Origin: Pseudomonas baetica
GTDB lineage: Bacteria; Pseudomonadota; Gammaproteobacteria; Pseudomonadales; Pseudomonadaceae
Direction: 5' to 3'
DNA: 64,000 bases
Assembly: GCF_002813455.1 (NCBI RefSeq)
Contig: NZ_PHHE01000001.1
Span: 744,001-808,000 of the forward strand
Position 1 is the first letter of the stretch. Each line of letters starts with the position of its first letter. A program made the translations under genes and the position numbers. Below are positions 1-64,000 of this stretch, in pieces. A model generated the notes under the pieces. The model had not been told where the DNA came from. It did not search any database and saw only the letters and a list, made by a program, of their open reading frames with translations.

Positions 1-20
1 GGTAAACCGCATTAAGGCGA

Positions 21-85
21 TTCGCGAGCAGGCTCGCTCCCACAGGAAATGCGCGATCTCTGTGGGAGCGAGCCTGCTCGCGAAG
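21..85. repeat. REP doublet (inverted pair)
   Basis: Two REP palindromes in opposite orientation (TTCGCGAGCAGGCTCGCTCCCACA and its inverse) flank a short spacer directly after the puuD stop codon. This is the common intergenic REP family of fluorescent pseudomonads and could form a hairpin in the puuD mRNA tail. Confidence 0.9.
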
Positions 86-95
86 CTTTTGTGGC

Positions 96-1409
96 TTAGT
101 TGGTCTGCGCTCCCTGCGCGATCCATGCACCGATCAGGTCACGTTCCTGCTGGGTCATCTGCGTGATGTTGCCCAGTGGCATGATCTGCGTGGTGATGGC
201 TTGCGCCTGGATGCGCGCCGCGTTCTGGCGGATCTGCTCAGGAGTGTCGAGCATCACACCGGCCGGAGCTGCGCTGAACAACGGGCTGGTCGGCTTGGCC
301 GAGTGACAAACTGTGCAACGCTCTTGAATCACGTTGTGCACTTTGTCGAAGCCTGGGCCGGCGTTGGAGGCTTGCGCCGGTGCTGCTGCAGGTTCGGCAG
401 GTGCAGCCGGTTGCGCCGCTTCAGCCGGTTTCAAGCCACCGCCCACTGCAGTTTCCGGCAAAGGCTGGTACTCGATTTTCGCTGGCGCCTTCGCCACTTC
501 CGGTGCGGTGGACATCGGCACAGGGCCGGTGACGTACGCCAGAGTGATCATGCCAACGGCTGCAACAGGCAAGGTCCAGGCGAACTTGTGGCTGTCGTGA
601 CGGGTGTTGAAGTAGTGACGCACCAACACTGCAAACACCGCGATCCCGGCCAGGATCAACCAGTTGTACTGGCTGCCGTAAGTGCTCGGGAAGTGGTTGC
701 TGATCATGATGAACAGCACCGGCAGGGTGAAGTAGTTGTTGTGACGCGAACGCAACAAGCCTTTGGCTGGCAGCGCCGGATCCGGCGTGCGGTTCTCGGC
801 AATCGCCGCGACCAGCGCGCGCTGTGCCGGCATGATGATGCGGAACACGTTGCCGACCATGATGGTGCCGATGATCGCGCCGACGTGCAGGTACGCACCA
901 CGACCGCTGAATACCTTGCTGAAGCCATACGCCGCGCCGATGATCAGCACGAACAGGATGAAACCGAGCAGGGCAGGGCGTTTGCCCAAGGCCGAGTCGC
1001 ACAGGAAGGAGTAGATGAACCAGCCGAGGAACAGCGAGCCGATACCGATGGCCACGCCTTCAGGGCCGCTCAGGGTGCTGCCCGGAGCCAGCAGGTAAAG
1101 CGTCGGGTTGTAGTAGAACACCACGCACAGCAGCGCGATCCCCGACAACCAGGTGAAATAGGCCTCCCATTTGAACCAGTGCAGGTTATCCGGCATGGTC
1201 GGTGGAGCCAGTTTGTATTTTTCCAGGTGATAGATCCCGCCGCCGTGGATCGCCCACAGATCACCGGCCAGACCGGTTTTCGGGTTGACGCGGTTGAGGT
1301 TGTTCTCCAGCCAGACGAAGTAGAACGACGCGCCGATCCAGGCCACGCCAGTGATCATGTGAACCCAGCGCACGCTCAGGTTCAGCCATTCCAACAGATG
1401 TGCTTCCAC
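96..1409 (-). CDS. puuD: PuuD: membrane urate oxidase with C-terminal cytochrome c domain
   Basis: 437 aa. It oxidises urate to 5-hydroxyisourate at the inner membrane and passes electrons to its own c-type haem. The N-terminal ~290 residues are hydrophobic with several membrane helices and begin with the family-typical region around RWVHMITGVAWIGASFYFVW. An Ala/Pro-rich linker (about 305-350) leads to a cytochrome c domain with the haem motif CTVCH near residue 367 and a likely axial Met in the QIMPLGN region. It is the last gene of the ureide run, after allA, and its product feeds UraH and UraD encoded nearby. The family was shown to be the missing urate oxidase in Pseudomonas-type genomes that lack soluble uricase. 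ATG start with no longer alternative. Confidence 0.93.
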   Translation of the reverse strand: MEAHLLEWLNLSVRWVHMITGVAWIGASFYFVWLENNLNRVNPKTGLAGDLWAIHGGGIYHLEKYKLAPPTMPDNLHWFKWEAYFTWLSGIALLCVVFYYNPTLYLLAPGSTLSGPEGVAIGIGSLFLGWFIYSFLCDSALGKRPALLGFILFVLIIGAAYGFSKVFSGRGAYLHVGAIIGTIMVGNVFRIIMPAQRALVAAIAENRTPDPALPAKGLLRSRHNNYFTLPVLFIMISNHFPSTYGSQYNWLILAGIAVFAVLVRHYFNTRHDSHKFAWTLPVAAVGMITLAYVTGPVPMSTAPEVAKAPAKIEYQPLPETAVGGGLKPAEAAQPAAPAEPAAAPAQASNAGPGFDKVHNVIQERCTVCHSAKPTSPLFSAAPAGVMLDTPEQIRQNAARIQAQAITTQIMPLGNITQMTQQERDLIGAWIAQGAQTN

Positions 1410-1460
1410 AGTCTTTACCTCTCGCCTGTCACCCTTGTTGTCGGGTGATCAGACCTTCTC

Positions 1461-1964
1461 TTATTGGTGGGGGGCGAGGATCAAACGCTCATCCTCTTTG
1501 AAAAAATGCTCATCGCAGTTATTGCCTGTGCCACTGCGATCAACCACCAGGAAGTCATCCCGCTTTTCGATCGTCAGCACCGGGTGGTGCCAGACGCCGC
1601 GATGGTAATTAATGCCCTGCCTGCCGTTGGTGACGAAGGCGCGGACCAAGCCTGATACAGGTTCATCGCCAAGTGGCGCGACCACGATCAGAAAGGGGTT
1701 GCCGAGCAGCGGAATGAAAGCCTGGCTGCCCAGCGGATGGCGTTCCAGCATGCAAACGGTCAGCGGCATGTCCTGCGCGTCGGCGCGGAAGATGCTAATG
1801 ATCGCGTTGTCCTCAGGCTGAGCGGTTTCGACCGTCGCCAGTTTATGGAAGCGCATGGTCGAACCGTTGTTGATCATGAAGTGATCGCTGCCGTCGGTTT
1901 CGATCACGTCACCGAAAGGGGCGAAGGCTTCTTTGGTCAGCGGTTCAATCTGTAGTGTGCGCAT
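1461..1964 (-). CDS. allA: AllA: ureidoglycolate lyase
   Basis: 167 aa. It cleaves ureidoglycolate, made by allantoicase, to glyoxylate and urea. The sequence starts MRTLQIEPLTKEAFAPFGDVIE, the usual AllA N-terminus, and contains the conserved stretch around FHKLATV and the NYHRGVWHHP segment near the C-terminus. The reading frame is open further upstream to 2042, but those 26 codons translate the REP doublet at 2007-2072; the ATG at 1962-1964, preceded by an AAGAA-type ribosome site, is the likely start. It lies between alc and puuD on the same strand. Confidence 0.93.
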   Translation of the reverse strand: MRTLQIEPLTKEAFAPFGDVIETDGSDHFMINNGSTMRFHKLATVETAQPEDNAIISIFRADAQDMPLTVCMLERHPLGSQAFIPLLGNPFLIVVAPLGDEPVSGLVRAFVTNGRQGINYHRGVWHHPVLTIEKRDDFLVVDRSGTGNNCDEHFFKEDERLILAPHQ

Positions 1965-2006
1965 GCTGTTCTTCTTATCCGGATTCTGTGTTGACTGTTT
2001 TGATGC

Positions 2007-2072
2007 CTTCGCGAGCAGGCTCGCTCCCACAGGGGATTTCATTCTAAATGTGGGAGCGAGCCTGCTCGCGAA
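2007..2072. repeat. REP doublet between alc and allA
   Basis: Inverted pair of REP palindromes (CTTCGCGAGCAGGCTCGCTCC and its inverse) separated by a short A/T-rich spacer, inside the ureide gene run. Confidence 0.9.
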
Positions 2073-2084
2073 TGGTTTCAGCGC

Positions 2085-3080
2085 TTACTTAGCGACCTTA
2101 CCCAGTACGCGCAGGCGGCTCACACCACCATCCGGGAACACGTTCAGACGGATGTGAGTGATCGGGCCTAGCGCCTTGATCTGCTCGACGAAGGTGTGTT
2201 CGGCGTGCATTTCCAGCTTCTGGCTCGGCAGCAGTTCGCGCCAGAACAGCGACTGGGTTTCGATCTGGCTGTCGGTGCCGCCCTTCACGAAGGCACCCTG
2301 GATCGAGCAAGTGTCCGGGTAGTTGCCCTTGAAGTGGAGGGTGTCGACAACGATTTTTTCGATCTCGCCCGGGTGGCCCAGCGCGACGATTACCCAGTCA
2401 TTGCCTGGTGTGCGACGACGGGCAGTTTCCCAGCCGTCGCCCATGTTGATGCCACGGCCCGGGTTGAGGATGTTGCTCATGCGGCCAAAGTGTTCGTCGG
2501 AGCAGGCCAGCGCACGGCCACCGTTGAGGGCGGCAGCGAGGTCAACCTGTTCGTTGTCGCCAACTGCCGACCAGTCACGGAACGGAATGCCGTACACGCG
2601 CAGACGGGCCACGCCGCCGTCCGGGTAGATGTTGAAGCGCAGGTGGCTGAAGGCTTTGTCGTTGCTGATTTCGTGGTAGTGGTGGCTGTTGCCTTGCAGC
2701 TCGACGGCCGACAGCACTTCAGTCCACTGGGTGTTTTCGTCAGGCTCGCCCGAGGCCAGGAAGCACGCTTCCAGCGAGGCCGATGGCGGGAAGTTGCCGG
2801 TGAAGAATGAAGTGTCGATGTCCACGCCTTTGATCGAGCCCGGTACGCCCAGACGGATTACGGCGCTGTCGAAGCCTTCGAAGCGCTTGCGGCGCGATTC
2901 CCAGCCGTCCATCCACTTGCCGTTGTCATCGAACACGCCCTCCTTCCATACGGCCGGGGTCGGCTGAAACAGACGATTGGCGTCTGCGAACCAGTCATCG
3001 GTGACCGAGATGATTTTGGTGCCCAGACGGGCATCGGCCAGGTTGACGAACTTCTCGAAAGGTACGGCGTAAGCTTTCAT
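2085..3080 (-). CDS. alc: Alc: allantoicase
   Basis: 331 aa. It hydrolyses allantoate to ureidoglycolate and urea. The protein is two repeats of the allantoicase fold: each half carries the paired features W-E-(S/T)-RR (WESRKRFEG near 60 and [10 protein letters not shown] near 218), a G-x-VD-T segment ([29 protein letters not shown]) and an R-L-N-(I/V)-(Y/F)-PDGG(V)-x-R-L-R-V segment. Length and ATG start fit the family. It is followed by a REP doublet and allA, and preceded by uraD, consistent with stepwise allantoin breakdown. Confidence 0.95.
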
Positions 3081-3167
3081 TCTTCTTGTCTGCCTTTAAA
3101 TAAGTGGCTTGGGATGCTTGCGAGGCCCTGGGCGTTCTCCGCGTTTGACACGCTCGGGCCATGCTCG

Positions 3168-3683
3168 CTAGAGAGTCAGTAAACGGAACAGGGCGATCTT
3201 GTTGATCTCCGCCAGCGCGCATTTGAACTCGGTGTCTTGCGAGTTGTGAATGCGCGTTTCGAACGCCGCGAGGATCTGATGCCGGTTGCTGCCTTTTACC
3301 GCCATGATGAAGGGAAACTTGAACTTGGCTTTGTAGGCGTCGTTCAGCTCGGTGAAGCGCGAAAACTCTTCGGCCGTGCATTGGTGAATACCGGCGCCAG
3401 CCTGTTCATTGGTGCTGGCTTCGGTCAGTTGGCCCTGGACGGCAGCTTTGCCGGCCAGGTCCGGGTGAGCGTTGATCAGGGCAAGCTGGCTTGCGTGATC
3501 GGCGCTCAACAGGATGTCGCTCATGCGCTGGTGCAGGGTTTCGATCTCGTCGATCGAGGCATCTGCGCCCAGGTCGTAGGCCTTCTCGGCCACCCATGGC
3601 GAATGTTCGTAGATGTCGGCGAAAGCGTTGACGAAAGCGTCGCGGCTCAGGGTCGACGGTTGCAGGGTTTGAAAGCGGCTCAT
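3168..3683 (-). CDS. uraD: UraD: OHCU decarboxylase
   Basis: 171 aa. It decarboxylates 2-oxo-4-hydroxy-4-carboxy-5-ureidoimidazoline to (S)-allantoin, following UraH. It begins MSRFQTLQPSTLSRDAFV and contains the signature HPDLAGKAAVQGQLTEAS with the downstream stretch FPFIMAVKGSNRHQILAAFE, both diagnostic of the family. The open frame extends to 3752, but the ATG at 3681-3683 overlaps the puuE stop codon as ATGA, so translation is probably coupled to puuE and this start is preferred. Confidence 0.94.
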   Translation of the reverse strand: MSRFQTLQPSTLSRDAFVNAFADIYEHSPWVAEKAYDLGADASIDEIETLHQRMSDILLSADHASQLALINAHPDLAGKAAVQGQLTEASTNEQAGAGIHQCTAEEFSRFTELNDAYKAKFKFPFIMAVKGSNRHQILAAFETRIHNSQDTEFKCALAEINKIALFRLLTL

Positions 3684-4606
3684 TTTGCGGCCCCTTGGTA
3701 CGGCTGGGTTTCGTGCCAGTGGCGCGCGATGTCGACGCGACGGCTGAACCACACCTGTTCATGACTTTTGGCGTATTCGATAAAGCGTTTAAGCGAAGCG
3801 AGACGACCCGGACGGCCGATCAGGCGGCAGTGCAGACCGATCGAGAGCATCTTCGGCGCTTCGGCACCTTCGGCGTAGAGCACGTCGAACGCGTCTTTGA
3901 GGTATTCGAAGAAGTCGTCGCCCTTGTTGAAACCCTGCACTTGTGTGAAGCGCATGTCGTTGGTGTCGAGGGTGTACGGGATCACCAGGTGCGGCTTGCC
4001 GGTCGGGTTGTTCGGTTCCCAGTAGGGCAGGTCGTCGTCGTAGGTGTCGCAGTCGTAGAGGAAACCACCTTCTTCCATGACCAGGCGACGGGTGTTCGGG
4101 CCGGTGCGGCCGGTGTACCAGCCCAGTGGGCGCTCGCCGGTCAGTTCGGTGAGGATGCGGATCGCTTCGAGCATGTGCTCGCGTTCCTGCGCTTCGTCCA
4201 TGTACTGGTAGTCGATCCAGCGGTAGCCGTGGCTGCAGATCTCGTGGCCGGCATCGACCATCGCACGGATCACGTCCGGGTGGCGCTGAGCGGCCATGGC
4301 CACGGCGAAGATAGTCAGCGGAATGTCGAATTCCTTGAACAGTTTCAGGATCCGCCAGACGCCGGCGCGGCTGCCATACTCGTAAAGCGATTCCATGCTC
4401 ATGTTGCGCGCGCCTTGCAGCGGCTGGGCAGCAACCATTTCAGAGAGGAAGGCTTCGGATTCTTTGTCGCCGTGCAAAATGTTGCGCTCGCCGCCTTCTT
4501 CGTAATTGAGTACGAAGGACAGGGCGATGCGCGCATTGCCCGGCCAGTGTGGGTGAGGAGGGTTACTGCCGTAACCGATCAGGTCGCGTGGGTAGTCAGC
4601 GCTCAC
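3680..4606 (-). CDS. puuE: PuuE: cofactor-independent allantoinase
   Basis: 308 aa from a GTG start (4604-4606) preceded by GAAGGAAGAC; earlier in-frame codons reach 4753 but lie in promoter DNA. It hydrolyses allantoin to allantoate. PuuE is a polysaccharide-deacetylase-fold (NodB-like) enzyme: the family N-terminus SADYPRDLIGYGSNPPHPHW, the LNYEEGGERN segment, the SHGYRWIDYQ motif and the YTGRTGPNTRRL stretch are all present. Its length equals that known for Pseudomonas PuuE. It heads the run puuE-uraD-alc-allA-puuD, with palindromic candidate operators upstream. Confidence 0.95.
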   Translation of the reverse strand: MSADYPRDLIGYGSNPPHPHWPGNARIALSFVLNYEEGGERNILHGDKESEAFLSEMVAAQPLQGARNMSMESLYEYGSRAGVWRILKLFKEFDIPLTIFAVAMAAQRHPDVIRAMVDAGHEICSHGYRWIDYQYMDEAQEREHMLEAIRILTELTGERPLGWYTGRTGPNTRRLVMEEGGFLYDCDTYDDDLPYWEPNNPTGKPHLVIPYTLDTNDMRFTQVQGFNKGDDFFEYLKDAFDVLYAEGAEAPKMLSIGLHCRLIGRPGRLASLKRFIEYAKSHEQVWFSRRVDIARHWHETQPYQGAAK

Positions 4607-4691
4607 TGCAGTCTTCCTTCTTGTTCGTTGACAGATATTACGTGGCGGCCTGGCGGTGAGTGTGCAGGCTGGCGTCACAGCGATGGGCTGA

Positions 4692-4701
4692 TTGTATACA
4701 A
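4692..4701. promoter_or_regulatory. Palindromic operator candidate TTGTATACAA (puuE side)
   Basis: Perfect 10-bp palindrome 86 bp upstream of the puuE GTG. The TTGTnTACAA form is typical of FCD-type GntR regulators. A matching site occurs near uraH and in front of the NCS2 permease. Confidence 0.5.
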
Positions 4702-4897
4702 CTTTATTCGCAATTTGTAAGCCTGATTTTTTGCATTTTTCACCGACTGTCATCTTTTGCTGCTAATGGCGTGAGCCTGCAAGAAACCTGCCTGAACAGT
4801 CAGCTAATGGCTGGGAGGTTCAATGTTCAGCTGCTTGAGGGGCAGATCGGCAGTAAATGCCCGGATGGCGGGGGCGGTGTGAAAAATGTCGTTTTTA

Positions 4898-4907
4898 TTG
4901 TGTACAA
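4898..4907. promoter_or_regulatory. Operator candidate TTGTGTACAA (uraH side)
   Basis: Same core as the site at 4692 with one mismatch to perfect symmetry, 131 bp upstream of the uraH start and identical in all ten bases to the site upstream of the purine permease. Confidence 0.5.
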
Positions 4908-5038
4908 TTTTTTTGAAAAGTGTCTTAATCAGTCGCTCGCCGCAGCTTTTCGTGCTCCGAATCGGTGCGGTCTCCTTTTCAACTGACTTCGGGAGGCGCG
5001 AAGTCTGACTGCTCCATGCAGGCAGGCGCGCAGAATCA

Positions 5039-5392
5039 ATGGGACGTTTGACTACACACGTTTTGGACGCTGCACACGGTTGCCCGGGCAGCTCGATCAA
5101 GGTCGAGCTGTACCGCGTTGAAGGTTCGCACCTGGAATTGGTCGCCAGTGCGATAACCAACAGCGATGGCCGGGTCGATGCGCCGCTGCTGCAAGGCGAT
5201 GACTACCGTACCGGGGTCTATCAGGTGCAGTTCCACGCCGGCGATTACTACCGCGCTCGTGGTGTGCAACTGCCGGAGCCGGCATTTCTGGATGTGGTGG
5301 TGCTGCGCTTCGGCATCTCTGCCGAGCAGGATCACTACCACGTGCCACTGTTGATCTCGCCTTACAGCTATTCCACGTACCGGGGCAGCTGA
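5039..5392 (+). CDS. uraH: UraH: 5-hydroxyisourate hydrolase (transthyretin-like)
   Basis: 117 aa. It hydrolyses 5-hydroxyisourate, the PuuD product, to OHCU for UraD. It has the transthyretin-like hydrolase landmarks: N-terminal LTTHVLDAAHGCPG with a catalytic His, the R in the LYRVEG strand region, and the C-terminal tetrapeptide YRGS that separates HIU hydrolases from transthyretins. It is transcribed divergently from puuE and ends in a strong terminator. Confidence 0.95.
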   Translation: MGRLTTHVLDAAHGCPGSSIKVELYRVEGSHLELVASAITNSDGRVDAPLLQGDDYRTGVYQVQFHAGDYYRARGVQLPEPAFLDVVVLRFGISAEQDHYHVPLLISPYSYSTYRGS

Positions 5393-5451
5393 CCCCCAAG
5401 CAGCTGCCCCTTACCGGGAAGCGACTGCGCATATAGCTTCTTTGGTCTTTC

Positions 5452-5477
5452 GCCCGCTCACACTGCGGGCTTTTTTT
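5452..5477 (+). terminator. Rho-independent terminator of uraH
   Basis: GCCCGC / GCGGGC stem with a 7-base loop followed by seven T residues. Confidence 0.85.
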
Positions 5478-5510
5478 CGTCCTTGAGAAAGTGGTGTCTG
5501 GTCTGATGCC

Positions 5511-5577
5511 TTCGCGAGCAAGCCCGCTCCCACAGGTGGAACGCATTCCAAATGTGGGAGCGGGCTTGCTCGCGAAG
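5511..5577. repeat. REP doublet
   Basis: Inverted pair of TTCGCGAGCAAGCCCGCTCC palindromes with a short spacer, between the convergent uraH and lysE-family genes. Confidence 0.9.
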
Positions 5578-5586
5578 CTTTGGCTT

Positions 5587-6213
5587 TTAGCGGCTCAACA
5601 GCGACGCAGCGCCGGCACCACTGAACAACCCGGCACTCACCCGGTTGAACCAGCTCTGCCCCTTGCCGCTGCGCAGATACCGCGCCGCACCATGCGCGCC
5701 CAGCCCGTAAGCCAGCTTGCAGCACAGGTCGAGCACCACCCAGGTGACAATCATGATCAGCAACTGCGGCAGGAAGGGCTGTTGCGCGCTGAGGAATTGC
5801 GGCAGGAACGCGGCGAAGAACAGGATGTCTTTCGGGTTGCTCGCGCCCAGTACGAAGGCTCGACCAAACAGCGTGCGAAAGCGGGGTACCGGCGCGGCCT
5901 CAGGTACTTCGGGGCCCACCGATGGCTGGCGTGATTGCTGCCAGCTCTGCCAGGCGAGATAGAACAGGTACAGCGCACCGACGATCTTCAGGGCGCTGAA
6001 CAATTGCTCCGAGGCCAACAACAAGGCACCCAGCCCCAGCGCCGATGCACTGAGCAGGCAGATCGACGCAATCACGCCGCCGAGAAACGCCGGGTAAGAA
6101 CGGCGCAAACCGTAATTCAGGCTGTTGCTGATCATCAACAACGACAGCGGCCCCGGAATCAGGATCACTACCAATGCAGCGCCACTGAACAGCAGCCAGG
6201 TTTCCAGACTCAT
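5587..6213 (-). CDS. LysE/RhtB-family amino-acid exporter
   Basis: 208 aa inner-membrane protein with about six hydrophobic segments. It starts MSLETWLLFSGAALVVILIPGP; the IPGP segment in the first helix and the later GASNPKDILFFAAFLPQF stretch are typical of LysE/RhtB threonine and lysine exporters. An in-frame ATG at 6240 gives nine more residues, but AGGAG lies 7 bases before the ATG at 6211-6213, so the shorter form is chosen. The substrate cannot be inferred. It sits downstream of the purine permease on the same strand, separated by a terminator, so it is probably a separate unit. Confidence 0.88.
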   Translation of the reverse strand: MSLETWLLFSGAALVVILIPGPLSLLMISNSLNYGLRRSYPAFLGGVIASICLLSASALGLGALLLASEQLFSALKIVGALYLFYLAWQSWQQSRQPSVGPEVPEAAPVPRFRTLFGRAFVLGASNPKDILFFAAFLPQFLSAQQPFLPQLLIMIVTWVVLDLCCKLAYGLGAHGAARYLRSGKGQSWFNRVSAGLFSGAGAASLLSR

Positions 6214-6246
6214 CACTCGCTCCTTTTTTGTTGTACTCAAGAATGT

Positions 6247-6276
6247 GCAAAAGCCCCACCCGCGAGGGTGAGGCCG
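6247..6276 (-). terminator. Terminator of the NCS2 permease gene
   Basis: On the minus strand a GCCTCACCC / GGGTGGGGC stem with a TCGC loop is followed by TTTT, 26 bp beyond the permease stop codon. Confidence 0.7.
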
Positions 6277-6301
6277 TTTTGAAGCTTGAACCGCGTGACG
6301 C

Positions 6302-7651
6302 TTACAAGAAGATGAACTTGGCGATGAAGATCGCGCAGAGCACCCACAGGCTGACGGAAATCTCTTTGTACTTGCCGGTACCGGCCTTCAACGCCACGTA
6401 GGTGATAAAGCCCAACGCGATGCCATCGGCGACCGAAAAGGTCAGCGGCATCATGATTGCCGTGACGATCGCCGGAATGGCATCAGTGGCTTCGTCCCAC
6501 TCGATGTGGGCCATGCCGCCCATCATCAGCATCGCAACGTAGATCAGTGCACCGGCAGTGGCATACGCGGGAATCATGCCGGCCAGCGGTGCAAAAAACA
6601 TCGCCGCTATAAATAGCACACCTACGGTGACTGCGGTAAGACCAGTCCGACCACCAGCGGCCACCCCGGCAGCACTTTCGACATAGCTTGTTACTGGAGG
6701 AACACCAACCACGGCGCCGAAGACACTGGACGCACTGTCGGCTTTCATCGCGCGGGAGAGGTTTTCGATACGGCCGTCAGCGTTGACCAGATTGGCGCGC
6801 TGGGCGACGCCCATCAGGGTGCCGGCGGTGTCGAACATGTGCACAAAGAGGAACGCGAGCACCACACTGATCATGCTGACGTTGAACACGCCGGCCACGT
6901 TCATCGCCATGAAGGTCGGCGCCAGGCTTGGCGGGGTCGACATGATCCCTTCGTAGTGCACGATGCCCAGGCCCCAACCGGCCAGAGTCACCGTGATGAT
7001 GCTGATGAGGATCGCGCCGAACACCTTGTGATAGCTGAGGATCGCGATCATCAGAAAGCAGATGGCCGCCAGCAGCGGGCCGGGTTCGCGCAAGGAACCG
7101 AGTTTGATCAGGGTGGCCGGGCTATCGACGACGATGCCGGCGGTTTTCAGGCCAATCAGCCCGAGGAACAGACCGACCCCCGCGCCCATCGCATAGCGCA
7201 GGCTGACCGGAATACTGTTGAGCAGCCATTCGCGAATCCGCGAGAACGTCAGGATCATGAACAGTACGCCTGAGACGAACACCGCGCCGAGCGCGGTTTC
7301 CCAGTTGTAGCCCATGGTGCCGACCACGGTGTAGGTGAAGAACGCGTTAAGCCCCATGCCCGGTGCCAGGCCCACCGGCCAGTTGGCGTACAGGCCCATC
7401 AACAGGCAGCCCAGCGCCGCGGCGATACAGGTGGCGACGAAGGCTGCACCGTGATCGATCCCGGCATCGGCCATGATGTTCGGGTTGACGAAGATGATGT
7501 AGGCCATGGTGATGAAGGTTGTCAGACCGGCAATCAGCTCGGTCTTCACCGTGGTGCCATGCAAGCTGAGTTTAAACAGGCGCTCCAGCAGGCCAGTGCG
7601 TAGTGGCGGCGAGAGATCCAGCGTCGATGCTTCGGATTTGCGGCTTTCCAC
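6302..7651 (-). CDS. NCS2-family purine permease (AzgA/PbuG type)
   Basis: 449 aa, probably the importer of hypoxanthine, adenine, guanine or xanthine at the inner membrane. About 12-14 hydrophobic segments are visible. The AzgA subgroup features are present: ELIAGLTTFITMAYIIFVNP near residue 38, PGMGLNAFF near 96, and VPPVTSYVESAAGVAAGGRTGLTAV near 320, the substrate-binding region. A GTG start (7649-7651) has AGGAG 7 bases upstream. Its promoter carries a TTGTGTACAA site identical to that near uraH, tying it to the ureide operon, plus a TetR-like palindrome. Confidence 0.9.
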   Translation of the reverse strand: MESRKSEASTLDLSPPLRTGLLERLFKLSLHGTTVKTELIAGLTTFITMAYIIFVNPNIMADAGIDHGAAFVATCIAAALGCLLMGLYANWPVGLAPGMGLNAFFTYTVVGTMGYNWETALGAVFVSGVLFMILTFSRIREWLLNSIPVSLRYAMGAGVGLFLGLIGLKTAGIVVDSPATLIKLGSLREPGPLLAAICFLMIAILSYHKVFGAILISIITVTLAGWGLGIVHYEGIMSTPPSLAPTFMAMNVAGVFNVSMISVVLAFLFVHMFDTAGTLMGVAQRANLVNADGRIENLSRAMKADSASSVFGAVVGVPPVTSYVESAAGVAAGGRTGLTAVTVGVLFIAAMFFAPLAGMIPAYATAGALIYVAMLMMGGMAHIEWDEATDAIPAIVTAIMMPLTFSVADGIALGFITYVALKAGTGKYKEISVSLWVLCAIFIAKFIFL

Positions 7652-7740
7652 AGCGAGTACTCCTCAAGAGTTTTATTGTTATTTCCAGGGCCGGACCCAT
7701 GAGGGGTGGCAGCGGCCCTTTGAGGCATACGCGAATTTGT

Positions 7741-7754
7741 TGACCGATCGGTCA
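7741..7754. promoter_or_regulatory. TetR-type palindrome TGACCGATCGGTCA
   Basis: Perfect 14-bp palindrome 90 bp upstream of the permease start. The TTGACC...GGTCA form resembles operators of TetR-family repressors such as RutR. No TetR gene is in the window. Confidence 0.45.
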
Positions 7755-7781
7755 GGAACTCGCACGCTGTGGATTATGCTT

Positions 7782-7791
7782 TTGTGTACAA
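7782..7791. promoter_or_regulatory. Operator candidate TTGTGTACAA (permease promoter)
   Basis: Third copy of the ureide-locus palindrome, 131 bp upstream of the NCS2 permease start codon. Confidence 0.5.
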
Positions 7792-7863
7792 ATAAAGCAA
7801 ATATTGTTTTTGATTTTGTTTACGAAAGGTCCGTCGATAGGGATATATCGCCTGTTCGGACGC

Positions 7864-7930
7864 CTTCGCGAGCAAGCCCGTTCCCACATTTGAAATGCGT
7901 TCCCCTGTGGGAGGGGGCTTGCTCCCGAAG
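7864..7930. repeat. Degenerate REP doublet
   Basis: Inverted pair of REP palindromes with several differences from the others in the window (GTTCCCAC, GAGGGGGCTTGCTCCCG), next to the marR stop codon. Confidence 0.8.
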
Positions 7931-7942
7931 AGGCCAGTCCAG

Positions 7943-8407
7943 TCAATCGAGATGTGCCTGACTCTCACCCAAGGCCAGATTCACCGCCAACCATCCATTC
8001 ACCGCCGTCTCCCCAGCCTCGGCAAACACCCGCTCCAGCAACTTCACCTGCTCACGGCGCAACGCCTGCTCAAACTTCGCCCCTTCGGCCGTCAACTCCA
8101 GCAGCCGCTTACGCTTATCCGCCTGTGACGCCACGCTGTCGACCAGATGCATTTCCTGCAACTGGCGCAGCGGCATGTTCAGCGCTTGCTTGCTCACCCC
8201 GAGCAAAGCCAGCAGCTCCTTCACACTCAAATTCGGATAACGGGCGATGAAAAACACAATCCGCTGATGCACCCGCGACAAGCCGCGGCGCTCCAGCATT
8301 TCATCAGCCTTGGCGGTGAAGGCCTGGTAGCCGAAGAAAAACGCTTCCATGGCCTGTTGCTGACTGCTGGGGTTTTTAAGGTCAAGCATGTTGACGTACT
8401 CGCTCAA
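7943..8407 (-). CDS. MarR-family transcriptional regulator
   Basis: 154 aa, a winged-helix dimer-type repressor. The central region RIVFFIARYPNLSVKELLALLGVSKQALNMPLRQLQEMHLV (about 50-90) is the helix-turn-helix with the wing region VASQADKRKRLLELTAEG after it. A second ATG lies at residue 7 (8389). It is divergent from an aminotransferase gene, and an inverted repeat in the 64-bp gap is a plausible operator, so it probably controls itself and the aminotransferase. The ligand is unknown. Confidence 0.88.
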   Translation of the reverse strand: MSEYVNMLDLKNPSSQQQAMEAFFFGYQAFTAKADEMLERRGLSRVHQRIVFFIARYPNLSVKELLALLGVSKQALNMPLRQLQEMHLVDSVASQADKRKRLLELTAEGAKFEQALRREQVKLLERVFAEAGETAVNGWLAVNLALGESQAHLD

Positions 8408-8421
8408 GCTGGCGTAATTTC

Positions 8422-8438
8422 AGTCAACCAGTTTGACT
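8422..8438. promoter_or_regulatory. Inverted repeat AGTCAA-N5-TTGACT, likely MarR operator
   Basis: Perfect 6-bp inverted repeat centred between the divergent marR-type and aminotransferase genes. Confidence 0.5.
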
Positions 8439-8471
8439 TATTTTTCACATGCCTCGCCACCGGTGACTTCC

Positions 8472-9638
8472 ATGGCTTTTTCCGAACGTGTCTCGCGCCT
8501 TAAAAGTTCTTTGATCCGTGAAATCCTCGCCGCCGCCCAGCGTCCGCAAGTGATGTCGTTCGCTGGCGGCTTGCCTGCTGAAGCCATGCTGCCGAAAGTC
8601 GAATGGGCCGACATGCCGCTTTCACTCGGCCAATATGGCATGAGCGAAGGCGAGCCGGCGCTGCGCGAAGCCTTGGCAGCGGAGGCGAGGGCACTGGGAC
8701 TCGATTGCGCAGCGAGCCAGGTGCTGGTGGTCAGCGGCTCGCAGCAGACGCTGGATCTGGCGGCCAAGTTGTACATCGACAAGGGCACCGAGATCTTGCT
8801 TGAGGCGCCGACCTATCTGGCCGCGTTGCAGATATTTCAACTGTTCGGCGCCGACTGCCTGACCGTGCCGCAAGAGTCCGATGGTCCGAACCTGGTGCAA
8901 TTGCGCAATCGTCTGGAGCAGCATCGCCCGGCGTTTATCTACCTGATCCCGACGTTCCAGAACCCCTCCGCCGTGCGCTACAGCGAAGCCAAGCGCGCAG
9001 CGGTCGCCGCCTTGCTCGACGAATTCGGCGTCACCCTGATCGAAGATGAGCCGTACCGCGAGCTGACCTTCGACGGCGGCAGCGCCAAACCGATTGCCGG
9101 GCGCTTGAAGACAGCGAGCTGGATCTACACCGGCACCGTCTCAAAAACCTTGTTGCCCGGTTTGCGCGTCGGTTATCTGATCGCCAGCCCTGATCTGTTC
9201 CCGCATTTGCTCAAGCTCAAGCAGTCAGCGGATCTGCACACCAATCGCATCGGCCAGTGGCAGGCGTTGCAGTGGATCGGCAGTGAGAAATACCAGCAGC
9301 ATTTGAGTCAATTGCGCGGTTTCTATCGTGAGCGGCGTGATGGCTTTCAAGCAGCGCTGGAAACGCACTTTGCCGATCTGGCCGACTGGAACGTGCCGCA
9401 GGGTGGGTTGTTTTTCTGGCTGACGCTGAAGCAGCCGCTGGACACGCGCACCTTGCTCGACGAAGCGCTGGCCAATGACGTGGCGTTTATGCCGGGTGAG
9501 CCGTTCTTCCCCGATCCCGATAAAAACCTCGGGCATTTGCGTTTGAATTTCAGCCACATCGATCCCGCACGGCTGGATGAGGGGCTCAAGCGATTGGCGG
9601 CGGTGGTGCGTCGGGCGCAGGCGGCTGAGGCGGCCTGA
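8472..9638 (+). CDS. PLP-dependent aminotransferase (fold type I, LysN/ARO8-like)
   Basis: 388 aa cytosolic enzyme. It resembles 2-aminoadipate/aromatic aminotransferases of the MocR-related class but lacks the GntR DNA-binding domain. Visible motifs are the cofactor-phosphate segment VVSGSQQTLDL, the YLIPTFQNPSA stretch, the LIEDEPYRELTF segment with the PLP-binding Asp, and the Schiff-base Lys in TVSKTLLPGLRVGYL. The frame opens upstream with a TTG, but the ATG at 8472 gives the family-typical N-terminus (MAFSERVSRLKSS). It is divergent from the MarR gene. The amino-acid substrate is not predictable from sequence. Confidence 0.87.
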   Translation: MAFSERVSRLKSSLIREILAAAQRPQVMSFAGGLPAEAMLPKVEWADMPLSLGQYGMSEGEPALREALAAEARALGLDCAASQVLVVSGSQQTLDLAAKLYIDKGTEILLEAPTYLAALQIFQLFGADCLTVPQESDGPNLVQLRNRLEQHRPAFIYLIPTFQNPSAVRYSEAKRAAVAALLDEFGVTLIEDEPYRELTFDGGSAKPIAGRLKTASWIYTGTVSKTLLPGLRVGYLIASPDLFPHLLKLKQSADLHTNRIGQWQALQWIGSEKYQQHLSQLRGFYRERRDGFQAALETHFADLADWNVPQGGLFFWLTLKQPLDTRTLLDEALANDVAFMPGEPFFPDPDKNLGHLRLNFSHIDPARLDEGLKRLAAVVRRAQAAEAA

Positions 9639-9643
9639 AAACA

Positions 9644-9671
9644 AATAAACCGGCTCAAGGGCCGGTTTATT
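9644..9671 (+). terminator. Rho-independent terminator of the aminotransferase gene
   Basis: ATAAACCGGC / GCCGGTTTAT stem with a short loop and following T residues, just after the stop codon. Confidence 0.85.
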
Positions 9672-9704
9672 TTTGTCTGGGATTTGTGGTGGCTGAGAGG
9701 GCCT

Positions 9705-9771
9705 CTTCGCGAGCAAGCCCGCTCCCACAGGGGAATGCATTTCAAATTGTGGGAGCGGGCTTGCTCGCGAG
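9705..9771. repeat. REP doublet
   Basis: Inverted pair of REP palindromes between the aminotransferase terminator and the glutaredoxin gene. Confidence 0.9.
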
Positions 9772-9798
9772 GGCGTCCGTCAGCACAACAAAAAAATA

Positions 9799-10170
9799 TC
9801 AGACAGCAGCAAATCGCTTATCCAGATAATCAATAATCACCTTGGATTCATACATCCAGGTCGTCTGCCCATTCTCTTCAATGCGCAGGCACGGCACCTT
9901 GATCCGGCCACCCTGTTCCAGCAGCGTCTGGCGATCCTGCTCGTTGTTCTTCGCATCCTTCAGCGCCACCGGCACATTCAAGCGACGCAAGGTACGGCGG
10001 GTTTTCACGCAGAAGGGGCAGGCGTGGAACTGATACAAGGTCAGATCCTTCGCAGCACTGTCGACCTGAGCCTGTTCGGCGGCAGGGCGTTTTTTCTTGC
10101 CCGGACGGGTGAGGAAATCGATGAAGATGATCAGTTGGCCGAGACCGACACGAAGCGCTTTGACGAACAC
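9799..10170 (-). CDS. Glutaredoxin-family protein with N-terminal membrane anchor
   Basis: 123 aa. A hydrophobic N-terminal segment (about 6-20) followed by a basic KKKRP stretch suggests an inner-membrane anchor. The glutaredoxin domain begins near residue 43 (LTLYQFHACPFCVKTRRTL) with a CPFC dithiol active site, the cis-Pro motif KVPCLRI and the C-terminal YESKVIIDYL stretch that binds glutathione. The start is GTG (10168-10170). It lies downstream of folE on the same strand after a terminator. The redox partner is unknown. Confidence 0.85.
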   Translation of the reverse strand: MFVKALRVGLGQLIIFIDFLTRPGKKKRPAAEQAQVDSAAKDLTLYQFHACPFCVKTRRTLRRLNVPVALKDAKNNEQDRQTLLEQGGRIKVPCLRIEENGQTTWMYESKVIIDYLDKRFAAV

Positions 10171-10227
10171 GTTACAAGCCTCACAGAAACATTGAAGAAG
10201 GCGCGCAGCTTACCCGATTTTTTACGG

Positions 10228-10261
10228 ACGAAAAAAAACCGGCGATCAACGCCGGTTTTTT
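10228..10261 (-). terminator. Terminator of folE (symmetrical)
   Basis: AACCGGCG / CGCCGGTT stem with a 5-base loop, and T-runs on both strands so it could act bidirectionally. Confidence 0.85.
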
Positions 10262-10271
10262 CTGCCGCGAA

Positions 10272-10832
10272 TTACTTGATCAGGCTGAGGAATTCGCTGC
10301 GCGTCGCTGCGTTTTCGCGGAACTCACCGAGCATCACCGAAGTGATCATCGACGAATTCTGCTTCTCGACGCCGCGCATCATCATGCACATGTGCTTGGC
10401 CTCGATCACCACGGCAACGCCCAGGGCGCCGGTGACTTGCTGCACGGCATCGGCGATCTGGCGGCTGAGGTTTTCCTGAATCTGCAGGCGGCGCGCGTAC
10501 ATATCGACGATGCGCGCAACCTTCGACAGGCCCAGCACTTTGCCGCTCGGAATATAAGCGACGTGTGCCTTGCCGATGAACGGCAGCAGGTGGTGTTCGC
10601 ACAGCGAGTACAACTCGATGTCTTTGACCAGCACCATTTCGCTGTTGTCGGAGCTGAACAGGGCACCATTGGTGACCTCTTCGAGCGTCTGTTCATAACC
10701 GCGGCAGAGGTACTGCATGGCTTTGGCGGCACGCTTTGGCGTGTCGAGCAGGCCCTCGCGGGAGACGTCCTCGCCCAATTGGCCGAGAATCGCGGTGTAG
10801 TTCTGTTCCAGTGTCACGGGGGCTGATTCCAT
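10272..10832 (-). CDS. folE: FolE: GTP cyclohydrolase I
   Basis: 186 aa. It converts GTP to dihydroneopterin triphosphate, the first step of folate synthesis. Zinc ligands are in the [10 protein letters not shown] segment and in KHMCMMMRG; the [26 protein letters not shown] stretch and C-terminal [10 protein letters not shown] match Pseudomonas FolE closely. Start choice: ATG at 10830-10832 ([12 protein letters not shown]); GTG at 10817 would give the commonest family N-terminus. The frame runs back to 10880 through integrase DNA, so the native upstream region has apparently been replaced by the prophage remnant. Promoter supply is therefore uncertain. Confidence 0.94.
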
Positions 10833-10839
10833 AAGGGTT

Positions 10840-11827
10840 TCAGAGGGGTACTGTTTCAGTCTGTACCAATTTTGTACCAATCAAGCTGTTTTCGAGCTTA
10901 CCGAGTTCACCCCAGTCAGTGCTGGAGTTGATCCATCGGGCGTAAGTCGATAGCAACATCTGAACGCTATGACCAAGCTGAGTGGCAATAAACGCAGGGT
11001 TCATACCCGCCATGAGGCACATGGTAGCGTATGTGTGTCGGCAGTTGTATTGCCGGCGGGCGCGAATCCCCAATTCGGTCAGTGCAGCCTGGAAGTGTTT
11101 GTCGGTCACACTCGATTGTTGAATGAACTCGAAATTCTTGGTTGGCGGGAACACGTAGGGCGAGTCGGCGCGTTTGCGGCGGATCTGCAAGGCGCGTTGT
11201 TGCGTTTCCAGCTCGGCCTGCTCAAGGGCCTGCAGCGCGCGGCTATTGAGCATGACTTGGCGCACGTTCCGGGTTTTGGTGCGTTCCTCGATCTTGTAGT
11301 CCGCGACGATCCGACACACGTTGACCAGTCGTTTCTCCTTGTCGACCTCTTCCCAGCGCAGTGCCGCGATCTCGCTGGATCGCCGCGCGCTTTACGCCCG
11401 GTGTCGGCCATTCTGTGTTGGCCACGACCTTGCGCAACATTACCGACGTGATGCTGTCGATGGGCAGCATTGCCAAGTACGGCATCCAATACAGATTGAG
11501 CGAACCGAGGTAGTTCTTGCGTGTGCCGGACACTATCTCGCGACTGTTCAGCTACTCCTGGGCGTACTCCCCGAAACGGGGAGTCGCCGAGTAGTTGGCG
11601 TAGGTGGAGTTTGGGAACAGTTCAGCGTATCGCTGATGATCCAGCACGCCATGCTTGATCAGGCTGGTTACGTTAGCGCGTAAGTTGGCGGCAGCCTTAA
11701 TCCCCTTCGGCGTTTGGGGATAGGGGAGGGTTTCGCAACGGCGTTGCCCGTTCCAGGTGAAGCGAATGCGGACAGACTGTCCAGCAAATTCAACTCCGGT
11801 GGGCAATCCCATTGGCTTTCGAGCCAT
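10840..11827 (-). pseudogene. Phage tyrosine integrase, inactivated
   Basis: The start (ATG, MARKPMGLPTGVEFAGQSVRIRF) is a typical arm-binding N-terminus of DUF3596-type phage integrases. The frame meets a TAG at 11552-11554, where homologues usually have Trp (EYAQE-stop-LNSREIVSGT), then continues in the same frame to about AAIQR near 11385. There the reading frame changes and the text jumps to SEIAALRWEEVDKEKRL, so roughly 60-80 residues that should hold the first catalytic Arg are missing. The C-terminal part (10840-11330) keeps CRHTYAT, LGH and the Tyr in LLSTYARWI. It stops 8 bp before folE. Nonsense mutation plus internal deletion make it a pseudogene. Confidence 0.85.
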
Positions 11828-12255
11828 GCCTCGTATCTCCTGATGCTGTAGTAAATGCGGCTATCGATGGTGTTCCAGACACCTTTGGGGATGACGCCTC
11901 TGGCGCGTTTTCCTTGTAGCGCCCGGCGGCTAGTCCCGATGAGTTCGGCCACCTTGTCTTCTGGAATCTTGTCGAGGTGGTAGGTCGGCAGCGATAGTTC
12001 TGCTACCTCATCACACTGCGTATACCTCTCGACAAGCTGCGCGGGCGAGCGTTTTTGAGCGATAAGCGCTGCACTGTGGGGGGGGGGCTGCCTCGCGCAG
12101 CTTTTCGTGGGGGGGGGGGGGGGGGCGGTCGTTCTGCTGTAAGCGTCAATGATGCGAGCTGCTGCGCAGCAGCTGTTTGTTACTGGCGTGGCGATACTGT
12201 GATCATTGCGGAGCAAAGCGGTTTGAGTTCGAGGAATATTTTGAGCGTTCGTCAT
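11668..12255 (-). CDS. Excisionase-like phage protein, N-terminus uncertain
   Basis: Residues about 88-195 (LSLPTYHLDKIPEDKVAELIGTS... to the C-terminus) look like the small DNA-binding excisionase ORF that precedes and overlaps DUF3596 integrases in Pseudomonas prophages: a helix-turn-helix-like DKVAELIGTSRRALQGKRARG stretch is followed by RIYYSIRRYEAWLESQWDCPPE. The first ~85 residues are proline-rich text made by G homopolymers at 12078-12087 and 12109-12125 and are probably not native; this may be two ORFs joined by the low-complexity tract. It overlaps the integrase start, as is common in these phages. No good internal start codon is seen. Confidence 0.5.
   Translation of the reverse strand: MTNAQNIPRTQTALLRNDHSIATPVTNSCCAAARIIDAYSRTTAPPPPPTKSCARQPPPHSAALIAQKRSPAQLVERYTQCDEVAELSLPTYHLDKIPEDKVAELIGTSRRALQGKRARGVIPKGVWNTIDSRIYYSIRRYEAWLESQWDCPPELNLLDSLSAFASPGTGNAVAKPSPIPKRRRGLRLPPTYALT
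12078..12125. repeat. Two long G homopolymers (10 and 17 G)
   Basis: G10 at 12078-12087 and G17 at 12109-12125 inside the excisionase-like ORF. Either they are hypermutable slippage tracts in decaying DNA or sequencing/assembly artefacts. Confidence 0.7.
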
Positions 12256-12362
12256 GCTGCTTTCCTCCGAAGTTCGATAAAGAGTTGATCCATCAAGTGT
12301 TGGTGGTAATTGAGTCGGGCTTCTGCGGCAGTCCAGGGGCGGATGGTTTCGACCGAAGGTTC
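12252..12362 (-). pseudogene. 3' fragment of a small phage gene
   Basis: The minus strand ends with residues reading WTAAEARLNYHQHLMDQLFIELRRKAA before a TGA that overlaps the next ATG (12253-12255) as ATGA. The helical C-terminus and coupled stop/start suggest a real small phage ORF whose 5' part was replaced by primase DNA on the other strand, at a junction near 12360. Confidence 0.35.
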
Positions 12363-13739
12363 GATGCCAATAAGATAGTCACGGATAACCTGCTGGCCGT
12401 GTGTAAGGCCATGCGCGAGCCGTTTGCCGGTTGCCCTCTGATCATTTGCAGGGACGATGACTGGAAGACCACAAAGCCAAACGGCGACGCCTGGAACCCA
12501 GGTGAAGAGAAGGCCAATAACGCGGCACTGATCATCGGTGGCCAAGTGGTTGCGCCGATCTTCTCCAGTGAGCGGGAAGTGAAGTGAACCGACTTCAACG
12601 ATCTGCATGTCGCCGAGGGTTTGGAGGCGGTGCGCCGTCAGGTATTGGCTGTGGTCAGGCCACCGGCTGCAGGTGGTTGGAAAGATCTACTAGCTCGCAG
12701 CGATAGCGGCGCTCTGATCGCACACATGCAGAACGTTGAATTGATACTGGCCAATGATCCACGTTGGGCTGGGGTAATCAGCTACAGCGCCTTCAGTTCG
12801 AAGCTCGTCAAGCTACGTGCGGCGCCTTATGGCGGCGGCACGGGAGACTGGGCGGATATCGATGACGTGCGGGTGATGAAGTGGCTCGCGCAGCAATACA
12901 ACCTTCGGGTCAAGGCGTCCCATGTGATCGAGGCGGTCAGTGTGGTCGCACATGATCATGCGTTTCATTCAGTGCGGCAGTACCTGCGCAAGCTCGAATG
13001 GGATCGCGTTCCTCGTCTGGAAAGCTGGCTCACCGATGTCATGGGTGTGAAGGCAACCGACTACTCGTCCAAGGTTGGCAAGCGCTGGGTGTTGTCGGCC
13101 GTGGCGCGAGTGATGAAGCCTGGCTGCAAGGCTGACTCGGTGATGATCCTTGAGGGTGCGCAGGGCGCCGGTAAGTCGACGGCGATGAGCATTCTCGGCG
13201 GCGAGTGGTTCATGGATACGCCGTTCGCGCTGGGCGACAAGGACGGCTTTCAGGCGATCAGGGGCAAGTGGATTGTCGAGCTGGGCGAGCTGGACAGCTT
13301 CAACAAGGCAGAGAGTACCAAGGCCAAGCAGTTTTTCTCGGCGTCCACGGACACTTATCGCGAGAGCTACGGCCGTCGCACCATGGACGTGCCGCGCCAG
13401 TGCGTGTTCGTGGGTACCACGAACCAGGACGAATACCTCAAGGATGCGACTGGTACCTTCCATTACATGGACCCGCCTTACTGGCAGACCGCCAGGTACG
13501 GTGTGGACTTTCCTTTCGAGAACTACGAGCGGATGGCCGACTTCATGCGTCGTTGCAAAGGCAAAGTGATGGTCAGCATCAACGATCACCCGGATATCCG
13601 CCGCGTGTTCGAATGCTTCCACTTCGAGACATTGGACATCCGTTACTCCAATACCAACCAGCGGCAGGGGAAGGCCGAAGTCAGCGGCGAGCTGATGATC
13701 ATGAACTGGGTGCCAGAGTCGTTGGGCGGCTTGTTTTGA
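12363..13739 (+). pseudogene. Phage primase/VapE helicase remnant fused to a Dam methylase tail
   Basis: The frame starts without a native 5' end. About 75 codons resemble the Toprim part of phage DNA primases (CPLIICRDDDW, then EKANNAALIIGG). A TGA at 12585-12587 interrupts it in frame before TDFNDLHVAEGLEAVR, so it cannot be read as one protein. The downstream part (from 12588) is a VapE-type superfamily-3-like helicase with Walker A GAQGAGKST near 13160, ELGELDSFNKAE and VFVGTTNQDEYLKDATG. Directly after ATG the text switches to YMDPPYWQTARYGVDFPFENYERM and SINDHPDIRRVFECF, the catalytic DPPY region and tail of a phage Dam adenine methylase. An in-frame deletion evidently fused the two genes. 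Confidence 0.75.
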
Positions 13740-14522
13740 TGAATCTCGGGCTTGCTTACTCCGTCCGGAGCTGGGCGGGGTGGCACACTCCGTTCGGATA
13801 GCGAAGCGCCACGATAGTGTTGCCGGTTGAATTGCGTTAAAACTCGAGCACATTGATCAGCGGCAAAGGGTTCGAGAGATGTCCCACGGCGTAGACGTTC
13901 CCATCATTCACGAATATCGCGGCCATAAGTTGGTCGTAAAGTTTGATTGGGACAGGCCCAATGATCAGTCGCCGACAGCGGCGCACGCCACAGCGCGTTC
14001 CCAGGGGTAAAGCGCATGGCACATATACTTTTCCGCAGGAAGGCGTGTTGGCCAGACGGTTACAGCTGATCGCTATTTTGGATTTGTCGAGCTGAGAATT
14101 ACTTCTTGAATTTCGGCGGGTATACTTAGAATTTTCGATTAAAGTGCCAAATAACTCAGTAGCATTAAGGGTTTCCCCTTGTCTCCTCAGGGTAAGGAGC
14201 ATTTCCTGGGCGGAGCACATTGAGTTATCTTCCGAAGATCTTGTACCGTTGTTTGCAAGCGCCGCAATAGCTCGTAATTCTTTGAGAGTCAAGTATTTCC
14301 GCGTGCTATCGTCGGTAGTTCGGTGTTATTTAATCGACGAGATCAATGAGGAGATTCTCCAAGAATCGTCGCAAGCCATTAGCCACGAAGTCCTTGCGGT
14401 CCCAACGCTATTGCGGATGATTAAAACTGCAGACGCTTTCCGAAACCACTACAGCCCAGCCCACGAAAAAAACGATCCTGGAAGTGGGGCCTCGTATTTA
14501 CTCGTGTTTTGTGGAGAAAAAG
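13740..14522. other. Stretch without a confident gene
   Basis: Open frames exist on both strands (about 13837-14292 minus; 14144-14596 plus) but neither shows recognisable motifs or a good ribosome site. A short plus ORF (13879-14010) is listed separately. This is probably degraded prophage or island DNA with the promoter of the DUF2165 gene at its right end. Confidence 0.4.
13879..14010 (+). CDS. Possible 43-aa phage protein
   Basis: ATG to TAA, reading MSHGVDVPIIHEYRGHKLVVKFDWDRP at the start; the composition is protein-like and unlike the overlapping frames. No clear ribosome site and no domain recognised. It follows the primase/Dam remnant on the same strand. Confidence 0.25.
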   Translation: MSHGVDVPIIHEYRGHKLVVKFDWDRPNDQSPTAAHATARSQG

Positions 14523-15017
14523 ATGACCATTCGTTACGCAAAAATCATTCTGACTCTGATGCTGGGGGGCTTCGCCGCGCTTGTTGCCTTCAATAACATC
14601 ACTGATTACGAATCTAACTTTGCTTTCGTGAAGCACGTGCTAAGTATGGATACAACCTTTCCGGGTAATGCAGCGCTGTATCGGGCAATTACGACACCAT
14701 GGTTGTGGCATGCCGCATATGCGTTGATCATTGCCGGTGAAGGGCTGACTGGCGTCTTGTTAATTTGGGGGGCGATATCTTTATGGCGGGTTAGGCACGC
14801 CAGCGCACAGCGGTTCAACAGTGCTAAACACGTGGCTATTGCCGGATTCGTTACCGGGCTACTAGTTTGGTTTTTCGGCTTTATGGTAATAGGCGGTGAA
14901 TGGTTCCTGATGTGGCAGTCGCATCAATGGAGCGGTCAGGAAGCAGCGTTTAGGTTCTATATGGCACTGCTTGGCGTCCTGATTTTTCTCAACCAGTCTG
15001 ACGGGGGGCATGAATGA
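14523..15017 (+). CDS. DUF2165-family small membrane protein
   Basis: 164 aa with four hydrophobic segments (about 7-20, 65-95, 108-128, 145-160). The text TPWLWHAAYALIIAGEGLTGVLLIWGA and the C-terminal MVIGGEWFLMWQSHQWSGQEAAFRFYM are characteristic of DUF2165 integral membrane proteins. The frame extends 13 codons upstream, but the ATG at 14523 follows GGAGAAA. Function is unknown. It lies between prophage debris and an IS element, so it may be cargo of the integrated region. Confidence 0.8.
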   Translation: MTIRYAKIILTLMLGGFAALVAFNNITDYESNFAFVKHVLSMDTTFPGNAALYRAITTPWLWHAAYALIIAGEGLTGVLLIWGAISLWRVRHASAQRFNSAKHVAIAGFVTGLLVWFFGFMVIGGEWFLMWQSHQWSGQEAAFRFYMALLGVLIFLNQSDGGHE

Positions 15018-15609
15018 ATCTACTAGGTTCTGTAGAAAAAGAGATGTCGCAAACACCGCTTGCGAACGTCTGCTTTGGCCGATTGCTGCCTGTCACGAAG
15101 GGCCGCAATCACAACCCATAGCTGCTGTTGGCGAAGGGTAATCCCGCGACCATACGCGGCAACTCACTCCCCTCTATCAATCGCCTCGGGGGCAAAATAG
15201 GTTAAAGGTTAGGGTACTGTGCTTCCTCTTCTGATTGGCTTGCATGCCAATCCGCCCACAGCTTAGCCTCTGCATCAAATAGCTCTCGCGAGACGGTGCG
15301 TGGCCTGAACTCAGCGATATCCTGTGTATCAGTCGCAAATATGTAGCGGCTGGCGCCATTGATGATCATCGTAAAAAAAAATACCGCGTCGGAGAGGCTT
15401 ACCGTACTGCCTCGCGGAGGGGGGGGCGCTGGCCGACACATGCGAATAGGAGGTGCTTGGGGCTCAGAGGAAGGAAAAGTCTTGTTCCTTGTCCCCCCCC
15501 CCCCCAGCCGCCTTCAAGGCTCAGCTCTCCGCTCGCCCCCACTCCCAGCCTTGTGAACGGATTATCTGTTGTTGGCCAAGTGACTCCAGTGGGGGCGTGC
15601 AGGATGGTC
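15018..15609. other. Low-complexity gap left of the IS element
   Basis: No confident gene. It contains a run of eight G (15419-15426), thirteen C (15493-15505) and a 79-codon minus ORF listed separately. The right edge is cut by the IS3-family element. Confidence 0.4.
15202..15441 (-). CDS. Possible 79-aa hypothetical protein
   Basis: The C-terminal ~50 residues (from about RYIFATDTQDIAEFRPRTVSRELFD) read like a real soluble protein, while the first ~20 are translated homopolymer DNA. No domain recognised; it may be a gene fragment. Confidence 0.25.
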   Translation of the reverse strand: MCRPAPPPPRGSTVSLSDAVFFFTMIINGASRYIFATDTQDIAEFRPRTVSRELFDAEAKLWADWHASQSEEEAQYPNL

Positions 15610-15617
15610 TGTAGTGG

Positions 15618-16780
<1,163 letters not shown>

Positions 16781-16857
16781 CAGACACCTCTATCTGGCGA
16801 GCATTCTCGCCTAAATGGGTGTCCGGTTTCATTAGACCACTACAGCCTGCACTCAAT

Positions 16858-16937
16858 GGTGGCTGTGCTCAGGGCGCTTTCGAGCGCGCCGGTCTTGCTA
16901 ATTCCTCCGGTCTACTAACCTGCGCACAGCCGCCACC
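16858..16937 (+). promoter_or_regulatory. Structured leader element upstream of the DUF6124 gene
   Basis: GGTGGCTGTGC at 16858-16868 can pair with GCACAGCC(GCC)ACC at 16924-16937, closing a domain that contains the GC-rich hairpin GGGCGC-TTTCGA-GCGC(GCC) at 16872-16890 and a CCTCCGGTCTACTAACC segment. From memory, very similar DNA precedes many DUF3077/DUF6124-type genes in Pseudomonas, which suggests a conserved RNA or regulatory element. The IS ends 13 bp upstream. Confidence 0.5.
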
Positions 16938-16987
16938 CTTCTTTTAGTAGAGAACGGTCGCGGCCCTTGATCAGGAATTAGATATTT

Positions 16988-17353
16988 ATGTTCAAAGCCA
17001 CGCCAAACCCTCCGGGCATCGACCCAACCCCTCACGACCCAGCGCTTGAGTCTCAAAAGACAAAAGAAGCGACGGATCGCGCCCTCGACTACTACCTCCG
17101 ACCCGAAGCCCTGGGTGCTCCGCCAAGCTCGCCCAAGTTTCGCCCCGTCTTTCTCGTCGACCCCACACTGGATGATGAAACCCTGCTCGTCGAAGCCTGC
17201 GAGTCGCTGTCTTACGCCCATGCCATGGCCGGTAACATCGCTCACTCAATCGGCGGCCCGGAACGCAAACCACTGCTGGCGCTGCAACAGGTGATCATGC
17301 TCAACGAACTGTTGGTCAATCGACTGCTGGATAAGCTGAAGTTGCCTCAGTAA
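16988..17353 (+). CDS. DUF6124 (former DUF3077) family protein
   Basis: 121 aa soluble protein of unknown function, found as multicopy families in Pseudomonas. It shows the typical Pro-rich N-terminus, then FLVDPTLDDETLLVEACESLSYAHAMAGNIAH and the C-terminal LLALQQVIMLNELLVNRLLDKL, a helix-rich region. It stands alone downstream of a foldable leader and an IS element; the IS may have separated it from its own promoter. Confidence 0.85.
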   Translation: MFKATPNPPGIDPTPHDPALESQKTKEATDRALDYYLRPEALGAPPSSPKFRPVFLVDPTLDDETLLVEACESLSYAHAMAGNIAHSIGGPERKPLLALQQVIMLNELLVNRLLDKLKLPQ

Positions 17354-17376
17354 TTTCGCTGGCTGTTATGGCCTCA

Positions 17377-17469
17377 TCGCGAGCAGGCTCACTCCTACAA
17401 GGGATTGTCGTTGGACACAAATCTGTGATCCCACTACGTTCCAAAGTGGGAGCGAGCCTGCTCGCGAAA
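17377..17469. repeat. REP doublet, divergent copy
   Basis: TCGCGAGCAGGCTCACTCCTAC and, 40 bp on, its inverse GTGGGAGCGAGCCTGCTCGCG. Confidence 0.8.
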
Positions 17470-17504
17470 GCGCTCTGCCAAGCACTATCACTTTCAGACA
17501 AGCA

Positions 17505-17541
17505 ACAAAAAACCCGGAAGCTTTCGCCGTCCGGGCTTTGA
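17505..17541 (-). terminator. Terminator downstream of the chemoreceptor gene
   Basis: On the minus strand AGCCCGGA / TCCGGGTT stem closed by the CGGCGAAAGCT loop and followed by six T. Confidence 0.65.
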
Positions 17542-17546
17542 AGATC

Positions 17547-17616
17547 AAAAGATCGCAGCCTGCGGCAGCTCCTACATCGGATCCGTGTAGGAGCTGCCGA
17601 AGGCTGCGATCTTTTG
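17547..17616. repeat. Second-type inverted repeat (GATCGCAGCCT... family)
   Basis: AAAAGATCGCAGCCTGCGGCAG and its inverse flank a 15-bp spacer, forming a long hairpin immediately after the chemoreceptor stop codon. It is a REP class distinct from the GTGGGAGCGGGC type. Confidence 0.85.
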
Positions 17617-17619
17617 CTT

Positions 17620-19185
17620 TTAGCGGTTAAACCGCTCCACCAACGAGTACTGCGTATTCGCCGTCTTGGTCAGCTCTTCACTCAGCAACGCCGAGTTATG
17701 CGCCTGCTCTGAAGTCTGATCCGCCAACTCCGAAATATTGCTGATGTTGCGGCTGATTTCGTCGGCCACAGCACTTTGCTCTTCGGTCGCGGCGGCGATC
17801 TGGGTGGTCATGTCGGTGATGTTGGCCACCGCTTCGCTGATACCGACCAGCGCCTGGTCCGCTTCCAGCACCCGCGCGACACCTTCTTCGGCCTGGCGAT
17901 GCCCGGCTTCCATGGTTTGCACAGCGCTCGAAGCAGTCTGCTGCAGCTTGGCGATCAGGGCATGGATCTGCCCGGTGGATTCGCTGGTGCGCTGCGCCAG
18001 TTGACGCACTTCGTCAGCCACCACGGCAAAGCCACGGCCCATCTCGCCGGCACGCGCAGCTTCGATGGCGGCGTTGAGCGCCAGCAGGTTGGTCTGGTCG
18101 GCGATGCCTTTGATCACGTCAACCACGCCGCCGATTTCGTCGCTGTCCTTGGCCAGTTGAGTGACGGTCAGGCCGGTTTCACCCACGACGACGGACAGAC
18201 GCTGAATGGCTTCGCGGGTTTCGCCGGCGATGTCACGACCGCGACCGGTCAGGCGATTGGCTTCCTGAGTCGCGTCGGCGGTGCGCTGCACGTGGCTGGC
18301 GACTTCCTGAGTCGTCGCGGCCATCTGGTTGACGGCGGTGGCGACCTGTTCGGTTTCCACCCGCTGACGTTCCAGGCCGGTCGAGCTGCTGTGTGCCAGT
18401 CGGTCGGACTGCTTGGCCTGATCGGTCAAGTGTTCGGCAGTGTCCTGCAGACGGGTCAGGCAGGTTTTCAGACGGGCTTCCTGACTGAGGATCGACATTT
18501 CCAGACGTGCTTGCGCGCCACGGCTGTCGGTGTACATCTGCGCGATCAGCGGGTCGGACGTGGTCTGTTCGGCCAGACGCAGCAGGCGCTTGAGCCCGCG
18601 TTGCTGCCATTGCAGGCCCAGCAGGCCCAGTGGCACCGACAAACCGGCTGCCAGGGCAAAGCCCCACTGCGAGTTCAGGGTCGCGCCGATCACGAAGCTC
18701 AACTGGCTGACCAGAATGAACGGCAGCCAGTCTTGCAACACCGGTAGCCATTTGTCGCTGGAAGGGATTGCCGACTTGCCTTGGTTGATGCGTTGGTAGA
18801 GCGCTTCGGCACGGCGGATCTGTTCGGCGGTGGGTTTGATCCGCACCGACTCGTAACCGACCACCTGATTGCCTTCAAACACCGGTGTTACATAGGCGTT
18901 AACCCAGTAATGATCACCGGTCTTGCAGCGATTCTTGACAATGCCCATCCATGGCAAGCCTTGTTTCAGTGTGCCCCACATGTGCGAAAACACCGCCGCC
19001 GGGACGTCGGGGTGACGGACCAGGTTGTGCGGCGCACGGATCAGTTCCTCACGCGAAAACCCACTGATTTCAACGAAAGCGTCGTTGCAGTAGGTGATCA
19101 CGCCTTTGGCATCAGTTGTGGAAATCAACCGCTGCTGAGCCGGGAACGTCCGTTCGCGTTGTGTAATGGGCTGGTTATTACGCAT
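17620..19185 (-). CDS. aer: Aer-type methyl-accepting chemotaxis protein (PAS sensor)
   Basis: 521 aa, the same length as P. aeruginosa Aer. An N-terminal PAS domain (about 20-125; [54 protein letters not shown]) matches FAD-binding aerotaxis sensors. A hydrophobic hairpin (about 155-195) anchors it without a periplasmic domain. The cytoplasmic signalling domain covers about 240-521, with the hairpin tip [37 protein letters not shown] that contacts CheA/CheW. It probably steers the cell by redox or energy state. Single gene; a terminator follows. Confidence 0.88.
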
Positions 19186-19287
19186 GGTTTTTCAATCCGC
19201 AAGGCTTTGAAAGGTTGTCGGCGATGTCAGCTTTTTATTGAATTTTTCTTTCGGTAATCAGCACGGCGTCGCAAAACGGGCCTTGCT

Positions 19288-19894
19288 TCAACCGGCCAGC
19301 ATCGGATAAGTGAACAGGCCGAAATGCAGCAGGTTCAGCCCGAAGTGTGTGGCGATCGCCGCTCCGAGTCCGCCAAAACGGTAGGCCAGACCATAGCCGA
19401 CCCCCGCCAGCCCTGCCAGCAACACCCAGGTCCAGCCCGCACCCACATGGGCCAGTGCGAACAGCGATGAGGCCAGTAACAGGGCGAGGTTGTCGCCATA
19501 TGGCAGCGAGGGCAGTGGCGTACACCGTCAAACGCAGTGAACGGCGCATGACAATCCACGGACAGATCAGCAACAGCCAGAAGCCGATCAGCGGTTTGTC
19601 TTGATTGAGGTACATCGAGAACGGCACGGCGTTGTCGGTAAAACGTTGCGGATCGATGGCGCGACCGTTGTAGAAACCCGGCAGCCAGTGCAGCGCCAGG
19701 GCCAAAGCCAGAACGATGAACAGGCCGTGACCGAGATAGCGCGCAAACGGAACGTGTTGCTGGCGTACGGCGAATCCGGCGATCAATAGCAGCCCGCCGG
19801 AAGTCAGTGCGAGCCAGCCGAGTTGGCCGTAGCTCAGCGCCAATCCGTAACCGAGGGTGAGAAGTGCCAGATAGAGCCATGGCAAAGCCTTCAT
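19288..19894 (-). pseudogene. CPBP intramembrane metalloprotease remnant
   Basis: The ATG at 19892-19894 opens a membrane protein (MKALPWLYLALLTLGYGLALSYG) with several helices. After LRLTVYATALA (near 19505) the frame is wrong; the last ~70 codons are found in another frame, ending TGA at 19288-19290, and read LLLASSLFALAHVGAGWTWVL ... ATHFGLNLLHFGLFTYP. The two His-containing CPBP (CAAX-protease-like) motifs are present, but the EExxxR catalytic motif expected between the halves is missing. An internal deletion with a frameshift has therefore destroyed the gene. The same-strand ORF 19235-20122 is a composite including the repeat array. Confidence 0.7.
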
Positions 19895-19949
19895 CGAAAA
19901 TCTTTGTGCAAATTTTGTGGAAGGGCTTTCTACACGGCTGGGGGCTTGG

Positions 19950-21276
19950 GGACAAGTTAAGGTGAGGTGAGAATCCGGGACAACACTGAAACCTGTGACC
20001 CAACACAAACCCCAATGTGGGAGCGGGCTTGCTCGCGAAGGCGGTGGGTCAGGCAATGAATGTGTCGACTGATACACCGCTTTCGCGAGCAAGCCCGCTC
20101 CCACAGTGGATTTGTCTTCCACCGGGGGGCAGAGGGTTCAGACAGGTGAAAGTGTGGCGAGAATCCCGGACAACACTGAAACCTGTGACCCAACACAAAC
20201 CCCAATGTGGGAGCGGGCTTGCTCGCGAAGTCGGTGGATCAGGCAATGAAAGTATCGACTGATACAACGTTTTCGCGAGCAAGCCCGCTCCCACAGTGGA
20301 TTTGTCTTCCACCGGGGGGCAGAGGGTTCAGACAGGTGAAAGTGTGGCGAGAATCCGGGACAACACTGAAACCTGTGACCCAACACAAACCCCAATGTGG
20401 GAGCGGGCTTGCTCGCGAAGTCGGTGGATCAGGCAATGAATGTGTCGACTGATCCACCGCTTTCGCGAGCAAGCCCGCTCCCACAGGGGATTTGTCTTCC
20501 ACCGGGGGGCAGAGGGTTCAGACAGGTGAAAGTGTGGCGAGAATCCGGGACAACACTGAAACCTGTGACCCAATACAAACCCCAATGTGGGAGCGGGCTT
20601 GCTCGCGAAGGCGGTGGGTCAGGCAATGAATGTGTCGACTGATACACCGCCTTCGCGAGCAAGCCCGCTCCCACAGCGGATTTGTCTTCCACCGGGGGGC
20701 AGAGGGTTCAGACAGGTGAAAGTGTGGCGAGAATCCCGGACAACACTGAAACCTGTGACCCAACACAAACCCCAATGTGGGAGCGGGCTTGCTCGCGAAG
20801 TCGGTGGGTCAGGCGATGAATGTGTCGACGGATACAGCGCCTTCGCGAGCAAGCCCGCTCCCACTGGGGATTTGTCTTCCACCGGGGGGTCGAGGGATCA
20901 GACAGGTGAAGGTGAGGTGAGAATCCGGGACAACACTGAAACCTGTGACCCAACACAAACCCCAATGTGGGAGCGGGCTTGCTCGCGAAGTCGGTGGATC
21001 AGGCAATGAATGTGTCGACTGATCCACCGCTTTCGCGAGCAAGCCCGCTCCCACAGGGGATTTGTCTTCCACCGGGGGGCAGAGGGTTCAGACAGGTGAA
21101 AGTGTGGCGAGAATCCGGGACAACACTGAAACCTGTGACCCAATACAAACCCCAATGTGGGAGCGGGCTTGCTCGCGAAGGCGGTGGGTCAGGCAATGAA
21201 TGTGTCGACTGATACACCGCCTTCGCGAGCAAGCCCGCTCCCACAGGGGATTTGTATTCCACCGGGGGGTAGAGAA
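19950..21276. repeat. Seven tandem ~190-bp units, each holding a REP doublet
   Basis: The phrase CAACACTGAAACCTGTGACC recurs at about 19980, 20170, 20360, 20550, 20740, 20930 and 21120, exactly 190 bp apart. Each unit contains an inverted pair of REP palindromes (TGTGGGAGCGGGCTTGCTCG and its inverse) joined by a ~45-bp spacer, plus the phrases CTTCCACCGGGGGG and CAGACAGGTGAA. Units 3-4 and 6-7 are nearly identical pairs, showing higher-order duplication with a 570-bp shift. No protein is likely; open frames here repeat with the same period and translate the REPs. The array fills the space between the broken CPBP gene and inhA. Confidence 0.95.
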
Positions 21277-21277
21277 A

Positions 21278-21964
21278 TCAGCGCAGGTTGAGCTTTGCGG
21301 CGGCGCGCTCAGTGATTTCCGTGCGCAGTTTTAACGACGGAGCGGCGCGCAACCGCGCCTTGTCGACGATTGAGCTAGGCGCTGTGTCCGGAGAACCGGA
21401 GTTGAACGGCGGTGCTGGCGCATACTCAAGTTGTAGTTGCACCAGTCGCGCCGTGTCGGCATCAACCAACTCAGCCGCCAGCACCAAGGCAAAATCGATC
21501 CCGGCGGTAATCCCGCCACCGGTAAACAGATTGCCGTCACGCACCACTCGATCCTTCACCGCAATCGCGCCCAGCGTCGGCAGCAGATCGTGATACGCCC
21601 AGTGCGTCGTTGCGCGTTTGCCTTGCAGCAGACCCGCCGCGCCAAGCACCAGCGAACCGGTACACACCGACGTCACGTAACGCGCCTGTGCCGCCTGGCG
21701 TTTGATGAAGTCCAGCGTCTGCTCGTCTTCCATCAACGGCCCGACACCGCCGCCACCCGGCACACAGATCACATCCAGATCGGGGCAGTCCTCGAACGTG
21801 GTGGTCGGTTTCAGCAGCAGGCCGGTGCTGGCGGTGACCGGCATCAGATCCTTCCAGATCAGATGCACTTTTACGTCCGGCAGCGAAGCGAGCACGTCGT
21901 AAGGGCCAGTCAGGTCGAGTTGCTGAACCTGCGGGAACAACAGAAAACCGATCTGCAGCGTCAT
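21278..21964 (-). CDS. inhA: InhA: isonitrile hydratase, DJ-1/PfpI family
   Basis: 228 aa. In P. putida the homologue hydrates isonitriles to N-substituted formamides. DJ-1/PfpI features: IGFLLFPQVQQLDLTGPYDVLA at the N-terminus, DVICVPGGGGVGPLMED, and the nucleophile Cys near residue 101 in VTSVCTGSLVLGAAGLL; C-terminal GGGITAGIDFALVLAAEL and QLQLEYAPAPPFNSGSPDTAP. The latter resembles InhA closely. It is divergent from a GlxA-type regulator with a related DJ-1 domain, which probably controls it. Confidence 0.88.
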   Translation of the reverse strand: MTLQIGFLLFPQVQQLDLTGPYDVLASLPDVKVHLIWKDLMPVTASTGLLLKPTTTFEDCPDLDVICVPGGGGVGPLMEDEQTLDFIKRQAAQARYVTSVCTGSLVLGAAGLLQGKRATTHWAYHDLLPTLGAIAVKDRVVRDGNLFTGGGITAGIDFALVLAAELVDADTARLVQLQLEYAPAPPFNSGSPDTAPSSIVDKARLRAAPSLKLRTEITERAAAKLNLR

Positions 21965-22054
21965 GGTGTTTTTTCTCCGTTGAGGGGGTGGACGGCTTCA
22001 CTGTAGGCGCGTAGGTTCTGGCGCATACGCCAATCACCCCACGAATTACGCCAA

Positions 22055-23029
22055 ATGTCCAAAGCCATTCATGTACTCGCGTTTGCCAACATGCAGATCC
22101 TCGACGTCACAGGCCCGTTGCAGGTGTTTGCTTCGGCCAATGACCTCTGTCGTCAACGCGGTTTGCCGATGCCTTATGCGCCAAGTGTGATCGCCAGCGA
22201 GGGCGGGGCGGTGATGTCCTCGGCAGGCTTGGCGGTATTGGCTGAACCGCTACCGCTGGAGCCCAGTGACACGCTGATCATCGCCGGTGGCTGGGGCATT
22301 TATCCTGCCGCCGAAGATGTGCCATTGGTGGATTGGGTGCGCGAACACGCGGCGAAATGTCGGCGCGTAGCGTCAGTGTGCACCGGCGCTTTTTTACTCG
22401 CGGCCAGTGGCTGGCTCGACGGTCGTCGAGTGGTCACCCACTGGACCCGTTGTGAACAATTGGCGCAGCAGCACCCGAAACTGCAAGTCGAGGCCAATCC
22501 GATCTTCATCAACGACGGTCCGGTCTGGACCTCGGCAGGCGTTACCGCCGGCATCGATCTGGCACTGGCGATGGTTGAAGAAGACCTCGGTCGCGACATC
22601 GCGCTGGACGTCGCTCGGCATCTGGTGGTTTTTCTCAAGCGACCGGGCGGGCAGTCACAGTTCAGCGTGACCTTGGCGCTGCAAAATCAGGGCAATCGTT
22701 TTGACGACCTGCATGCGTGGATCGCCGAAAACCTGACCTGCGATCTCGGCGTGCCGACGTTGGCCGAACAAGCCGGCATGAGCGAACGCAGCTTTGTCCG
22801 TCATTACCGCGCCGACACCGGCCAGACCCCAGCGCGGGCGATTGAGTTGATTCGCGTTGAGACCGCCCGCCGGTTATTGAGCGACACCGGCCTGCCAGTC
22901 AAACGCATCGCGGCCAATTGCGGGTTTGGCAGTGAAGAGACATTGCGTCGTAGTTTTCTGCGGGCTATCGGTGTGACGCCGCAGGCGTATCGGGAGCGGT
23001 TTTCGGTCAGCGCTGCAACAGATCAGTAA
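22055..23029 (+). CDS. GlxA-family AraC-type regulator with DJ-1-like sensor domain
   Basis: 324 aa. Residues 1-200 are a DJ-1/PfpI-like domain (LDVTGPLQVFASANDLC; ASVCTGAFLLAASGWLDGRRVVTHW with the conserved Cys), and 215-320 hold two AraC helix-turn-helix motifs (LAEQAGMSERSFVRHYRADTGQTPARAIE; KRIAANCGFGSEETLRRSFLRAIGVTPQAYRERF). It likely senses a small metabolite and activates the divergent inhA. The start ATG lies 90 bp from the inhA start. Confidence 0.9.
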   Translation: MSKAIHVLAFANMQILDVTGPLQVFASANDLCRQRGLPMPYAPSVIASEGGAVMSSAGLAVLAEPLPLEPSDTLIIAGGWGIYPAAEDVPLVDWVREHAAKCRRVASVCTGAFLLAASGWLDGRRVVTHWTRCEQLAQQHPKLQVEANPIFINDGPVWTSAGVTAGIDLALAMVEEDLGRDIALDVARHLVVFLKRPGGQSQFSVTLALQNQGNRFDDLHAWIAENLTCDLGVPTLAEQAGMSERSFVRHYRADTGQTPARAIELIRVETARRLLSDTGLPVKRIAANCGFGSEETLRRSFLRAIGVTPQAYRERFSVSAATDQ

Positions 23030-23076
23030 TGCCTTGAATAACTTTACCGAAAGAACAAACCGTTCTTCGTTTGAGA

Positions 23077-24132
23077 TTACGGTTTCTTTTGTTCAGGTGT
23101 GGACGTGCCGTACACGTCATATGACATGATGTTTATGTATTTCTTCTCTATTTGATATTTTGTGTTTTTTATTCTTATCAATGTTGCATCCTCGCCTTTC
23201 CAGAGTATCCATGGGTTTATAAGTAAGCACGATTTCTTGTTTATACGCTTTATTTTTGATTGGTCGACCGATCGGAAGTAGTCGCATAGTTCATCGGTGA
23301 GAACTATTTCATTTGCTTGAAAGCTTCCCAGGCCAAGTGTGCGCATTATGCCCTTCGGAATGGCTGCTGTGCTTTGGGTTGCAATGAGTATGGCTGTTAA
23401 TAGTGAAAAAGCGATTAGCAAGGTGTTGGTGGCATTTGCTCTTTTTAGTGAGGCAATGAATATGTTTGCGAAGAGCACGAATGTGAAACTTGCAAAAACA
23501 ATAATTCGGGTGGTGGGTTCTTTGAAGCTTGAGTCGGGAATGTCTTCTACGCCATGTAATACAAGAGTCACTAGCGTATAAGTACATACGCTCATGATGA
23601 GCGCGTTGATTGCTAAGGCGGTTGCGTGTTTTTTCAGTTTCTCATTGTTTGCAAACATGGAAATCGGCCAAAGCAATAATATACATATGATGAATATTAG
23701 TGAGTATTCTCTGATGCTCTCAAATAAAAGCACGCACAGGAACAGGACGATAAGTAAAAGTAGAGCAATGCCTTGGCGGTGCAGAATATACTTGAAGCGC
23801 AGAGATTGGTCTTCGCCGAAATCTTCGACCAGATCTCTCCATATGAAAGATGGGAAGATGAAAAGACCAGCCATGGTCAGGGAAAAGATTATTCCAATAA
23901 TAAGCGCTGAGAATATCAGCATTATCGAGTCTGTCAGTGATATTCGTGGAGTGTAGTTAATGTGCGAGAAATATAGAAAGAAGATGCCAAGGCCTGCGCT
24001 GATGCTTATGGCGTAATATGCTTTTCGCGTATTTTCCGAGAAGATGGAATGAGCAAAGCGGCGGGCTTGAAATTTAAATATTGCAAAAGGATCAGTGGTT
24101 GCGGTTTCTGATGTTGTGATGTCTGCTGTCAT
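23077..24132 (-). CDS. AT-rich multi-pass membrane protein of unknown function
   Basis: 351 aa from ATG 24130-24132 (MTADITTSETATTDPF); an in-frame ATG at 24204 gives 24 more residues. About eight hydrophobic segments occupy residues 45-290, rich in Ile and Phe, followed by a soluble C-terminal ~80 residues with several Lys (DQSKIKRINKKSCLLINPW, KYQIEKKYINIM). Codons are clearly AT-rich compared with all neighbours, which suggests recent acquisition. No family recognised. It lies convergent to the GlxA regulator gene and upstream of another unknown ORF. Confidence 0.6.
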   Translation of the reverse strand: MTADITTSETATTDPFAIFKFQARRFAHSIFSENTRKAYYAISISAGLGIFFLYFSHINYTPRISLTDSIMLIFSALIIGIIFSLTMAGLFIFPSFIWRDLVEDFGEDQSLRFKYILHRQGIALLLLIVLFLCVLLFESIREYSLIFIICILLLWPISMFANNEKLKKHATALAINALIMSVCTYTLVTLVLHGVEDIPDSSFKEPTTRIIVFASFTFVLFANIFIASLKRANATNTLLIAFSLLTAILIATQSTAAIPKGIMRTLGLGSFQANEIVLTDELCDYFRSVDQSKIKRINKKSCLLINPWILWKGEDATLIRIKNTKYQIEKKYINIMSYDVYGTSTPEQKKP

Positions 24133-24214
24133 GTTTTTGCTTCGGCTTAGTATGCTGCGCGCAAAGTGCATTAGATTAAGGGCATGCAAGTGCATCGAGC
24201 GCAACAGCTTGGTG

Positions 24215-24607
24215 TTAATTGGTTTCGGCTTCCGCCACCTGATTGAAATACTTGCTGCGATCCGGAGTAAACGTCACCACCATCTTCGTCCGCGAACACG
24301 TCAACGAACGCTCCTCAGCCAAATCGATATCCAGGTCTTCCCCGCGCAACCCTTGCCACTGCGCAAGGTATTTCAGCGAGCCGTATTTTTCGTTCTTCTT
24401 CAGGCTGCGGCTCACACCACCTTTCCAGCCGAGCACCGGTAATTCGCCAGAGAGGCATTTCAGGGCGAGGTCGGGGAAGCGGACGGCGCGCTGGCGGCCG
24501 ATTTCCCAGCATTTGATCAGGCCTTTGTCGGTGCCTTCCCAGAGTTGGGTGCGGGTCAGGCCGGTGCGCAGGGGAGAGTCGATGGTACGCTGGACGTGCT
24601 GGGACAT
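24215..24607 (-). CDS. Hypothetical protein
   Basis: 130 aa from ATG 24605-24607, preceded by AAGGAA; the frame is open to 24718 but without a better start. It is basic and soluble (LRTGLTRTQLWEGTDKGLIKCWEIGRQRAVRFPDLALKCLSGELPVLGWKGGVSRSLKKNEKYGSLKYLAQWQG). GC content is like the core genome, unlike its AT-rich neighbour. No family recognised. Confidence 0.6.
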   Translation of the reverse strand: MSQHVQRTIDSPLRTGLTRTQLWEGTDKGLIKCWEIGRQRAVRFPDLALKCLSGELPVLGWKGGVSRSLKKNEKYGSLKYLAQWQGLRGEDLDIDLAEERSLTCSRTKMVVTFTPDRSKYFNQVAEAETN

Positions 24608-24859
24608 TCTGGTTCCTTGAATTCGGGTTTTGTTGGACAGCTCCGCTGTGCCCGTTGCGGTGGATGGTAGGGGCGGATGTAAGCGCTGGCAACAAGGTAT
24701 TTCGGGGTGTAAGCGCAAGTTGCGGGGAAAGGATGGATCAATCTTTGTTGGGGATTTGTAGTCCCTCGCCGGAGGGACTGGGTTTCCAGGCTTCAGGTCT
24801 AGGCTTGCGTCCTACATTCAGCATTTTGTGAGGGATATTTCCGACAGCCTCCGCTGACT

Positions 24860-26686
24860 TTACGGCTGCCACTCACTCTTTTCCCCACTCAATCGCCGAT
24901 CGAGAAAACTCGCCGCACTGATCAACGCCAGATGCGTCAATGCCTGCGGCGTGTTGCCCAAATGCCGCCCGTGGCTGTCGAACTCCTCGGCGTACAGCCC
25001 CAGCGGGTTGGCGTAGCGCAGCAACTGTTCAAACTCCAGATGGGCCTTTTCCACTTGCCCGGCCCGGGCCAGACATTCGACGTACCAGAACGAGCACGCG
25101 GCAAACGCGCCTTCGGTGCCGGTCAAGCCGTCGATGTTGGCGTCATCGTTGCGATAGCGATAAACCATGCCGTCACGCACCAGCGTCTTTTCGATGGCCT
25201 CAAGTGTCGACAGCCAGCGTGGATCCTTGGCGCTGACGAAACGCACCAGCGGCATCAACAGCATCGAGCCATCGAGGGCTGTGCCGCCCTTGTACTGGAC
25301 GAAATGTCCGCGCTCTTCATCCCAGAAGTTGTCCCAGATGTCGGCGTAGATCGCTTGACGGGTCTGGTCCCACTGGGCGAACGGTGCCGGTAACGAGCGT
25401 TTTGAGGCCAGACGGATTGCCCGGTCCAGCGCCACCCAGCACATCAGGCGCGAATGCAGAAAGTGATGTTGCTCACCACGCATTTCCCAAATGCCGACAT
25501 CCGTGGTCTGCCAGGTCTCACACACCTGATCGACCACTTCGCGCACGTGTTTCCAACCTTCGTGGGAAATCGCGTCGCCGTACTTGTTGACCAGATACAC
25601 CGCGTCCATCAGTTCGCCGAAGATATCCAGCTGAATCTGGTCATAGGCGCCATTGCCGATGCGCACCGGTTTTGCGCCGCCGTGGCCGGATAAGTTGGCA
25701 AGTTCGGTTTCCGGCAGTTCCTGACGCCCGTCGATGGCATACAGAATGTTCAGTTTCATCGGCTGGCCATGGCAGTCGCTGACCCGCCCGCGCAGCCAGC
25801 GCATGTAATCGTTGGCTTCGCTGACAAAACCCAGGCGCATGAACGCGTAGACCGTGAACGAGGCATCGCGGATCCAGGTGTAGCGATAATCCCAGTTACG
25901 CTCGCCGCCCGGTGTTTCCGGCAGGCCGAAGGTCGCAGCGGCGAGAATCGCGCCGTGTTTGCGTGAGGTCAGGAGTTTCAGTGCGAGCGCCGAGCGGTTG
26001 ACCATTTCACGCCAGCGTCCGCGGTAGATCGACTGACCGATCCAGTCGCGCCAGAATTTCAGCGTGCGCTCCATGCAGAACGCGCCGGCGCCTTCGGCAA
26101 AACGCGGATCGTCGGTGGCACCGAGCATGAAAGCGGCCGTCTGATCCTGCTTCAGCGTGAAGTGAGCGACGGCGGCTTGGGCGTCAATCTGCATCGATTG
26201 GTCTGAGGCCAGACGCAACGTCGGTTGCCCGGAGGCACTGAACACCACGTCCTTCTGATCGTTCTGCGCTTGAGTGTCGGCGCGGGCATAGTCGTGGCGC
26301 ACGGCGCAGCGCATGTGAAAGGTCGCCTCGCCGCTGACCACCCGTACCCGGCGCATCAGCAAAGGCAGATCATCTTCGCTGTCGCCCACCGGCAGCATGT
26401 CGGTGATTTCCACTACGGCGTATTCACTGAGCCAGCGGGTTTGCAGGACGTTGGTGTCGGGCAGGTAAATCTGCTCGCGGCGGGCATCGGGCAAGTCCGG
26501 CGCCAGTTGGAAAATCCCGGCGTCGGGCGAGTCCAGCAGCGAACAGAATATCGACGGGCTGTCGAACTCCGGCCAGCAGAAAAAATCCACGCTGCCCTTG
26601 TCGTTGACCAGTGCCGCACTGCGCATGTCGCCGATGATGCCGTGGGCGTCGATCGGGCTTTGTCGTTCTGGATGTTGCTCAGCCAT
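24860..26686 (-). CDS. Glycoside hydrolase family 15 protein (glucoamylase/trehalase-like)
   Basis: 608 aa cytoplasmic enzyme (no signal peptide). An N-terminal beta-sandwich domain (IIGDMRSAALVNDKGSVDFFCWPEFDSPSIF) is followed by an (alpha/alpha)6 barrel. GH15 landmarks: GGERNWDYRYTWIRDASFTVYAFMRLGF near residue 260, WEMRGEQHHFLHSRLMCWVALDRA with a probable general acid, and GLTGTEGAFAACSFWYVECLARAGQ with the probable base. Such bacterial proteins hydrolyse trehalose or alpha-glucans. Its ATG overlaps the SDR stop codon by 8 bp, so it is the downstream gene of an operon with the SDR. Confidence 0.9.
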   Translation of the reverse strand: MAEQHPERQSPIDAHGIIGDMRSAALVNDKGSVDFFCWPEFDSPSIFCSLLDSPDAGIFQLAPDLPDARREQIYLPDTNVLQTRWLSEYAVVEITDMLPVGDSEDDLPLLMRRVRVVSGEATFHMRCAVRHDYARADTQAQNDQKDVVFSASGQPTLRLASDQSMQIDAQAAVAHFTLKQDQTAAFMLGATDDPRFAEGAGAFCMERTLKFWRDWIGQSIYRGRWREMVNRSALALKLLTSRKHGAILAAATFGLPETPGGERNWDYRYTWIRDASFTVYAFMRLGFVSEANDYMRWLRGRVSDCHGQPMKLNILYAIDGRQELPETELANLSGHGGAKPVRIGNGAYDQIQLDIFGELMDAVYLVNKYGDAISHEGWKHVREVVDQVCETWQTTDVGIWEMRGEQHHFLHSRLMCWVALDRAIRLASKRSLPAPFAQWDQTRQAIYADIWDNFWDEERGHFVQYKGGTALDGSMLLMPLVRFVSAKDPRWLSTLEAIEKTLVRDGMVYRYRNDDANIDGLTGTEGAFAACSFWYVECLARAGQVEKAHLEFEQLLRYANPLGLYAEEFDSHGRHLGNTPQALTHLALISAASFLDRRLSGEKSEWQP

Positions 26687-27479
26687 TGCCGCGAAACTCC
26701 GGATAGAGGCTCATGCCGCCGTCGATGAACAGGGTGGTGCCGACGATGTAATCGGCGGCGTCGGAGGCGAGGAAGACCACCGCGTTGGCGATGTCTTCAA
26801 CATCGCCGATACGCCCGTAGGGGATCAGGTCGAGGAGTTTTTCGCCGGCCGCGCCTTCGGTGGCGTCTTTATTGATCGCGGTACGAATCGCCCCCGGCGC
26901 GATGCCATTGATGCGAATACGCTGATGGCTGACTTCCTGCGCCAGGGTCTGCATCAATTGATCGACGCCACCCTTGGACGCCGCGTAATTGACGTGCCCG
27001 GCCCACGGAATGCGTTGGTGCACAGAACTCATGTGAATGATCTTGCCGGCGGCGCGGGACACGCCTTCGCGAACGCCCTGGCGATTGAAAATCCTTAAAG
27101 CGGCGCGAGCGCAGAGGAACTGGCCGGTGAGGTTGACGCCGATCACCGCGTTCCAGTCGTCCAGCGTCATGTCCACTGCAGCGCAGTCTTTTTGCAGACC
27201 GGAATTGGCCACCAGAATGTCCAGCGAACCGAAGGCCTCGAGGGTCTCGGTGAACAGCCGTTCGACCTGGTCTTCTTTCGACACATCGGCACCGATGGCC
27301 AAGGCCTGGCCGCCGTCGGCGATGATCTGCCGGGCGAGTGCTTCGGCCGGTTCCGCCTGGCGGTTGTAGTTGATCACCACGGCGGCACCGGCAGCGGCCA
27401 GGGCTTTGGCGGCGGCGTGGCCGATGCCGGAGCTGGCGCCGGTGATGAGTGCAACTTGTCGGGCGAGGGAGATCTGCAT
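26679..27479 (-). CDS. SDR oxidoreductase, glucose 1-dehydrogenase-like
   Basis: 266 aa from ATG 27477-27479 (MQISLARQVALITGASSG); two earlier ATGs lie in a longer frame to 27548. Classical short-chain dehydrogenase: cofactor motif TGASSGIG, a VANSG variant of the usual NNAG, catalytic Ser in HMSSVHQR and YAASK, and the C-terminal GTTLFIDGGMSLYPEFRGNG typical of glucose 1-dehydrogenases. An Asn-Tyr-Asn-Arg stretch after strand 2 suggests NADP preference. It overlaps the GH15 gene and follows the terpene-synthase fusion gene by 87 bp. It may oxidise glucose released by the GH15 enzyme; action on a terpenoid alcohol is only a possibility. Confidence 0.85.
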   Translation of the reverse strand: MQISLARQVALITGASSGIGHAAAKALAAAGAAVVINYNRQAEPAEALARQIIADGGQALAIGADVSKEDQVERLFTETLEAFGSLDILVANSGLQKDCAAVDMTLDDWNAVIGVNLTGQFLCARAALRIFNRQGVREGVSRAAGKIIHMSSVHQRIPWAGHVNYAASKGGVDQLMQTLAQEVSHQRIRINGIAPGAIRTAINKDATEGAAGEKLLDLIPYGRIGDVEDIANAVVFLASDAADYIVGTTLFIDGGMSLYPEFRGNG

Positions 27480-27566
27480 ACGAATCGCGTTTACGGGTCG
27501 AGGGCCTACATAGCTGACTGACGGCCGGCGGCGAGAGTTCATCTGCAATCGTGAAAAACCACCAGC

Positions 27567-29114
27567 TCAGAGCTTGTAACGCGCGCTGGTGCGGTGCCAT
27601 TCCAGGTTACCGGCCAGCCAACTCTTGAGTCCGGTCAGGTAGCGCTGGAGCAGTGGCGAGGCCTGCGGCAATACGGCTTGTTCTGCCGCCTCATACAAGC
27701 CCATGACTTTGTTGTGAATGGCTGCGCTCTGCGCCATCGCTTGCTCGATCGAACATTGTTGCTCGCGCATCAACAGCAGCGGCAGATTGTAATTACCGAC
27801 ATTCGTCTGGTTTTCTTTTGCGGCAGAATACAAGTCGTTGGCAAGGATCGTGGCACTGGCGGCCAATGCGGTGACCTGTCGCACAGCGGGTGCGCTGTAG
27901 ACGTTTTCTGTTAAATCATAACCACCAATCACATCAATCAACGACAGGCATGGCAGGAAGCTGTTGACCTGACGCTGACTGAGATACTCCCACAGTGGCG
28001 GGATAAGGTTTGCCATTCGCCAACCCGCTTCACCGGCCATACTGATGAACATGGCGCAAATTTCATGGCGTACGCGGGCGGTTTGTGCTGGGGTCGACAA
28101 CGCTTCGACACGCTTCATATAGTCCTGAAGGGCGACCAGTACCGGATCGCGGTTGAACGCTTCATTGAGGGCGGGACGAAACGAGGGAGCGAGATGGAAC
28201 GGCTCCAGTGCGCCGAGCGCCCTGGCCAGTCTTTGCCCGACCAGTCGCGGTTCGGAGCCGGTTTTTTCATCGTCACAGTAGTAGTCGTCCACACTGAACA
28301 AGGCGCCCATGCATTGGGCCTGCAGCAACAAGCGATCGGGATCATCGGTATCGGTATGACAGAGCATGGCGAAACGTCCGAACCCCGCAGCGCGGAGTTT
28401 GTCCCGTTGCCCGGGGAAAATGCCGGTCTGTATGACCCAAGACATGAATCGATCCTCGACCGCTTCGGCCAGCGCATCATCGATGCGAAAGGGCGCCGGA
28501 CAGTGCAGGGCAGGCACCGTCCAGGCAGACATCCCGGCAACGGATGTCACCCGCGATGCCGAGGATGAGCGACGCGAAGCCCGAGCCGCTTCAAACCATT
28601 GCTGCACGCCAGCGATACCGAACTGCTCGAACACCCGACGAAACCAGACCGTGAATTGTTCCGGTGACTGCTCGAGCTGCGTGACAACGTCTGCAAGCGA
28701 TAACCACTGCCAGTTTTGTGCCTCCTCGGGATTGGCTCGCGGTGCTGTCTCACTGATGCCGGCAAACACATGGTCGAATTCATGTTCGATCAACTGGTTG
28801 GACACCTGTTCGTGATAGAGCATCGAAGTGACTTTAGCGATTTTGCAGGTCAGCCCCATTTCTTCCCGCAAGCGGCGTTTGGCAGCGGCACGGGTCCGTT
28901 CTCCTGCGCAGGGGTGGCCGCAACAGGTATTGGTCCATAAACCGCCGGAGTGATATTTGTCCGGCGCCCGTTGTTGCAGCAGCAAGCGGCCATGGTGGTC
29001 AAAGATGAAGATCGAAATGGCACGATGACGAAGCCCCTGTTGATGCACCAGCATCTTCGCAGCAACGCCGGTTTTACGGTCTTTGGGTGAAACCAGAATC
29101 AGAGAATCTTCCAT
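27567..29114 (-). CDS. Fusion: type I IPP isomerase + 2-methylisoborneol-type terpene cyclase
   Basis: 515 aa from ATG 29112-29114 with AAGGAG 8 bases upstream (the frame is open to 29168). Residues about 1-165 are a Nudix IPP:DMAPP isomerase: catalytic Cys in LWTNTCCGHP, Nudix helix RRLREEMGL and catalytic Glu in IEHEFDHVF. A Ser/Arg-rich linker (about 175-195) leads to a class I terpene cyclase with Mg-binding DDYYCDDE near 275, NSE motif NDLYSAAKE near 425 and a C-terminal RY. The DDYYCDD form and overall text match 2-methylisoborneol/2-methylenebornane synthases, which act on 2-methyl-GPP. No prenyltransferase or C-methyltransferase gene is nearby. Confidence 0.88.
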   Translation of the reverse strand: MEDSLILVSPKDRKTGVAAKMLVHQQGLRHRAISIFIFDHHGRLLLQQRAPDKYHSGGLWTNTCCGHPCAGERTRAAAKRRLREEMGLTCKIAKVTSMLYHEQVSNQLIEHEFDHVFAGISETAPRANPEEAQNWQWLSLADVVTQLEQSPEQFTVWFRRVFEQFGIAGVQQWFEAARASRRSSSASRVTSVAGMSAWTVPALHCPAPFRIDDALAEAVEDRFMSWVIQTGIFPGQRDKLRAAGFGRFAMLCHTDTDDPDRLLLQAQCMGALFSVDDYYCDDEKTGSEPRLVGQRLARALGALEPFHLAPSFRPALNEAFNRDPVLVALQDYMKRVEALSTPAQTARVRHEICAMFISMAGEAGWRMANLIPPLWEYLSQRQVNSFLPCLSLIDVIGGYDLTENVYSAPAVRQVTALAASATILANDLYSAAKENQTNVGNYNLPLLLMREQQCSIEQAMAQSAAIHNKVMGLYEAAEQAVLPQASPLLQRYLTGLKSWLAGNLEWHRTSARYKL

Positions 29115-29330
29115 GGCGAGGCTCCTTGTGCCTTCGCTTCCGGACGAAACAACTGACCAGACTGACAAGTGAAATTCAGGCTTACGGTGAGTGGTACAGA
29201 GAAGTTAGTTCAAGCGATTGGGAACGGCAAATAGCCGAATTCGCCTCTTTAACATTCCACCAACAATTGCTTGCTTCCCCGGTCATCGACCTTTATGGCA
29301 ACTTGGCCGCCCCTGATGAGGCTGTGACCG
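29115..29330. promoter_or_regulatory. Divergent promoter gap, terpene fusion / MFS
   Basis: 216 bp between divergent starts. No gene and no obvious operator is seen. Confidence 0.4.
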
Positions 29331-30503
29331 ATGGCAAACCCCTACCGCGAGTTGTTCAACGCCCCCGGCGCCCGGAATTTTGTGCTGGCGGGAATGATCG
29401 CGCGCATGCCGATTTCCATGACCGGGATTGGCGTGATCACCATGCTTTCGCAGCTGTACGGCGGGTACGCGTTGGCCGGTGCGGTGGCGGCTACGTTTGC
29501 CTTGGCCACGGCGTTTTGCGCACCGCAGGTGTCGCGCCTGGTTGACCGTTTCGGCCAGGGTAAAGTGCTGCCTGTTTCGGCGTTGCTCGGTGGCGGGGCG
29601 TTGCTGATGTTGCTGCTGTGCACGCGGTTGCAGGCGCCGACCTGGACGCTGTTTATCTTCGCCGCGCTGGCCGGTTGCATGCCGAGCATGTCGGCGATGG
29701 TGCGCGCGCGCTGGACCGAAATCTATCGTGGCCAGCCGCAATTGCAGACGGCGTATGCGCTGGAATCGGTGCTTGATGAAGTGTGTTTCATCGTTGGCCC
29801 GCCGTTGTCGGTCGGCCTCTGCGTGGCGGTGTTTCCCGAGGCTGGACCGTTGGCGGCACTGTTGGCACTGGCGATCGGCGTCACCGCTTTTGTCGCCCAG
29901 CGCAGCACCGAGCCGCCGGTGCATCCGCATGGCTCGCAGCATCAGGTTTCGATCATCCGTTCAACCGACATCCAGTTGTTGTTGGTATTGATGATTGCCA
30001 TGGGCGTAATCGTTGGCGTAGTCGATGTGGTCAGCGTCGCGTTCGCCCAGCAACAGGGGCAACCGGCGGCTGCCAGTATTGTCTTGTCGGTGTATGCCAT
30101 CGGGTCGTGTCTGGCCGGCCTGGCGTTTGGCGCGCTGCGCTCGAAACTGCCGCTGCCACAACTGTTTTTGTATGGCGGGGTGGCGACGGCGGTGACGACG
30201 TTGCCGCTGTTGCTCGCCAGCAATATTGTCGGTCTGGCGCTGGCGGTGTTCATTGCCGGGCTGTTCTTTGCCCCCACGCTGATCGTCGCGATGGCTCTGG
30301 TCGAGCGCATCGTGCCGCCGGCCAAACTCACCGAAGGCCTGACCTGGCTGGTGACCGGCCTGAGCATTGGCGTTGCGATCGGCGCTGCCGGCTCCGGAGC
30401 GCTGGTGGATGCGTTCGGCGCACGCAGCGGCTTCTGGCTGGCGATTGCGGCGGGGGCGGTGGTGCTTGGCGCGGCCGTGCAGAGTTACCGCCATCTGAAA
30501 TGA
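29331..30503 (+). CDS. MFS transporter
   Basis: 390 aa with 12 hydrophobic segments in two halves of six, of the small sugar-efflux/YfcJ-like drug-proton antiporter type. It begins MANPYRELFNAPGARNFVLAGMIARMPISM; the loop SRLVDRFGQGKVLPVSALLGG after helix 2 is the MFS motif A region, and RARWTEIYRG is in the 4-5 loop. The start ATG follows GAGG. It is 78 bp upstream of the thioesterase gene on the same strand, so it might export the NRPS product, but close MFS relatives are also free-standing. Confidence 0.82.
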   Translation: MANPYRELFNAPGARNFVLAGMIARMPISMTGIGVITMLSQLYGGYALAGAVAATFALATAFCAPQVSRLVDRFGQGKVLPVSALLGGGALLMLLLCTRLQAPTWTLFIFAALAGCMPSMSAMVRARWTEIYRGQPQLQTAYALESVLDEVCFIVGPPLSVGLCVAVFPEAGPLAALLALAIGVTAFVAQRSTEPPVHPHGSQHQVSIIRSTDIQLLLVLMIAMGVIVGVVDVVSVAFAQQQGQPAAASIVLSVYAIGSCLAGLAFGALRSKLPLPQLFLYGGVATAVTTLPLLLASNIVGLALAVFIAGLFFAPTLIVAMALVERIVPPAKLTEGLTWLVTGLSIGVAIGAAGSGALVDAFGARSGFWLAIAAGAVVLGAAVQSYRHLK

Positions 30504-30522
30504 CTGGATAGACGCGCGCGGG

Positions 30523-30547
30523 TTAATTTCTGCAGGATCGCCTTCGT
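30523..30547 (+). promoter_or_regulatory. Candidate iron-starvation (PvdS-type) promoter before the thioesterase
   Basis: TTAAT, 17 bp, then CGT(TC). PvdS-dependent promoters have TAAAT-N16/17-CGT. Compare the similar element before the first NRPS: both read TAATTT ... TTCGTT..TTTATA. Confidence 0.4.
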
Positions 30548-30581
30548 TCTTTTATACAGACAACTTTTTGAGGTAAGCCGG

Positions 30582-31316
30582 GTGACTCAGCTGACATTGC
30601 TGTGCCTTCCTTATTCGGGCGCCAGTGCCATGGTCTACAGCCGCTGGCGGCGCAAATTGCCGCAGTGGCTGACGTTGCAACCGGTAGAACTGCCGGGGCG
30701 CGGCGCACGATTTGGCGAAGCGCTGCAAACCGATATGCGGGCGCTGGCCCGTCAGTTGGCCAGCGAACTGCAAACGACCCTGCGCGCGCCTTATGCCATT
30801 TTTGGCCATAGCCTCGGCGCGCTGCTGGCCTGCGAGCTGGCCCATGCCTTGCGTGCCTTGGGGTTGCCGGAGCCGGTTGCGCTGTTCGCCTCCGGCACGG
30901 CGGCGCCGACGCTGCGCAGTGAATATGACCGCGGCTTCGCTGAACCCAAGAGCGATGCTGAACTGATCGAGCAGTTGCGCACCTTGAATGGCACCAGCGA
31001 AGAAATTCTGGCCAATGCCGAATTGATGAGCCTCACCTTGCCGGTGCTGCGTGCCGACTTCCTGCTGTGCGGGCGTTTTCAGCCGATCCAGCGACCATTG
31101 CTCAAATGCCCGGTGCATGTGCTCGGCGGTACCACCGACCGGGCGACCACCGAGCAATTGATCGGCTGGAGCAAGGAGACCCTCGGCAGTTTCTCCGTGG
31201 ACATGCTCGCCGGCGGTCATTTCTTTATTCATGAACACGAAGCCAAAGTGCTGAAAGTCATCAAGGATCAGCTCGACGTTCATCACCGCCGGCACTCAAT
31301 GCCCGCTACTGCCTGA
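30582..31316 (+). CDS. Type II thioesterase of an NRPS pathway
   Basis: 244 aa alpha/beta hydrolase that clears misloaded or stalled acyl groups from carrier proteins. LLCLPYSGASAMVYSRWRRKLPQW and VELPGRGARF are the usual N-terminal features; the nucleophile Ser lies in GHSLGALLACELAHAL (near 76), the acid probably in GGTTDRAT (near 187) and the His in GGHFFIHEHE (near 212). GTG start after GAGG. It is 180 bp upstream of the first NRPS gene. The sequence is like the thioesterases of pyoverdine loci. Confidence 0.9.
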   Translation: MTQLTLLCLPYSGASAMVYSRWRRKLPQWLTLQPVELPGRGARFGEALQTDMRALARQLASELQTTLRAPYAIFGHSLGALLACELAHALRALGLPEPVALFASGTAAPTLRSEYDRGFAEPKSDAELIEQLRTLNGTSEEILANAELMSLTLPVLRADFLLCGRFQPIQRPLLKCPVHVLGGTTDRATTEQLIGWSKETLGSFSVDMLAGGHFFIHEHEAKVLKVIKDQLDVHHRRHSMPATA

Positions 31317-31334
31317 ACATCAGCACATTTCATG

Positions 31335-31361
31335 GGGGAGCCAGCTCGCTCCCACAGGGTT
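31335..31361. repeat. Degenerate single REP
   Basis: GGGGGAGCCAGCTCGCTCCCAC resembles a decayed REP copy between the thioesterase and NRPS genes. Confidence 0.5.
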
Positions 31362-31416
31362 TCCTGTCCGTCTGAAAATCCCCGCCTGCCTCACTCCTGA
31401 TACTTCTTCTCATTCG

Positions 31417-31440
31417 CTAATTTTTCCGGTGTGCATTCGT
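31417..31440 (+). promoter_or_regulatory. Candidate PvdS-type promoter before the first NRPS
   Basis: CTAAT, 16 bp, then CGT, in the context GCTAATTTTTCC...GCATTCGTTTTATA. Differs from TAAAT-N16-CGT in the -35 part. It lies 56 bp upstream of the ATG. Confidence 0.45.
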
Positions 31441-31495
31441 TTTATAGGGACGACGTGCCTTTGTGCTTCCTGCCTACTGATCCGGATGCTAAGAA

Positions 31496-34400
31496 ATGAA
31501 TGCTGAAGACTCCTTGAAACTTGCTCGCCGGTTTATCGGGTTGCCCCTGGAAAAGCGCCAGATGTTCCTCGCGGCCCTGCAAAAGGAGGGCGTGGATTTC
31601 GCCCGGTTCCCGATCCCCGCCGGGATCGAGGCCGAAGATCGCCAGGCGTTGTCTTACGCGCAGCAACGGATGTGGTTTCTCTGGCAACTGGACCCGTACA
31701 GCGGCGCCTACAACTTGCCGGGTGCGGTGCGCCTGAGCGGGCGGCTGAATCTGCCGGCACTGGAGCAGGCGTTTGCTGCACTGGTCGCCCGTCATGAAAC
31801 CTTGCGCACGGTGTTCCAGCGGCAGGCGGATGACAGTCTGAGGCAAGTGCCGGCCACGGCGACCTTGAACATCCGTCACGAAGATTTCAGCGCGCTGCCG
31901 GCCGCTGAACGCGAGGAGGCGGTCGTTCGTGCCGCCGAGCAACAATCGGTGTTGCCGTTCGATCTGGCCGTCGGGCCGTTGCTGCGGGTCACCTTGCTCA
32001 AACTCGCCGAGCAGGAGCACGTATTGCTGCTGACCCTGCACCACATCGTTTCCGACGGCTGGTCGATGAACGTGCTGATCGACGAATTCATCCGTTGCTA
32101 TGATGCCTTTGACGCCGGCCAGCCACCGGCGCTGGCAGCGCTGCCGGTCCAGTACAGTGATTACGCGCTGTGGCAACGGCGTTGGCTGGAAGCCGGCGAG
32201 CAGGCGCGGCAACTGGAATATTGGCAGGCGCAGTTGGGAGATGAGCACCCGGTGCTGGAATTGCCGCTGGACCATTCGCGCCCGGCCATGCCGAGCTATC
32301 GCGGCACGCGCTATGAGTTTGCCGTCGACGGTCAATTGGCCGAGCAACTGCGCGCCACCGCGCAACAGCATCAAGTCACGTTGTTCATGTTGTTGCTCGG
32401 CGCGTTCAATGCGCTGCTGCATCGTTACACCGGGCAGACCGACATCCGTGTCGGCGTGCCGATTGCCAACCGCAATCGCGCCGAGATCGAAGGCCTGATC
32501 GGTTTCTTTGTAAACACCCAGGTGCTGCGCACCAAACTGGACGGTCAGACCCGCGTCGATGCGTTGCTGCAAGCGATCAAAGAGACGGCGCTCGGCGCTC
32601 AGGCACATCAGGATCTGCCGTTCGAGCAACTGGTTGAAGCGCTGAAACTGGAGCGCAGCCTCATTCACACGCCGCTGTTCCAGGTGATGTACAACCATCA
32701 ACCGCAGGTGGCCGATATCGCCGCCCTCAGCACGGCCTCGGGCCTGGTGCTCGACAGCCTCGAATGGCAAAGCCGCACCACGCAGTTTGACCTGACACTC
32801 GACACCTACGAGAAGGGCGGCAAGCTTCACGCTGCACTGACTTACGCCAGCGATCTGTTCGACGCGCCGACCATCGAACGGATGGCGCGGCACTGGTTGC
32901 GCCTGCTCAAGGCAATGGTTGCCGATCCTGCGCAACGCATTGGCGAACTGCCGTTGCTGGACGCGGATGAGCAGCACACGCTGGTGCATGCCTGGAACGC
33001 TACAGCAGCGGTTTATCCGAGCGGGCAGCCGATTCATCAATTGATCGAAGCCCAAGTGGCGCGCACCCCGAATGCCCCGGCACTGGTGTTCGCCGAGCAA
33101 ACCCTGAGTTATGCGCAACTGGAGGCCCGGGCCAACCAACTGGCTCATCTGTTGCGTGAACAAGGCGTGCGGGCCGACAGTCTGGTGGGCATTTGCGTTG
33201 AGCGGTCGCTGGAAATGGTGATCGGCCTGCTGGCGATTCTCAAGGCCGGCGGTGCCTATGTGCCGCTGGATCCGCAATACCCGCAAGAGCGTCTCGCCTA
33301 CATGGTCGAGGACAGCGGCATCACTTTGCTGCTGACCCAGAGTGCGTTGCTGGCGTCGCTGCCGACGGCAGGGGTGAACGTCATTACCCTCGATCAGGAA
33401 GCTGACTGGCTGGATCGCTACAGCGAAGGCCGTGTCGATGTGCTCGTCGACCCGTTGAACCTCGCGTACGTGATTTACACCTCCGGCTCCACCGGTAAGC
33501 CGAAAGGCGCCGGCAACAGTCATGCGGCACTGGTCAACCGTTTGTGCTGGATGCAGGAGGCTTACGGGCTGGATGCCAGCGATTCGGTGTTGCAGAAAAC
33601 CCCGTTCAGCTTTGACGTGTCGGTCTGGGAATTTTTCTGGCCGCTGCTGACCGGCGCGCGTCTGGTCGTGGCCGCACCGGGTGCGCACCGCGATCCATCG
33701 CTGTTGATCGAAACCATCAACTGCTACGGCATCAGCACGCTGCACTTTGTCCCGTCGATGTTGCAGGCGTTTATTCATGAGCCGGGCGTCGAGGCTTGTG
33801 CCGGCCTCAAGCGCATTGTCTGCAGCGGCGAAGCGCTGTCGCTGGATGCGCAACTGCAAGTGTTCGCCAAGCTGCCGAACGCCGGGCTCTACAATTTGTA
33901 CGGCCCGACCGAGGCGGCCATCGATGTCACCCACTGGACCTGTGTCGACGAAGGCGCCGACAGCGTGCCGATCGGTCGGCCTATCGCCAACCTGCGCACG
34001 CATGTGCTCGACGCCGAACTGTTGCCGGTGCCGAGCGGCGTGGCCGGTGAGTTGTATCTGGGCGGGGCAGGGCTGGCGCGCAGTTATCACCAGCGTCCGG
34101 CGCTGACTGCCGAGCGTTTTGTACCGTGCCCGTTCCACGACGGCGCGCGCCTTTACCGCACCGGTGACCGGGTGCGCCAGCGTGCCGACGGCGTCATCGA
34201 ATACCTCGGGCGTCTGGATCATCAGGTGAAGTTGCGCGGCTTGCGTATCGAGTTGGGCGAAATCGAAACCCGCCTGATGCAGCATCCGCTGGTACGTGAG
34301 GCCGTGGTGCTGGTGCAGGGTGGCAAACATCTGGTCGGCTATCTGGTGCTGGAAACCGCTCAGGCAGACGAACAATGGCAACAGGACGTCAAGGCCTGGC

Positions 34401-37400
34401 TGCTCGGCAGCCTGCCGGAATTCATGGTGCCGACCTACCTGCTGACGCTGGACAGGTTGCCGGTCACTGCCAACGGCAAGCTGGATCGCAAAGCCTTGCC
34501 GCAACCGGATGCCGCGCCACAGCAAGCCTTCGTCGCGCCGCAGGATGCCATGCAAAAGGCCCTGGCGGCGATCTGGGAAGACGTGCTCGGTCTGCAGCGC
34601 GTGGGTGTGGAAGACAACTTCTTCGAGCTGGGTGGCGATTCGATCATTTCGATTCAAGTGGTCAGCCGCGCGCGGCAGGCCGGGATTCGTATCAGCCCGC
34701 GCGACCTGTTCCAGTATCAGACTGTGCGCAGTCTGGCGCTGGTCGCGATTCTCGACAGCCACAGCTCGGTGGATCAGGCGCCGGCGACAGGCGAGGCTTT
34801 GTTGGGGCCGATCCAGCAGCAGTTTTTCAGCCGGGCGATGCCGCAGCGTGAGCACTGGAACCAGTCCCTGTTGTTAACCCCGCGCGAGGCGTTGAATGCT
34901 CAGTGGCTCGACATGGCATTGACCAATGTGATCAATCACCACGATGCCTTGCGTCTGCGTTTTGTCGAGGGCGTCGACGGCTGGCAGCAAGCGTACGCTG
35001 CACAGGTCGAACGCGCTGACGTATGGCTGCGCACGGCCGAGACGACCGCGCAACTGAGCGCCCATTGCGACGAGGCCCAGCGCAGTCTGGATCTGGCCAA
35101 CGGGCCGCTGTTGCGCGCGGTATTAGTGACCATGGCTGATGGCAGTCAGCGCCTGTCGCTGATCCTCCATCACCTGGTGGTGGACGGTGTGTCGTGGCGC
35201 GTGTTGCTGGAAGATCTGCAGCAAGCCTACGAACAACTCGCGGCGGGCGGTGGTGTGCAATTGCCGGCCAAGACCAGCGCGTTCCAGAGCTGGACGGCGC
35301 GCCTGAGCACCGAGGCTTCGCGCTTCGACGATCAACTGGATTACTGGAAAGCCCAGCACGACACCGCGCAGGATCTGCCGTGCGAACGCCCTGAAGGCAG
35401 CCTGCAAAACCGTTTCGGTAAAAAGATCGAATGGCGTCTGGACGCCGAGCGCACTCGCCAATTGCTGCAACAGGCACCAGCGGCCTATCGCACGCAGGTC
35501 AACGATCTGCTGCTGACGGCATTGGCGCGCATAATCAGTGGCTGGAGCGGTCAGCCGGGCACCCTGATCCAACTGGAAGGCCATGGCCGTGAAGACCTGT
35601 TCGACGACATTGACCTGACGCGCAGCATCGGCTGGTTCACCAGCCTGTTCGCCGTCAATCTGGTGGCAGCCGAGGACCTCGAAGGTTCGATCAAGGCGAT
35701 CAAAGAACAACTGCGCGCGGTACCGGACAAAGGTCTGGGTTACGGCGTGCTGCGTTACCTGGCAGCGCCGTCGGTGCGCGAAGAACTGGCTGCATTGCCT
35801 GCGCCGCGTATTACCTTCAACTATCTGGGGCAGTTCGACCGTCAGTTCGATGAGCAGGCGCTGTTGGTGCCGTCCACCGAGTTTGGCGGTGTCGCCCAGG
35901 ATCAACAGGCGCCACTGGATAACTGGTTGACGGTCGAAGGCCAGGTCTATGGCGGCGAATTGAGCCTGAGTTGGGGTTTCAGCTCGCAGATGTTCGATAG
36001 CGCCACTGTGCAAATGTTGGCTGACCGCTACGCCGCAGAACTGATTGCCCTGATCGAGCACTGCTGTGCCCTCGACACCGCGCAAGTGACGCCATCGGAC
36101 TTCCCGTTGGCGCGCATCAGCCAGGCGCAACTGGATGCGTTGCCGGTCGCCGCCGCCGTTATCGAAGATGTTTATCCGCTGTCGCCGATGCAGCAGGGCA
36201 TGTTGTTCCATACCCTGTATGAACCGCAGGTCGAGGCGTACATCAGCCAGATGCGACTGGACATTCAGGGCCTCGATCCGCAGCGTTTTGCCGACGCCTG
36301 GCAAGCGGCGCTGGCGCGTCATGATGTGCTGCGCAGCAGCTTCCACTGGCAAGGTCTGGACAGCGCTCATCAAGTGATCAGCCGTCAGGTGCAATTGCCG
36401 CTGCAGGTGCTGGACAACACTGACACCGATGCGCTGGCCGAGACTGAGCGGGCGCAGGGTTTCGAACTCGACTGCGCGCCGTTGCTGCGCCTGAAATTGG
36501 TACGCACCGGTGCCAATAGCTGGCACTTGATCTACACCAGCCATCACATCCTGATGGACGGCTGGAGTAACGCGCAACTGCTCGGCGAGGTGATTTCGCA
36601 CTATGCCGACGCGCATTCATTGCCGGCACCGGTGGGGCATTACCGCGATTACATGGGCTGGTTGCAGCAGCAATCGGCAGACGCTGGCAAGGCGTTCTGG
36701 AACGCTGCGCTGGCGCCGTTGCAAGCGCCGACACTGCTTGCCGATGCCGTGCGTGCGCCCGTGGCTGGCCACGGCACAGACGAGCATCGCGAGGTGATCG
36801 ACGCAGCCGCAACGCGGCGTCTGGGCGAGTTCGCCCGTCAGCAGAAAGTCACCCTCAACACGTTGCTGCAAGCGGCCTGGAGCCTGTTGCTGCAACGCTA
36901 CACCGGGCAGGACTGCGTAGCGTTCGGCGCGACAGTGGCCGGTCGTTCGGCGCCGCTGCCGGGCATCGAGCAGCAACTGGGGTTGTTCATCAACACCTTG
37001 CCAATAGTGTGCAACCCGCGCCCGGATCATCGCGTCGGGGAGTGGTTGAGTGATCTGCAGGCGCAGAACCTGGCCCTGCGTGAATTCGAGCATGTGCCGT
37101 TGTACGACATTCAAGGCTGGGCAGGGCAGCAGGGCTCGGCGCTGTTCGACAGTCTGCTGGTGTTCGAAAACTTCCCGGTGGCCGAGGCGCTGAAACAGGG
37201 CGCACCGGCCGGGTTGACCTTCGGCAACCTGCATAACCATGAACGCACTCACTATCCGCTGACGCTGGGCATTGAACTCGGCGCCACGCTGAGCCTGGAG
37301 ATGAGCTACGACGCCGCGCGATTCAGCGCCGCCCAAGTACACATGCTCTGCGCCAACCTGCGCCACTTGCTTGAGCAATTGATCACCAACGTCACCGCTT

Positions 37401-40400
37401 GCCTCGGTAACCTGACGCTGCTCGATGCTGCTGCCACGCACACCATGCTCGCCCATTGCCAGCTGCCAGCGCCGCAATTGCAGCACACCGGCCTGGTGCA
37501 CGAGCGCATTGCCGCGCAGGCCAAAGCCACACCGCAGGCACTGGCCGTGCAGTGCGGTGAACAGCGCCTGAGCTATGACGAACTGAACCGCCAGGCGAAT
37601 CGCCTCGCTCACCGTCTGCTGGCCAGCGGTGCAGCACCGGGCAAACGCATCGGTCTGGCGCTGCGTCGTGGCCCGCAAATGATCGTCAGTTTGCTGGCCG
37701 TGCTGAAGACGGGCGCCGCTTACGTACCGCTTGATGCCAATTACCCGGCCCAGCGTCTGGCCTACATGATCGAAGACAGCCGTGTCGATCTGCTGCTCGA
37801 TGAATCCGCTCTGCTGCAAGACGTGCCGCTGCCGGCAGGTCTTGAACATTTGCACCTGGGCGAAATCATCGAGACGCTGGGCGCTTATCCGGACAGCGAT
37901 CCGCTGAATCACGCCACGGTCGATGACTTGGCGTACTTGATCTACACCTCGGGTTCCACCGGCCAGCCAAAAGGCGTGGCGATTGCTCACGGGGCGCTGC
38001 GCGAGTTCTGCCAGACCGGTGCCGAGTATTCGGCGCTCACTGCCGATGATCGCGTGCTGCAATTTGCGACCTTCAGCTTCGACGGTTTTGTCGAGCAGTG
38101 CTACCCACCGCTGTGCGTCGGTGCGACGCTGATCATGCGAGGCGATGAACTCTGGGACGTCCTGCAACTGGCGGACGAGATCGTCGGCCAACGCGTGACC
38201 CTGGCGGACTTGCCGGCGGCTTACTGGTTCTTGCTGGCGCGTGAATGCGCTGGCGGCAACATCGCCAGCCTGGGCCGGTTGCGTCAGGTTCACGTCGGTG
38301 GTGAAGCCATGTCCGTCGAAGGCCTGCGCCTGTGGCACGAGGCAGGTTTGAGCCACGTGCGCTTGCTCAACACCTACGGGCCGACCGAGGCGACGGTGGT
38401 GTCCAGTGTGCACGACTGCCGCTTGAGCGATGCCAGCGACAGTTTCGGTATTCCGATTGGCCGGGCCATTCCCGGCCGCGCGTTGTACGTACTCGACAGC
38501 GCCGGGCAATTGCTGCCAGCCGGTGGTGTCGGCGAATTGTGCATCGGCGCGAGCGCCTGTCTGGCGCAGCAGTATTTCGATCGTCCGGCCCTTACCGCCG
38601 AACGCTTCCTGCCGGATCCGTTTGCCGCCGAGGCGGGGGGGCGTCTGTATCGCAGCGGCGACCTCGCCCGCTACAACGAAAACGGCGATCTGGAATACGC
38701 CGGGCGGATCGACCACCAAGTGAAGATTCGTGGCTTGCGCATTGAGATGGGGGAAATCGAAGCCTGTCTGCAAGCGCAGGAAGGCGTGCACGCCGCCGCA
38801 GTCATCGCTCAGGATTTCCCGGGGGGCGCACAACTGGTGGCTTATGTAGTGCCCGAAGCAGGCACCGAGCCTGCGACCGCGCAGGCGCAGTGGCTGGGCT
38901 CGCTCAAAGCTTCGCTGCAACAAGTGCTGCCCGATTACATGGTGCCGGCGCACCTGCTGTTGCTGGACGCGTTGCCCTTGAACAACAACGGCAAACTGGA
39001 TCGCACCGCGCTGCCGAAAGCCGAACTGAACCAGGATTTGTGCGCTTATGCCGCGCCGCAGACCTTGCTGCAGGTGCAACTGGCGCAGATCTGGGAAGCC
39101 GTGCTGGAGTCCGGCGTGGTGGGGCTCAACGATCACTTCTTCGAACGAGGCGGCCACTCGTTGCTGGCCACTCAGGTGATTTCCCGGGTCCGCCAGACGC
39201 TCAAGCTCGATGTGCCGATGCGCACCCTGTTCGAGCAGCCGACGCTGCAAGCCTTTGCCGCCGCCTGCGCGACCCTGCAACACAGCGAAACTGTGCCAAT
39301 GCTGGCGTTGCCGCGCGGTGATGCACTGGCGTTGTCTTATGCCCAGGAACGTCAGTGGTTCCTCTGGCAACTGGAGCCGGACAGCGCCGCTTACCACGTG
39401 CCAAGTGCGCTGCGTTTGCGCGGTGCGCTGGACATCGGCGCATTGCAGAACAGCTTCAATCAACTGGTGGCCCGTCATGAGCCGTTGCGCACCACGTTCC
39501 GTCAGGACGACGAACGCACCGTGCAGGTGGTTCATGCGCAGGGACAATTGACGATTGAACAACACCGCCTCAACACCGAAGAGGGTCCGGCGAACTGGGT
39601 GCAGGCGCAGATCCGCCAACCGTTCGATCTGTTGAACGGGCCACTGCTGCGCGTCGCTCTGCTACGGATGGCGGCGGATGATCATGTGCTGGTGATCACT
39701 CAGCACCACATCGTTTCTGACGGCTGGTCGATGCAAGTGATGGTGCGCGAACTGATGGCGATGTACGCCGCAGAATGCGCTGGACAACCGCTCGAACTGG
39801 CAGCGCTGACGCTGCAATACGCCGATTTTGCCCAGTGGCAACGACAGTGGATGGACGCTGGTGAGCGTCAGCGTCAACTCGATTATTGGATGGCTCAACT
39901 CGGCGGCGAACAACCGGTGCTGGAGCTGCCGCTGGACCATTCGCGTCCGGCGGTGCAGAGCTATCGTGGCGCGCGGCTGGATGCGCGGCTGGAATCCGCG
40001 TTGAGTGCTCAATTGCAGGAGGTTGCCCGACGTGAGGGGGTGACGATGTTCATGCTCTTGCTGGCCTCGTTCCAGACTCTGTTGCACCGCTACAGTGGTC
40101 AGGACGATATCCGCGTCGGCGTGCCGATTGCCAACCGCAACCGCGCTGAAACCGAAGGCCTGATCGGCTTCTTCGTCAACACCCAGGTGATGCGCGCACA
40201 GTTTGCCGGCGACCTGAGTTTCCGTGATTTGCTGGCACAGACTCGTCAGGCCGCAATGGGCGCCCAGGCGCATCAGGATCTGCCGTTCGAGCAATTGGTC
40301 GAAGCGTTGGCGCCGCAGCGTAGCCTGAGCCACAGTCCGTTGTTCCAGGTGCTGTTCAACCACCAGCGCGATGCCGCGCCGGTCACCGATGTGGCGGGTT

Positions 40401-43400
40401 TGCGCATCGAAGGCCTGCCGTGGAACAGCGGCACCGCACAATTCGACCTGACCCTGGATACCACAGAAACCGCCGCCGGGCTGATGGTCAGTCTGACCTA
40501 CGCCAGCGATCTGTTCGAGGCGACGACCATCGCGCGTCTGTTCGAACACTGGCAGGCATTGCTGCGGGCGGTTGTCGCTGCACCGCAGCAGGCGATCGCC
40601 GCGTTGCCGATGCTCGCCGCGCAGGAGCGTCAGCAGATTCTCGAAGACTGGAACGCCACTGCCACCGAGTACCCGCTACACCAGAGCGTGCAGCAGTTGA
40701 TCGAAGCGCAGGTGCTGCGCACGCCGGATGCCATGGCGCTGATATACGCCGATGAATGCCTGAGCTACGCGCAACTCAATGCCCGCGCCAACCAGTTGGC
40801 GCACAAGCTGATGGCGCTGGGTGTCGGACCTGAAAGCCTGGTCGGCATCGCCGCCGAACGTTCGATCGAAATGGTCGTCGCGCTGTTGGCCGTGCTTAAG
40901 GCCGGGGGCGCCTACGTGCCGCTGGACCCTGAATACCCGCAGGATCGCCTGGCCTACATGATCGAAGACAGCGGCGTCCAGCTGTTGCTGACTCAGGCGC
41001 ATCTGCTTGATGCCTTGCCGGTGAGCGGTCAGGTACAAACCCTGTTGCTCGAGGCGTCGCTGGAGGGCTTCGCCAGCCACAATCCGGAAGTGGCGGTCAC
41101 GGGTGAAAACCTTGCCTACGTGATTTACACCTCCGGCTCAACCGGCAAACCGAAAGGCGCTGGCAACCGTCATGTCGCCCTGACCAACCGTCTGTGCTGG
41201 ATGCAGCAGGCCTATGAGATCGGTGCGGGCGACAGCGTGCTGCAAAAGACCCCGTTCAGCTTTGACGTGTCGGTGTGGGAGTTCTTCTGGCCTCTGATGA
41301 CCGGCGCACGTCTGGTCGTCGCAGCCCCGGGCGATCACCGCGATCCGGCAAAACTGGTGGCGCTGATCAACCGCGAACACATCACCACGCTGCACTTTGT
41401 GCCATCGATGTTGCAAGCCTTCTTGCAAGACGCCGAGGTCGGCACCTGCACCAGCCTGCAACGCATCGTCTGCAGCGGTGAAGCGCTGCCGGCAGACGCG
41501 CAACAGCAAGTCTTCGCCAAACTGCCAACTGCCGGTCTGTATAACCTCTATGGCCCGACGGAAGCGGCCATCGATGTAACGCACTGGACGTGTGTGGAGG
41601 AGGGCCGCGACAGCGTGCCGATCGGTCAGCCGATTGCCAACCTCGGCTGCTACATCCTTGACGATAACCTTGAGCCGGTGCCGACCGGTGTGCTCGGCGA
41701 GTTGTATCTGGCGGGCGTTGGTCTGGCGCGCGGCTACCACCAGCGTCCGGCGCTGACCGCCGAACGTTTTGCGGTCAGCCCTTTCGGCGCCGGCGAACGG
41801 ATCTACCGCACCGGCGACCTGGCACGCTACCGCGCCGACGGCGTGATCGAATACGCCGGCCGAATCGACCATCAGGTCAAGCTGCGCGGCCTGCGTATCG
41901 AACTCGGTGAAATCGAAGCGCGTCTGCTCGAACACGCCAATGTCCGAGAAGCCGCGGTGTTGGTGATCGACGGCAAACTGTTGACCGGTTACGTGGTGCT
42001 GAACGAAGACAGCGCGGACTGGCGCGACACCTTGATGCGTCATCTGCACGCCGGACTGCCGGAATACATGGTGCCCAACCAGTGGCTGAATCTGCCGCAG
42101 ATGCCGTTGAGCCCGAATGGCAAACTGGATCGCAAGGCGCTGCCGAAACCGCAATTGGGTGCAGACACGGCTGAATACATCGCGCCGCGCAATGAGCTGG
42201 AACAGCGCATTGCCGCGGTGTGGGCCGATGTGCTGAAACTGCCACGAGTAGGCTTGGCCGATAACTTCTTTGAACTGGGTGGCGATTCGATCATTTCAAT
42301 TCAGGTGGTGGCCCGTGCCCGTCAGGCCGGCATCCGCTTTACCCCCAAAGACTTGTTCCAGTACCAGACCGTCCAGGCACTGGCGGGTGTCGCGACGCTA
42401 GGCGATGGCGCGGCGCAAATCGATCAGGGCGCGGTCAGTGGCGCCACGCCGTTGCTGCCGTTCCAGCAGTGGTTCTTCGCGGCTGAGATTGCCGAGCGGC
42501 ATCACTGGAACCAGTCGGTGATGCTCAAGCCGGCCGTGAGCATTCAGGCAAATGTGCTTGAGCAATCCTTGCAAGAACTGGTCGCGCATCACGATGCCTT
42601 GCGCCTGTCGTTCACAGAAACGGCCAGCGGCTGGACCGCAAATCATCACGCAGCAACGGTGCAACACACCCTGCTGATGCAGGCTTGTGTCAGCGATGAA
42701 CAACAGTTGCAGGCCGCCTGCCTGGCGGCGCAACGCAGCTTCGATCTGGCTCAAGGCCCGCTGTTGCGTGGCTTGCTGGTGAGCCTGGCCGATGGTTCGC
42801 AACGCTTGCTGCTGGCGGTGCACCACCTGGTGGTGGACGGAGTGTCCTGGCGGATTCTGCTGGAAGATTTGCAAGGCGCTTACCAGCAGCGCATCGACGG
42901 CAAGCCCCCGCTTCTGCCGGCCAAGACCAGTGCCTTCAAGCACTGGGCCGAACGTTTGCAGGAGCACGCGCCACAACGCGCTGGCGAACTTGAGCTGTGG
43001 CGCGCACAACTGGCTGATGCGCCCGTCGACCTGCCGTGCACCCATCCACAGGCCAGCCTGCAAAATCGTTACGCACATACCGTCGAGACGCGCCTCGATC
43101 AAGTGCTGACCCGACAACTGCTGCAACAGGCACCGGCGGCGTATCGCACTCAGGTCAATGACCTGTTGATGACCGCGCTGGCCCGAGTCATCTGCCGCTG
43201 GACGGGGCACGCCTCGACCTTGATTCAGTTGGAAGGGCACGGTCGTGAAGACCTGTTTGACGACCTCGACCTGAGCCGCAGCGTCGGCTGGTTCACCAGC
43301 CTGTTCCCGGTGCGCCTGACCCCGGCCGCGTCACTTGACGGTTCGATCAAGCAGATCAAGGAACAGCTGCGGGCGATTCCCGACAAAGGCCTGGGCTTCG

Positions 43401-46400
43401 GCGTGTTGCGTTACTTCGGCGATGAAGTGACCCGCCGTGAGCTGGCGGCGCTGCCGACACCGCGTATCACCTTCAACTACCTCGGGCAGTTCGACAGCCA
43501 GTTCGATGACGGCGCACTGTTCGCCCCGGCCAGCGAAAAGGCCGGCGACGAACAGAGCCCGTTGGCGCCGCTGGGCAACTGGCTGGAACTCAACGGTCAG
43601 GTCTACGGTGGCGTGTTGAGCCTGGGCTGGACGTTCAGCCGCGAAATGTTCGATGAAACGACCATTCAACGTCTGGCCGATGAGTACGCGGTCGAACTGG
43701 CGGCGCTGGTCGAGCATTGCTGCGCCGCGCAGAACGCCGGCATCACGCCGTCGGACTTTCCGTTGGCGTCGCTCAACCAGCAACAGCTCGACGCCTTGCC
43801 GGGTGCCGATGTCGATGACATCTACCCGCTGTCGCCGATGCAACAGGGCATGTTGTTCCACAGCCTGTACGAACAAGGTTCGGGTGATTACATCAATCAG
43901 ATGCGCGTCAGCGTCGAAGGCCTGGATCCCGAGCGTTTGCGTCAGGCCTGGCAGGGCGCGGTCGACCGCCATGCGATTCTGCGTACGCGGTTCGTGTGGA
44001 TCTCCGAGCAGGAACAGCCGCTGCAAATCGTCCAGCGCCAGGCCGAGTTGCCGTTCAGCCTGCAGGACTGGCGAGGTCGCGCTGACTTGCCGTCGGCCCT
44101 CGACGTGCTGGCGCAAGAGCAACTGCAACAGGGCTTCGACCTGTTGCAGGCACCGTTGCTGCGTCTGGTGCTGGTGCGCACCGATGATGACCGCCACGAA
44201 ATGATCTACACCAGCCATCACATCCTCATGGACGGCTGGAGCAACTCGCAGTTGCTCGGCGAAGTGATGCAGCGCTACGCCGGTGCAACCCCGGCCGCGC
44301 CGCTGGGCCGTTATGGTGATTACATCGGCTGGCTGCAGCGTCAGGACGGTCAGGCCAGCGAACGCTTCTGGACTGAGCGTCTGGCCGACCTGGAGGAACC
44401 GACTCACTTGGCCCGCAGCTGCCTGGATACGCTGGCGACCGCTGGCCAGAGCGGTTACGACCAGCAAACCCGATGGCTGGACCGTGAGCAGACGCAACGT
44501 CTGGGCGCGTTCGCCCGTCAGCACAAGGTCACCCTCAACACCGTGGTGCAGGCCGCCTGGTTGCTGCTGTTGCAGCGTTACACCGGGCAATCGACCGTGG
44601 CGTTCGGCGCTACGGTCGCCGGGCGTCCGGCCGAGCTGCCAGGCGTCGAGCAACAGGTCGGTTTGTTCATCAACACCTTACCGGTGATCGCCACCCCGCG
44701 TGTCGAGCAACCCCTCGGTGAGTGGTTGCAAACGGTGCAGGCGCTGAACCTGGCCATGCGCGAATTCGAATACACGCCACTGGCAGACATCCAGCGCTGG
44801 TCGGGACAACGTGGCGAAGGCTTGTTCGACAGCCTGCTGGTGTTCGAGAACTACCCGGTGTCGGAGGCGCTGAATAACGGTGCGCCGCAAGGCTTGCGTT
44901 TCGGCCAGGCGTGCAGCCAGGAACAGACCAACCTGCCGTTGACAGTGCTGGTAGATCTGAGCGACAGCCTGTCGTTGCAATTTGCCTATGCCCGGCAACA
45001 TTTCAGCGCTGCGCAGATCGAGCAGATAGGCGGCCACTTGCAGCACCTGTTGCAGCAAATGGCCGACTCGCCGGCGCAACGTCTGTTGGCCGATCTGAGT
45101 GTGTTCGATGCCGCGCAGCACCAAGCGGTGTTGCAGGACTGGAACCGTGCACCGGCCAGCTTTGCGCAAACCCGCACCCTGCCACAACTGATCGAAGCAC
45201 AAGTGCGTCGGGCGCCGCAGGCAATTGCCGTGAGCCTGGGCGAGGAACAGTTGAGCTACGGCGAACTCAACGCCCGTGCCAACCGCCTGGCCCATGCCCT
45301 GATCGCACGGGGCGTCGGTGCCGATGTACTGGTCGGTCTGGCTGCCGAGCGTTCGATCGAAATGGTCGTCGGCCTGGTCGCCATCCTCAAGGCCGGTGGC
45401 GCTTACCTGCCGCTGGATCCGCAGTACCCGGCCGAGCGCCTGCAATACATGATCCAAGACAGCGGCATCGCCTTGCTGCTGATGCAGCCGGGGGTGCTCG
45501 ATCACCTGGCGGTGGCCGACAGCGTCGAAACCCTGCTGCTGGGTGATGACAGCCGCTGGCAGGATCAATTGGCAACCGATCCGCAGGTCTGGGCCGACAG
45601 CGCCAGCCTCGCTTACGTGATCTACACCTCGGGCTCCACCGGCAAGCCGAAAGGTACGCTGCTGGCTCACGACAACGTGCTGCGTCTGTTCGAGGCCACG
45701 GACCCTTGGTTCAGCTTTGGTGCTGAGGACCGCTGGACGCTGTTCCACTCGTACGCGTTCGACTTCTCGGTCTGGGAAATCTTCGGCGCACTGTTGCATG
45801 GCGGGCGTCTGGTGATCGTGCCGCACAGCGTCAGCCGCTCGCCGCAGGAGTTCCATGCGCTGCTGTGTCGCGAGCGCATCACCGTGCTCAACCAGACGCC
45901 GTCGGCATTCAAGCAACTGATGCAAGTCGCCTGCGACGCACCACAGGATGCGCAACTGTCGCTGCGTTACGTTGTGTTTGGCGGTGAAGCGCTGGAAGTG
46001 CGCAGCCTGCGTCCATGGTTCGAACGCTTCGGCGACGCTGCGCCACAACTGATCAACATGTACGGCATTACCGAAACCACGGTTCACGTGACTTACCGTC
46101 CGTTGACCCTGGCCGATCTCGAACAGGATGCCGGCAGCCCGTTGGGCGAACCGATCCCGGACCTCGGCTGGTACGTGCTCGACGCCGACCTGCGACCGGT
46201 GGCGAAGGGCTGCATCGGCGAATTGCACGTCAGCGGCGCCGGTCTGGCACGCGGTTATCTCAAGCGTGCCGACCTCAGCGCATTGCGTTTCGTGCCTAAC
46301 CCGTTCGGTGACGACGGCGCGCGGCTGTACCGCACCGGTGACCTGGCGCGCTATCGCGCCGATGGCCGGATCGAGTACGCCGGACGCATCGACCATCAAG

Positions 46401-47050
46401 TGAAGATCCGTGGTTTCCGTATCGAGCTGGGGGAAATCGAGGCGCAATTGTTGGCGCTGCCGCAAATCCGTCAGGCCGTGGTACTGGATCAGCCAGGCGC
46501 CGGTGGCGTGCAACTGGTCGCGTATCTGGTGGCCGATCAGTCGGTCGAACTCGATCAACAGGGCCAATGGCGTGAGCACCTGCGCCAGGCGCTCAAGCAC
46601 AACCTGCCGGATTACATGGTGCCGGCGCACTTGGTACTGCTCGACAGCCTGCCGCTGACCGCCAACGGCAAGCTCGACCGCAAAGCCCTGCCGCAGCCGG
46701 ATGCCAGCCTGCTGCAAAACACCTACGTGGCGCCTGAAAGCGAACTGCAACAGCAGATCGCCGGGGTCTGGGCCGAGGTGTTGAAGCTGGAGCGAGTCGG
46801 CCTGACGGACAACTTCTTCGAACTCGGCGGCCATTCGCTGCTGGCCACTCAGGTGGCCCTGCGTTTGCGTGAGTTGTTGGGCTTCGAAGTGCCGTTGGCC
46901 AGCCTGTTCGCCAGTGCCGATCTGGCGGCTTTCAGCGAGGCCATACAAACCCTGCAACCTGATTTGCAGCCCGTTCATGATGTTTTGGCTAAATCCTTGG
47001 AGGCTCTCAATCGTTTATCAGCAGATGAACTTGAAAAACTGATTTCCTGA
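31496..47050 (+). CDS. pvdI: NRPS, four modules (PvdI-type): D-Ser, Lys, D-Ser, Thr
   Basis: 5184 aa, order C-A-T-E, C-A-T, C-A-T-E, C-A-T. Landmarks (residue): C1 HHIVSDGWS 182; A1 705; T1 GGDS 1045; E1 HHLVVDGVSW 1224; C2 HHILMDGWS 1683; A2 2191; T2 GGHS 2552; C3 2736; A3 3209; T3 3595; E3 3775; C4 4240; A4 4708; T4 5111. Specificity codes I read: A1 and A3 DVWHVSLIDK (Ser), A2 DGEDHGTVVK (Lys), A4 DFWNVGMVHK (Thr). C1 and C3 look LCL; C2 and C4, which follow epimerases, have the DCL opening YPLSPMQQGMLFH, so domain logic is consistent. C1 is not a fatty-acid starter domain, so a peptide is received from another NRPS, as PvdI does from PvdL. N-terminus MNAEDSLKLARRF, length and architecture match PvdI. 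Lys, Ser and Thr assignments are inference. Confidence 0.92.
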   Translation: MNAEDSLKLARRFIGLPLEKRQMFLAALQKEGVDFARFPIPAGIEAEDRQALSYAQQRMWFLWQLDPYSGAYNLPGAVRLSGRLNLPALEQAFAALVARHETLRTVFQRQADDSLRQVPATATLNIRHEDFSALPAAEREEAVVRAAEQQSVLPFDLAVGPLLRVTLLKLAEQEHVLLLTLHHIVSDGWSMNVLIDEFIRCYDAFDAGQPPALAALPVQYSDYALWQRRWLEAGEQARQLEYWQAQLGDEHPVLELPLDHSRPAMPSYRGTRYEFAVDGQLAEQLRATAQQHQVTLFMLLLGAFNALLHRYTGQTDIRVGVPIANRNRAEIEGLIGFFVNTQVLRTKLDGQTRVDALLQAIKETALGAQAHQDLPFEQLVEALKLERSLIHTPLFQVMYNHQPQVADIAALSTASGLVLDSLEWQSRTTQFDLTLDTYEKGGKLHAALTYASDLFDAPTIERMARHWLRLLKAMVADPAQRIGELPLLDADEQHTLVHAWNATAAVYPSGQPIHQLIEAQVARTPNAPALVFAEQTLSYAQLEARANQLAHLLREQGVRADSLVGICVERSLEMVIGLLAILKAGGAYVPLDPQYPQERLAYMVEDSGITLLLTQSALLASLPTAGVNVITLDQEADWLDRYSEGRVDVLVDPLNLAYVIYTSGSTGKPKGAGNSHAALVNRLCWMQEAYGLDASDSVLQKTPFSFDVSVWEFFWPLLTGARLVVAAPGAHRDPSLLIETINCYGISTLHFVPSMLQAFIHEPGVEACAGLKRIVCSGEALSLDAQLQVFAKLPNAGLYNLYGPTEAAIDVTHWTCVDEGADSVPIGRPIANLRTHVLDAELLPVPSGVAGELYLGGAGLARSYHQRPALTAERFVPCPFHDGARLYRTGDRVRQRADGVIEYLGRLDHQVKLRGLRIELGEIETRLMQHPLVREAVVLVQGGKHLVGYLVLETAQADEQWQQDVKAWLLGSLPEFMVPTYLLTLDRLPVTANGKLDRKALPQPDAAPQQAFVAPQDAMQKALAAIWEDVLGLQRVGVEDNFFELGGDSIISIQVVSRARQAGIRISPRDLFQYQTVRSLALVAILDSHSSVDQAPATGEALLGPIQQQFFSRAMPQREHWNQSLLLTPREALNAQWLDMALTNVINHHDALRLRFVEGVDGWQQAYAAQVERADVWLRTAETTAQLSAHCDEAQRSLDLANGPLLRAVLVTMADGSQRLSLILHHLVVDGVSWRVLLEDLQQAYEQLAAGGGVQLPAKTSAFQSWTARLSTEASRFDDQLDYWKAQHDTAQDLPCERPEGSLQNRFGKKIEWRLDAERTRQLLQQAPAAYRTQVNDLLLTALARIISGWSGQPGTLIQLEGHGREDLFDDIDLTRSIGWFTSLFAVNLVAAEDLEGSIKAIKEQLRAVPDKGLGYGVLRYLAAPSVREELAALPAPRITFNYLGQFDRQFDEQALLVPSTEFGGVAQDQQAPLDNWLTVEGQVYGGELSLSWGFSSQMFDSATVQMLADRYAAELIALIEHCCALDTAQVTPSDFPLARISQAQLDALPVAAAVIEDVYPLSPMQQGMLFHTLYEPQVEAYISQMRLDIQGLDPQRFADAWQAALARHDVLRSSFHWQGLDSAHQVISRQVQLPLQVLDNTDTDALAETERAQGFELDCAPLLRLKLVRTGANSWHLIYTSHHILMDGWSNAQLLGEVISHYADAHSLPAPVGHYRDYMGWLQQQSADAGKAFWNAALAPLQAPTLLADAVRAPVAGHGTDEHREVIDAAATRRLGEFARQQKVTLNTLLQAAWSLLLQRYTGQDCVAFGATVAGRSAPLPGIEQQLGLFINTLPIVCNPRPDHRVGEWLSDLQAQNLALREFEHVPLYDIQGWAGQQGSALFDSLLVFENFPVAEALKQGAPAGLTFGNLHNHERTHYPLTLGIELGATLSLEMSYDAARFSAAQVHMLCANLRHLLEQLITNVTACLGNLTLLDAAATHTMLAHCQLPAPQLQHTGLVHERIAAQAKATPQALAVQCGEQRLSYDELNRQANRLAHRLLASGAAPGKRIGLALRRGPQMIVSLLAVLKTGAAYVPLDANYPAQRLAYMIEDSRVDLLLDESALLQDVPLPAGLEHLHLGEIIETLGAYPDSDPLNHATVDDLAYLIYTSGSTGQPKGVAIAHGALREFCQTGAEYSALTADDRVLQFATFSFDGFVEQCYPPLCVGATLIMRGDELWDVLQLADEIVGQRVTLADLPAAYWFLLARECAGGNIASLGRLRQVHVGGEAMSVEGLRLWHEAGLSHVRLLNTYGPTEATVVSSVHDCRLSDASDSFGIPIGRAIPGRALYVLDSAGQLLPAGGVGELCIGASACLAQQYFDRPALTAERFLPDPFAAEAGGRLYRSGDLARYNENGDLEYAGRIDHQVKIRGLRIEMGEIEACLQAQEGVHAAAVIAQDFPGGAQLVAYVVPEAGTEPATAQAQWLGSLKASLQQVLPDYMVPAHLLLLDALPLNNNGKLDRTALPKAELNQDLCAYAAPQTLLQVQLAQIWEAVLESGVVGLNDHFFERGGHSLLATQVISRVRQTLKLDVPMRTLFEQPTLQAFAAACATLQHSETVPMLALPRGDALALSYAQERQWFLWQLEPDSAAYHVPSALRLRGALDIGALQNSFNQLVARHEPLRTTFRQDDERTVQVVHAQGQLTIEQHRLNTEEGPANWVQAQIRQPFDLLNGPLLRVALLRMAADDHVLVITQHHIVSDGWSMQVMVRELMAMYAAECAGQPLELAALTLQYADFAQWQRQWMDAGERQRQLDYWMAQLGGEQPVLELPLDHSRPAVQSYRGARLDARLESALSAQLQEVARREGVTMFMLLLASFQTLLHRYSGQDDIRVGVPIANRNRAETEGLIGFFVNTQVMRAQFAGDLSFRDLLAQTRQAAMGAQAHQDLPFEQLVEALAPQRSLSHSPLFQVLFNHQRDAAPVTDVAGLRIEGLPWNSGTAQFDLTLDTTETAAGLMVSLTYASDLFEATTIARLFEHWQALLRAVVAAPQQAIAALPMLAAQERQQILEDWNATATEYPLHQSVQQLIEAQVLRTPDAMALIYADECLSYAQLNARANQLAHKLMALGVGPESLVGIAAERSIEMVVALLAVLKAGGAYVPLDPEYPQDRLAYMIEDSGVQLLLTQAHLLDALPVSGQVQTLLLEASLEGFASHNPEVAVTGENLAYVIYTSGSTGKPKGAGNRHVALTNRLCWMQQAYEIGAGDSVLQKTPFSFDVSVWEFFWPLMTGARLVVAAPGDHRDPAKLVALINREHITTLHFVPSMLQAFLQDAEVGTCTSLQRIVCSGEALPADAQQQVFAKLPTAGLYNLYGPTEAAIDVTHWTCVEEGRDSVPIGQPIANLGCYILDDNLEPVPTGVLGELYLAGVGLARGYHQRPALTAERFAVSPFGAGERIYRTGDLARYRADGVIEYAGRIDHQVKLRGLRIELGEIEARLLEHANVREAAVLVIDGKLLTGYVVLNEDSADWRDTLMRHLHAGLPEYMVPNQWLNLPQMPLSPNGKLDRKALPKPQLGADTAEYIAPRNELEQRIAAVWADVLKLPRVGLADNFFELGGDSIISIQVVARARQAGIRFTPKDLFQYQTVQALAGVATLGDGAAQIDQGAVSGATPLLPFQQWFFAAEIAERHHWNQSVMLKPAVSIQANVLEQSLQELVAHHDALRLSFTETASGWTANHHAATVQHTLLMQACVSDEQQLQAACLAAQRSFDLAQGPLLRGLLVSLADGSQRLLLAVHHLVVDGVSWRILLEDLQGAYQQRIDGKPPLLPAKTSAFKHWAERLQEHAPQRAGELELWRAQLADAPVDLPCTHPQASLQNRYAHTVETRLDQVLTRQLLQQAPAAYRTQVNDLLMTALARVICRWTGHASTLIQLEGHGREDLFDDLDLSRSVGWFTSLFPVRLTPAASLDGSIKQIKEQLRAIPDKGLGFGVLRYFGDEVTRRELAALPTPRITFNYLGQFDSQFDDGALFAPASEKAGDEQSPLAPLGNWLELNGQVYGGVLSLGWTFSREMFDETTIQRLADEYAVELAALVEHCCAAQNAGITPSDFPLASLNQQQLDALPGADVDDIYPLSPMQQGMLFHSLYEQGSGDYINQMRVSVEGLDPERLRQAWQGAVDRHAILRTRFVWISEQEQPLQIVQRQAELPFSLQDWRGRADLPSALDVLAQEQLQQGFDLLQAPLLRLVLVRTDDDRHEMIYTSHHILMDGWSNSQLLGEVMQRYAGATPAAPLGRYGDYIGWLQRQDGQASERFWTERLADLEEPTHLARSCLDTLATAGQSGYDQQTRWLDREQTQRLGAFARQHKVTLNTVVQAAWLLLLQRYTGQSTVAFGATVAGRPAELPGVEQQVGLFINTLPVIATPRVEQPLGEWLQTVQALNLAMREFEYTPLADIQRWSGQRGEGLFDSLLVFENYPVSEALNNGAPQGLRFGQACSQEQTNLPLTVLVDLSDSLSLQFAYARQHFSAAQIEQIGGHLQHLLQQMADSPAQRLLADLSVFDAAQHQAVLQDWNRAPASFAQTRTLPQLIEAQVRRAPQAIAVSLGEEQLSYGELNARANRLAHALIARGVGADVLVGLAAERSIEMVVGLVAILKAGGAYLPLDPQYPAERLQYMIQDSGIALLLMQPGVLDHLAVADSVETLLLGDDSRWQDQLATDPQVWADSASLAYVIYTSGSTGKPKGTLLAHDNVLRLFEATDPWFSFGAEDRWTLFHSYAFDFSVWEIFGALLHGGRLVIVPHSVSRSPQEFHALLCRERITVLNQTPSAFKQLMQVACDAPQDAQLSLRYVVFGGEALEVRSLRPWFERFGDAAPQLINMYGITETTVHVTYRPLTLADLEQDAGSPLGEPIPDLGWYVLDADLRPVAKGCIGELHVSGAGLARGYLKRADLSALRFVPNPFGDDGARLYRTGDLARYRADGRIEYAGRIDHQVKIRGFRIELGEIEAQLLALPQIRQAVVLDQPGAGGVQLVAYLVADQSVELDQQGQWREHLRQALKHNLPDYMVPAHLVLLDSLPLTANGKLDRKALPQPDASLLQNTYVAPESELQQQIAGVWAEVLKLERVGLTDNFFELGGHSLLATQVALRLRELLGFEVPLASLFASADLAAFSEAIQTLQPDLQPVHDVLAKSLEALNRLSADELEKLIS

Positions 47051-47062
47051 GAGGACCACGGC

Positions 47063-50000
47063 ATGCAGCAGTTGATTGAATCGGTAGGCGCGCTTTCTCC
47101 CGAGAAACGCAAGGCGCTGGCGATTCTACTGGGCAAACAGGGCATTAACCTTTATGGCATCGCGCCGATTTTCCGGCGCACCGAAGGTGAACCGCTGCTG
47201 TTGTCTTATGCCCAGGAGCGGCAGTGGTTTCTCTGGCAGATGGAGCCGGACAGCGCGGCGTACCACATCCCCACGGCGTTGCGCTTGCGCGGCGCCCTGG
47301 ACATGGCAGTACTGCAGCGCAGTTTCGATACGCTGATCGAGCGTCACGAAAGTCTGCGCACCGGGTTTGCCCGAGGTGATCAGGACAAGGCCATTCAGCT
47401 GATCAAGGCGCCGTATGCCTCGCAGATCGAGGTTCATCAACTGGCAGGCGAAGTCGATGAGCCGCGTTTGCGCACGGCCATCGAAGCACAGATCGCCCGC
47501 CCGTTCGACCTTGAACAGGATGCGTTGCTGCGAGTCTGCCTGTTGCAGTTGGCACCGGACGATCACGTTCTGGTGATGGTGCAACATCACATCATTTCCG
47601 ATGGCTGGTCGATGCAAGTGATGGTCGGCGAACTGATCGAACTCTATGCCGGGTTCAGTCGGGGCGCACCGGCCACGCTGGCACCGTTGCCGATCCAGTA
47701 CGCCGATTTCGCCCAGTGGCAACGCAGCTGGATGGACGCCGGTGAGCGGGAGCGGCAACTGAGCTATTGGGTCGAACACCTGGGTTCGGATCCGGCCGTG
47801 CTGGAACTGCCGGCCGACCATCCGCGCCCCCTGGTGCAAAGCTATCGCGGCGCACGTCTGGATCTGCAACTGGACGCGGCGTTGAGCAAAGGCTTGCAGG
47901 ACCTCGCGCGCCGTGAAGGCGTGACGATGTTCATGCTGTTGCTGGCGGCGTTCCAGACCTTACTGCATCGCTACAGCGGTCAAGATGACATTCGCATCGG
48001 CGTGCCGATTGCCAACCGCAACCGCGCGGAAACCGAAGGGTTGATCGGCTTTTTCGTCAACACCCAGGTCTTGCGCGCCACCCTCGACAGCAGCATGCCG
48101 TTCAGCGCGTTGCTGGCCCAGGCCAAGCAATCGGCGCTGGGCGCGCAGGCGCATCAGGATCTGCCGTTCGAGCAATTGGTCGAAGCTCTGGCGCCGGAAC
48201 GCAGCCTGAGCCGCAGCCCGTTGTTCCAGGTGATGTTCAACCATCAGAGCGGCGCGCGGCAGGCCAGTCAGGCCATGCAATTGCCGGGGCTTGCGATTGA
48301 AAGTGTGAACTGGGACAGCCTCACGGCGCAGTTCGACCTGACCCTTGAAACCCACGAGTCGCCGCAAGGCGTGTGGGCCTCGCTGATCTACGCCACGGAC
48401 CTGTTTGAGGCGACGTCCATCGAGCGTATGGGCCGGCACTTGCAGGCGCTGCTCAAGGGCATCGTCTGCGATGCGCAACAGCGTCTCGGCGAGTTGCCGT
48501 TGCTCGATGCCAGTGAGCGGCAGGTCTTGCTGCACGACTGGAACCCTGTGGACGCTCCGTTTGCCAGCGATCTGTGCATCCACCAGTTGATCGCTCTTCA
48601 GGCGGCGCAGACCCCGGATGCACGCGCGGTGACCTTTGCCGAGCGGCACCTGACGTACGCCCAGCTTGAAGCGCGGGCCAACCCGTTGGCGCATGCCTTG
48701 ATCGAGCGTGGCGTCGGCCCGGAAGTGCGGGTTGGCGTGGCGATGCAGCGCTCGGAGAATCTGCTGGTCGCTCTGCTGGCCGTGCTCAAGGCTGGGGGTG
48801 TGTACGTGCCACTCGACCCGGACTACCCGGCCGACCGTGTCGCTTACATGCTCGAAGACAGCCGTGCGTTGTGCCTGCTGACCGAACGGGATGTCGCCAC
48901 CAATCTGGCGATTGCCGCCGACACCGACGTGCTGCTGATGGACAACGCTGCCGAAGATTTCGCCGCGTACCCTGCGCAAGCGCCGGACACGCGGGTGTCG
49001 GCCGACAACCTGGCGTATGTGATTTACACCTCCGGTTCTACCGGCAAACCGAAAGGCGTGGCGATTGCGCATCGCAACGTGCTGGCGCTGATCGACTGGT
49101 CGCAATCGGTGTACAGCCGCGACGATATTCAAGGCGTGCTGGCCTCGACCTCGGTGTGTTTCGACCTGTCGGTGTGGGAACTGTTTGTCACCCTGGCCAA
49201 CGGTGGCTCGCTGATCATCGCCCGTAATGCGCTGGAGTTGCCGCAGTTGCCGGCCCGTGATCAGGTGCGCCTGATCAACACCGTGCCGTCGGCGATTGCC
49301 GCCCTGCAACGCAGTGGCGAGATCCCGCCGAGCGTGCGCATCATCAATCTGGCCGGCGAGCCGCTCAAGCAAGCGCTGGTCGACACCTTGTACGCGCAAC
49401 CGACGGTCGAGCATGTTTTCGACCTGTACGGTCCGTCGGAAGACACCACCTATTCGACCTGGACCCGGCGCACGGCGGGTGGCCAGCCGAGCATCGGCCG
49501 GCCACTGAAGCACACCGCCAGCTATGTCCTCGATGGCGAGCTGCAACCGGTGCCGCAAGGCGTTGCCGCCGAACTGTATCTGGCCGGTGCCGGCATCACC
49601 CGCGGTTACCTGGCCCGGCCGGCGTTGACCGCAGAAAAGTATCTGCCGAACCCGTTCGGTGCTCCGGGCGAGCGCTTCTACCGCACGGGTGACCTGACGC
49701 GTTATCAAGTTGACGGCAACCTGCAATACGTCGGGCGTATCGACCATCAGGTCAAGGTGCGCGGTTTCCGCATCGAGCTGGGCGAGATCGAAGCGCGCCT
49801 GTTGCAACAAGACGCGGTGCGCGAACTCGCGGTACTGGCGCAGGAAGGCGCGAGCGGTCAGCAACTGGTCGCCTACATCGTGCCAAGCGCTGCCCTGGGC
49901 AATGCCGAAGAGCAAGCGCGTCTGCGCGAAGTGCTCAAGGCCGGCCTGCGTGAACACCTGCCGGAATACATGGTGCCGGCACATTTGCTGTTCCTTGAAC

Positions 50001-53000
50001 AACTGCCGCTGACCCCCAACGGCAAGCTTGATCGCAAGGCACTGCCCAAACCTGACGCAGCGCTGGAGCAGCACAGCTACCTGGCGCCGAGCAATGACAA
50101 CGAACGGCAGTTGTGCGAGATCTGGCAGGCGGTACTCGGGCTCGAGCAGGTGGGCGTCACCGACAACTTCTTTGCCCTCGGCGGTGACTCGATCATCTCC
50201 ATCCAGGTGGTCAGCCGGGCGCGTCAGGCCGGTCTGCGCATCACCCCCAAGGATCTGTTCCAGTACCAGACCGTACAAGGTCTGGCCCGGGTCGCCCAGC
50301 GTGGCGAGGCGGCGTTCAGCATCGAGCAGGGCGCTGTCACCGGCAGCACGCCGTTGCTGCCGTTCCAGCAACGATTCTTCGAACTGCAGATTCCCGAGCG
50401 TCAGCGCTGGAACCAGTCGCTGTTGCTGAAACCTTCGCAGACGGTCGACGCCGATGTCCTCGAACACGCCTTGCAGGCGCTGGTGGCGCATCACGATGCC
50501 TTGCGCTTGAGCTTTAGCGAAGGCGCTGATGGCTGGACTGCCACGCACCGTGCGCCGGACAACCAGCCGTTGCTGCAACGGGCGAGCGTGCAGCACGCCG
50601 ACGAAATCGAAGCGGTGTGCGACGCCGCGCAAGGCAGTCTTGATTTGCAAAACGGTCCGCTGTTGCGCGCCGTGCTACTTGAGGTCGGCGACGGCAGTCA
50701 GCGTCTGTTGCTGGCGATCCATCACCTGGTGGTCGACGGTGTGTCCTGGCGCGTGTTGCTGGAAGATTTGCAGAACGCTTGCGAGCAACTGCAAAACGGT
50801 CAGACGATCAAACTCGCGGCCAAGACCAGCCCGTTCAAGGACTGGGCGCAACACCTGCAAACGTTCGCCGCCGGCGAGCTGCACAACGAACTGGCGTGGT
50901 GGGCCGAGCAGTTGGGCGAGGCGCCTGCCGATCTGCCTTGCGACAACCCTGCGGCGACCTTGCAAAACCGTCACGCGGTGAGTGTGGAAACCCGCTTGAA
51001 TGCCGATCAGACCCGCCAATTGCTGCAGCAGGCGCCCGCCGCCTATCGCACGCAGATCAACGATGTGCTGCTGACGGCACTGGCGCGGGTGATTTGCCGC
51101 TGGACCGGGCAGGCTTCGACCCTGATTCAGCTCGAAGGTCATGGCCGTGAAGAGCTGTTCGACGACATCGACCTGAGCCGCACCGTTGGCTGGTTCACCA
51201 GCCTGTTCCCGGTACGCCTGACCCCGGCCATGGGCCTGGCCGACTCGCTCAAGGCGGTCAAGGAACAGCTGCGTGGCGTGCCGAACAAGGGCCTGGGTTT
51301 TGGAGCCTTGCGTTACCTGGGCGATGAACACGCGCAGCAGACCCTCGCCGCGCAGCCGGTACCGCGCATTACCTTCAACTACCTGGGGCAGTTCGACAGC
51401 CAGTTCGACGATGCCGCGCTGTTCGTGCCCGCCAGTGAAAGCACCGGCCGTGAACAGAGTTCGCTGGCCCCGCTGGCCAACTGGCTGGACATCAACGGCA
51501 AGGTCTATGGCGGTGAGCTCAACCTCAGCTGGTCGTTCAGCCACGAAATGTTCAATCAGGCGACGATCCAGCGTCTGGCTGACGACTATGCGCAAGAACT
51601 CAATGCGCTGATCGCCCATTGCTGTGAGGCGAACAACCGCGGCGTGACGCCGTCGGACTTCCCGTTGGCTGACCTGAGCCAGGCGCAGCTCGATCAGCTG
51701 ATCACGGATCCGCAAGCGGTGGACAACGTTTATCCACTGTCGCCGATGCAGCAGGGCATGCTTTTCCACACCCTGTACGAACAAGGTTCGGGCGATTACA
51801 TCAACCAGATGCGCGTGTCGGTGGAAGGGCTCGATGTCGAGCGTTTCCGTCAGGCCTGGCAAGCGGCGCTGGAGGCTCATGACATTCTGCGTACGCGGTT
51901 TGTCTGGGGCGGCGCGCAAGCGCAGCCACTGCAAATCGTCGAACGCACGGCCACGCTGCCGTTCACCGTTCACGACTGGCGCGGCCAGCCGAGTGAAGCG
52001 CTGGAGGTGCTGGCCGAGGCCGAGCGCAGTCGTCCGTTCGACCTGAGCGAGGTGCCGCTGTTGCGCCTGGTAGTCGTGCGCACCGCAGCAGACCGTCACG
52101 AACTGCTCTACACCAGCCATCACATTTTGATGGACGGCTGGAGCAACTCGCAGTTGCTCGGTGAGGTGTTGCAACGCTATGCCGGGCAAGTGCCTGCAGC
52201 GACCATCGGCCGCTACAGCGATTACATCGCCTGGCTGCAGCGTCAGGACAGTCAGCTCAGCGAGCAGTTCTGGCTTGAACGTCTGGCTCAATTTGATGAG
52301 CCGACCCGCCTGGCCCAAGGGCTGGCGGATCGTTCGGCGAGCGCCGATGGCGGGACCGAACAATATCAGCAGTGGATCGACGCCACCGGCACGTTGCGCC
52401 TGAGTGAATTTGCCCGCCAGCAAAAGGTCACCCTTAACACCCTGGTGCAAGCGGCGTGGCTAGTGCTGTTGCAGCGTTACACCGGGCAATCGACCGTGGC
52501 ATTCGGCGCCACCGTGTCGGGGCGTCCGGCGAACCTGCCGGGGGTCGAGCAGCAGGTCGGCCTGTTCATCAACACCTTGCCGGTGATTGCCCGTCCGGAA
52601 CCGCAACTGACGGTCAGCCAGTGGCTGAAAACCGTGCAAGAACTCAACATCGCCCTGCGTGATTTCGAACACACGCCACTGGCCGATATCCAGCGCTGGT
52701 CGGGGCAGGGCAGCGATGGCCTGTTCGACAACCTGTTGGTGTTCGAGAACTACCCGATCTCCGAAGCGTTAGAGCAAGGCTCAGCGCTGGGCCTGAATTT
52801 CGGCGCGGTCGACACCCGTGAACAAACCAACTTCCCTTTGACGGTCGGGGTCAATCTGGGCGAAACCCTGTCGGTGCATTACAGCTTTGCCGTGGCTAAT
52901 TTCAGCCAGGCGACGATTGCCCGTCTGCACGTACAACTGGCCTCGCTGCTGGAGCAATTCGTGCAGTCGGCCAATGCGCGTCTCGGCGCGTTGACCCTGC

Positions 53001-56000
53001 TCAGCCGTGAAGAACAGCACCGTTTGCAGGACAGCAATCGTGCGCAGCCGTGCACCGATCCGTTGCTGGTGCATCAGCGTATCGCGGTGATTGCGGCGCA
53101 GCAGGCGCAACAAGAAGCCGTGCGTTGTAGCGATCAGGCATTGACCTTCGCCGAGCTTGAAACCCAGGCCAATCGTCTCGCGCATGTGTTGATCAATGAA
53201 GGCGTCGGCCCGGAAGTGCGCGTCGGCGTAGCCCTGCCGCGCAGCCCATCGATGCTGGTGGCCTTGCTCGCTGTGCTCAAGGCCGGCGGCGCCTACGTGC
53301 CGCTGGACGCCAGCTATCCGCGCGAGCGCCTGGCCTATCTGATCGAAGATTCGGGCATCGCGCTGTTGCTCACCGATTCGCAATTGCGCACCCGGTTGCC
53401 GCTGAGCCCCGGTTTGCGCGCACTGGATCTGGACTCGCTGCCCACCGCCGAATGGCCAGACGTTGCGCCGCAGGTCGACGTGCAGGCGGAAAACCTCGCC
53501 TACGTGATTTACACCTCAGGTTCCACCGGACAACCCAAGGGTGTGTGCGTGGCGCACGGCCCGCTGGCGATGCATTGCCAGGCCATCGGCCAGCGTTATG
53601 AAATGACCCCGGACGATTGCGAGCTGCATTTCATGTCGTTCGCCTTCGACGGCGCTCATGAACGCTGGTTGACGCCGCTGACCCATGGCTCGCGGCTGTT
53701 GTTACGTGACGACAGTCTGTGGAGCCCGGAGCAGACCTATACCGCCATGCAACAGCACGGTGTGACCGTGGCGGCGTTCCCGCCGGTGTACTTGCAGCAA
53801 TTGGCCGAGCACGCCGAACAGGTCGGCCAGCCGCCCGCAGTGCGCATTTACTGCTTCGGCGGCGACGCCGTGCCCAACGACAGTTTTGAGCGGGCGCGTG
53901 CCGCGCTGGCGCCGCAGTACATCATCAACGGTTACGGGCCGACCGAAACCGTGGTCACTCCGCTGATCTGGAAGGCCGGGCGCCATGACGAGTGCGGCGC
54001 TGCCTATGCACCGATCGGCACGCGTATCGGCGACCGCAGCACCTGTGTGCTCAGCGCTGATCTCAATGCGTTGCCACAGGGCGTGATGGGCGAGTTGTAC
54101 CTGGGCGGCACCGGGCTGGCCCGGGGTTATCTGGATCGTCCGGCGATGACCGCTGAACGCTTCGTACCCGATCCGTTCGGGGCGCCGGGCAGTCGTCTGT
54201 ATCGCAGCGGTGACCTGGTGCGTGAGCGCGCCGATGGCGTGTTTGACTATCAGGGGCGCGTCGACAATCAGGTGAAAATCCGTGGTTTCCGCATCGAACT
54301 GGGCGAAATCGAAGCGCGTCTGCTGGAGCTGAGCAGCGTGCGCGAAGCCGTGGTACTGGCGCATGCCGGGCCCAGCGGCAAGCAACTGGTGGCCTATCTG
54401 GTGCCGACGCAACCGGTAGCAGAGGCTCATCTGGGCGAATGGCGCGACAGCGTGCGCAACGCCATCAAGGAGAGTCTGCCAACGCACATGGTGCCGGCGC
54501 ACTTGATGGTGCTGGCGCAACTGCCGGTGACTCCGAACGGCAAGCTGGATCGCAAGGCGCTGCCAGCACCGGATGCCCGCCTGATGCAGAACAGCTACGT
54601 GGCGCCGCGCAACGACATGGAGCAACGCATTGCCACGATCTGGGCCGATGTCCTGCGCCTTGAACGTGTCAGCGCCACGGACAACTTCTTCGAACTGGGC
54701 GGTGATTCGATCATCTCGATTCAAGTGGTCGGCCGTGCGCGGCAGGCCGGTATCCAGTTCACGCCCAAGGATTTGTTCCAGCATCAGACCGTGCAGGCAC
54801 TGGCGGCAGTCGCGCAACTGGGCGGCACGCTGCTGAACATCGACCAGGGGCCGGTCAGCGGCGCGACGCCGTTGCTGCCGTTCCAGCAATGGTTCTTCGC
54901 CAGCGAGATTCCCGAGCGGCATCACTGGAACCAGTCGTTGCTGCTCAAACCGGCGATGACCCTGCACGCCGACACCGTTGCGCAAGTGCTTCAGGCACTG
55001 GTTGTGCATCACGATGCCTTGCGCTTGTCGTTCCGTGAAACGACTGACGGCTGGACCGCCACTCACCGCCCGATCGAGCCTGCGCCAGCACTGCTCTGGC
55101 AGCGCACGTTGACCGATCCTGGTGAAATCGAAGCCACCTGCCAGCAGGCCCAGGGCAGCCTCAATCTGCACGACGGTCCGCTACTGCGAGGTGTGCTGCT
55201 CGATCTGCCGGACCACACTCAGCGTTTGCTGCTGGTGGTGCATCACTTGGTGGTCGACGGTGTCTCGTGGCGGGTTCTGCTGGAAGATCTGCACACCGCG
55301 TTCAGCCAGATTCAGGCCGGGCGCGAGGTCGCGTTGCCGGCCAAGACCAGTGCCTTCAAAGCCTGGGCCGAACGCCTGCAGGCGCACACCGCCAGCCTTG
55401 ATGATGAACAGGCCTTCTGGCGTGAGCACTTGCAGGGGGCAACCGCCACGTTGCCGTGCGAGCGCCCGAACGGCAGCCTGGAAAATCGCTATGCGCAAAG
55501 TGTGCAGACGCGTCTTGCCCCTGAGCTGACCAGACAACTGTTGCAACAGGCTCCGGCGGCTTATCGCACGCAGGTCAACGACCTGCTGCTGACCGCACTG
55601 GCGCGCGTCATCAGCCGCTGGAGCGGGCATGACTCGGCGCTGATTCAGCTGGAAGGTCATGGTCGTGAAGACCTGTTCGACGATATCGATCTGAGCCGCA
55701 CCCTCGGCTGGTTCACCAGCGTGTTCCCGGTGCACCTGACGCCGGCCAGCGAGCTCGCTGACTCTATCAAGCAGATCAAGGAACAACTGCGCGCGATTCC
55801 CGACAAGGGCATCGGTTTTGGTGCCTTGCGTTATCTGGGCGATGTCTCGGCGCGTGAGACCCTGGCAGAACTGCCAACGCCGAAAATCACCTTCAACTAC
55901 CTCGGCCAGTTCGACAGCCAGTTTGACGAAGCTGCGCTGTTCCTGCCGGCCGGCGAAAGTGCCGGCAATGACCTCAGCGATCGCGCCCCTCTGGGCAACT

Positions 56001-59000
56001 GGTTGTCGGTCAACGGCCAGGTGTATGGCGGTGAGCTGAGCCTGTCGTGGAGCTTCAGCGAGCAGATGTTCGACACCGCGACCGTGCAGGCATTGGCCGA
56101 TGATTACGGGCGTGAACTGACGGCGCTGATCGACCATTGCGTGGTTCCGGGCAACCACGGCCTGACGCCGCCGGATTTCCCGCTGGCTGCGCTGGACCAG
56201 GCGCGTCTGGACAGCTTGCCGGTGCCGGTTGCGGACATTGAAGACATCTATCCGTTGTCGCCGATGCAGCAGGGCATGCTGTTCCACACCTTGTCCGATG
56301 ATGGTGACGATCTCTACGTCAACCAGCTCAACCTGTCCGTCGAAGGCCTCGATATCGAGCGCTTCCGTGCCGCGTGGGATTGCGTGGTGCAGCGCCACGA
56401 AATTCTGCGCACGTCGTTCCACTGGCAAGACAGCCAGGCGTCACCCGTGCAGATCGTCCACCGTCAGGGCGTGGTTGACCTGCAAGCGCTGGACACGCCG
56501 ATGGATGATGCGCAACTCGCCGAGTTCGCCCGTCAGCAGCGCGTTCAGGGCTTTGCGCTGGACCGCATGCCGTTGCAGCGCACGCGCCTGATTCGTCTGG
56601 GTGCGGACAAGTACCAATTGATCTGGACCAGCCACCACATCCTGATGGACGGCTGGAGCAGTTCGCAGTTGTTCGGCGAGGTGCTGCAGCATTACGCGAC
56701 CGGTCAGGTTGAAGGCGAGAGCGGTCGTTATCGCGACTTTATCGCGTGGTTGCAGCAGCAGGATTCGGCGCAACTGGAGCAGTTCTGGCGCGGCCACTTG
56801 CAGACGCTGGTCGAACCGCCCGCGTTGAGCCAGGCGATGCACCCGCGTCACGAGTCCGCCGAGCACGGGCACCAGGCGTTGTACACCCGTTGGGATGCAC
56901 AGCAGACCGCTTTGTTGCAGCAGCATTGCCGAGCGCAGGGCATCACCGCCAACACGCTGATTCAAGGCGCATGGTTGCTTTTGTTGCAGCGCTACACCGG
57001 GCAACACAGCGTGGCGTTTGGTGCCACCGTGGCCGGACGCCCGGAAGGCTTGCCGAATGCCGGCAGCATGCTGGGTCTGTTCATCAATACCTTGCCGGTG
57101 ATCCAGACCCTCGATCCGGCACAGCCGCTGAATGCCTGGCTGAGCAGCCTGCAGGCTTACAACCTCGACCTGCGTGAACATGCTCACGCGCCGCTGGCGG
57201 ACATTCAGCGCTGGTCGGGGCAGGGCGGGCAAGCCTTGTTCGACAGCATCATCGTGTTCGAGAACTACCCGATCGACCAGCGTCTGGAACAGGCACCGGG
57301 CGGCTTGCGTTTCGGCACCTCGGCCAGCCATGACGTGACCAACTTCCCGATGGACCTGGCGGTGCATCTGGGCGAAGAGTTCTCCATCGAGTACCTGTTC
57401 CTGCGTGATCGTTTCAGTGTCGAAGCGGTCGAGCGGATCCGCCAGACCATGGAAGTGTTGCTGCACAGCATGATGCAGCAACCGACCGAGCGTCTGGGCA
57501 ATCTGCAACGTCTGGCTGCGCCACAATGGCAGGCCTTGCAGCAGTGGGGCGCAGAACCGGCGGCGGTGCATCGGCGTGAGTTGTTGCCGGCGATGATTGC
57601 CGCGCAACGTCCTGAGGCCGTTGCCGCCGAATGTGGCGACGAGCAGTTGAGTTACGCGCAACTTGAGCGCCGTGCCAACCAGTTGGCGCATCATTTGATC
57701 GCGGCGGGTGCCGGTCCGGAAGTACTGATCGGTGTCGCACTGGAACGCTCGCTCGACATGCTGGTGGCGTTGCTCGCGGTGTTCAAAAGTGGCGCTGCCT
57801 ACGTGCCGCTGGACATCGATTACCCGAGCGATCGTCTGGCCTTCATGATCGAAGACTCCGGTATGCGTCAGATGATCAGCCGTGGCGCCGCCAGCCAGCG
57901 CTTGCCGCTGCCGGCGAACCTGCCATTGCTCGATCTCGATCATTTCGATGGCAATCAATATCCGCACACCGCACCGCGGGTGCATACCTGTGATGACAGT
58001 CTCGCGTACCTGATCTACACCTCGGGCTCTACCGGTTTGCCCAAAGGTGTCGCGGTGACCCACGGACCGCTGAGCATGCATTGCCAGGCGATCCGCGAAC
58101 TGTACGAAATGGACGCCAGCACCCGCGAATTGCACTTCATGTCGTTCGCCTTCGATGGCGCGCATGAGCGCTGGCTGACCACCTTGGCCTTCGGCGGCAC
58201 CCTGGTGCTGCGCGATCATGAACTGTGGACGCCGGAGCAGACCAGCCACGCCTTGCTCAGCCGTTCGATCGACATCGCATGTTTCCCGCCGGCCTACCTC
58301 AAGCAGGTCGCCGAGTACGTCGAGGCCAGCGGTATGGCCGTGCCGCAGGTGCGCATTTACTGCCTGGGCGGTGACGCGGTGCCAGAGCAGACGTTGGCGC
58401 AAGTTCGCCGCGTGCTGCGGCCGCAGTTCATCACCAACGGTTACGGCCCGACCGAAACCGTGGTCACGCCGATGCTCTGGAAAGCGCCGAACGATGAAGC
58501 CTGCGCTGCCGCCTATGCGCCGATCGGGCGAGTGGTCGGCCAACGCTCGCTGTGGGTGCTGGACGACGATCTCAATCCGCTGCCACAAGACTTGTCCGGC
58601 CAGTTGTATATCGGCGGCTACGGGGTAGCCCGCGGTTACCATGGCCGTGCGGCCATCACCGCCGAGCGCTTCGTGCCGGATCCGTTCGGCGCGCCGGGCA
58701 GTCGTCTGTACCGCAGCGGTGACCTGGTGCGCCTGCGTCACGACGGCATCCTCGATTACGTCGGCCGCGCCGACCATCAAGTGAAGATTCGCGGCTTCCG
58801 CATCGAACTGGGTGAAATCGAAGCCTGCCTGCGTGCTCAGGACGGTGTCACCGATGCGGTGGTTATCGCCCGTGACGGCGTTTCGGGCAAACAGTTGATC
58901 GGTTACGTGGTCAGCGCTGACGACAACGCCGGTGACCGCCTCAAGACGTTGCTGCGCGCACAACTGCCGGAATACATGGTGCCGCTGCAGATCATTGTTT

Positions 59001-60685
59001 TGGCACGCCTGCCGATTTCGCCGAACGGCAAACTGGACCGCAAAGCGCTGCCGGAGCCAGAGTTTTGCGCCGATCAATATCAGGCGCCACGCAACGAGCA
59101 GGAGCGCTGGCTGGCAGAGATCTGGGCCGATGTGCTGCAAGTGGAGCAGGTGGGTATCAGCGACAACTTCTTCGAGTTGGGCGGTGATTCGATTCTCAGC
59201 CTGCAAGTGATTTCCCGGGCGCGCAACCATGCGCAACTGAAACTGGACATCAAGCTGCGCGACCTGATGCGCTTCCAGACCATTGGCAACCTGTTCGACC
59301 AGCAAGCGGTCGCGCACTCGAGCCAGACCGCCGACAGCAGTCATGTGGCGCAGGCTGGCGCGTTTGGTCTATTGCCGATTCAGGAGTGGTTCTTCGCCGA
59401 GGGCATGAGTGAACCGCATCATTTCAATCAGGCGATGATGCTGCGTTCGCGTCAAGCACTGGATGCCCCGGCGCTGGAGCAGACGCTGCGGTTGATGCTG
59501 GAGCAGCATGACTCATTGCGGCTGCGTTTCTATCAGGATCAGGGTCGCTGGCTGCAGCACTACCAAACATTGCAGGACACTTTGCGCATCGCCGAGCACA
59601 ACCCGTTGCTGTGGCAGCGTGAGATCAGCGATATCGAGCAACTCGACGCACTGGTCAACCAGGCCCAGCGCAGCCTCAACCTGCTCGAGGGGCCACTGCT
59701 GCGCGGCCTGCTGGTGAACCTGCCGGACGGCGAGGTACGTCTGCTGTTGGTGGTTCATCACCTGGTGATCGATGCGGTGTCGTGGCGGGTATTCCTGCAA
59801 GACCTGCAAATGGCCTACGAGGCGTTCAGTCAGGGCCGCGAGCCGCAACTGGCGCAGCGCACCAGCAGCTATCGCGCCTGGGCCGATGGCCTCGCGGCGC
59901 AGGTGCCGGCACTGGTCGAGCAAGAGCTGGATTACTGGCTCGAACAGCTGGATCAGCCGGGCAAGGATCTGCCGTGTGACAACCCGCGCGGCAAGAACCT
60001 GGTGCGTTTTCGCGAAGAAACGTTCATGGGGCTCGACGCCACCCGCACCGGGCAATTGCTCAAACAGGCGCCAGCGGTGTACGGCACGCAGATCAACGAT
60101 CTGCTGCTGACCGCGCTCGGTCGTGTGCTGTGTCGCTGGAGCGAGGCCGAGTCGGTGCTGGTGCAACTGGAAGGGCACGGCCGTGAAGACCTGGTCGACG
60201 GGCTGGACCTGAGCCGCACGCTTGGCTGGTTCACCACCATGTTCCCGGTTCGGCTGGCGCCGATGCCACAGGAGGACTTCGGCGCGTCGATTCTGGCGGT
60301 ACGCGAGCAGTTGGCGGTGGTGCCGCAGAAGGGCGTCGGCTACGGCGCGCTGCGCTACATGGCCGATGCGTCGGTGCAACAGCGTCTGGCGGCGTTGCCA
60401 CAGGCGCGACTGACCTTCAACTACCTGGGGCAGTTCGACCAGACCTTTGATGAGCAGGCGATGCTGATGCCGGCGGACGAGCACATCGGCGACGTCTACA
60501 GCCTGGACGCCAACCTTGGCAACTGGCTGGAAATCGTCGGTCAGGTGTTCGACGGCAAGCTGTCGATGCGCTGCATGTACAGCACCCGTCGCTTCCGCCC
60601 CAGCACCATCGAGACCTTGATGCAGCAGTATCAGGCCGAGCTGGAAGCGCTGGTCGAGCATTGCCTGCAACAGTCGGCGCGCTGA
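47063..60685 (+). CDS. NRPS, three modules: D-Ala, D-(acyl)OH-Orn, D-(acyl)OH-Orn; no thioesterase
   Basis: 4540 aa, order C-A-T-E three times, 12 bp after the first NRPS (ribosome site GAGAGGA). Landmarks (residue): C5 174, A5 653, T5 1039, E5 1219, C6 1686, A6 2147, T6 2546, E6 2727, C7 3190, A7 3650, T7 4039, E7 4231. Codes read: A5 DLWNNALTYK (Ala), A6 DGEACGGVTK (formyl-hydroxyornithine type), A7 DGECCGGVTK (close relative). C5 is LCL (accepts L-Thr); C6 and C7 are DCL. All T domains show LGGDS, the form seen before epimerases. E7 has HHLVIDAVSW in place of HHLVVDGVSW and is the true C-terminus; no TE or reductase follows. It starts MQQLIESVGALSPEKRKAL like PvdD/PvdJ proteins. The chain must pass on or be released in trans. 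Confidence 0.9.
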   Translation: MQQLIESVGALSPEKRKALAILLGKQGINLYGIAPIFRRTEGEPLLLSYAQERQWFLWQMEPDSAAYHIPTALRLRGALDMAVLQRSFDTLIERHESLRTGFARGDQDKAIQLIKAPYASQIEVHQLAGEVDEPRLRTAIEAQIARPFDLEQDALLRVCLLQLAPDDHVLVMVQHHIISDGWSMQVMVGELIELYAGFSRGAPATLAPLPIQYADFAQWQRSWMDAGERERQLSYWVEHLGSDPAVLELPADHPRPLVQSYRGARLDLQLDAALSKGLQDLARREGVTMFMLLLAAFQTLLHRYSGQDDIRIGVPIANRNRAETEGLIGFFVNTQVLRATLDSSMPFSALLAQAKQSALGAQAHQDLPFEQLVEALAPERSLSRSPLFQVMFNHQSGARQASQAMQLPGLAIESVNWDSLTAQFDLTLETHESPQGVWASLIYATDLFEATSIERMGRHLQALLKGIVCDAQQRLGELPLLDASERQVLLHDWNPVDAPFASDLCIHQLIALQAAQTPDARAVTFAERHLTYAQLEARANPLAHALIERGVGPEVRVGVAMQRSENLLVALLAVLKAGGVYVPLDPDYPADRVAYMLEDSRALCLLTERDVATNLAIAADTDVLLMDNAAEDFAAYPAQAPDTRVSADNLAYVIYTSGSTGKPKGVAIAHRNVLALIDWSQSVYSRDDIQGVLASTSVCFDLSVWELFVTLANGGSLIIARNALELPQLPARDQVRLINTVPSAIAALQRSGEIPPSVRIINLAGEPLKQALVDTLYAQPTVEHVFDLYGPSEDTTYSTWTRRTAGGQPSIGRPLKHTASYVLDGELQPVPQGVAAELYLAGAGITRGYLARPALTAEKYLPNPFGAPGERFYRTGDLTRYQVDGNLQYVGRIDHQVKVRGFRIELGEIEARLLQQDAVRELAVLAQEGASGQQLVAYIVPSAALGNAEEQARLREVLKAGLREHLPEYMVPAHLLFLEQLPLTPNGKLDRKALPKPDAALEQHSYLAPSNDNERQLCEIWQAVLGLEQVGVTDNFFALGGDSIISIQVVSRARQAGLRITPKDLFQYQTVQGLARVAQRGEAAFSIEQGAVTGSTPLLPFQQRFFELQIPERQRWNQSLLLKPSQTVDADVLEHALQALVAHHDALRLSFSEGADGWTATHRAPDNQPLLQRASVQHADEIEAVCDAAQGSLDLQNGPLLRAVLLEVGDGSQRLLLAIHHLVVDGVSWRVLLEDLQNACEQLQNGQTIKLAAKTSPFKDWAQHLQTFAAGELHNELAWWAEQLGEAPADLPCDNPAATLQNRHAVSVETRLNADQTRQLLQQAPAAYRTQINDVLLTALARVICRWTGQASTLIQLEGHGREELFDDIDLSRTVGWFTSLFPVRLTPAMGLADSLKAVKEQLRGVPNKGLGFGALRYLGDEHAQQTLAAQPVPRITFNYLGQFDSQFDDAALFVPASESTGREQSSLAPLANWLDINGKVYGGELNLSWSFSHEMFNQATIQRLADDYAQELNALIAHCCEANNRGVTPSDFPLADLSQAQLDQLITDPQAVDNVYPLSPMQQGMLFHTLYEQGSGDYINQMRVSVEGLDVERFRQAWQAALEAHDILRTRFVWGGAQAQPLQIVERTATLPFTVHDWRGQPSEALEVLAEAERSRPFDLSEVPLLRLVVVRTAADRHELLYTSHHILMDGWSNSQLLGEVLQRYAGQVPAATIGRYSDYIAWLQRQDSQLSEQFWLERLAQFDEPTRLAQGLADRSASADGGTEQYQQWIDATGTLRLSEFARQQKVTLNTLVQAAWLVLLQRYTGQSTVAFGATVSGRPANLPGVEQQVGLFINTLPVIARPEPQLTVSQWLKTVQELNIALRDFEHTPLADIQRWSGQGSDGLFDNLLVFENYPISEALEQGSALGLNFGAVDTREQTNFPLTVGVNLGETLSVHYSFAVANFSQATIARLHVQLASLLEQFVQSANARLGALTLLSREEQHRLQDSNRAQPCTDPLLVHQRIAVIAAQQAQQEAVRCSDQALTFAELETQANRLAHVLINEGVGPEVRVGVALPRSPSMLVALLAVLKAGGAYVPLDASYPRERLAYLIEDSGIALLLTDSQLRTRLPLSPGLRALDLDSLPTAEWPDVAPQVDVQAENLAYVIYTSGSTGQPKGVCVAHGPLAMHCQAIGQRYEMTPDDCELHFMSFAFDGAHERWLTPLTHGSRLLLRDDSLWSPEQTYTAMQQHGVTVAAFPPVYLQQLAEHAEQVGQPPAVRIYCFGGDAVPNDSFERARAALAPQYIINGYGPTETVVTPLIWKAGRHDECGAAYAPIGTRIGDRSTCVLSADLNALPQGVMGELYLGGTGLARGYLDRPAMTAERFVPDPFGAPGSRLYRSGDLVRERADGVFDYQGRVDNQVKIRGFRIELGEIEARLLELSSVREAVVLAHAGPSGKQLVAYLVPTQPVAEAHLGEWRDSVRNAIKESLPTHMVPAHLMVLAQLPVTPNGKLDRKALPAPDARLMQNSYVAPRNDMEQRIATIWADVLRLERVSATDNFFELGGDSIISIQVVGRARQAGIQFTPKDLFQHQTVQALAAVAQLGGTLLNIDQGPVSGATPLLPFQQWFFASEIPERHHWNQSLLLKPAMTLHADTVAQVLQALVVHHDALRLSFRETTDGWTATHRPIEPAPALLWQRTLTDPGEIEATCQQAQGSLNLHDGPLLRGVLLDLPDHTQRLLLVVHHLVVDGVSWRVLLEDLHTAFSQIQAGREVALPAKTSAFKAWAERLQAHTASLDDEQAFWREHLQGATATLPCERPNGSLENRYAQSVQTRLAPELTRQLLQQAPAAYRTQVNDLLLTALARVISRWSGHDSALIQLEGHGREDLFDDIDLSRTLGWFTSVFPVHLTPASELADSIKQIKEQLRAIPDKGIGFGALRYLGDVSARETLAELPTPKITFNYLGQFDSQFDEAALFLPAGESAGNDLSDRAPLGNWLSVNGQVYGGELSLSWSFSEQMFDTATVQALADDYGRELTALIDHCVVPGNHGLTPPDFPLAALDQARLDSLPVPVADIEDIYPLSPMQQGMLFHTLSDDGDDLYVNQLNLSVEGLDIERFRAAWDCVVQRHEILRTSFHWQDSQASPVQIVHRQGVVDLQALDTPMDDAQLAEFARQQRVQGFALDRMPLQRTRLIRLGADKYQLIWTSHHILMDGWSSSQLFGEVLQHYATGQVEGESGRYRDFIAWLQQQDSAQLEQFWRGHLQTLVEPPALSQAMHPRHESAEHGHQALYTRWDAQQTALLQQHCRAQGITANTLIQGAWLLLLQRYTGQHSVAFGATVAGRPEGLPNAGSMLGLFINTLPVIQTLDPAQPLNAWLSSLQAYNLDLREHAHAPLADIQRWSGQGGQALFDSIIVFENYPIDQRLEQAPGGLRFGTSASHDVTNFPMDLAVHLGEEFSIEYLFLRDRFSVEAVERIRQTMEVLLHSMMQQPTERLGNLQRLAAPQWQALQQWGAEPAAVHRRELLPAMIAAQRPEAVAAECGDEQLSYAQLERRANQLAHHLIAAGAGPEVLIGVALERSLDMLVALLAVFKSGAAYVPLDIDYPSDRLAFMIEDSGMRQMISRGAASQRLPLPANLPLLDLDHFDGNQYPHTAPRVHTCDDSLAYLIYTSGSTGLPKGVAVTHGPLSMHCQAIRELYEMDASTRELHFMSFAFDGAHERWLTTLAFGGTLVLRDHELWTPEQTSHALLSRSIDIACFPPAYLKQVAEYVEASGMAVPQVRIYCLGGDAVPEQTLAQVRRVLRPQFITNGYGPTETVVTPMLWKAPNDEACAAAYAPIGRVVGQRSLWVLDDDLNPLPQDLSGQLYIGGYGVARGYHGRAAITAERFVPDPFGAPGSRLYRSGDLVRLRHDGILDYVGRADHQVKIRGFRIELGEIEACLRAQDGVTDAVVIARDGVSGKQLIGYVVSADDNAGDRLKTLLRAQLPEYMVPLQIIVLARLPISPNGKLDRKALPEPEFCADQYQAPRNEQERWLAEIWADVLQVEQVGISDNFFELGGDSILSLQVISRARNHAQLKLDIKLRDLMRFQTIGNLFDQQAVAHSSQTADSSHVAQAGAFGLLPIQEWFFAEGMSEPHHFNQAMMLRSRQALDAPALEQTLRLMLEQHDSLRLRFYQDQGRWLQHYQTLQDTLRIAEHNPLLWQREISDIEQLDALVNQAQRSLNLLEGPLLRGLLVNLPDGEVRLLLVVHHLVIDAVSWRVFLQDLQMAYEAFSQGREPQLAQRTSSYRAWADGLAAQVPALVEQELDYWLEQLDQPGKDLPCDNPRGKNLVRFREETFMGLDATRTGQLLKQAPAVYGTQINDLLLTALGRVLCRWSEAESVLVQLEGHGREDLVDGLDLSRTLGWFTTMFPVRLAPMPQEDFGASILAVREQLAVVPQKGVGYGALRYMADASVQQRLAALPQARLTFNYLGQFDQTFDEQAMLMPADEHIGDVYSLDANLGNWLEIVGQVFDGKLSMRCMYSTRRFRPSTIETLMQQYQAELEALVEHCLQQSAR

Positions 60686-60748
60686 GCCGGTCTTTAACTT
60701 TTTGAGAGGGGCGGTGTGCATTGCGCGCAGCGCCCCGGGATGTGATGC

Positions 60749-61696
60749 ATGCCATTGAATTCGGAAGTAGCGGCGTTTCTTGATCTGGTCGAAGACAATC
60801 AGAACGACGCGTTTCACCAAGGGACACCCGAGCAGGCGCGAGAGGCGTTCGAGCAGTCCTCGCAACAGATGCGTTGGGCCGTGCCGGATGTCGACGTGAG
60901 CGAGGTGCAACACCGTGCCCGCGACGGCGCTGAACTGACCTTGCGGTTGTACCGTCCGTTGCAAAAGGGCGGTGTCTTGCCGGTGCTGCTGTTTTTGCAC
61001 GGCGGTGGTTTTGTCGTCGGCAGCCTCGACTCCCACGACGGTATCTGCCGCGAGTTCTGCGCGCGCACGCCGTGTGCGGTGTTGTCGGTCGGCTACCGTC
61101 GCGCGCCGGAACACAAGTTCCCGGTGGCGTTGCATGATTGTGCCGATGCACTGGATTGGCTGCGCGAACAGGCTGGTGAATTTGCTCTCGACCTGTCGCG
61201 CCTGGTGTTTGGCGGCGACAGCGTCGGCGCCACGCTGGCGACCGTGCTGGCGCTTGAGGCGCGCGCCCCCGGCGCGCTGAAACCGTGCCTGCAATTGCTC
61301 TGCTACCCGGTGACCGACGCCTCGCAACGCCGTGAATCGATGGACTTGCTCGGCGAAGGCTACCTGCTGGAAAGCGATTCCCTGGAATGGTTCTACCAGC
61401 ACTACGCCCGCAGCATCGAGGATCGCAGCGACTGGCGCTTCTCGCCACTGCTGTGCAGCGACCTCGCCGGCGCCGCCCCGGCCTACGTCGCCCTGGCAGG
61501 CTTCGACCCGCTGGTGGACGAAGGCCGCGCCTACGCCGAACGTTTGGCCAGCACCGGAGGATTGCTTGAATGCCGCGAATTCAGCGGCCACGTGCACGAC
61601 TTCCTGCGCATGCGCATGGTCACCGAAGAGGTGGAGGCAATTTATCAGGAGCTGGTGGCTGTGCTGCGCACTGTGATGTATCCCGAAACGGTCTGA
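60749..61696 (+). CDS. Alpha/beta hydrolase, HSL (acetyl-esterase) family
   Basis: 315 aa. Hormone-sensitive-lipase-type fold: oxyanion motif HGGGFVVGS near residue 84, nucleophile Ser in GGDSVGATLA near 155, acid in DPLVDEG near 253 and His in SGHVHDF near 280. SVGYRRAPEHKFPVALHDCADALDWL is the family-typical middle. An N-terminal cap of ~75 residues is present; no signal peptide. It starts 63 bp after the terminal NRPS epimerase, after a GGGGCG/CGCCCC hairpin. A role in releasing or trimming the peptide, or as an esterase, is possible but unproven. Confidence 0.85.
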   Translation: MPLNSEVAAFLDLVEDNQNDAFHQGTPEQAREAFEQSSQQMRWAVPDVDVSEVQHRARDGAELTLRLYRPLQKGGVLPVLLFLHGGGFVVGSLDSHDGICREFCARTPCAVLSVGYRRAPEHKFPVALHDCADALDWLREQAGEFALDLSRLVFGGDSVGATLATVLALEARAPGALKPCLQLLCYPVTDASQRRESMDLLGEGYLLESDSLEWFYQHYARSIEDRSDWRFSPLLCSDLAGAAPAYVALAGFDPLVDEGRAYAERLASTGGLLECREFSGHVHDFLRMRMVTEEVEAIYQELVAVLRTVMYPETV

Positions 61697-61747
61697 TCCG
61701 CCCTGGCCTGATGTGTGCGTCCACACCTCAGGCCATCAACATCCGCC

Positions 61748-61775
61748 CCTGTGGGAGCGAGCCTGCTCGCGAAGA
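61748..61775. repeat. Single REP
   Basis: CCTGTGGGAGCGAGCCTGCTCGCGAAG, one half only. Confidence 0.8.
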
Positions 61776-61807
61776 GGCCGGTCCTGACAGCTTGTTTCAG
61801 GAACTGA

Positions 61808-62065
61808 CTATTGCGGTTTGAAACCGGGTTTGCCGTTGGCGGCTCGCCATTCCTTCACTTTGCTAACGATCGCTTCCGGGGTAGCCTCCTCGTCGGAGTT
61901 GGCGTAATAAATCATGTCCGAGCCGTGGGGGTGTTCAGTCAGCTCTTCAAATAACAGCACTGCGCGGACCTGTTCTTTTTCCGAGTCAAATTGCGCATTG
62001 CAAATTCCGGATACGAACCGCAGAAAATCTGCTTCGGTGTAATCGGAAAGAATTGGTTTGTGCAT
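61808..62065 (-). CDS. Colicin/pyocin DNase immunity protein, copy 4 (divergent)
   Basis: 85 aa acidic four-helix protein of the colicin E2/E9-pyocin immunity family (MHKPILSDYTEADFLRFVSGICNA ... EHPHGSDMIYYANSDEEATPEAIVSKVKEWRAANGKPGF). The helix III HPxGSDxIYY motif that binds the DNase is intact. It is the most divergent of the four copies and is directly preceded, one base from its ATG, by an orphan HNH toxin tip. It probably protects from a DNase with that lost tip. Confidence 0.88.
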   Translation of the reverse strand: MHKPILSDYTEADFLRFVSGICNAQFDSEKEQVRAVLLFEELTEHPHGSDMIYYANSDEEATPEAIVSKVKEWRAANGKPGFKPQ

Positions 62066-62066
62066 T

Positions 62067-62190
62067 TCAATTTTTTCCCTTGTGGATTTCAGAGTGTTGT
62101 TTTGGTGTGGTGACTCTTATGTTTTCAATGTCGTAGATGTCACCGCTTTTGGATATGTATTTCGTGTGGTGTAGTTCGAGATTAATCTGG
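62067..62190 (-). pseudogene. Orphan HNH nuclease tip of a lost bacteriocin
   Basis: Minus-strand codons from 62189 down read [20 protein letters not shown], then [20 protein letters not shown] and a TGA. The spacing HH-x14-N-x8-H-x3-H is exactly that of colicin/pyocin DNases and of the intact bacteriocin at 63353 (HHVNP...). No start codon or upstream toxin portion exists; 24 bp upstream is the stop of the next immunity gene. TGA-A-ATG spacing to the immunity gene is preserved. Confidence 0.8.
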
Positions 62191-62213
62191 CTGACAGTTC
62201 TTTCAGGGACTGA

Positions 62214-62474
62214 CTATTCCGGTTTGAAACCCGGTTTGCCGTTGGCGGCTCGCCATTCTTTGATGGCTTTTAAAACGCCTGCGGGGCTGTCTTCGACTCC
62301 CTTAGCCGGGTAGTACAAAATATCCGAACCGCTCGGGTGTTCCGAAATGTTCACTATGTTGTCCACTATCGCGTCGTGCTCTCTCTCGGAAGAGTAGTCT
62401 CCCTCCACCAAACGATTTATTAAGGCTGCATATTCTGACTCTGTGTATTCCTCAAACTTGGCCTTCAATACCAT
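62214..62474 (-). CDS. Colicin/pyocin DNase immunity protein, copy 3
   Basis: 86 aa from ATG 62472-62474 (MVLKAKFEEYTESEY); preceded by GGGAGA. Motif EHPSGSDILYYPAKGVEDSPAGVLKAIKEWRAANGKPGFKPE intact. Near-identical in layout to copies 1 and 2. A REP copy lies upstream and no toxin remnant was found there. Confidence 0.9.
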   Translation of the reverse strand: MVLKAKFEEYTESEYAALINRLVEGDYSSEREHDAIVDNIVNISEHPSGSDILYYPAKGVEDSPAGVLKAIKEWRAANGKPGFKPE

Positions 62475-62518
62475 TTTCAAATTATCTCTCCCAGTGCCGG
62501 ACAACATTGAACCTGTGG

Positions 62519-62608
62519 CGAGGGAGCAAGCTCCCCCGCCACAGAGCTATGCATCTTCAGGGCTGTACCGGTCTGAGTATCACTCCCTGTGGGAGTGAGC
62601 CTGTTCAC
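62519..62608. repeat. Two different REP-type palindromes
   Basis: GTGGCGAGGGAGCAAGCTCCCCCGCCAC (62515-62542) and GTGGGAGTGAGCCTGTTCACGAAG (62590-62612 region), between immunity copies 2 and 3. Confidence 0.6.
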
Positions 62609-62645
62609 GAAGTGGTCAGCCCTGACAGCTTTTTTCAGGAACTGA

Positions 62646-62906
62646 CTATTCCGGTTTGAAACCTGGTTTTCCGTTGGCGGCGCGCCAATCTTTGATGGTT
62701 TTTAAAACACCTTCCGGACTGTCTTCAACACCTTCGGCGGGATAATACAAAACGTTTGATCCTGCAGGGTGCTCGGCTGCATCGACGATGAGTTCTACAA
62801 TTTCATCCAGCTCTTTTTCTGATGAATAGTCTCCTGCGAACAGGCGGCTAGTCAGGGCTACATATTCTGACTCTGTGTACTCTTCGAACTTGGCCTTCAA
62901 TACCAT
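62646..62906 (-). CDS. Colicin/pyocin DNase immunity protein, copy 2
   Basis: 86 aa from ATG 62904-62906 (MVLKAKFEEYTESEYVALTSRLFAG). The frame runs on upstream to 63074, but that part translates a REP hairpin. DNase-binding helix motif EHPAGSNVLYYPAEGVEDSPEG is present with SN in place of SD. Same C-terminus WRAANGKPGFKPE as the others. Confidence 0.9.
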   Translation of the reverse strand: MVLKAKFEEYTESEYVALTSRLFAGDYSSEKELDEIVELIVDAAEHPAGSNVLYYPAEGVEDSPEGVLKTIKDWRAANGKPGFKPE

Positions 62907-62944
62907 CTTCAGTTGCTCCACCGATACCGGAAAATCTTCAACCC

Positions 62945-63077
62945 GTGGCGAGGGCGCTTGCTCCCGCTGGTCTGCGCAGCAGACCAGAGTCGGCATAAGC
63001 GGAGTGTCAGGCACACGTTGAACTCTGGTTTTACGACTGCGGCGCAGCCGAGCGGGAGCAAGCTCCCTCGCCACATG
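62945..63077. repeat. Long hairpin repeat (GTGGCGAGGG...GCTTGCTCCCGC family)
   Basis: GTGGCGAGGGCGCTTGCTCCCGC at the left and GCGGGAGCAAGCTCCCTCGCCAC at the right are inverted copies; between them TGGTCTGC-GCA-GCAGACCA forms a smaller hairpin. Confidence 0.75.
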
Positions 63078-63091
63078 GTTATGCTGGAACT

Positions 63092-63352
63092 CTATTCTGG
63101 TTTGAAATCAGGTTTGCCGTTGGCGGCTCGCCATTCTTTGATAGCTTTTAGTACGCCGGCTGCGCTGTCCTCAACGCCTTCTTCGGGACAGTACAGAATG
63201 TCTATTTCATTCGGGTGTTCTGAAGTTTTTACGATGTTTTCTACAATGTCATCGTGTTCTTTCTCTGAACGGTAATTCCCATGGAATAGCCGGTTTATAA
63301 GGCTGAGATATTCTGATTCTGTGTAGTGTTCAAGTTTTCCCTTGAGGTTCAT
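63092..63352 (-). CDS. Bacteriocin DNase immunity protein, copy 1 (cognate)
   Basis: 86 aa, MNLKGKLEHYTESEYLSLINRLFHGN, with EHPNEIDILYCPEEGVEDSAAGVLKAIKEWRAANGKPDF. The ATG (63350-63352) directly abuts the TAA of the bacteriocin gene, so it is translationally coupled and is the cognate immunity. Its binding helix differs from copies 2-4 (NEID instead of (S/A/H)GS(D/N)), as expected for a different DNase specificity. Confidence 0.92.
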   Translation of the reverse strand: MNLKGKLEHYTESEYLSLINRLFHGNYRSEKEHDDIVENIVKTSEHPNEIDILYCPEEGVEDSAAGVLKAIKEWRAANGKPDFKPE

Positions 63353-64000
63353 TTAGTTGGTCTCCTTCTTTGTGTGAGTGCCTATATGTTGTTTTGGTGT
63401 CAGGATTTTTAGATTGTCGATGTCGTATACCGACCCACCTTCGCTGATTGGGTTGACATGATGAATCTCCAATTTGACTCTTCCGCCGACACGCTCCGAT
63501 TTGTCAGCAACAGGTGATATTCCCTTTCTGATATCCAATTTGTTTATTTGAGTAAATTTATTATCGAGGTCTGAATCGGCAGCCACAGCCTTCCAAAACG
63601 CCCGCCTAAACGCTTTAAAACTGGAAAACTCCCGTCCCCTCAGCTTATCCGCAATCTGCGCGGGTATCGGTGCGCCCTCCGGGGTTGACGCCGCCCCCAG
63701 CCAATTACCCGATACCACTTGTCCATTCCCCGTAGCGATTCCCGGATCTTGTCGCCGATCCCTGAACATCGTAAACACGGGTGAGATACCCGAGTCCGCC
63801 GGGAACACCGTGATGAACCCACCGAAACTATAGGCATCCAGTTCCGGGTGAGTATCGATTCGTCCTTCAAGTACCGCGACGGCCGTGCCGTCGTACACAA
63901 CAATGTTTGGCTTACTGGCCGGTAAAGCGGTTGAGTTGTTAGCCGGTTTGACAATGGGCGTCCATGTCATGCCGATTGAGGGAGTGTCTGGACTGTCGAC
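63353..64000 (-). CDS. S-type-pyocin-like HNH DNase bacteriocin, C-terminal part
   Basis: Partial: the frame is open to the window edge, so the 5' end lies outside. About 216 codons are visible. Residues from VYDGTAVAVLEGRIDTHPELDAY to FRDRRQDPG belong to the pyocin-S type domain; then SGNWLGAASTPEGAPIPAQIADKLRGREFSSFKAFRRAFWKAVAADSDL is the start of the colicin DNase domain, and LEIHHVNPISEGGSVYDIDN ... PKQHIGTHTKK is the HNH catalytic core (HH-x14-N-x8-H-x3-H). It kills related strains by degrading DNA. Partner immunity follows directly. Confidence 0.93.
   Translation of the reverse strand, partial: VDSPDTPSIGMTWTPIVKPANNSTALPASKPNIVVYDGTAVAVLEGRIDTHPELDAYSFGGFITVFPADSGISPVFTMFRDRRQDPGIATGNGQVVSGNWLGAASTPEGAPIPAQIADKLRGREFSSFKAFRRAFWKAVAADSDLDNKFTQINKLDIRKGISPVADKSERVGGRVKLEIHHVNPISEGGSVYDIDNLKILTPKQHIGTHTKKETN

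Follow-up and report, generated by a model that had tools for sequence, protein, structure and literature searches.

The literature presents Pfl_1841 of Pseudomonas fluorescens Pf0-1 as a C11 cyclase from Pseudomonas and a close relative of 2-methylisoborneol synthases (MIBS). According to one report, the Pf0-1 2-methylenebornane synthase uses 2-methyl-GPP when this is supplied, both in vitro and in work with E. coli, and C11-terpene synthases, including the Pf0-1 enzyme, accept GPP (PMC5908152). The MIBS of Streptomyces coelicolor, as stated in another report, converts GPP poorly (PMC10520479). IPP isomerase (Idi) accompanies terpene genes in several further systems. It comes first in the terpene operon of the sodorifen, chlororaphen and grimophan clusters, where it is thought to boost the precursor, and is a separate gene in the sodorifen and grimophan clusters (PMC6366047, PMC13022886). 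It is linked with the cyclase family studied here in encapsulin operons and in Nocardia (PMC8346489), and is joined to an isoprenoid-pathway enzyme in IDI-SQS of the diatom Phaeodactylum (PMC6330534, PMC6723447). No bacterial fusion of Idi with a terpene synthase, and no account of a wider range of Idi-first fusions in bacteria, was recognised in a literature search that covered mostly non-subscription journals.

The window, that is, the whole analysed stretch of 64,000 nucleotides from Pseudomonas baetica (contig NZ_PHHE01000001.1), contains such a fused gene at 27567..29114 (minus strand, stop codon included). Its reading frame is unbroken from the ATG at 29114 to the stop at 27567 and encodes 515 amino acids arranged as Idi, linker and class I terpene cyclase. 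An AAGGAG sequence resembling a ribosome-binding site (29122..29127, minus strand) lies 7 nt before the ATG. The protein search, in which 7,996 candidates were scored and the best 120 of 230 matches examined, revealed at least 18 full-length relatives besides the window protein (P0002-P0019; 63-70% identity). The continuous frame, its one good start and these relatives confirm that Idi and cyclase are fused in one protein, as the preliminary description had proposed. Chance or an assembly artefact is ruled out by the relatives and by the intact fusion in seven other genomes.

Two internal starts that could yield separate proteins were rejected. A pattern search found no Shine-Dalgarno-like sequence before M195, the ATG in the linker; the same search detected such a site before the second gene in the split loci L011/L151 (one genome) and L012, and gave no match in the split locus L136. 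M224 is preceded by a Shine-Dalgarno-like match but is located inside the first cyclase helix (residues 213-230) of the predicted model. The fused gene is genuine and has been retained by a group of relatives.

Family models, alignment with E. coli Idi and a structure match delimit the Idi (Nudix) domain to residues 1-165 (28620..29114, minus strand). The Pfam model NUDIX scored above its cut-off at residues 29-158, and so did two NCBIfam models of type I Idi covering residues 3-161, TIGR02150 (113.6; cut-off 105.8) and NF002995 (155.3; cut-off 127). The domain also matched the structure of E. coli Idi with an rmsd of 2.3-2.4 (Foldseek). Residues H24, H30, C65, H67, E110, and E112 align with H25, H32, C67, H69, E114, and E116 of E. 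coli Idi, the latter numbers being derived from this alignment; we take them to be the catalytic cysteine and metal ligands, as in the E. coli enzyme. The motifs WTNTCCGHP and EHE are present, and TNTCCGHP with the catalytic cysteine was placed at 28911..28934 (minus strand) by motif check and the E. coli alignment. The catalytic motifs were retained in 19 of 19 fused proteins. Judged by these sequence features, the domain is an intact type I IPP isomerase. A second type I Idi was not found in this genome beyond two weak Nudix matches, and no type II Idi scored above cut-off.

The AlphaFold2 model (44 sequences; mean pLDDT 91.2; pTM 0.63) predicts two firm domains and a disordered linker, with the placement of the domains relative to each other being uncertain. 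The linker, residues 184-195 (28530..28565, minus strand), is the only stretch of at least three residues with pLDDT below 50; it is variable and 8 amino acids shorter in three of nine compared proteins. Silent sites are near saturation in pairs involving the window sequence, and dN/dS was taken from the five least saturated pairs. Idi gave values of 0.06-0.14 and the cyclase 0.10-0.16, which indicates purifying selection on both domains.

The class I terpene cyclase domain, recognised by family models and structure match, occupies residues 196-514 (27573..28529, minus strand). Terpene_syn_C_2 (Pfam) was above its cut-off at residues 268-470. The NCBIfam model of MIBS-like cyclases, NF041167, which is named as encapsulin cargo terpene cyclase, matched residues 180-513 with a score of 397.3, marginally below its cut-off of 400. 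Falling below this model is weak evidence because the cyclase of another genome, G395, which is linked to a GPP methyltransferase (GPPMT), also falls below it (377.6). The metal motifs and the RY pair were found intact, as claimed earlier, by motif check and alignment. These are DDYYCDD (residues 276-282; 28269..28289), the NSE motif NDLYSAAKE (residues 426-434; 27813..27839), and R512Y (residues 512-513; 27576..27581), all on the minus strand. The domain shares these motifs and the RY pair with Streptomyces MIBS (3v1v, 4la6), whose fold it matches with an rmsd of 1.7-1.9 over 315-320 columns at 30-31% identity; 4zq8 was matched with an rmsd of 2.7-2.8 (Foldseek). The proposed kinship with 2-methylisoborneol and 2-methylenebornane synthases was thus supported, with 2-methylisoborneol synthases being nearest. 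Pfl_1841 is probably a member of the same clade. The accessible part of its published description mentions no Idi part, whereas the window protein carries Idi in front.

Comparison with the other described systems revealed further differences. The Streptomyces MIBS group is linked to GPPMT, for which no homologue was found in the window genome, and the proline-rich disordered N-terminus reported for Streptomyces MIBS (PMC10520479) is replaced by Idi in the window protein. Idi is a separate gene in the encapsulin operons and in Nocardia, where GPPMT is also present; the gene order MIBS-GPPMT-Idi was seen in five Nocardia loci (L036, L041, L047, L048, and L067). The long disordered terminus of Family 2 encapsulin cargo is absent from the window protein, which has the folded Idi in its place and only residues 184-195 below pLDDT 50 in the model. 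The encapsulin shell marker PF19307 had no match in the genome and was silent in control genomes as well. Sodorifen-type loci (L060, L063, and L066) possess Idi with 66-68% identity near the same MFS/thioesterase flank. However, the sodorifen, chlororaphen and grimophan clusters have a separate Idi (sodA, pgrA), SAM methyltransferases, FPP-derived products and a different cyclase type, while Idi is fused in the window. Finally, the partner of Idi is squalene synthase in the diatom, a eukaryote, and a cyclase in this bacterium.

Of 398 Pseudomonas genomes, 47 matched Idi or a related cyclase at E <= 1e-30; the rows examined had three scored candidates for each genome. By our reading of these rows, 23 genomes possess this cyclase group: eight carry it fused, including the window genome; two have adjacent separate genes (G225 and G297); and 13 have the cyclase without an adjoining Idi. 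One of the 13, G016, displays a partial cyclase match and has Idi elsewhere in the cluster (L147). A 24th genome, G395, encodes a distant cyclase of 38% identity. The spread of the fusion, which the preliminary description had left to be determined, therefore amounts to eight of 398 genus genomes with the intact form, besides the full-length relatives named above.

A quick, midpoint-rooted tree was built from 145 cyclases, for which 20 of 44 non-redundant GPPMT-linked rows were kept. All 20 fused rows fell in one 29-row clade (SH-aLRT 99), which includes nine rows without Idi. The split loci L136 and L151 were placed in a neighbouring clade and the split locus L012 in a more distant one. The split genes thus lie outside the clade of the fused ones, and adjacent Idi and cyclase genes are more widespread than the fusion. 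The Idi domains fused to this cyclase grouped together in the Idi tree with moderate support (79/87). The locus search found no Idi at the site in L138, L145, L148, L149, and L150, where it was likely lost or replaced. P0020-P0023 and P0025 are database proteins known by protein sequence, without upstream DNA. The separate Idi and cyclase genes share a reading frame, with a stop between them, in L011 and L012, and differ in frame in L136. Since two relatives have separate adjacent genes in the same frame, the fusion probably arose by stop loss, which is the simplest account.

The fusion is followed downstream by genes for an SDR oxidoreductase (26679..27479, minus strand; in-frame ATG at 27479) and a glycoside hydrolase family 15 protein of 608 amino acids (24860..26686, minus strand; PF00723), which overlaps the end of the SDR gene. 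A divergent MFS transporter (29331..30503, plus strand) lies on the other side, and an NRPS is located past a thioesterase in the flank. Relatives with this site have conserved MFS, SDR and GH15 flanks, with identities mostly of 83-96%; the SDR is 84-96% identical in most fused loci. A role of the SDR as terpene alcohol dehydrogenase was considered and rejected: it accompanies different sets of terpene genes at this flank in L142, L143, and L147, and no SDR adjoins the fusion in L008, L154, and L155. It probably belongs to the flank, outside the terpene pathway. The same flank has Idi, DXS and a SodC-type methyltransferase instead in L060 and L063; in L143, DXS, IspG, IspH, and a prenyl synthase accompany a MIBS-like cyclase there. 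In L143, L144, and L147, this cyclase is combined with DXS, IspG, and IspH, to which Idi, DXR or a prenyl synthase is variously added; none of the three loci matched two methyltransferase probes. Earlier, neither a GPP synthase nor a methyltransferase had been seen adjacent to the fusion. This holds for the genes around the window fusion but not for all relatives, since in L153 the fused gene is closely preceded by a gene for a prenyl diphosphate synthase.

Elsewhere in the window, several ORFs at 19235-21262 share a repeated VGAGLLAKAV peptide and are perhaps translated dispersed repeats. At 61808-63352 on the minus strand, each of four tandem genes gives a match to PF01320, the colicin/pyocin immunity family.

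The two methyltransferase probes were a Streptomyces GPPMT (L018) and a SodC-type query, and would miss a methyltransferase unlike both. No GPPMT homologue was found in this genome, the best match of L018 (34% over 64 residues) being inside CfaB, a cyclopropane fatty acid synthase. A SodC-type methyltransferase was not found either, and CfaB was again the best match; the family scan covered all but four weaker matches of this query. Other methyltransferase matches included UbiG, above cut-off, and CFA synthase-like, Tam-like and CmoM-like proteins, below cut-off. Four generic SAM methyltransferases were among the genome matches (L085, L121, L124, and L125). At E <= 1e-12, GPPMT had no match in the 22 other genomes with this cyclase group (23 including the window genome). 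A single one was detected in all 398 genomes, where no genome had more than six scored candidates in the rows examined; it belongs to G395 and lies beside that genome's own 38%-identical cyclase. GPPMT was present within the fetched DNA in 45 of 49 actinobacterial loci. The remaining four are L016, L024, L032, and L062; the DNA of L024 starts 322 bases before the cyclase and hardly covers the upstream side. L016 contains a Streptomyces cyclase 53% identical to the window cyclase, and GPPMT is absent from its fetched flanks of 10 kb.

The window cyclase is positioned outside the GPPMT-linked clade, in a separate 93-row clade (SH-aLRT 92) of the midpoint-rooted quick tree. Positions -4/-3 before the DD motif are L/F in all 20 fused, nine Idi-less, three split and 26 further Pseudomonas-clade rows. 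The 20 sampled methyltransferase-linked rows have E (17) or L (3) at the former position and W (17) or T (3) at the latter; F at -3 occurred in none of 46 methyltransferase-linked synthases. S. coelicolor MIBS has E/N here (PDB alignment). In pentalenene and epi-isozizaene synthases, these positions are part of the pocket lining. The lack of a detectable GPPMT, the separate clade and L/F before the DD motif make an unmethylated substrate more likely, short of proof; the use of 2-methyl-GPP by the Pf0-1 enzyme and the poor handling of GPP by S. coelicolor MIBS weaken this reading. Judging from sequence, the window protein probably makes ordinary rather than methylated terpenes. The methylated substrate assumed earlier for the cell was not supported: the recommended search for a SAM methyltransferase related to those of GPP or IPP found none with the two probes, the cyclase is outside the methyltransferase-linked clade, and F is at -3.

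The prenyl side of this genome comprises one IspH, one octaprenyl-type synthase and one IspA (327.6 against a model cut-off of 321); no other prenyl diphosphate synthase of the farnesyl type was found. IspH yields IPP in excess of DMAPP, while GPP needs IPP and DMAPP one to one, so that Idi tied to a cyclase is sensible as a booster. The N-terminal Idi would convert IPP to DMAPP and raise the DMAPP share; the separate enzyme IspA would join DMAPP and IPP into a chain; and the C-terminal class I cyclase would ionise and cyclise this chain, which is most likely unmethylated GPP, yielding a bicyclic monoterpene of the bornane/camphene type. The fusion would set the DMAPP booster one-to-one with the cyclase, adjacent to it via a floppy linker. 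Strict channelling is unlikely because the chain-joining step belongs to a different protein. We infer catalytic activity, GPP as the substrate, the product and the benefit of fusion, and give the whole route, from Idi through IspA to a cyclase acting on unmethylated GPP, slightly better than an even chance. The local supply of DMAPP suggested earlier is upheld as a plausible role. The fused Idi is the only one found in this genome.

Several other readings have to be weighed against this route. The protein may be a genuine C11 enzyme forming 2-methylenebornane from 2-methyl-GPP, which an unrecognised methyltransferase encoded elsewhere in the genome would supply. The work on the Pf0-1 synthase in vitro and in E. 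coli (PMC5908152) agrees with this, as do a fold among the closest to MIBS and the four generic SAM methyltransferases. We nevertheless regard it as unlikely, given that no GPPMT-like or SodC-like gene was found in the genome, that none of the 23 cyclase-group genomes yielded a GPPMT match and that the clade is separate from methyltransferase-linked synthases. Quite unlikely, too, is the use of FPP or GGPP from the dedicated prenyl synthase of some loci. Ala five residues before DDxxD in prenyl synthases points to products longer than FPP, and the cyclase-adjacent enzymes of L143 (8711-9562) and L153 (9691-10533) carry it; Tyr occupies this position in L063, L064, L068, and the IspA of this genome, and Gly in L072, which is without this cyclase. 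Some residues near the cyclase motifs, whose pocket roles we assume, are also smaller than in most methyltransferase-linked synthases: position 273 has F instead of W, and position 431 has A instead of M. However, both prenyl synthases scored best with the FPP synthase model, and the Pf0-1 relative makes C11 products. Among fetched fused loci searched with an FPPS probe, moreover, a prenyl synthase adjoined the fusion only in G207 (L153; shorter piece L091); such a synthase is present in just one of four fused loci with wide flanks, L153, and absent from the window.

The remaining readings concern the Idi domain. Idi might be a passenger that serves solubility or regulation and has no catalytic purpose, a reading consistent with clade members lacking it and with the disordered MIBS N-terminus, which is reported to aid long-term solubility (PMC10520479). 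Retention of the catalytic motifs in every fused protein compared and low dN/dS make this improbable. The preliminary description had also speculated that Idi acts on a C-methylated IPP before chain building. A route from 2-methyl-IPP to 2-methyl-GPP does work in vitro with a Micromonospora methyltransferase, as the same paper reports (PMC10520479), but the two probes found no related methyltransferase here, and related cyclases persist at the same site without Idi. The Idi residues are, moreover, those of ordinary type I enzymes, and sod-type clusters have Idi 64-68% identical to it. The idea is left unsupported and appears highly improbable.

Fusions of Idi in the examined loci extend beyond the MIBS-like cyclase. 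Idi is also fused to farnesyl diphosphate synthase (type II) in P0114, L064, and L068, the last being assigned without a family scan; L064 and L068 also have matches to DXS, a SodC-type methyltransferase, IspG, and IspH in the same locus. A second fusion of Idi with a terpene synthase, of a different cyclase type, was found in L129-L135 and P0120; it is divergent from a GGPP synthase-like gene in L129-L135, and this second type falls in two places in the Idi tree. Three genus genomes (L126, L127, and L128) have Idi fused to a squalene/phytoene synthase domain, like the diatom IDI-SQS. We tentatively suggest, at somewhat less than even chances, that Pseudomonas Idi-first operons fuse repeatedly, with at least four kinds of partner (MIBS-like cyclase, second terpene synthase type, farnesyl diphosphate synthase, and squalene/phytoene synthase), and that the "2-methylenebornane synthase" group in nature uses GPP or a longer chain rather than a methylated substrate. 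If true, this would present a natural design that couples the precursor booster to the last enzyme of the route instead of the chain-maker, which would be useful for monoterpene engineering. Neighbouring genes of operons would then have fused repeatedly, and the name of a group of Pseudomonas terpene cyclases would refer to a substrate that their hosts may not produce.
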